Positions 1-23,592 of a stretch of 23,592 nucleotides of DNA are shown here, in pieces. This stretch comes from a virus: the IMG/VR virus record IMGVR_UViG_3300021960_000521, positions 1-23,592 of that record; one strand, given 5' to 3'. The notes below the pieces were generated by a model. It ran no database searches. It was not told the DNA's origin and was given only the letters and a program-made list of their open reading frames with translations. Within the stretch, counting starts at the first letter, position 1. Each line of letters opens with the position of its first letter. The translations under genes and the position numbers were made by a program.

Positions 1-105
1 CATTGTACAGATTAGAATAGCTCAGATCGGCCCCGCTCAGATTGGCCCCGCTCAGATTGGCCCCGCTCAGATCGGCATTGTACAGATTAGAATAGCTCAG
101 ATTGT
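1..105. repeat. 15-bp tandem units encoding pentapeptides
   Basis: The DNA is a series of 15-bp units of the form GCTCAGATTGGCCCC, one per pentapeptide. Bases 1-27 are identical to bases 76-102, giving a 75-bp higher-order period (five pentapeptides). Near-identity at the DNA level, not only the protein level, points to recent expansion by slippage or unequal recombination. Confidence 0.85.
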
Positions 106-163
106 CGGCATCGACAGTTTTTATAACTTTGCCGGTAAACCGGTGTTTGATTTCAACAGTCAT
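1..163 (-). CDS. Pentapeptide-repeat protein, C-terminus outside window
   Basis: Read leftward, the protein starts with about 20 non-repetitive residues (MTVEIKHRFTGKVIKTVDA) and then enters tandem pentapeptides of the A(D/N)LSG and S-N-L-Y-N type. These would form a right-handed quadrilateral beta-helix. The start is supported by GGAGG eight bases upstream and by a 4-base ATGA overlap with the stop of the preceding gene, so the two are probably translationally coupled. The frame is still open at base 1, so total length is unknown. Some pentapeptide proteins (Qnr, MfpA) mimic DNA and bind gyrase, but most phage ones have no known role and nothing here decides between them. The repeat fold is clear; the function is not. 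Confidence 0.88.
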   Translation of the reverse strand, partial: MTVEIKHRFTGKVIKTVDADNLSYSNLYNADLSGANLSGANLSGADLSYSNLYN

Positions 164-435
164 TCCGCCGCCTCCAAATGCAGGCCGCAATCGGTAAAGG
201 TCGCCACCGCTGCCGCCTCAATCCGAAGCACCAGCTCCTTGCCGATCATGTCGATCAGCATTTCGCGTGTGATGGTCAGGCCGCCCAGCGGGGCTGAGAA
301 AAACTCAGCGCCGACTTCCTGGTCGGGGTCGCCCGTCTCTGAAAGATACGACACAACATCAACATAGAACGTCGCCTCGGTTTCGAGGTAGCCCTCATCA
401 AGGTCAAGGTCGATTGATTTGGTGAATGTGGTCAT
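160..435 (-). CDS. Hypothetical protein, first gene of leftward operon
   Basis: A 91-residue protein beginning MTTFTKSIDLDLDEGYLE and ending HLEAAE. I do not recognise a family. It is acidic, with no signal peptide or membrane segment; alternating polar and hydrophobic stretches (LETEATFYVDVVSYL) suggest beta strands near the N-terminus, followed by a helical segment. The frame extends further upstream, but this ATG is preferred because GGGAG lies 6-7 bases before it and because a divergent promoter sits just beyond. Its stop overlaps the start of the pentapeptide-repeat gene (ATGA), so both are probably made from one leftward message facing the repressor. Confidence 0.7.
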   Translation of the reverse strand: MTTFTKSIDLDLDEGYLETEATFYVDVVSYLSETGDPDQEVGAEFFSAPLGGLTITREMLIDMIGKELVLRIEAAAVATFTDCGLHLEAAE

Positions 436-465
436 GTCATACTCCCGTTTGTGTTGCTGAACATT

Positions 466-494
466 TACATACTGCGAATTTACATGCAAGTCAA
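466..494 (-). promoter_or_regulatory. Leftward promoter candidate
   Basis: On the minus strand, TTGACT (489-494) is followed after 17 bases by TATGTA (466-471), placing transcription start some 20-25 bases before the 91-residue gene. The -35 is good, the -10 is weak. ATTTACAT occurs at 463-470 and again at 478-485, a 15-bp-spaced direct repeat overlapping the -10 and spacer, and is a plausible operator. Confidence 0.45.
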
Positions 495-502
495 AAATGC
501 GC

Positions 503-531
503 TTGACGTGAATATTTATTTGCCCCATATT
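503..531 (+). promoter_or_regulatory. Rightward repressor promoter, leaderless
   Basis: TTGACG (503-508), a 17-base spacer and CATATT (526-531) form a sigma-70-like promoter. The expected start point, about seven bases after the -10, coincides with the repressor ATG at 538, so the message would have no leader. No ribosome site is visible before that ATG. GCCCCAT is repeated at 522-528 and 533-539, 11 bp apart, across the -10 and start point, suggesting an operator. Confidence 0.5.
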
Positions 532-537
532 CGCCCC

Positions 538-726
538 ATGAAAAAACTTAACGAATACCTCGAAGGCCGAAAGGCCAAGGCGCTGGCCCAGAAATGCGGG
601 ATCAGCCAGTCCTTTATGTGCGAGCTGCGCAAGGGGACGCGAAAACCATCGTTCGCAACAATGCGGGCGATCCAGGACGCCACTGACGGCGCTGTGTCTT
701 TTGCCGATTGGGCAGATGATGTTTAA
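538..726 (+). CDS. YdaS/Cro-like HTH repressor
   Basis: A 62-residue DNA-binding protein. Residues 1-20 (MKKLNEYLEGRKAKALAQKC) lead into a helix-turn-helix (ALAQKCGISQSFMCELRKG, about 16-34), followed by R-K-P-S, a helix (TMRAIQDATDGAVS) and the terminal DW. This matches the layout of YdaS-like Cro/CI-type phage regulators, which bind short operators as dimers. The frame is open further upstream, but ATG 538 is chosen because the conserved fold begins there and the promoter predicts transcription starting at this base. It is the first rightward gene before the replication block, so it likely controls its own and the divergent promoter. Whether it acts as lysogenic repressor or as Cro cannot be told. 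Confidence 0.82.
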   Translation: MKKLNEYLEGRKAKALAQKCGISQSFMCELRKGTRKPSFATMRAIQDATDGAVSFADWADDV

Positions 727-788
727 ATTCATCCGCCGCCGAAGGCTCGCCTGATGGCGGTTGCAAACGAAATGTTGAGGGCTGAGAG

Positions 789-1646
789 ATGACTGCAAAA
801 AACGGCGGCATAATTCGTGAAGAACGCATCGGCGACTGCCGGTTGATCCAAGGGGATTGCTTGGAGGTCATGCCGATGCTTGGCAAGGTGGACGCAGTGG
901 TTACATCACCGCCATACGACGATTTGCGCGATTATGGCGCGGACTTCGCAGGAGTAGACTTGTTTCGTTGCATTGCTTTGATATCTGATTGTCTTGATTT
1001 AGGCGGTGTTTGTATGTGGAACGTAGCAGACGCGACTGTGAGCGGGTCCGAAACTGGCAGTTCGTTCCGGCAGGCGCTTTACGCAATTGATTGCGGGCTG
1101 AACCTGCATGACACGATGATTTACATAAAAGACAATGTGAATTTCCCAGAAAGCGTTAGATACTTTTCCGGCCATGAATACATGTTTATTTTTTCGAAAG
1201 GTCCGCCAAAAACCTTCAATCCTATCAAAGACCGCCAGAACAAGTGGCGAGGCACTGTAATGCACGGGACAGACCGCCACCGGGACGGAACGACGAAGGC
1301 AATAAGCGGGAAAGGCAAGACAATCAAGCCCTTAGGTTCTCGCTTTAATTGGTGGCGGTTAACAAACAATAACCCTTCAACGGGACACCCTGCGCCGATG
1401 CCTTATGCGATGGCGCACGACCACATTCTGAGTTGGTCAAAGGATGGCGAAACCATCCTCGATCCTTTCATGGGCAGCGGCACAACGCTTGTCGCTTGCG
1501 CCAAGATGGGCCGTAAGGGCATCGGGATCGAACTGGACCCGGATTATTTTGACATAACTTGTCGCCGCGTCGAGGAATCCTATCGCCAGCCAGATTTGTT
1601 TATCCCACCATTCACGAAGCCAGAGCAGGGAGCGATGGATATATGA
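789..1646 (+). CDS. Site-specific DNA methyltransferase, N4C/N6A beta class
   Basis: A 285-residue S-adenosylmethionine-dependent amino-methyltransferase. The catalytic motif IV is S-P-P-Y at residues 40-43, and the cofactor motif I, DPFMGSGT, comes late at 225-232, followed by GIGIELDPDYF. The order IV, target recognition, I is the beta class. S-P-P-Y is commonest in N4-cytosine enzymes but occurs in N6-adenine ones, so the modified base is uncertain. No restriction nuclease accompanies it; orphan phage methyltransferases of this kind usually shield phage DNA from host restriction. Its TGA overlaps the next start by four bases (ATGA). The central stretch (about 120-200) would hold the target recognition region. 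Confidence 0.93.
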   Translation: MTAKNGGIIREERIGDCRLIQGDCLEVMPMLGKVDAVVTSPPYDDLRDYGADFAGVDLFRCIALISDCLDLGGVCMWNVADATVSGSETGSSFRQALYAIDCGLNLHDTMIYIKDNVNFPESVRYFSGHEYMFIFSKGPPKTFNPIKDRQNKWRGTVMHGTDRHRDGTTKAISGKGKTIKPLGSRFNWWRLTNNNPSTGHPAPMPYAMAHDHILSWSKDGETILDPFMGSGTTLVACAKMGRKGIGIELDPDYFDITCRRVEESYRQPDLFIPPFTKPEQGAMDI

Positions 1647-1720
1647 CCGAGGACGACATTCAGGCCACTACAGGCCCGCTGGATGAGGCCTTTGCAATAT
1701 TTGCGGGGTGTTCGGCGTGA
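1643..1720 (+). CDS. 25-residue micro-ORF between methyltransferase and RuvC
   Basis: An ATG overlapping the methyltransferase stop (ATGA), with GGGAG about nine bases upstream, opens a 25-codon frame (MTEDDIQATTGPLDEAFAIF, then five more residues). Its TGA overlaps a GTG (GTGA) in frame with the RuvC-like gene. The double coupling is what one expects of a real small gene in this operon; alternatively it is only a ribosome relay that carries translation into the next gene. The peptide is acidic and has no recognisable domain. Confidence 0.55.
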   Translation: MTEDDIQATTGPLDEAFAIFAGCSA

Positions 1721-2172
1721 TTATTGGAATTGACCCAGGCTTCAACAAGGGCGCGGTTGCGTTGGTGAATGGATCATTTGCCGAGGTGCATGACCTGCCC
1801 GTCATTGAAGGCTTCGGGCCGGACGTTCACGCGCTGGCAGACCTTCTGAGCGGCGACGGCATCACTCATGCCTTTGTTGAGCGCGTCGGCCCAATGCCCA
1901 AACAAGGCGTGTCAAGCGTGTGGAAATTCGCCCAGGCGGTCGGCGCAATTCACGCTGCCGTCGCTTTGTCGGGCGTTCCAATGACGCTTGTGACCCCTCA
2001 GGCATGGAAAAAGCACCACAAGCTAATGGCGGACAAGGAAGCGGCACGGCAACGCGCCTTGCAGCTATTCCCTGCACTGGCCGCGCATCTGGCGCTGAAG
2101 AAACACGCCGACAGGGCGGAAGCGCTTTTGATCGCACAATTCGGACTGGAGGCTCAAAATGTTCGCGTTTGA
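1717..2172 (+). CDS. RuvC-like Holliday junction resolvase
   Basis: A 151-residue RNase H-fold nuclease expected to cut four-way junctions during phage recombination or before packaging. The first strand carries I-G-I-D-P-G (Asp6), the second acidic residue is in F-V-E-R-V (Glu55), and the last helix has H-A-D-R-A-E-A (Asp132, Glu135), giving the usual acidic metal-binding set. The length is close to bacterial RuvC but without a long C-terminal part. GTG 1717 is preferred to GTG 1708 because it makes a 4-base overlap with the micro-ORF stop and has a GGGG stretch at suitable distance. The family is clear; phage members often prefer branched DNA in general. Confidence 0.85.
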   Translation: MIIGIDPGFNKGAVALVNGSFAEVHDLPVIEGFGPDVHALADLLSGDGITHAFVERVGPMPKQGVSSVWKFAQAVGAIHAAVALSGVPMTLVTPQAWKKHHKLMADKEAARQRALQLFPALAAHLALKKHADRAEALLIAQFGLEAQNVRV

Positions 2173-2464
2173 TGACGGGTCAAAACAAACAAGCATAAAG
2201 CCGCTTTCTGCCGAGGTTGAACAGGGGATGGCGCTGAAGGTCGTGAACCATCAGCGGGCCACCAGCATGTTTAACAAGATCAAAGAAAACATTGAAGGCC
2301 ACGAAACCGCCAGCGCGTTGGAAGAATATTGGGAACGCGAAAGCCTCGCAGTTGATGCTCTCGCTTTGTTTGACCCGCTTGTTTCCGCCGAATTGCACCA
2401 AATCTATAGCGATTGCCTTGCGTACCTGAACGCGGGCGAGGCGCTCGAAATGCGGCAGTTCTAA
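2159..2464 (+). CDS. Hypothetical early protein
   Basis: A 101-residue protein starting MFAFDDGSKQ and overlapping the resolvase by 14 bases. GGAGG lies six bases before the ATG, inside the resolvase gene, which fixes the start. Residues 28-70 look helical and charged (HQRATSMFNKIKENIEGHET). There is no cysteine cluster, membrane segment or motif I can name. Its place between the resolvase and the SSB-like gene suggests a replication or recombination accessory role, as inference only. Confidence 0.75.
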   Translation: MFAFDDGSKQTSIKPLSAEVEQGMALKVVNHQRATSMFNKIKENIEGHETASALEEYWERESLAVDALALFDPLVSAELHQIYSDCLAYLNAGEALEMRQF

Positions 2465-2476
2465 CTGCCAATTCCG

Positions 2477-2493
2477 GCGCGGCGGTTCCGCGC
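2477..2493 (+). other. Small intercistronic hairpin
   Basis: GCGCGG and CCGCGC pair around a five-base loop in the 75-base gap after the 101-residue gene. There is no following T run, so it is not a standard terminator; it may protect an mRNA end or have no role. Confidence 0.3.
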
Positions 2494-2539
2494 GTTCCAA
2501 ATGCCCTCAAAACGGCAAAACGACACGAAAGGTTACACA

Positions 2540-3163
2540 ATGGGATTTGATTTTGACAGTGGCGGCGGTGGCGCAGAAGGCCCGTGGATTTCATGGTCGG
2601 CTCGCGGCACACAAGACGGGGAAATCCCCGCAAAGTCTTTCTATTTGCGCGATGAAGGCAAAAAGACTGTGCTGGACGCCTTCAATACCGGCGTTGTTCT
2701 TGATCTGGACAACATGAAAACCGGCTGGCAGCAGTCTGAAGGCGTCGTGGGTCAGGCACCGGACTGGAAATGGAACCAGACCATCGCCCACATGATGCCA
2801 GCCCCAGGCGATGACTACAAGAAAGGCTTCGAAATCCGCTGCGCAATCGGCGGCGGGCAAGCCGCAACATGGCAACAGGCGGGGGCGGCTGTTTGGAATT
2901 CCTTTGCCAATCTGGTGCCGTCCTTGCAGCAACAGCCCGCTGGCAAGCTGCCGCTGGTGCGCATGACAAGCACGAAATTCGTGCAGTTCAAGCGCGGCAG
3001 CACAGTCGAGCCGGTGCTTGAGGTGGTCAAGTGGGTGGATCGTCCCGACTGCCTGAAAGCCGACGCAGTAACAATCGCCACAGAGTCCGCGCCAGCGCAA
3101 CAGGCACAACAGGCTCAAGCTGCACCGCAGCCCGCACCTGTTCCGACTGACACTGACTTCTAA
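2540..3163 (+). CDS. Probable phage ssDNA-binding protein
   Basis: A 207-residue protein beginning MGFDFDSGGGG. The N-terminal 150 or so residues look globular, with several tryptophans (WISWSARG, WQQ, WKWNQ, WQQAG). About 30 residues rich in Gln, Ala and Pro follow (PAQQAQQAQAAPQPAPVP), ending in the acidic-aromatic tip TDTDF. This is the architecture of single-stranded DNA-binding proteins, whose DDDIPF-like tips recruit other replication proteins. The fold itself is not recognisable to me as a classical OB-fold SSB, so the call depends on tail plus position between resolvase and primase-helicase. ATG 2540 is preferred over an upstream in-frame start because GAAAGG precedes it at good spacing. 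A hairpin follows the stop. Confidence 0.6.
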   Translation: MGFDFDSGGGGAEGPWISWSARGTQDGEIPAKSFYLRDEGKKTVLDAFNTGVVLDLDNMKTGWQQSEGVVGQAPDWKWNQTIAHMMPAPGDDYKKGFEIRCAIGGGQAATWQQAGAAVWNSFANLVPSLQQQPAGKLPLVRMTSTKFVQFKRGSTVEPVLEVVKWVDRPDCLKADAVTIATESAPAQQAQQAQAAPQPAPVPTDTDF

Positions 3164-3176
3164 GCAAAACCATCAT

Positions 3177-3198
3177 TGCCCCGCTTAACGGCGGGGCA
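3177..3198 (+). terminator. Hairpin after SSB-like gene
   Basis: TGCCCCGC and GCGGGGCA form a perfect 8-bp stem with loop TTAACG, 14 bases after the stop. There is no T run, so it is likely a partial terminator or a 3'-end protector that raises the SSB-like message relative to the primase-helicase. Confidence 0.45.
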
Positions 3199-3227
3199 GT
3201 TCCAACAAAAGCACAGGCAGGGCAGGC

Positions 3228-5276
3228 GTGAAATTGGAATCTGAAACCCCCCTTTTGCCAGACGCAGCGGAAATCCGGCGCGATCTGGAGCATATGACGG
3301 CCCGCTGGGGTGAACTTTCCGAACCTGCAAAGTTCGAAATTCGCGCTTTCAAGGAAGGCGCGCAGCCGCAAACAGCCACATTCTCGCCCGATCCTGAATG
3401 GATGCAAGAGGCTGTTGACTGGGCCGAAAACATGAACGGCCTAGGCTACAATATTTACGCCGTCAGAAACCCGATCCGCGCCACCAAATCCGGCAGCGCG
3501 TCCGATCAGGACATTATTGCCTCATTCTTTCTTTGGGCGGATTGCGATGACGATGCCAGCGCTGGCAACATCAAGAAATTCAGCGGCCCGCAATACACCT
3601 CGGCAGTGGTCACAGGCCGCACACCAACCGCCCGCGTTCATACATATTGGGCGCTTAAAGAGCCTTGCACAGACTTGGCGGCATGGCGCGACATGCAAAT
3701 GCAGATCGCAAGGCATTTCGGGTCAGACAAGACCGTTATCAATCCGTCGCGCATCATGCGGGTGGGCGGCACGGTGTCTTACCCTGATAAAAAGAAACAG
3801 CAGCGCGGATATTCTAAAGAGTTTGTTACCATCCGCACGGAATACCCTGAAGCCCGCGAGCCGGTCACACTGGACCAAATGCGCCGCGTCTTTGGCGCAT
3901 CCGCACCGGCCACAAAGGCGCTTGACATTGACACCGGCCCGCAGCCGCTGGATCGCGAGCGGCTGTCCATTCAGGCTATGGCAGGGCAGGAGTGGCATCA
4001 CGCGGTAATAAGGCTGGTCGCAAGTTATGTGTCCAAAGGCCTGTCAGACGGCGAAATCCACGCGCTTACAGACCCGCTGACGCTGGCGGGCTATACGGTT
4101 GAGGAAACCCGCCGCGAGGTGCAGACAGCCATAGACGGGGCGCGGCGCAAGGGCTGGACGCCTGAAGCGGATTACCAGCCGCACTTTGACCATTCCCCTG
4201 CATCCCCGCAAGCGGCCCCAGAATCCCCCACAGACGGCCAAGCCGTGGCGTCGTGGCGGGTACAGAAGGCAGACGCCTTCACCGCTGATTTTGTCGCGCC
4301 TGAGTACCTTATAGAGGGCGTTATCCAGCGCGGCAGGCTCTACACATTCACCGCGCCAACTGGCAGCGGCAAAACCGCCGTCATGCTTTACGCCGCAACC
4401 GCAATCAGCACCGGCAACACATTCTGCGAGCGCGAAGTCGAGCATGGCGACGTTCTATTCCTGGCCGGTGAAAACCCCGACGATGTGCGGGCGCGTGTCA
4501 TTGCCACGATGGACTTTTACGGCATAGACCCAAAGAACTGCCGCCTGCACTTTATCGCCGGTACCTTTTCAATCCGGCAGGACATTGAACGCCTTAAGAC
4601 AGAGGCGGCAAAACTGCCCAATCTGGTCATGGTCGTGGTGGATACGTTCGCCGCATACTTTGACGGCGAGGATGAAAACAGCAACGCGCAGGCGCTGGAT
4701 TTCGCGCGAGTGGTCAGAAAACTGACAGCCTTGCCCAGCAAGCCCGCGGTTGTCATGCCCGCCCATCCCGTCAAGAATGCCTCACGCGACAACCTCGCCC
4801 CAAAGGGCGGCAGCAGCCTTGTCAACGAGGTGGACGGCAATCTGACGCTCTGGAATAGCGACGGGGCGCTGGCCATGCACTGGCAGGTCAAGCACCGTGG
4901 CGCTGACTTTGAGCCGCTCAAGATGGAACTCGAATTGCGCGAATGCGACCTGCTGAAGGACCGCAAAGGCCGCTTGATGCCGACCATCCTTGCCAAGCCA
5001 TTGCTCGAAATCAGGGCCATTCAGATCGCCCGCGAAACCCTCAAAATTGAGGATCAGTTACTCCTGAACATCGCGGACGGCCCTGACCTTTCAGCCCGCG
5101 AGCGGCAAACATCGCTGGCCATTTCAAGCGGTACATACACCCGCACGATTGACCGGCTGTGCAACGACAAACTGATCCGCAAATTCCGGCGCAAGTGGGA
5201 ACTGACCAAGAACGGCGAGCGGGCAGTTGACGAGATTTCGGGCGGCGAAAAGCAGCCGCTGGAGGCCGCAGAATGA
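3228..5276 (+). CDS. Primase-helicase, RepB-like primase plus RecA-like ATPase
   Basis: A 682-residue replication protein. The N-terminal part resembles RepB/PriCT archaeo-eukaryotic-type primases: the acidic strand L-W-A-D-C-D-D-D at 102-109, then NPSRIMRVGGTVSYPDKK from 172, a signature of that fold. A linker rich in Pro and Ala (about 320-340) leads to a RecA-like ATPase with Walker A APTGSGKT at 376-383 (Lys382) and Walker B LVMVVVDTF ending near Asp472, as in RepA/DnaB-type helicases. The last 90 residues look like a winged-helix DNA-binding domain (LSARERQTSLAISSGTYTRT). It begins with GTG preceded by a GGCAGGG stretch. It should prime and unwind at the phage origin, and the GGGACAA array starts right after its stop. 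The gene ends in the recurring LEAAE/GGAGG/ATGA junction. Confidence 0.88.
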   Translation: MKLESETPLLPDAAEIRRDLEHMTARWGELSEPAKFEIRAFKEGAQPQTATFSPDPEWMQEAVDWAENMNGLGYNIYAVRNPIRATKSGSASDQDIIASFFLWADCDDDASAGNIKKFSGPQYTSAVVTGRTPTARVHTYWALKEPCTDLAAWRDMQMQIARHFGSDKTVINPSRIMRVGGTVSYPDKKKQQRGYSKEFVTIRTEYPEAREPVTLDQMRRVFGASAPATKALDIDTGPQPLDRERLSIQAMAGQEWHHAVIRLVASYVSKGLSDGEIHALTDPLTLAGYTVEETRREVQTAIDGARRKGWTPEADYQPHFDHSPASPQAAPESPTDGQAVASWRVQKADAFTADFVAPEYLIEGVIQRGRLYTFTAPTGSGKTAVMLYAATAISTGNTFCEREVEHGDVLFLAGENPDDVRARVIATMDFYGIDPKNCRLHFIAGTFSIRQDIERLKTEAAKLPNLVMVVVDTFAAYFDGEDENSNAQALDFARVVRKLTALPSKPAVVMPAHPVKNASRDNLAPKGGSSLVNEVDGNLTLWNSDGALAMHWQVKHRGADFEPLKMELELRECDLLKDRKGRLMPTILAKPLLEIRAIQIARETLKIEDQLLLNIADGPDLSARERQTSLAISSGTYTRTIDRLCNDKLIRKFRRKWELTKNGERAVDEISGGEKQPLEAAE

Positions 5277-5614
5277 CCCTTTGTCCCGCCCAAAACAGCC
5301 CAAAAACACCTGGGACAAGTTTGTCCCGCCCCATTGATTTCATTGGATTTTTTGCGGGACAAAATACCCCCTTTGTCCCGCGTTTTGTCCCGCGTTTTGT
5401 CCCGCTTTTGTCCCGCCTGGGACAATGTGGGACAAAGTTGCTTAACCTTTTGAAAAGCAAAGAAAATAAGCGGGACAAAAAGTGGGACAAAATGACCCCT
5501 AAATTGGGACAAATACAAGAACGTCCCAGCACCCCCCCTCCCTTTAGGGAGGGGGGGCTGGCGATGTATCGGGACAAACAGCGGGACAAAAGGAGTTTTC
5601 GAAATGACAAATAA
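5273..5614 (+). CDS. Doubtful ORF across GGGACAA array
   Basis: An ATG overlaps the primase-helicase stop (ATGA) with GGAGG eight bases upstream, so ribosomes could well start here. The 113-residue product is low-complexity because it merely translates the DNA repeats (FVPRFVPRFVP, then RDKKWDK and RDKQRDK), and the opposite strand is equally open. Sequence constraint therefore seems to act on the DNA, not on this protein. It could be a remnant gene overwritten by repeat growth, or a short basic peptide. Confidence 0.25.
   Translation: MTLCPAQNSPKTPGTSLSRPIDFIGFFAGQNTPFVPRFVPRFVPLLSRLGQCGTKLLNLLKSKENKRDKKWDKMTPKLGQIQERPSTPPPFREGGLAMYRDKQRDKRSFRNDK
5281..5589. repeat. GGGACAA/TTGTCCC array, possible origin iterons
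   Basis: Fifteen exact copies lie in 309 bases. TTGTCCC starts at 5281, 5321, 5373, 5385, 5397 and 5408; GGGACAA starts at 5312, 5356, 5419, 5429, 5472, 5484, 5506, 5571 and 5583. Many sit 10-12 bp apart, one helical turn, so bound proteins would line up on one face. Flanking bases usually extend the core to GCGGGACAAAA. A-T-rich stretches (5332-5353 and 5437-5470) lie among them, as in an unwinding element. The position just after the primase-helicase gene favours a replication origin; an operator cluster is the alternative. Confidence 0.75.
5532..5557. other. Strong GC hairpin inside repeat region
   Basis: CCCCCCCTCCC and GGGAGGGGGGG form a perfect 11-bp stem around TTTA. No T run follows on either strand. 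It separates thirteen GGGACAA copies from the last two. It could act as a bidirectional stop, a cruciform or primer-synthesis site at the origin, or a G-rich structure on one strand. Confidence 0.7.
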
Positions 5615-6176
5615 AACGCAGAGACCAAAACGCCAGCGCATGGGGGATCGTCTGGTCAACCCGGATGCTGTTGCGGCGGAAATTCGAATTGATCACGCGG
5701 TCGCGCCGTTTGACCGCAAGAGCCGCGAGATGGACCGCAAGTGGGGAATAGATCGGTTGCCGGAACTGGTATCGCCGGAAACGGCGGGGAAGTTTGGCAA
5801 TGCCATTGGCAAGCTGAACGCCGCGATTTCCAGCGCGGATTATGAGGAGTGCATCAAGCAAGTCGGCTCATGCATTCGCGGTCTGGAATTCATGGATCGT
5901 GAAGCCGAGGCGGCGGGCTGCGAAAAAAGCAAACCGGAAGTCTGGGAATACGACCTTGATGATTTCCACTTTGCAATCATACCCGACAATGCCCACTGGC
6001 AAGTGCTGGCAGATCAAAGGCCTGGCCTTCGGTTTTTTACGATGCGCGAAGCGGCGGTCGCGCTGAGGGCATACGCGGACAATCCGCACGTCGCAGCCGT
6101 CAAGAAATTCTTTCCTGATGCCGAGGTGGTGAAAGTCTCGCCGCGCATCGACACCAAAGAACCAATTCCATTCTAG
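5604..6176 (+). CDS. Hypothetical protein with IPF tip
   Basis: A 190-residue protein with a very basic N-terminus (MTNKTQRPKRQRMGDRL), a helical middle and a more mixed C-terminal half (WEYDLDDFHFAIIPDNAHWQ). I do not recognise the family. The start is supported by AGGAG nine bases upstream. The last residues, DTKEPIPF, resemble the DDDIPF tip of SSB proteins, which may let it enter the replication complex; this is weak by itself. It is the first gene after the GGGACAA array and two repeat copies lie directly before its ribosome site, so its expression may respond to whatever binds them. Confidence 0.75.
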   Translation: MTNKTQRPKRQRMGDRLVNPDAVAAEIRIDHAVAPFDRKSREMDRKWGIDRLPELVSPETAGKFGNAIGKLNAAISSADYEECIKQVGSCIRGLEFMDREAEAAGCEKSKPEVWEYDLDDFHFAIIPDNAHWQVLADQRPGLRFFTMREAAVALRAYADNPHVAAVKKFFPDAEVVKVSPRIDTKEPIPF

Positions 6177-6186
6177 GAGGCACAAG

Positions 6187-6558
6187 ATGAAAAACCAGAA
6201 CAAATACACACCAACACAAAGAGCCGAAATTCTGTCAAAGTGGCGGGCCATGTGCAATCGCGGCATGGTGCAGGAGGCCGCTGCGCATGAATTGGGCGTT
6301 CCGCTATCGACCGTCAATAACTGGGCGGTGCGCGGCGTAGGCGACCGACTGAAGCCCAGCGCCCTTCGCGCCGAGATTATTGACTGGCTAGAAAAGTATA
6401 AGACCAAACGAAAAGTGATTGCGCGGTTCAGCGGCCAGATTGGCGCAAATGAAATGCGGGCAATTGAGGCCGCGAAGGAGTTGCGGGACAAGGGGCTTGT
6501 CGGCATGGACGCGGCAATGCGGGGCGATGAAATTGTCGTGTGCGTGGTGCGAACATGA
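6187..6558 (+). CDS. Helix-turn-helix protein
   Basis: A 123-residue protein starting MKNQNKYTPTQRAEILSKWR. Residues 30-50 (MVQEAAAHELGVPLSTVNNW) form a convincing helix-turn-helix of the transposase/homeodomain-like type, with A-A-H-E-L-G-V as turn. The C-terminal half (KTKRKVIARFSGQIGANEMR) is basic and helical, ending in an acidic-hydrophobic strand. AGGAGG sits six bases before the ATG, one of the best ribosome sites here. It probably binds DNA, either as a middle-gene regulator or at the nearby repeats; no target can be assigned. Its stop overlaps the following gene by four bases. Confidence 0.8.
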   Translation: MKNQNKYTPTQRAEILSKWRAMCNRGMVQEAAAHELGVPLSTVNNWAVRGVGDRLKPSALRAEIIDWLEKYKTKRKVIARFSGQIGANEMRAIEAAKELRDKGLVGMDAAMRGDEIVVCVVRT

Positions 6559-6896
6559 TCGACATTACTCAAAAAACAATCGCGGATGAATTGGCGGATG
6601 ATGAAATTCTCTCCAAAGCGGCCATGTCTTCCCGCCTGGGTCTGCTGACCGAAGCCGCGAGACTAACGGCAGGCGACAGAAATAAGGACTATGGCAGTCC
6701 TGTTGAAAACCACCGGCACATTGCAGAAATATTCAATGCGATAACGGGCATTCAGATCAGCGCTAGAAACGTGGCCATGCTGCACGTTGCCACCAAGTTG
6801 GCGCGCATGAAAACCAGCCCGCTAAAATCTGACAGCTACGTCGATGCGATGGCGTATCTCGGAATCGCCTACGAATGCGAGGAAGCTGAAAAATGA
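6555..6896 (+). CDS. DUF6378-like protein
   Basis: A 113-residue protein whose core from residue 37 on (LTAGDRNKDYGSPVENHRHI, then VAMLHVATKLARMKTSPLKS and DSYVDAMAYLGIAYECE) matches my memory of the DUF6378 phage family. That family looks like an all-alpha MazG-type nucleotide pyrophosphohydrolase, which would make it a nucleotide-pool enzyme. The conserved acidic and histidine positions are present (E51, H53, D94, D98). ATG 6555 is chosen for its ATGA overlap. The gene is coupled on both sides, next to an HD nucleotidase, which fits a nucleotide-metabolism pair. Confidence 0.8.
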   Translation: MIDITQKTIADELADDEILSKAAMSSRLGLLTEAARLTAGDRNKDYGSPVENHRHIAEIFNAITGIQISARNVAMLHVATKLARMKTSPLKSDSYVDAMAYLGIAYECEEAEK

Positions 6897-7345
6897 GCCT
6901 GTTTGAATTATGGCGGTCCGGCCTTGTTCGCCGCTGGCACTGCAATCCTGATCTGGCACACACCGGCCAAAGTAACGCTGCGCATCAATGGGGCGTTGCG
7001 ATGATAATTCTCGCCCAACACCCAAACCCAAGCGCAGCGTTGATTAGGGCGGCACTGTGCCACGATGTAGGCGAGATGGTTGTTGGAGACCTGCCGTATC
7101 CGTTCAAAAAGGCAAACCCTGATTTTGCCGCGCGACACAGGGATTTTGAGGATATGGCCCGCGTAAATTTGGTTGGTGCATTTGATCTAACGGAAACAGA
7201 TTGGCGCTGGTTGAAATACGCTGATGCACATGAGGCAATTCTATGGATGCGACAGCACCGCCCTGAACTTGAAAGCCGCGCCGATTGGGCAGAGCAGGTT
7301 AAGCAGACCAGATACGAATTGACCCTGCTGGAGGCCGAACAATGA
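6893..7345 (+). CDS. HD-domain hydrolase, YfbR-like 5'-nucleotidase
   Basis: A 150-residue HD-superfamily phosphohydrolase. Metal and substrate residues align with YfbR-type deoxynucleotidases: RRW (13-15), NAAHQWGVAM with His31, CHDVGE with His57-Asp58 and Glu61, GDLPYP with Asp66, and KYADAHE with Asp111. YfbR-like enzymes remove phosphate from deoxynucleoside monophosphates; phage relatives can reshape the dNTP pool, for instance when the phage modifies its bases. No modified-base synthase is seen in this window. The start overlaps the previous stop (ATGA), and the end is the LLEAEQ/GGAGG/ATGA junction that leads into the cytosine methyltransferase. Confidence 0.88.
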   Translation: MSLFELWRSGLVRRWHCNPDLAHTGQSNAAHQWGVAMIILAQHPNPSAALIRAALCHDVGEMVVGDLPYPFKKANPDFAARHRDFEDMARVNLVGAFDLTETDWRWLKYADAHEAILWMRQHRPELESRADWAEQVKQTRYELTLLEAEQ

Positions 7346-8133
7346 CCAAGCTGCGCGTCCTCGATCTTTTCAGCGGAATCGGCGGATTCAGCCTTGGGCT
7401 TGAGCGGACAGGCGGATTTGAAACAGTGGCCTTTTGCGAGATTGAAGAATTCCCGCGAAAGGTTTTGGCGAAACATTGGCCAGGAGTGCCGTGCTATGAA
7501 GATGTTACCAAGCTCACAGGAGACATTCTTGAACGAGACGGAATTTCCGTTGATGTCATCACCGGCGGGTTCCCGTGTCAGGACATATCAACCGCAGGGA
7601 AACGGGCCGGGATGGGCGAAGGAACGCGCAGCGGATTGTGGTCTGAAATCGTCAGACTTATTGGCGAGTTACGACCGCGCTACGTCATCGTGGAGAACGT
7701 CGCAAACCTGCTTTCTGGCCCAAGCGAAAAACGAGGGGGATGGTTTGGCCGAATACTCGGAGACTTGGCCGAGTGCGGGTATGATGCGGAATGGGAAAAC
7801 ATACCAGCGGGAGCCGTGGGCGCTCCCCATCGTAGAGAGCGCGTTTGGATTGTGGCCAACGCCGAGGAAAAGTATGTCCTGCACCCCAACAAAAAAAGAA
7901 GTTGGGGAAATATCGAAAGGGCAAGTTCCGAATGTCCTGCGTTTAGAGGCGTGGGTATTCGGGGTATCTGGAATGCACCCGGAATTGCCTTGGGTGGTGA
8001 ACCCCCAATTTGTAAACTTGATGAGCGGTTATCCCGCGTCATGGTGCAAAATCAGCTAGCAGCATTTGGCAACACGGTTTATCCGAAAATCCCTGAAATG
8101 ATAGGCCGCGCTATTCTGGAGGCCGAACAATGA
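7342..8133 (+). CDS. DNA C5-cytosine methyltransferase, Dcm-like
   Basis: A 263-residue enzyme that methylates carbon 5 of cytosine. Motif I is LDLFSGIGGF (8-16), motif IV has the catalytic Cys79 in GGFPCQDIS, motif VI is V-E-N-V (118-121), motif VIII is APHRRERVWI (161-170), and motif X is F-G-N-T-V-Y-P (242-248). The stretch between VIII and X (about 70 residues) is short, so the target recognition region is small, typical of compact phage enzymes. The start overlaps the HD gene (ATGA) with GGAGG before it. No nuclease partner is present, so it probably guards phage DNA. Bases 7394-8059 are also open in the +1 frame, described separately. Confidence 0.95.
   Translation: MTKLRVLDLFSGIGGFSLGLERTGGFETVAFCEIEEFPRKVLAKHWPGVPCYEDVTKLTGDILERDGISVDVITGGFPCQDISTAGKRAGMGEGTRSGLWSEIVRLIGELRPRYVIVENVANLLSGPSEKRGGWFGRILGDLAECGYDAEWENIPAGAVGAPHRRERVWIVANAEEKYVLHPNKKRSWGNIERASSECPAFRGVGIRGIWNAPGIALGGEPPICKLDERLSRVMVQNQLAAFGNTVYPKIPEMIGRAILEAEQ
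7394..8059 (+). CDS. Overlapping +1-frame ORF resembling a phage protein family
   Basis: A 221-codon frame nested entirely inside the cytosine methyltransferase gene, shifted +1. It contains YDRATSSWRTSQ (7670-7705), YSETWPSAGMMRNGKTY (7754-7804), LWPTP and NPQFVNLMSGYPASW (8000-8044). These follow, in order, a pattern I remember from stand-alone phage proteins often labelled DNA cytosine methyltransferase: KYDxDTSSWKT, then SETWPRSGMMRNG, then LWPTP, then LNPxWVEWLMGFPxGW. I see no convincing start: the first start codon is TTG 7394 with no ribosome site, and an internal ATG near 7494 is also possible. It may be expressed from an internal start, by frameshifting, or not at all. The main frame has every methyltransferase motif, so this is not a simple frameshift mutation. 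Confidence 0.4.
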   Translation: MGLSGQADLKQWPFARLKNSRERFWRNIGQECRAMKMLPSSQETFLNETEFPLMSSPAGSRVRTYQPQGNGPGWAKERAADCGLKSSDLLASYDRATSSWRTSQTCFLAQAKNEGDGLAEYSETWPSAGMMRNGKTYQREPWALPIVESAFGLWPTPRKSMSCTPTKKEVGEISKGQVPNVLRLEAWVFGVSGMHPELPWVVNPQFVNLMSGYPASWCKIS

Positions 8134-8351
8134 CAGACGCCGAAACAATCACGCGGCTACAACAGCAAATCGAAACGCAGGCCGCGACGTTCACGCGCCA
8201 GAGCCTGCAAATCTCGCGGCTTCGGCGGCGCATCGAAAACATGCAGCGCATACTGGATGCCAAGCCCGCGCGGTTAAGCAAATTCGACAGGGCGGAATTG
8301 GCATTGCAACGGGAAATCGCGGCGGCAGCAGAGGAGTGGGCATTTGAGTGA
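8130..8351 (+). CDS. Small coiled-coil protein
   Basis: A 73-residue protein starting MTDAETITRLQQQIETQAAT. Residues 6-45 form heptad-like repeats with Leu/Ile at core spacing (ITRLQQQIE, LQISRLRRRIENMQRIL), indicating a coiled coil; the C-terminus is a second helix (FDRAELALQREIAAAAEEW). It is coupled to the methyltransferase by ATGA with GGAGG. Function is unknown; small coiled-coil proteins in this position are often accessory or inhibitor proteins. Confidence 0.75.
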   Translation: MTDAETITRLQQQIETQAATFTRQSLQISRLRRRIENMQRILDAKPARLSKFDRAELALQREIAAAAEEWAFE

Positions 8352-8526
8352 CGAACTATCCCCCGAGGAAATGCAAGACCTCGCCGATAGTGGCGACCCG
8401 TTTTTCATTGTCGCGTTGGCGGTACAGCGGGTTCTTAACCTGCACGGCCCCGCAATCGCGGCAGATGCAACGCAGCAGGTCATGGACATGATCCCCGACG
8501 ACCAAAAACCGGAAAGGCTCAATTGA
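8344..8526 (+). CDS. Small hypothetical protein, TTG start
   Basis: A 60-residue acidic, helical protein (TTG start, then SDELSPEEMQDLADSGDPFF). The TTG lies seven bases after GAGGAG and overlaps the end of the preceding gene by eight bases, which supports this unusual start; no ATG exists near the N-terminus. The stop and the next ATG share a base (TGATG). No family is recognised. Confidence 0.65.
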   Translation: MSDELSPEEMQDLADSGDPFFIVALAVQRVLNLHGPAIAADATQQVMDMIPDDQKPERLN

Positions 8527-9026
8527 TGGCAAGGTCAAAAGACAAACAGCCAGACGCATGGCAGGACATTCCAGGGCAGCACAGGCCAACGCCTGAGCGT
8601 ATGGCGCGTGGCAATTACCGGCTGGGCCTGGCTGACCGTCAAGGCGTCAAGGTGGCAATCGACGACGCATCGACGCCATTGCGGCAAGCGCTATCGCGTA
8701 AGGCTCTGACACTCCGGCAAGTTGAGGCGGGCGAGCGGTACGAGGAACTGCACCGCGCGGTTTGGGGCGGGTCCGGCAGCAAGGATAGTCTGGATATGTC
8801 ACCGCGCGGTGGTGTCATTCACGAGACTGAACCGCAGGCCATGCGCAATATAGCCAACAGCCGCAAGCTGGAAGGCCTGATGACGATGATGGACGCCAAG
8901 ACAGCGCTGGTGCTGCATCAGATCGCAGTGGGGATGGAGCCTATCGGGGATTGCCGCCCGACCTACAAGCGGTTTCGGCATTTGGTGCTGGCGCTGGATA
9001 TTTGCGCCGATTTTTTCAGGCTGTAG
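8526..9026 (+). CDS. Hypothetical protein, candidate late-gene regulator
   Basis: A 166-residue basic protein (MARSKDKQPDAWQDIPGQHR). Residues 45-75 (DASTPLRQALSRKALTLRQV, then EAGERYEELHR) and the C-terminus (KTALVLHQIAVGMEPIGDCR, then PTYKRFRHLVLALDICADFF) are strongly helical. They recall alphaproteobacterial DUF6456-type proteins, though I am unsure. It is the last gene before a promoter-terminator pair and the late operon, which is where lambdoid phages keep the Q antiterminator, and its size is like phage 21 Q. That regulatory role is inferred from position only. ATG 8526 is preferred over TTG 8523. Confidence 0.7.
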   Translation: MARSKDKQPDAWQDIPGQHRPTPERMARGNYRLGLADRQGVKVAIDDASTPLRQALSRKALTLRQVEAGERYEELHRAVWGGSGSKDSLDMSPRGGVIHETEPQAMRNIANSRKLEGLMTMMDAKTALVLHQIAVGMEPIGDCRPTYKRFRHLVLALDICADFFRL

Positions 9027-9056
9027 GGGGGTGACTGGCCGAAAGGATGACCTGTC

Positions 9057-9085
9057 TTGACATTACGAGTTGAGGCGTGTATTCA
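9057..9085 (+). promoter_or_regulatory. Candidate late promoter
   Basis: TTGACA (9057-9062) is a perfect -35; 17 bases later TATTCA (9080-9085) is a moderate -10. Transcription would begin near 9092, only about 18 bases before an intrinsic terminator stem. It is the only clear promoter between the early cassette and the terminase genes. Confidence 0.5.
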
Positions 9086-9108
9086 CGGCATAATCGCCAG
9101 AGGCGCGG

Positions 9109-9136
9109 GGGCAGGGGTTAAATCCTGCCCTTTTTT
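9109..9136 (+). terminator. Intrinsic terminator before the late operon
   Basis: GGGCAGG and CCTGCCC form a perfect 7-bp stem around GGTTAAAT, followed at once by six T (9131-9136). It is the best terminator in the window. It would stop early transcripts and also transcripts from the promoter at 9057, leaving an RNA of about 45 bases unless it is overridden. Confidence 0.85.
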
Positions 9137-9185
9137 GTTGCAATGGCATGAAATATGAGAAATCCCTAATCGGGGAGCCGTTAAC

Positions 9186-9548
9186 ATGAGCAAAGTCGGC
9201 TACAAAAGCCCGCCGGTCGAAAGGCAATTCGGCCAGCCAAACGGCAACCCGACGGGCAAAACTTCGGCACAGAAAAAGATTGAAATGGAAAGCGCCGAGG
9301 TGGCTGCCCGCGTCCAGCATAGAATGCTCAAAGCCCTTGAGGGCTTGATGAACGAGAACCCCGAAAAAGAAAAGATCGTTGAAATGATCAAGGGCGACCC
9401 GCTGCGGCTCCTGAAGGACGCAATGGATCGCGGCTATGGGACTGCCGTGCAAAAGATCGATGCCACATCAAGCGACGGCAGCATGACGCCGCCCAGCCGC
9501 GTGGAATTGGTCGCGGTTCCGGTGCCGGATGCAAACGGCAAGGATTGA
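9186..9548 (+). CDS. Terminase small subunit-like, DUF5681-type N-terminus
   Basis: A 120-residue protein directly before the large terminase. The N-terminus (VGYKSPPVERQFGQPNGNPT, then GKTSAQ) resembles DUF5681, usually Y-x-x-P-P-x-x-x-(Q/R)F-x-x-G-x-S-G-N-P-x-G-R. The middle is helical (VQHRMLKALEGLMNENPEKE) and the C-terminus is a short beta-like tail (RVELVAVPVPD). Small terminase subunits bind phage DNA and activate the large subunit; the assignment rests on that DUF plus position. GGGGAG lies nine bases before the ATG. It overlaps the large terminase by 20 bases. Confidence 0.7.
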   Translation: MSKVGYKSPPVERQFGQPNGNPTGKTSAQKKIEMESAEVAARVQHRMLKALEGLMNENPEKEKIVEMIKGDPLRLLKDAMDRGYGTAVQKIDATSSDGSMTPPSRVELVAVPVPDANGKD

Positions 9549-10776
9549 GCTACCGCCTAAAATGGTTGCCAACTTCAGCCAGCCCGCGCGACACCGCGTA
9601 TTCAAGGGCGGGCGCGGCTCAGGCAAAACAAGGGGCTTGGCCCTTATGTCTGCGGTCAAGGTGTTTCAGAAGGCCCAGGCTGGGGAAAGCGGCATTTGGC
9701 TTTGTTCGCGTGAACACCTTAACAGCCTTGACGAAAGCAGCCTGGAGGAAATCAAAGCGGCAATTCGCGGCGTCGATTGGCTGAACGATTATTTCGAGAT
9801 CGGCGAAAAGTACGTTCGCACGAAGAACCGGCGCATTTCGTTTGCGTTTGCGGGACTGCGGCACAATCTTGATAGCATCAAATCCAAGGCCCGCATTTTA
9901 GGCAATTGGACAGATGAGGCGGAAAGCGTTTCCGAAGTTGCTTGGCGCAAGCTAATACCAACGATCCGCGAGGAAGGGTCGGAGAATTGGATCAGCTACA
10001 ATCCTGAAAGCGAGGACAGCGCCACACACAGCCGGTTCATAGCGCAAAGCCCGACAGATTGCGTTGTCACGGACCTGAATTACCGCGACAACCCGTGGTT
10101 TCCGAGCGTTCTGAACCAAGAGCGCCTTGACGACATGCGGTTGCGGGCCGACACCTATGAGCATGTATGGGAAGGCGCGTTTCTAACGCTAACAGATGCC
10201 CAGGTATTCAAGGGCAAGTTTCGGGTTGAGGAATTTGAGCCGCTTGACGAAAGCGGCAACTTGCGGGCCGGATGGTCCGGGCCATATCAGGGCGTTGACT
10301 TCGGTTTCCGGCCTGATCCGCTGGCCGCTGGTCAGCTATACATCGGCGATGACAAAATATGGATCAGGCGCGAGGCTTACAAATCCGGTATTGAGATTGA
10401 TCAGACGGTTAATTTCATCAAGCGGCATATGCCAGACTTTGAGCGATACGCCAGCAGGGCGGACAGCGCAGAGCCTAAGACGATCAGTTATTTGCAGCGG
10501 ACCGGCTTCCCGCGCATGGAGCCGGTCAAGAAATGGCCCAACTCTGTTGAGGAAGGCGTTCGGTTCATTCGTGGCTACGAATGCGTGGTCATTCATCCTG
10601 ACTGCCCCGGTACAGCGCGGGATTTCAGGCTCTATTCGCATAAGGTGGACCGGCTGACCGGCGATATTCTGCCGGACCTGATCGACGCCAACAATCACGG
10701 CCCGGATTGGGTCAGATACGCAATCGCGCCGATCATCAAGGCCAATTCATCCCGAAAGGTGAATGTGAAACTATGA
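9529..10776 (+). CDS. terL: Terminase large subunit, PBSX type
   Basis: A 415-residue DNA packaging motor (Terminase_3 / Terminase_3C type). The N-terminal ATPase opens with IELPPKMVANF and has Walker A GGRGSGKT at 27-34 (Lys33). The coupling/Walker B region is NWTDEAESVSEVAW with Asp129-Glu130. The RNase H-like nuclease begins at GVDFGFRPDP with Asp257 and includes ADSAEPKTI and a final acidic region near LIDANNHGPDWVRYA. ATG 9529 is kept despite a weak ribosome site because the conserved IELPPK segment lies between it and the next ATG (9562); overlap with the small subunit gives coupling. PBSX-type enzymes are mostly linked with headful packaging, but that is not certain here. Confidence 0.95.
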   Translation: MQTARIELPPKMVANFSQPARHRVFKGGRGSGKTRGLALMSAVKVFQKAQAGESGIWLCSREHLNSLDESSLEEIKAAIRGVDWLNDYFEIGEKYVRTKNRRISFAFAGLRHNLDSIKSKARILGNWTDEAESVSEVAWRKLIPTIREEGSENWISYNPESEDSATHSRFIAQSPTDCVVTDLNYRDNPWFPSVLNQERLDDMRLRADTYEHVWEGAFLTLTDAQVFKGKFRVEEFEPLDESGNLRAGWSGPYQGVDFGFRPDPLAAGQLYIGDDKIWIRREAYKSGIEIDQTVNFIKRHMPDFERYASRADSAEPKTISYLQRTGFPRMEPVKKWPNSVEEGVRFIRGYECVVIHPDCPGTARDFRLYSHKVDRLTGDILPDLIDANNHGPDWVRYAIAPIIKANSSRKVNVKL

Positions 10777-12197
10777 GCGATTCGGTAGCTAAACCATCAG
10801 GCGAGATTGAGGCGATCCGCGCCGCTTCCTTGCCGATCCGCGATTTGACGCGCGGCGGGGCGCATATGCGGACGCGCGGTCGGGCTTACCTGCCAAAGTT
10901 TGCCGCCGAGGATGACGAGGACTACAACGCCAGACTAGCCAGCACGTGGCTGTTTGACGGAGTGGGCAAGACGATTGAGGACATGAATAGCAAGGTCTTT
11001 GCCAAGCCGGTGACGGCTGAAAGCGCGACTGACGGCGATCTGTCTGAGGACGTGACGGCTTGGACTGAGAACGTGGACATGGAGGGCCGCGACCTTGCGC
11101 GGTTTGCCAAGGATGTTTTTCACGAAGCGCAGCGGGCTGGAACGTCTTACATCATGGCCGACGCACCGCCACGACCTGCGGGCCTGACGCGGGCGCAAGT
11201 GGCGGCTCTGAATATTCGGCCTTATTTGGTGCTGTTGACTGTTGATGACGTTCTGGGCTGGAAGTGGGCCAACATCGGCAACGCGCCGAGGCTGACGCAA
11301 TTCCGCATTGCCGAAACGGTTTCTGAACCTGACCCGAAAGACGAGTTTGCCGAGGTGTCGGTTGAACAGGTGCGGGTTCTGGACCTGCCGCACGAAAACG
11401 GGGCGGTAACAGGGACCGTCAATGTCCGCATATTCCGCAAGACGAAGGTCGGCAACAAGGAAAACTGGACGCTGTTCGAGGAATACGGCACCGACATGCA
11501 GGAAATCATGGTCGCGCCGGTTGATTTGGGCCGCACCGGGTTTTTCATGGCCGAGCCTGTCCATTTGCGGCTGGCGGAAATCAATCTAGCGCACTGGCGG
11601 GTGCAGTCTGACAAGGCCAACTGCCTGCATAAGGCGCTTGCCCCGCTGTTGTTTATGAAACAATTGGACGTTGATGCGGACGGCGACTTGGTAAAATCCG
11701 CTGGTTATGGATTCCTTGCCAACAGCGAAGCCGCAGACATGAAATATGTCGAGATTGCCGGACAAGGCATTGCGGCGGCGCGGGATGAACTGAAAGACCT
11801 GGAATTTCAAATGCAGGCGATGGGGTTGCAGTTGTTGGTATCCAAGACCGGCAACAACACGGCAACGGGCGATGCGATTGACGAGGGCAAGCAAAACAGC
11901 CGCCTAGGCATGTGGGCTGATATTCTGCAAGACGCGCTTGAACTGGCGTTTTCATGGATGGTTGATCTTGCCGGACTTGGCGAGGCTGTCAACATCGTGG
12001 TGAACAAGGATTTTGCGGCAGACGCGCTTTCGCATCTCGATATGGACGCGCTTTCAAAGATGCACCTTTCCGGCGTTATTTCCGCGCGGACTTACATTAA
12101 CGAGGCCAAGCGGCGCGGCGTTCTGAGTGAAAACGTCAACCCAGATGATGAGGAGGAACTAGTCGCGTCTGGCGCTATGGATCAGCCCATACAATGA
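10773..12197 (+). CDS. Portal protein, DUF4055-like
   Basis: A 474-residue protein forming the dodecameric ring at the head vertex through which DNA passes. The layout resembles DUF4055 portals: an N-terminal wing (LPIRDLTRGGAHMRTRGRAY), a central beta region, the stretch INLAHWRVQSDKANCLHKAL leading into the stem helices, and a helical C-terminal half (ARDELKDLEFQMQAMGLQLL). A longer in-frame extension exists upstream but ATG 10773 overlaps the terminase stop (ATGA) and is preceded by AAAGGTGA. Position between terminase and the Mu F-like head gene confirms it. Confidence 0.88.
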   Translation: MSDSVAKPSGEIEAIRAASLPIRDLTRGGAHMRTRGRAYLPKFAAEDDEDYNARLASTWLFDGVGKTIEDMNSKVFAKPVTAESATDGDLSEDVTAWTENVDMEGRDLARFAKDVFHEAQRAGTSYIMADAPPRPAGLTRAQVAALNIRPYLVLLTVDDVLGWKWANIGNAPRLTQFRIAETVSEPDPKDEFAEVSVEQVRVLDLPHENGAVTGTVNVRIFRKTKVGNKENWTLFEEYGTDMQEIMVAPVDLGRTGFFMAEPVHLRLAEINLAHWRVQSDKANCLHKALAPLLFMKQLDVDADGDLVKSAGYGFLANSEAADMKYVEIAGQGIAAARDELKDLEFQMQAMGLQLLVSKTGNNTATGDAIDEGKQNSRLGMWADILQDALELAFSWMVDLAGLGEAVNIVVNKDFAADALSHLDMDALSKMHLSGVISARTYINEAKRRGVLSENVNPDDEEELVASGAMDQPIQ

Positions 12198-13237
12198 GCA
12201 TTGCGGACGACATTCTTGATGCAACCTTGCGCCACTCGATTTATTTGGAGCGGCACAAGGCAAAGACTGTCAGGGACATTCTGGCCCTGTTGCGTGATGT
12301 TGAGGGCGCAATTCAGGCCGATCTTTTGCGGGTTGACCTTGACGCAATGTCGCGGCGCGATCTGGACAGGCTTCTAGGCCGATTGCGGAAAAGCATTGCG
12401 GACGGATACGAGCCTATCATTGCCCTGCTGGATAGTGAAATCAAAGGGCTGGGTGAATACGAAGGGCAATGGCAAGTCGGCATGTTCCGCAATACGGTTC
12501 CTGTGCGGCTGGATTTCATCGCGCCAGCAGCGGAGCAGATTTACGCGGCGGCAGTTGCCAGACCGTTTCAGGGGCTATTACTGCGGGAATGGTATCAGGG
12601 ACTTCCTGACGGGCAGTTTCGCCGCTTGCGGGCGGCAATCAGGAACGGCTTTGTAGAGGGCCGGACAACACAGCAGATCGTGCGCGAGATTATCGGCACA
12701 AAAAAACAGGCTGGCATCATTGAGCAATCGCGGCGCGGCGCAGAGGCGGCGACAAGAACGGCGCTTGCCCACACGGCCAATGTGGCGCGGAATGAAGTTT
12801 ACCGGGCAAACAAGGTACTGATCAAGGGTGTTGAGTGGGTCAGCACGCTAGACGGGCGAACGACATTTCAGTGCATGGCGCTAGATGGTAAGATGTTTCC
12901 CGCCGATAGCGGCCCGCGCCCGCCTGTACACGTAAACTGTCGGTCCAGCACAATCCCCGTGCTGAAATCGGCCAAACAGCTAGGACTAAAGAATATCCCG
13001 AAATCAACCCGCGCAAGCATGAACGGGCAGGTATCGGGCGAACTGAATTACGACGCATGGTTGCGCACGCAGGGCAATGCATTTCAAGACGAGGTGCTGG
13101 GGCCGACGCGGGCGGACTTGTTTCGGGCCGGGTTGAAGATGGATCGTTTTGTCGACCAGTCCGGTAAAGAATTAACACTGAACCAGTTGCGCGAAACCGA
13201 AGCCGCGTTCTGGGCAAAAGCAAAGGCAACCGACTAA
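12194..13237 (+). CDS. Minor head protein, Mu F / SPP1 gp7-like
   Basis: A 347-residue head morphogenesis protein. The first 200 residues are helical and charged. The Phage_Mu_F core is in the C-terminal half: ARNEVYRANKVLIKGVEWVS, then Cys227 in TTFQCMALDGKMFP, and PPVHVNCRSSTIPVL with Cys249. The paired cysteines around the D-G-K-x-F motif are typical. A few copies are packed inside the head in related phages, where they may be ejected with DNA. It overlaps the portal by ATGA and the scaffold start by one base (TAATG). Confidence 0.88.
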   Translation: MSIADDILDATLRHSIYLERHKAKTVRDILALLRDVEGAIQADLLRVDLDAMSRRDLDRLLGRLRKSIADGYEPIIALLDSEIKGLGEYEGQWQVGMFRNTVPVRLDFIAPAAEQIYAAAVARPFQGLLLREWYQGLPDGQFRRLRAAIRNGFVEGRTTQQIVREIIGTKKQAGIIEQSRRGAEAATRTALAHTANVARNEVYRANKVLIKGVEWVSTLDGRTTFQCMALDGKMFPADSGPRPPVHVNCRSSTIPVLKSAKQLGLKNIPKSTRASMNGQVSGELNYDAWLRTQGNAFQDEVLGPTRADLFRAGLKMDRFVDQSGKELTLNQLRETEAAFWAKAKATD

Positions 13238-13986
13238 TGGCTATACAATTTCAAGTGGATAAACTGGACGGCGTAGATGAGGCGCTGAAGTCGCTTTACA
13301 AGGAAACAGACGGCGGTTTTGTGCTGGACGTTGATGGCGCGGTTCCGCAAAGCAAGTTCGCCGAGGTCAACCAAAAGGCAGTTGACGCAGCCACAGAGGC
13401 GGCGCGGCGGCGCAAGACGCTGGAGCGCGTGACGGGCAAGCTTGGGCTTGAAACGGCCGACGGTCTGGATGATGCCTTGGACGCTCTTATCGCTGGCAAA
13501 GGAGGCAAGAAGGACGCCGACCAAGAGGCAGTTATCGCGCAAATCAAGGCGGCTTCAACTGCCAAGGAAACCGAGTTGCTGGGCCGTTTGAAAGCTATTC
13601 AAATGGACGGCGCGGCGGCTCAATCACAAGCGGCGCTTATGGCCGCTGGCTTTTCGGACAAGGTTGCAAAGATGCTTGCTACAAGCAACCTCAATCGCGT
13701 TCAACTTGATGATGACGGGAAAATCCGCATCATGTCAGAAAAAGGCACCCCACTAGCCGGTTCGGGTGCCGATGGATTTGCCACTTTTGGCGACCTTGCA
13801 AAAGAACTGGCTGCGGCTATGCCTGAACTGTTGACAGATACAGGCAAAGGGGGCGGCGGAAAGCCCCCAGCGTCCGGCAACGGAAACCCCAAGACAAAAA
13901 CCGTGACGCGAAGCCAATTTGACAGCATGTCACATTCGGAACGCGCCACTTTCGCAAAAGAAGGCGGAAAGGTTGTTGACGGCTAG
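13237..13986 (+). CDS. Scaffold-like head protein
   Basis: A 249-residue protein. Residues 40-130 form long helices rich in Ala, Lys and Glu (VDAATEAARRRKTLERVTGK). A flexible Gly/Pro/Asn linker follows (about 205-220), and the C-terminus TRSQFDSMSHSERATFAKEG ends in GKVVDG. Long helix plus linker plus a conserved basic C-terminal motif is the usual layout of phage scaffolding proteins, whose tail contacts the coat. It lies directly before the coat gene. No protease domain is visible, so proteolytic removal of the scaffold is not indicated. Confidence 0.75.
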   Translation: MAIQFQVDKLDGVDEALKSLYKETDGGFVLDVDGAVPQSKFAEVNQKAVDAATEAARRRKTLERVTGKLGLETADGLDDALDALIAGKGGKKDADQEAVIAQIKAASTAKETELLGRLKAIQMDGAAAQSQAALMAAGFSDKVAKMLATSNLNRVQLDDDGKIRIMSEKGTPLAGSGADGFATFGDLAKELAAAMPELLTDTGKGGGGKPPASGNGNPKTKTVTRSQFDSMSHSERATFAKEGGKVVDG

Positions 13987-14017
13987 TCACGCCCCGCCGA
14001 TATAAGGAACTAAGCTT

Positions 14018-15175
14018 ATGGCTGAGAATACTCTCACAAACCTGGCTGCGGACATTTACGTCGCCGCAGACCGCGTTGGTCGTGAACTGGTGGGGATGAT
14101 CCCCGCTGTTACACGCAACACAGGCTCGGAAGCTGCCGCTAAAGGCGACACCATCCGCGCCGCGTTCACCCCGTCGGTTTCGCCGACAACCCTGACCCCG
14201 GCAATGACCATCCCCGAGGGGACTGGGCAAACAGTTGCCAACAAGACCATGACGCTGTCGACAATGGAAACTGTCGAAATCCCGTGGACCGGTGAAGGTA
14301 TCCGAAGCGTGAATAACGGCGCTGGGTATGAAACCATCTACGGCGACATGATCTTTCACGCCATGCGGGCGCATGTCAACGCGATTGAGTCGGACCTTGT
14401 GGCCGCTGCCCGTGCTGGCGCATCTCGCGCTTACGGTACGGCTGGGACAACCCCGTTCGGCACTGCCAACGACTACACCGCTGCAACCAATGTGCTGAAA
14501 ATCCTGAAGGACAACGGCGCTGGGTCATTTGACAACCAACTGGTGATCAACACGACCTCAGGCGCAAACTTCCTCGGCAAGCAGTCGGCGGTCAATGCCG
14601 CTGGCACTGACAGCATGTTGCGTCAGGGCGTTTTGCTTGACCTGGCGGGGATGCCGATTCGTGAAAGTGGCCAGCTTGGCTCGCACACTGCCGGGACTGC
14701 ATCGTCGGCCACAACCGACAACGCTGGTTACGCGGTCGGCGATACCGTGATCACGCTGGCTTCTGCTGGCACTGGCACAATTCTAGCCGGTGACGTTATC
14801 ACCTTTGCGGGCGATGCGAACCAGTATGTTGTTGTTTCTGGCGATGCAGACGTATCGGGCGGCGGCACCATCACCCTGCAAGAGCCGGGCCTGCGCGTTG
14901 CCATGTCGGCAGCGACCAAGGCAATCACGATGGTCGCAACCCACAGCGACAACCTGGCGTTTGCCCGGTCGGCTGTTGAGTTGGCCATGCGGGCGCCTGC
15001 TGATCCGTTCGGCGGTGACGCGGCTGTTGACATGATGACCGTGCAAGATCCGCATTCGGGGCTGGCGTTCGGCATCTCGGTCTACAAAGGCCGCAAGAAG
15101 GCTATGATTGCGGTTGATGCCCTGTATGGCGTCAAGTGCTGGAAGCCGGAACACGTCGCCCTGCTTCTGGGCTAA
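14018..15175 (+). CDS. Major capsid protein, P22 coat-like
   Basis: A 385-residue coat protein of the HK97 fold. The N-terminus (LAADIYVAADRVGRELVGMI) and the T-I-R-A-A-F-T-P strand are followed by a helix-rich domain. A beta-rich stretch at about 235-305 (AGDVITFAGDANQYVVVSGD) corresponds to the region where P22-type coats carry their inserted I domain. The C-terminus AAVDMMTVQDPHSGLAFGIS ending CWKPEHVALLLG is typical of this group. AAGGA precedes the ATG by nine bases. It should be the most abundant late product, and a hairpin lies just downstream. Confidence 0.88.
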   Translation: MAENTLTNLAADIYVAADRVGRELVGMIPAVTRNTGSEAAAKGDTIRAAFTPSVSPTTLTPAMTIPEGTGQTVANKTMTLSTMETVEIPWTGEGIRSVNNGAGYETIYGDMIFHAMRAHVNAIESDLVAAARAGASRAYGTAGTTPFGTANDYTAATNVLKILKDNGAGSFDNQLVINTTSGANFLGKQSAVNAAGTDSMLRQGVLLDLAGMPIRESGQLGSHTAGTASSATTDNAGYAVGDTVITLASAGTGTILAGDVITFAGDANQYVVVSGDADVSGGGTITLQEPGLRVAMSAATKAITMVATHSDNLAFARSAVELAMRAPADPFGGDAAVDMMTVQDPHSGLAFGISVYKGRKKAMIAVDALYGVKCWKPEHVALLLG

Positions 15176-15189
15176 GGCTCTTTGACAAT

Positions 15190-15213
15190 GGGGCATCCTT
15201 TGCGGGGTGCCTC
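15190..15213 (+). terminator. Hairpin after coat gene
   Basis: GGGGCATCC and GGGTGCCTC form a 9-bp stem with two G-T pairs around TTTGCG. There is no T run. It lies 15 bases after the coat stop and would trim or partly terminate transcripts, raising coat over downstream genes. Confidence 0.5.
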
Positions 15214-15239
15214 ACTTCAAGCAGCTTTTGGAGGTAATG

Positions 15240-15374
15240 ATGGCTGACACATGCAAAACGGTTGTTATTGCGACCGCCAACGGCCCAGTTGAAATCAACG
15301 AAAGCGATTTCGACCCGAAGGTTCACAAACTGCAAGGCGATGATACCGCCAAGCCTAAAGGCCGCAAGAAATGA
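15240..15374 (+). CDS. Small head-region protein, 44 residues
   Basis: A short ORF starting MADTCKTVVIATANGPVEIN and continuing with ESDFDP-type residues to a basic end (KPKGRKK). GGAGG precedes it; two ATGs follow each other, and the second (15240) has the better spacing. Its stop overlaps the next start (ATGA). Small proteins with N-x-S-D-F-D-P-x-x-H-K-L motifs after coat genes are common in phages, with unknown role; a neck or coat accessory is possible. Confidence 0.72.
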   Translation: MADTCKTVVIATANGPVEINESDFDPKVHKLQGDDTAKPKGRKK

Positions 15375-15877
15375 CCCTGACGACCACAGTTGGCGGAGCG
15401 GCGTCTGACAGTTATGTCACGCTAGCTGAGTGGACAACCTATATCGGGCTAAACATCACGCAAACGAGCATGGACGGTCATGGGCATGATGAAAGCCATG
15501 AAATGAACCTTCGCCGCGCCGCGCAATGGCTGGACAGCCTAAACTGGGTCGGTATCAGGCAATACGAAACCCAGGCGTTGACATGGCCGCGCCTTACGTC
15601 GAAATATATTGACGGCTGGGCGATTAACTCGGACACGGTTCCGCAGCTTATCAAGGATGCGCAATGCGAACTGGCCTATCTGTTGCACGAGGGGGCTGAC
15701 CCGTGGGCAACCGTGACGGGCGGCGCAGTCAAAGCCACAGAGGTTAGCGCAGGGCCGGTATCGACCAAGACGGAATATGCCAATTTCCGCGAGACGCCGC
15801 GTTATGTTGGGGTTATGGCCATGCTGAAGCCCTATCTTAAAGCGGGCGCTGGGCAGGTTCGGACGGTGCGCGGATGA
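15371..15877 (+). CDS. Head-tail adaptor, DnaT_2-like
   Basis: A 168-residue protein that resembles the DnaT_2 family (named for a supposed DnaT likeness but found in the head-tail connector position). Recognisable parts are DSYVTLAEWTTYIGL near the N-terminus, RRAAQWLDSLNWVGIRQY in the middle and ALTWPRL. The helical bundle followed by a short C-terminal arm suits an adaptor ring docking under the portal. It is coupled to both neighbours by 4-base overlaps. Confidence 0.8.
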   Translation: MTLTTTVGGAASDSYVTLAEWTTYIGLNITQTSMDGHGHDESHEMNLRRAAQWLDSLNWVGIRQYETQALTWPRLTSKYIDGWAINSDTVPQLIKDAQCELAYLLHEGADPWATVTGGAVKATEVSAGPVSTKTEYANFRETPRYVGVMAMLKPYLKAGAGQVRTVRG

Positions 15878-16233
15878 CGACTGTTGCGGCCATTGCCGAC
15901 GCGGCATTTGACGCGGTTGCCTTGGCAATCACGGATGCTGTGCAGACCGTGACGGTCACGCGAGTAACGCAAGGGGCATACAACTACACAACGGGCGCTT
16001 ATGCCGAAACAACCTCGGCAGCGTCTGGGCGTGGGGTGCTTGATACGGTAAAGCCGGTCAAGGACATTTTCCCCAGCCACATCATCGGCCCAAAAGATCA
16101 GCTTTGGCTGTTGGAGGGTTTTGCGTCCGTGCTTGAGGGCGACAAGGTAACAATTGGCGGCACCAATTACAAAGTCGGGGCGGTGCAAGATATTGTCGGC
16201 GCTGGCAAGCTATTCTACGCGGTGCTGCAATGA
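15874..16233 (+). CDS. Head closure / neck protein
   Basis: A 119-residue protein with an N-terminal helix (TTVAAIADAAFDAVALAITD) followed by beta strands (VTVTRVTQGAYNYTTGAYAE, DKVTIGGTNYKVGAVQDI). This small helix plus beta-barrel layout and its place between adaptor and gp10-like genes fit a head completion or stopper protein, as in SPP1 gp16 or HK97 gp7. No specific motif confirms it. Confidence 0.65.
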   Translation: MTTVAAIADAAFDAVALAITDAVQTVTVTRVTQGAYNYTTGAYAETTSAASGRGVLDTVKPVKDIFPSHIIGPKDQLWLLEGFASVLEGDKVTIGGTNYKVGAVQDIVGAGKLFYAVLQ

Positions 16234-16625
16234 GTGAGGCGAATGAGTTTTCGCTGCAACTCTCAAAGGAATGGCAATTGGCGGTGGACGATATAACCGA
16301 AGCCGTCGCGGGGATTGGGTTGCTTGTGTTGCGGGGGGTTGTTCTGAAATCGCCTGTCGATACTGGCCGGTTTAAGGGCAACTGGATTGTGTCGTCGGGC
16401 AGTCCATCAGACGAAACAACAGAAAAGACCGATAAGGCTGGTGGCGTCACAATTGAGCAAGGCGCAGCGGTCTTGAATGGATACCCAGACACTTTGCCGC
16501 CGATCTATGTTCAGAACAACCTGCCTTATGCAAACCGGCTGGAAAACGGACATTCAAAGCAGGCCCCTAACGGCATGGCGGCTTTGACGGTGGCAGAAAT
16601 AACCGCGCAACTGGATCATGGCTAA
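16230..16625 (+). CDS. HK97 gp10-like neck/tail completion protein
   Basis: A 131-residue protein with SPVDTGRFKGNWIV at about residues 40-53, the signature of HK97 gp10-like proteins, followed by a glycine-rich region and NNLPYANRLENGHSKQAPNG, also typical of that family. It joins the tail terminator to the neck during head-tail assembly. Coupled by ATGA before and TAATG after. Confidence 0.82.
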   Translation: MSEANEFSLQLSKEWQLAVDDITEAVAGIGLLVLRGVVLKSPVDTGRFKGNWIVSSGSPSDETTEKTDKAGGVTIEQGAAVLNGYPDTLPPIYVQNNLPYANRLENGHSKQAPNGMAALTVAEITAQLDHG

Positions 16626-17065
16626 TGACCTATCAAACAGAACGTGCGGCGATTGAAACCTACCTGAACACCCAATGGGCGGGTGCAACGGCAATCGGCT
16701 TTGACCGGCAGTCATTCACGCCAGCGGCAAATACAATCGCGCTGTTTATCCAGAACGGCCAAACGGTTCAGGGGTCAATCGGGCGGGCATCTAACCGGAT
16801 TGAATATGTCGGGCTGGCCCAAATTCTCATATTCACGGAAGCGGGCAAAGGCTCGGCGGCGTGGCGCGGTTACGCTGAAACCCTTGAAGGCATATTTCGC
16901 AATGCCCGGATCACATCGGCAGGCGTTGCAATCACTGATCCAGCGGATGAGTTTGTCAGGTTCTCGCCGCGCGACCAGCACCCCTATATCGCGGGTCACT
17001 CGGACGAAATCAGCCTGACAACCACAACCCTAAATATGCCGTTTGCGCGGTATGAGTTCAGATAA
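16625..17065 (+). CDS. Tail terminator, DUF4128-like
   Basis: A 146-residue protein (MTYQTERAAIETYLNTQWAG). The order helix, FIQNGQ strand, long strand YVGLAQILIFTEAG, helix (AAWRGYAETLEGIF) and C-terminal strands resembles lambda U-type tail terminators and DUF4128. It caps the growing tail tube and sets the head-proximal end. Placement directly before the tail tube gene agrees. Confidence 0.78.
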   Translation: MTYQTERAAIETYLNTQWAGATAIGFDRQSFTPAANTIALFIQNGQTVQGSIGRASNRIEYVGLAQILIFTEAGKGSAAWRGYAETLEGIFRNARITSAGVAITDPADEFVRFSPRDQHPYIAGHSDEISLTTTTLNMPFARYEFR

Positions 17066-17075
17066 GGAGGCTTAA

Positions 17076-18017
17076 ATGGCCGGTTCTTCTTCAAGCGAAC
17101 TGCGTTCCGCTTACATCGCAGAAACCACGGCAGGAACAACACCATCAACCCCGGCATTCATCACGCTTGATGCCCCGGCGCTGTTGAAGGCAACGCCTAA
17201 AATTGTCGAAAGCAAGTCCCTCGTTGTGCAGGGCGCGCGGGCAAGCCAAGCGGTCGGCGGAATTGCGGTCAGCGGAACGCTTGCGGGGCCGATGATCTAC
17301 GGAAATTACGATGCGCTGTTTGAAACCCTGCTGCAAGGCGCTTGGTCAACCAACGTTCTGAAAGACGCCAAGACTGTCAAGACTGTCACAATCGAAAACA
17401 CCATTCCGGCAGGCGCGGGCGGCACAGCAACAATGCTGCGGTATCGCGGCGTTCAGGCGGTCGGCGGAACCATTACGGCAGCGGCTGGCGAGGAAATCGG
17501 CATTTCGCTTGACCTGCGCGGCATGGGGTCAGATACCGGCACAACCACGGCAATCACAGGGGCGACATATTCAGACCCGTCTGATGTTATCCCGCTGACG
17601 GCTGGCGTCGATGTTGGCACGATAACAGCGGCTGGCTACACACTTGATTGTTTTTCGCGGGTTGAAGTGCAGTTTACCTTTGATGGCCGCGAGGATCAGC
17701 CGAAAATCGCAAGCAATGACTTGTGCGGCATTACGCGCGGTGCGCTGGTTCCGGTCATCAACGCGCGGGTGTTTGTCGAAAGCAACTTCCTTGCAATCTA
17801 CAACGCCGCGCGGGCGAACCACACCGCATTCGCGGTGTCGATCCCTCTCGGATCTGTGTCCGGCTCGAAATATACGCTTGATTTCCCGCAATGCGCTTTC
17901 GCTGCGGGTGACTTGGATTTCAGCGGGGCCAACGCGATGCAGGATGTCGTGATTTATCCGCAATACGACCAAACGACAAACAATTGCGTGGTTAAGATTA
18001 CGCGGGCTGTTGCCTGA
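17076..18017 (+). CDS. Major tail tube protein
   Basis: A 313-residue protein preceded by AGGAGG. The N-terminal sequence ELRSAYIAETTAGTTPSTPA and SKSLVVQGARASQAVGGIAV are features of phage tail tube proteins of the Phage_tail_tube_2 type; the rest is beta-rich with Ala/Thr/Gly. At this length it may hold a second, Ig-like surface region (about 150-230). A single tube gene without a sheath gene indicates a non-contractile tail. The stop shares a base with the next start (TGATG). Confidence 0.85.
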   Translation: MAGSSSSELRSAYIAETTAGTTPSTPAFITLDAPALLKATPKIVESKSLVVQGARASQAVGGIAVSGTLAGPMIYGNYDALFETLLQGAWSTNVLKDAKTVKTVTIENTIPAGAGGTATMLRYRGVQAVGGTITAAAGEEIGISLDLRGMGSDTGTTTAITGATYSDPSDVIPLTAGVDVGTITAAGYTLDCFSRVEVQFTFDGREDQPKIASNDLCGITRGALVPVINARVFVESNFLAIYNAARANHTAFAVSIPLGSVSGSKYTLDFPQCAFAAGDLDFSGANAMQDVVIYPQYDQTTNNCVVKITRAVA

Positions 18018-18169
18018 TGGCCTGGATCGTAATCAAGGCGTTCACTAATGGCGCGGGCTTGCGTTTTAACGTGGGCGATAAAATCACAAGCGAAGATGCC
18101 AAGGAAATGAACCTTGCCAGCAAACCAGACCTGGCAAGGGACGACAGGGCAAAAACCGGCAAAGAATAA
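18017..18169 (+). CDS. Small tail-region protein, 50 residues
   Basis: A short ORF beginning MAWIVIKAFTNGAGLRFNVG, coupled to the tail tube stop by TGATG. The first 25 residues look like a small beta barrel (VIKAFTNGAGLRFNVGDKIT); the rest is charged. Too short for most gene callers' default cut-offs but well supported by coupling and by the regulatory structure that begins exactly at its stop codon. Function unknown. Confidence 0.7.
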   Translation: MAWIVIKAFTNGAGLRFNVGDKITSEDAKEMNLASKPDLARDDRAKTGKE

Positions 18170-18178
18170 CGCGCGTTA

Positions 18179-18220
18179 GCGGCTGGCTGGTGTCGGTTCT
18201 GGCCAGCCGCACAACCGACA
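18179..18220 (+). promoter_or_regulatory. Interlocked hairpins before tail chaperone gene
   Basis: GCGGCTGGC (18179-18187) pairs with GCCAGCCGC (18202-18210). Inside its loop, TGTCGGTT (18191-18198) pairs with AACCGACA (18213-18220), which ends where the ribosome site AAGGAA of the next gene begins. The two stems interlock as in an H-type pseudoknot, or exclude each other because the third connecting loop is only two bases. A 12-bp palindrome, TAACGCGCGTTA (18167-18178), lies just before. A translation or termination switch is likely. Confidence 0.6.
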
Positions 18221-18229
18221 AGGAACAAC

Positions 18230-18706
18230 ATGAAACTGAAACAACCGGAAACGGCAACGGCGGTTTTCCACCGCGATTTGTCGCCCGACATGGCCTATCT
18301 TGCTGACGGCGCAATCCCGTATATCACGATTTCAAGCAAGGTTGGCGGCTACCTCAACCCCGACTTGATGAACGCCCGCGACAAACTGGACTTGCGGCGG
18401 CGCGTTGCGGCGATGGAATTAGCCGATAAGGCCAAACTTGACTACGTTGCAGCGATGGACAAGACCACGCGCACAGATGGCGAAGATCGGTTTGCGGCTA
18501 TATATGATTTCTGCGTTACCGAATGGAAAACAAACATCATCGACGACGCCAGCGGTGAGGCAATCGAAGCGAATAAGGACAATTTTCTCGGCCTGGCCGG
18601 TGTCAGGGTGCCGGAAATCGCGGCGGCGTTTACAGCCTTTGCGCGATATGTTGATGACGTTGCAAACTACGTTCGCAAGGCTGACGAGGAAACGGAAAAA
18701 AACTAA
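18230..18706 (+). CDS. Tail assembly chaperone, G-type
   Basis: A 158-residue protein (MKLKQPETATAVFHRDLSPD) read in the zero frame. It is helical in the second half (LDLRRRVAAMELADKAKLDY). It sits between tail tube and tape measure, the invariant place of lambda G-like chaperones, which coat the tape measure before the tube polymerises around it. It ends EETEKN at a slippery A-AAA-AAC, so a minority of ribosomes continue into the T extension. Ribosome site AAGGAA. Confidence 0.85.
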   Translation: MKLKQPETATAVFHRDLSPDMAYLADGAIPYITISSKVGGYLNPDLMNARDKLDLRRRVAAMELADKAKLDYVAAMDKTTRTDGEDRFAAIYDFCVTEWKTNIIDDASGEAIEANKDNFLGLAGVRVPEIAAAFTAFARYVDDVANYVRKADEETEKN

Positions 18707-19017
18707 CTGCCGCGCTTTTGTGGAGCCTTAGATATACCGCTGCCGACGAGCGGTTTCTAATGGCCAAAGGCGCGGATGTTCTAAGCGAAAGAGTGCTGCC
18801 GGAAAATATTTGGGCTTGGTCGGCGTTCCAAGCTCTGCGCGGTTCGCGGCAAGTTGGGTTTTCAACCGGCCCGATACCAATCACTGAAATCACAGCTTAC
18901 TGCGACCTGATCGGGTTAGCCGATCCAGTGCAGAAAATCAGACTTGCGCGATTTGTCATGGCGCTGGATCGTGTCGAAAGGCAGTTTTATGGTAGCAACG
19001 CTAAGGGTCAAGGTTGA
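18230..19017 (+). CDS. Tail assembly chaperone GT fusion, by -1 frameshift
   Basis: Slipping back one base at 18697-18703 takes ribosomes past the TAA at 18704 into the frame CTA ACT GCC, adding about 104 residues (LTAALLWSLRYTAADERFLM onward to KGQG) for a 262-residue GT product. The downstream frame has no credible own start: its first start codon is TTG 18718 with no ribosome site. In lambda the T part binds the tube protein and the G part the tape measure, at a fixed ratio. The same arrangement is widespread in siphoviruses. Confidence 0.82.
18686..18703 (+). promoter_or_regulatory. -1 frameshift site A-AAA-AAC
   Basis: The heptamer A AAA AAC (18697-18703) is in the correct phase (codons GAA AAA AAC) directly before the G stop. 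GAGGA (18686-18690) upstream could act as a Shine-Dalgarno-like stimulator, as in dnaX. Downstream, ACCGCT (18736-18741) and AGCGGT (18749-18754) form a modest 6-bp hairpin, perhaps too distant to matter. Confidence 0.82.
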
Positions 19018-20761
19018 CCCGAAAGAGGCTGTTACGGGCGCTGCCCAGGCTGAAAACGCCTTGGAGCAAGTTGAGCGGCAGGCTTACAAGACAGAGGCCG
19101 CGACGGGCAAACTCGGCAGCGGGTTGCGTTCCGCCGGTGGTGGTGCTGTCGCGGCTGGTTCCGCAATGGCCGCTGCGGGCAAGACTTCAAGCCGCCTTGG
19201 CTTTCAGGTCCAGAACGCTTCCTATCAAATCGGCGACTTTGCGGTTCAGGTGGCCAGCGGCACAAGCGCTGTCCGCGCCATGACGCAGCAGTTGCCGCAG
19301 TTGCTCGGCGGTTTCGGCATTATGGGTGCCGTTCTGGGCGCGGCAGCAGCTATCGGTGGTGCGCTGGTGCCGGTGCTGTTTAATATCGGCGAAGAGGCTG
19401 ACAGCCTTAGTGACCATTTGAAGGATGTGAACGACGAGTTGGCTGATTTGTCGGCCAAACGTGACTTGCTGGTTTATGGGGCTGGATCAACCGGCGAGTT
19501 GGGGCTTACCAAGCAAATCGAAAGCCTGAACGCCGAATTATTGACGCTGACGCAGCGGCGCGAAAAAATCATGTTGTCGGCGGCGCAAGGGTTCGGTGCA
19601 GCCGGTTCAATATTCACAAGCGTGCAGCTTGAGGAAATGGCAACCAGCGCGATCAAGGAGCAAACAGCGGCCCTCAATGAACGTATTGGTAGCATAACCG
19701 AAACAATCGGCAAGCTGAAGGCGCAGCGCGATGAATTGCGGGCGATCAGTTCGGCAGAGGTTGAGCTGCAAGGCTACGTTTCGGCGCAACTACAAACAAC
19801 GATTGCGGAAAACCTCCAGAAGGCCAAGGACGCAGCAGACGAAAAGGCTGGATACGAGGCCGCTTGGGAGTGGTGGGCGGTTGATGAGTTCAAGCGGGCG
19901 CAAGATGCCAAGCGGGCAGAATTGGACGCGGCACAAAAGGAAATGACGGCGCTTGTTCGCGCTGGTGCTGAAGAAAGGGCCGGATGGGAAGCAGCCTTTA
20001 TGAAAGGCGGCGCTGATGGAACGCTTGGCCCTGACTTCACAGCGCCGAAGCCTGTTGGTGGCGGGGGAAAGTCTGCGGCCGAACGCCTCGCTGATGAATA
20101 TTCACGACTGCGAAGTTCGCTTGACGATGTTTACAAAGCAACCGCTGATTACGAGGATGCGCAAACGCTCCTTAATCGGGCGCTGGCGGCTGGCCAAATC
20201 ACACAGACACAATATAACGAAACGCTGGCAATGGCGCGGCAGCGGATGGATGAGGCATTAGCCGGTGCGGGCGATCTGCAAGGGGCATTCGACACGGCGG
20301 GCAATGCGTTTGCGGATGCGTTTTCGTCTATGGTTGATGGTACAAAATCCGCCGGTGACGCATTCCGAGACATGGCAAAGGTCATAATCAAGGAACTGTA
20401 CGACGTTCTGGTTGTTCAGCGGCTTGTCGGCTCTTTTGATGGCGCGAAAGGCACGGGGTCGGGGATTGTCGGCTTTCTTGGCCGTGCGCTGACCGGTGCA
20501 AGGGCTGACGGCGGGGCGGTTAGCCGGGGCGAGCCTTATCTTGTGGGGGAGCGCGGGCCTGAGTTGTTTGTTCCTTCCAATTCTGGCCGCGTTTCGACCG
20601 GAACAACATCCGCGCCGGTTGTCAATATGACCTACAATTTCCAAGGCGGCGTTACGCAAGCCGATCTGGCGGGTGCATTGCCGCGCATGGTCGAGGCAAC
20701 AAAGCGGGCTGTTGTGGATAACTTCCAGCGCGGCGGGGCAATGGCGAGGACGGTTCGATGA
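18989..20761 (+). CDS. Tail tape measure protein
   Basis: A 590-residue protein that sets tail length. An N-terminal helical part rich in Ala/Gly precedes RLGFQVQNASYQIGDFAVQV (69-88), a common tape-measure motif, and a long hydrophobic segment at about 104-133 (GIMGAVLGAAAAIGGALVPV). Coiled-coil stretches (about 135-340) follow. The C-terminus has AFRDMAKVIIKELYDVLVVQ and YLVGERGPELFVPSNSG, a motif at the end of many short tape measures. ATG 18989 is chosen for GAAAGG upstream and the MVATLRVKVDP start; it overlaps the GT frame by 29 bases. By the usual 0.15 nm per residue rule the tail would be roughly 90 nm. Confidence 0.9.
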   Translation: MVATLRVKVDPKEAVTGAAQAENALEQVERQAYKTEAATGKLGSGLRSAGGGAVAAGSAMAAAGKTSSRLGFQVQNASYQIGDFAVQVASGTSAVRAMTQQLPQLLGGFGIMGAVLGAAAAIGGALVPVLFNIGEEADSLSDHLKDVNDELADLSAKRDLLVYGAGSTGELGLTKQIESLNAELLTLTQRREKIMLSAAQGFGAAGSIFTSVQLEEMATSAIKEQTAALNERIGSITETIGKLKAQRDELRAISSAEVELQGYVSAQLQTTIAENLQKAKDAADEKAGYEAAWEWWAVDEFKRAQDAKRAELDAAQKEMTALVRAGAEERAGWEAAFMKGGADGTLGPDFTAPKPVGGGGKSAAERLADEYSRLRSSLDDVYKATADYEDAQTLLNRALAAGQITQTQYNETLAMARQRMDEALAGAGDLQGAFDTAGNAFADAFSSMVDGTKSAGDAFRDMAKVIIKELYDVLVVQRLVGSFDGAKGTGSGIVGFLGRALTGARADGGAVSRGEPYLVGERGPELFVPSNSGRVSTGTTSAPVVNMTYNFQGGVTQADLAGALPRMVEATKRAVVDNFQRGGAMARTVR

Positions 20762-21369
20762 CCCATATTACCCCGCCTTCAAACATCGGCGCGGCTCGCG
20801 CAACCATTCGCCAGGTCACCAAAGATGCGGCTTCGCAAAGCCCGTTTACGGGATCGACACAGGTCTTGTCGTATGACGGCCAGTGGTGGGAAATGGATGT
20901 AACCTTGCCGCCCATGACCGCCAGCGAGGCCGCAGAATGGCTTGCATTCGGTTCTCTGCTGCGCGGGCGGTATAATACGTTCTCAATGGGCATTCCCGGC
21001 AAGGCGACTGCACGCGGCTCGGTTGGCGGCACCCCGCTTGTAAATGGCTCCAGCCAAACCGGATCGTCGTTGATTATCGACGGCGCGACAACATCACAAA
21101 CCGGCTGGATCAAGGCCGCTGACTTCTTCCAACTCGGCGTTGATGAAAACGCGCGGCTATACATGGCCACAGCGGATGCCAATTCTGACGGTTCGGGCAA
21201 CGTCACAATGACAATCTGGCCTGATCTTGTCACGCCTTTGGATAACGCGACAGTGACCGTTTCGTCACCTGTTGGCGCATGGCGCATGGCATCGCCTGAT
21301 CGTGTTTGGGATATTGAAACGGCTGAGATTTATGGCCTGTCATTTACGGCGGTGAGTGTCGTAGGATGA
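20758..21369 (+). CDS. Tail tip protein, distal-tail-like
   Basis: A 203-residue beta-rich protein (MTHITPPSNIGAARATIRQV). The first 80 residues, with WWEMDVTLPPMTASEAAEWL and GRYNTFSMGIP, recall the N-terminal ring-forming domain of distal tail proteins; a variable middle is followed by a final segment W-R-M-A-S-P-D-R-V-W. Position straight after the tape measure supports a place at the tail tip. Coupled by ATGA on both sides. Confidence 0.7.
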   Translation: MTHITPPSNIGAARATIRQVTKDAASQSPFTGSTQVLSYDGQWWEMDVTLPPMTASEAAEWLAFGSLLRGRYNTFSMGIPGKATARGSVGGTPLVNGSSQTGSSLIIDGATTSQTGWIKAADFFQLGVDENARLYMATADANSDGSGNVTMTIWPDLVTPLDNATVTVSSPVGAWRMASPDRVWDIETAEIYGLSFTAVSVVG

Positions 21370-22001
21370 GCCGTGATCTAGGAACAACAATCAGCGCGGC
21401 GATTGAGAAACGGCAGTTGCGGCCTTTCTGGGCCGTTGACTTGCTGTTTGATAGCCCGAACGACCTTTACTTTTGGTCCGGCCTTGGAAGCCTGACTGTT
21501 GACAGCCTGACATATACCGGCGCGGGCAACCTGCTGCAAATTTCGGACATGCGCGAAAGTTCCGACATCGCTGCATATGGTGCTACGCTAACGCTTTCAG
21601 GCATCCCTACAAGCCTGATCACGCTTGCCAAGTCTGAGCCGTACCACGGGCGCAAGGCGCGGGTCAAATTCGGCGTTATGGGGTTCACGGAATCAAAGGC
21701 CATTGCGGCCGGGACGGGCTTCCCGATCACGATTGGCGACGGCACGTATATCGAGGCATCCGTTCCGCCGTATGACACCGCTGTTGTCAGCGTGTTCAGC
21801 GGCGAAATGGATCAAATGAACATTTCGCAAGGGCCGGAAACCGCGACCATATCGCTGAACATTGAAAGCCGGATGATCGATCTGCGCCGCCCGCGCATTC
21901 TGCGCTACAGCGATTCTGACCAGAAAAGCCGGTTTCCGAATGACCGCGCGTTTGAATTCATGAACCGCCTTCAGACCGAGAGCCTGGAGTGGAATGGATG
22001 A
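21366..22001 (+). CDS. Minor tail protein, tail-hub accessory
   Basis: A 211-residue protein. RPFWAVDLLFDSPNDLYFWS (19-38), the strand YTGAGNLLQISDMRES and SISLNIESRMIDLRRPRILR-like C-terminal residues followed by YSDSDQKSRFPNDRAFEFMN match the layout of tail proteins that link distal tail and hub in gene-transfer-agent-like and lambda L-like modules. The aromatic end D-x-x-F-E-F-M is typical. Specific role is inferred from order: tape measure, tip, this gene, NlpC-like, hub. Confidence 0.72.
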   Translation: MSRDLGTTISAAIEKRQLRPFWAVDLLFDSPNDLYFWSGLGSLTVDSLTYTGAGNLLQISDMRESSDIAAYGATLTLSGIPTSLITLAKSEPYHGRKARVKFGVMGFTESKAIAAGTGFPITIGDGTYIEASVPPYDTAVVSVFSGEMDQMNISQGPETATISLNIESRMIDLRRPRILRYSDSDQKSRFPNDRAFEFMNRLQTESLEWNG

Positions 22002-22402
22002 CCCTTGCGACCTATATGTTCAACAATCGTGAAACCAGGTTCGCATGGGGCCGGAATGATTGCCTGACATTCGTTTCCGGGGCGCTGGAGGCGCAAGGAC
22101 TGGCACCTTTGCCCCGCGAATGGGTCGGCACATACACAACGCCTGAAGGCGCTCTGAGGCACTACAAGCGGCTCCTGATAAGGACCGGCAACACCAGCAT
22201 CATCAGCGCGATGGATGGGCTTTATGACCGGCCCGCCACGTTGCACCCCGCAGACGGGATGATTGCCGCGCGGTCGGTTGCCGGTGATGTTCTGGGCTGG
22301 GCTTTCGGCGTGGTGTTCAGGGGCGGCTTTGCGGCGCTGCACGAGGGCGGCTTGGTCAACATGCCATTGCGGGCGGGTGATTTGTTTTGGGTGGCAGAAT
22401 GA
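21998..22402 (+). CDS. NlpC/P60-like tail protein, DUF6950-like
   Basis: A 134-residue protein with FAWGRNDCLTF near the N-terminus, placing a likely nucleophile at Cys22, as in NlpC/P60 peptidases, and later the hydrophobic GWAFGVVFRGGF and LHEGGL. In siphoviruses and gene transfer agents the gene between the hub-accessory and hub genes usually encodes such a peptidoglycan-cutting tip enzyme. The His and third residue of the catalytic set cannot be fixed by eye, so activity is not certain. ATG 21998 is chosen for ATGA overlap and GGAG eight bases upstream. Confidence 0.78.
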   Translation: MTLATYMFNNRETRFAWGRNDCLTFVSGALEAQGLAPLPREWVGTYTTPEGALRHYKRLLIRTGNTSIISAMDGLYDRPATLHPADGMIAARSVAGDVLGWAFGVVFRGGFAALHEGGLVNMPLRAGDLFWVAE

Positions 22403-23592
22403 AGCGGCTTTTACTGGCAACAGCCTCGGTTTTGGCGATAAGCTCGCCCGCAAAGGCTGATCCATTCAGCCTTGCCGTTGCGGCATTAGGCACGGCCCAA
22501 GCGGCGGCGACGGGTTCGCTTTTGTCGCTCGGCGCGTTTTCCGGCCTCGGCGTTGATTTCGCAATTCGCGCTGGCCTTGGCGCAGCGCTGAACGCGATGA
22601 CAACAAAGCCGACTGGCACCGTTTCCAGCGGCTACAGGGTCAACACAATCGGCGCGGCCTTGCCGCATCAAATCATCTACGGCGAAACCGTCATCGGCGG
22701 GGTTTGCTTTTACCAATCGCTGACGACAGCATCCACGGCAGGCGATCTGCTGCACCGCGTTGTCGCATTTGCTGGCCATGAGGTTGACAGCTTCCAGGCG
22801 ATTTACGTCAACGGCGAGGAGGTTACGCTAGACGTTGATGGAAATGTTACGGCACCGGCTAAATGGGTCGGCCTGATCCGCATCAAGCAATGGCTCGGCA
22901 CCAGCACACAGACTGCCGACCCTGACCTTGTCGCAGAGGTCACAGAATGGACGGTTGACCATAGGGCGCAGGGCATCGCCGCTCTATATGCACGCTTTAA
23001 GGGGGCGTCAAACTTCCCGAACGGTGTTCCGGTCGTCACGGTTAAAATTCGGGGCCGCAAGATTGAGGACAGCCGCACATCAACGACCGCTTGGTCGGAC
23101 AGTCCCGCAATGTGCTTGCGGGATTATGTGCTTGCATCCTTCGGGCTGGATGAAACAGCGGCCAATGTCAACGATACGCTTTTCGGCGCGGCGGCTGATA
23201 TTTGCGAGGAAACCGTCAGCGGCAGCGACCGCTACACATGTAATGGCGCTTTTACCGTTGACGCGGCACCAGAGGACATAATCCGCGCCATATCTTCCAG
23301 CATGGGCGGCACGTTCTGGAATTATGCGGGCCAATGGGCGGCGCTTGCGGCGGCTTATGTCGAGCCGACTTTAACGCTGACCGATGATGATCTGCGCACA
23401 GAAATAAATGTTGCAACGCGGCATTCACGCCGCGACACGTTCAACGGCGTTCAGGGCGTCTACAGGGGCGCTGAAACGGAATGGCAAGATGACGGATACC
23501 CCAAGATTCACCCCGGCCTGTTTAGGGTTGAGGATAAAAACATTGAGGCGATAACAGACCTTTCCTTGCCGTTCACAGACACAAGCGCGATG
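22399..23592 (+). CDS. Tail hub protein, truncated at window end
   Basis: The frame stays open for 398 codons to the last base, so the C-terminus is missing. After a signal-like N-terminus (MKRLLLATASVLAISSPAKA) and a hydrophobic glycine/alanine stretch, SSGYRVNTIGAALPHQIIYG followed by ETVIGGV resembles the start of lambda J-like and gene-transfer-agent hub proteins, typically xxPxxIVYGxxRVGG. Later, DAAPEDIIRAISSSMGGTFW with WNYAGQWAALAAAYVEPTLT is the hub D2-like part. It should form the ring at the tail tip and lead to the receptor-binding parts. The start overlaps the NlpC-like gene (ATGA). Confidence 0.85.
   Translation, partial: MKRLLLATASVLAISSPAKADPFSLAVAALGTAQAAATGSLLSLGAFSGLGVDFAIRAGLGAALNAMTTKPTGTVSSGYRVNTIGAALPHQIIYGETVIGGVCFYQSLTTASTAGDLLHRVVAFAGHEVDSFQAIYVNGEEVTLDVDGNVTAPAKWVGLIRIKQWLGTSTQTADPDLVAEVTEWTVDHRAQGIAALYARFKGASNFPNGVPVVTVKIRGRKIEDSRTSTTAWSDSPAMCLRDYVLASFGLDETAANVNDTLFGAAADICEETVSGSDRYTCNGAFTVDAAPEDIIRAISSSMGGTFWNYAGQWAALAAAYVEPTLTLTDDDLRTEINVATRHSRRDTFNGVQGVYRGAETEWQDDGYPKIHPGLFRVEDKNIEAITDLSLPFTDTSAM

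Follow-up and report, generated by a model that had tools for sequence, protein, structure and literature searches.

What is the function of a dense array of short repeats that begins where a phage primase-helicase gene ends, and which protein reads it? The array lies in a virus fragment from IMG/VR that also carries genes for terminase and head proteins, and we refer to the whole 23,592-base stretch analysed as the window. We consider it very probable that the array serves as origin of replication for the phage and is read by the C-terminal winged helix of the adjoining upstream helicase. The original prediction had likewise pictured origin iterons bound by the primase-helicase, a reading supported by the conserved position of the arrays and by co-variation of the repeat core with the C-terminus of the protein, the binding itself being putative.

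A dense repeat array follows the primase-helicase gene

Motif calls throughout are exact 6- to 8-mers. An exact scan placed GGGACAA at 5312, 5356, 5419, 5429, 5472, 5484, 5506, 5571 and 5583 (n = 9) and TTGTCCC at 5281, 5321, 5373, 5385, 5397 and 5408 (n = 6), with two further sites in the remainder of the window. The 15 sites in the region 5240-5640 compare with 0.12 on average and at most 3 in 1000 dinucleotide shuffles, and the 17 sites of the whole window with 3.35 (sd 1.9) in shuffles; the scan and shuffles thus bear out the fifteen 7-mers, nine in one orientation and six in the other, that were first described. Same-strand neighbours mostly lie 10-12 bp apart and the sites share flanks, with an extended consensus of a.GCGGGACAAAa, and the first site lies 5 bp downstream of the helicase stop codon (5274-5276). 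Spacing, common flanks and starting point all agree with the earlier description, as does the presence of A/T-rich sequence within the array (Table 1). Across 105 arrays, such spacers show no more than a slight trend towards A/T-richness. Judged by eye, the GGGACAA core is unlike the DnaA box and the LexA consensus, and full-text searches of open-access PMC found no paper linking GGGACAA with iterons. GC skew, one of the checks proposed at the outset, gave a weak hint at about 5 kb, which is weak evidence because the window is a fragment.

Table 1. Features of the replication region, in window coordinates
Feature	Position	Strand	Remarks
Fused primase - RepA-like helicase - winged-helix protein, 682 aa	3228..5276	+	Proposed initiator
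AEP/PrimPol domain, residues about 9-223	3252..3896	+	Match to cyanophage S-2L PrimPol 6zp9, Z 19.1
RecA-like hexameric-helicase-type ATPase, residues about 340-592	4245..5003	+	PF13481; RSF1010 RepA, Z 21.7
C-terminal MarR-like winged helix, residues about 605-671	5040..5240	+	MarR, Z 11.6; proposed iteron-reading domain
Iteron array	5281..5589		15 exact CGGGACAA-type sites (6 TTGTCCC, 9 GGGACAA); proposed origin of replication
A/T-rich spacer without sites, inside the array	5436..5471		31% GC; candidate unwinding element
Perfect inverted repeat, 12-bp arms of C and G tracts, 2-nt loop	5532..5557		CCCCCCCTCCCT-TT-AGGGAGGGGGGG; between iterons
Gene of unassigned function, 190 aa	5604..6176	+	Present behind the array in almost every close relative (32-50% identity), irrespective of the core

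Other features of the region were also considered. C/G hairpins similar to the inverted repeat of the window occur in four other loci (L722, L723, L741 and L486), but their enrichment near arrays was rejected, with 13/164 against 49/125 in one control region. The 113-aa ORF at 5273-5614, which spans the array, is probably an artefact of the repeats, as relatives show different ORFs there. The replication region lies between two DNA methyltransferase genes (789-1646 and 7342-8133), one of N6/N4 and one of C5 type, and a pentapeptide-repeat-like protein fragment lies at the window edge (2-190, minus strand).

The upstream protein is predicted to combine primase, helicase and winged helix

In the 682-aa protein, AAA_25 (PF13481) was detected at 4.5e-23, with no other family above its cut-off. 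The whole protein was modelled by AlphaFold (mean pLDDT 83) and the C-terminal domain was also folded separately (mean pLDDT 75, core 84-90). Besides the N-terminal match to the S-2L PrimPol, the model matches RSF1010 RepA at residues 340-603 (222 residues, 3.2 A, 19% identity), and RSF1010 RepB' is also among the fold matches. The modelled C-terminal domain ends in a helix-helix-helix-strand-strand-helix arrangement and matches MarR-type winged helices over 88 residues at 3.1 A. Taken together, the fold matches of the three parts point to a primase, helicase and DNA-binding-type protein in a single chain. A RepC-like family was not found among ten neighbouring proteins scanned, the window being a fragment.

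Arrays lie directly behind RepA-like helicases in many phages

We surveyed arrays twice, first by the GGGACAA 7-mer, a selection that is biased, and then by the helicase protein alone. Triplet patterns of GGGACAA match at least 120 IMG/VR stretches, but the reversed 7-mer also matches at least 120, apparently from coding repeats, and raw counts were therefore rejected as evidence. Among the matches listed, both-orientation arrays were found at 61 of 120 GGGACAA loci versus 10 of 118 control loci. An array lay at most about 115 bp from the 3' end of an AAA_25 helicase gene in 44 of the 46 loci of this 7-mer-based survey that have one, and of its 170 mixed arrays 67 adjoined the 3' end of an AAA_25 gene, 15 followed a VapE-domain gene and 27 were internal to a DUF1376 gene.

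The protein-only collection comprised 164 RepA-like phage helicases. A strong array (at least five sites and a score more than 1.5 times the shuffle maximum) was present between -60 and +440 of the stop in 98 of them, as against 1/125 control regions at +1100 to +1600 and 0/139 upstream. Nearly all of these strong arrays (96/98) have mixed orientation; their first site lies at a median of +5 bp from the stop and their same-strand spacing peaks at 10 bp. Multiple short phased repeats beside a putative initiator gene, as expected of an iteron origin, are what we observe. The cores in this set are varied, including GGTTACA, CGTAACA, GGTAACA, CGGGACA, CGTGACA, GGAGACA, GGTCTACA, GGAACAAA and ATCAGAA among others. 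With GGGACAA in 1/71 helicases of the first protein-selected set, its apparent commonness among distant helicases is mostly ascertainment, and we rejected it as real sharing.

Several other arrangements came to light. VapE-domain helicases with GGGACAA arrays downstream are found in loci L036, L061, L069, L305 and L347, and Pseudomonas phage vB_Pae_U5 (L478) has a CTGTCCC array downstream of such a gene, which suggests the same arrangement with a different motor. The 27 DUF1376 genes with internal GGGACAA arrays include those of L255, L279, L283, L286, L292, L298 and L302; the lambda origin is similarly located within gene O. In Pseudomonas phages phi297 and Ostro the DUF1376 gene contains CCTGTCCC in place of GGGACAA, and E. 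coli Rac has no GGGACAA, its ydaU (L354) bearing TGTTCAA repeats instead. A control search returned single-orientation AACAGGG arrays upstream of AAA_25-like genes (L156, L186, L200, L202 and L208), possibly another iteron arrangement. A pattern search of genome contigs for origins was set aside, having returned mostly 3-site clusters and repeats dispersed in a few genomes rather than origins. Contigs JAIBCB01, JAFDVK01 and CALXRR01 (e.g. L365, L361 and L359) carry many scattered TTTGTCCC/GGGACAAA clusters per single bacterial genome, apparently an unrelated interspersed repeat.

That GGGACAA arrays are found next to VapE-type helicases and within DUF1376 genes as well could point to a common factor, either a protein of the host or a second DNA-binding protein of the phage. 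We give this hardly any credence. The sharing across families arises partly because that 7-mer was the search query, and the core differs between phages of related hosts (phage 16-3 and a Metarhizobium prophage) and, among near-identical helicases, follows the C-terminus. The HTH protein encoded at 6187, which had been put forward as an alternative binder, has a homologue in the retrieved flanks of 0/39 relatives.

In two related clades the repeat core changes with the C-terminal domain

An array follows the stop in 31 of the 39 relatives of the window protein, some of the 31 being near-duplicates, under a looser cut (at least four sites and a score more than 1.25 times the shuffle maximum); at that cut no clear array was found after the stop in the other 8. 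The nearest relative, L722, whose motor is 84% and C-terminus 59% identical to those of the window, has ten copies of CCGGACA as against CGGGACAA in the window. TGGAACA occurs 12 times in L723, TGAACA 13 times in L741 and TGGGACA 13 times in L729. L291 has CGGGACAA, yet Rhizobium phages 16-3 and RHph_X2_25, whose helicases share about 70% identity with the L291 helicase, carry 15-16 copies of CGTGACA and zero of GGGACAA in the same place. In phage 16-3 (L474, after 5184), long established as a laboratory phage, the 15 CGTGACA sites lie directly 3' of p101, where they form a candidate origin. As read from these arrays, the repeat core changes in concert across an array between relatives.

The array also fills the gap before the gene at 5604, which lies behind it in almost every close relative, and the last sites abut the ribosome-binding site. 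These observations would suit an array serving mainly as an operator, through which the helicase or another regulator controls the 5604 gene and later genes while replication starts elsewhere. An operator, however, usually needs fewer than 15 sites over 309 bp, a sigma-70-like promoter was not found in 5150-5750, the downstream gene is conserved while the core changes, and the core varies with the C-terminal part of a replicative helicase. We regard a mainly regulatory array as unlikely. Of the operator alternative first proposed, a possible added role on gene 5604 is what survives, and operator and origin roles may coexist at the array.

As originally suggested, we checked for co-variation between repeat core and protein in related phages, correlating iteron similarity with similarity of each protein part. 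For the 15-member clade to which phage 16-3 belongs, rho was -0.14 for the N-terminal part, 0.02 for the motor and 0.41 for the C-terminus (excess p=0.003), and in a clade of 46 the corresponding values were 0.11, 0.17 and 0.29 (excess p=0.0005). In a third clade (clade 2) the core tracks primase, motor and C-terminus alike, so that this clade cannot tell the parts apart. Nor is the C-terminus singled out in the small family to which the window belongs, where all three parts correlate (rho 0.37 for primase, 0.25 for motor and 0.26 for C-terminus), and the assignment to the C-terminus therefore rests on the related clades 0 and 1.

Individual pairs, in effect natural swaps, agree with the pattern. 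Between L496 and L498 identity is 96% in the body but 35% in the C-terminus, and their iterons differ (ATCAGAA and GTAACAA), whereas L496 and L493, with 73% identity in the body and 82% in the C-terminus, both have ATCAGAA. Among 451 pairs with motor identity of at least 80%, which are phylogenetically non-independent and analysed by statistics that ignore kinship, the iteron is shared in 99-100% of those with C-terminal identity of at least 80% and in 11-12% of those below 60%. L287 and L291 are an exception, having motors 97% and C-termini 37% identical yet a common CGGGACAA iteron. On sequence comparison, then, the core tracks the C-terminal domain rather than the primase or motor in the two clades able to separate the parts, namely the winged helix that we propose, by homology and by analogy to clades 0 and 1, as the reader in the window phage.

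The same correlations bear on whether the sites could be clustered primase start signals, or else a partition or packaging site, rather than iterons bound by an initiator. The protein does contain a primase domain and the sites do occur on both strands. A primase signal would nevertheless be expected to track the primase domain, and the N-terminal rho is -0.14 and 0.11 in the two informative clades; helically spaced mixed arrays, moreover, fit protein binding to duplex DNA. Such roles are in our view highly improbable.

A model for initiation at the array

Our preferred reading remains that of an origin served by the adjoining helicase, with direct iteron binding and origin activity in the window phage inferred. 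In this model the CGGGACAA iterons, which are spaced at roughly 10 bp, would be occupied in either orientation by several initiator copies through the C-terminal winged helix. The bound initiators might then melt the A/T-rich part of the array and load their own RepA-type helicase ring, and priming would be carried out by the initiator's own PrimPol domain.

A broader proposal, to which we give about even chances, concerns the many phages whose primase is fused to a RepA-type helicase: their C-terminal winged helix and downstream iterons would together make up a module that sets origin specificity, evolves fast and can be swapped. Dozens of cores would have arisen, perhaps driven by incompatibility or by origin-targeting weapons, and the base preferences of the module might follow a residue-to-base code that can be read. 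From sequence alone, the analysis points to replication origins and their likely readers in a large group of phages, most of them unannotated. DNA specificity could be worked out from the many natural reader-iteron pairs that it supplies, some of which involve near-identical helicases that differ in their readers.

Comparison with known systems

The alpha protein of phage P4, whose winged helix reads the origin, resembles the window protein in having primase, helicase and winged helix in one chain, but it has a helicase of another superfamily and a TOPRIM-type primase. With its own C-terminal DNA-binding-type domain, as judged from the models, and iterons directly downstream, the window protein falls with the self-loading initiator helicases of the SaPI Rep and P4 alpha type.

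SaPI Rep initiator helicases and SCCmec Cch2 recognise, through their C-terminal domain, short iterons that lie immediately behind their own gene (PMC7581432). They share with the window these directly downstream iterons and a self-loading initiator helicase, which in the window is proposed. Their motors, in staphylococcal islands, are DUF927 or D5/Primase_Cterm, whereas that of the window, in a tailed phage, is RSF1010-RepA/AAA_25-like with a fused PrimPol. The window protein therefore does not belong to the SaPI Rep family by descent, and because downstream iterons and an own C-terminal domain are combined with a RepA-type motor we liken it to self-loading initiator helicases and not to SaPI Rep.

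The motor has the RSF1010 RepA-type fold, and RepA is its best structural match. The IncQ plasmid RSF1010 also has an iteron origin, served by three separate polypeptides, RepB'-RepA-RepC, of which RepC reads the iterons (PMC4234260). In the window, by contrast, three kinds of domain lie in one chain and the proposed reader is a MarR-like winged helix. In the PLE satellites, the DNA-binding domain of RepA_N and the origin co-vary and swap as a module, as shown by origin swaps (PMC8263062). There the reader is the N-terminal RepA_N domain of a protein in which neither helicase nor primase is predicted (PMC7145576), whereas the candidate reader in the window is C-terminal.

The PrimPol-PV1 and PrimQH proteins of mobile elements combine an AEP, a varied ATPase (RepA, DnaB, VirE and others) and a C-terminal winged helix (PMC5862659), an architecture that the models of the window protein share. 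Origin recognition by the C-terminal WH domains of such PrimPols was suggested in that paper as a guess (PMC5862659), whose text, when searched, does not mention iterons. Our data give this published guess a comparative test, adding to it the cognate downstream arrays and their co-variation with the protein.
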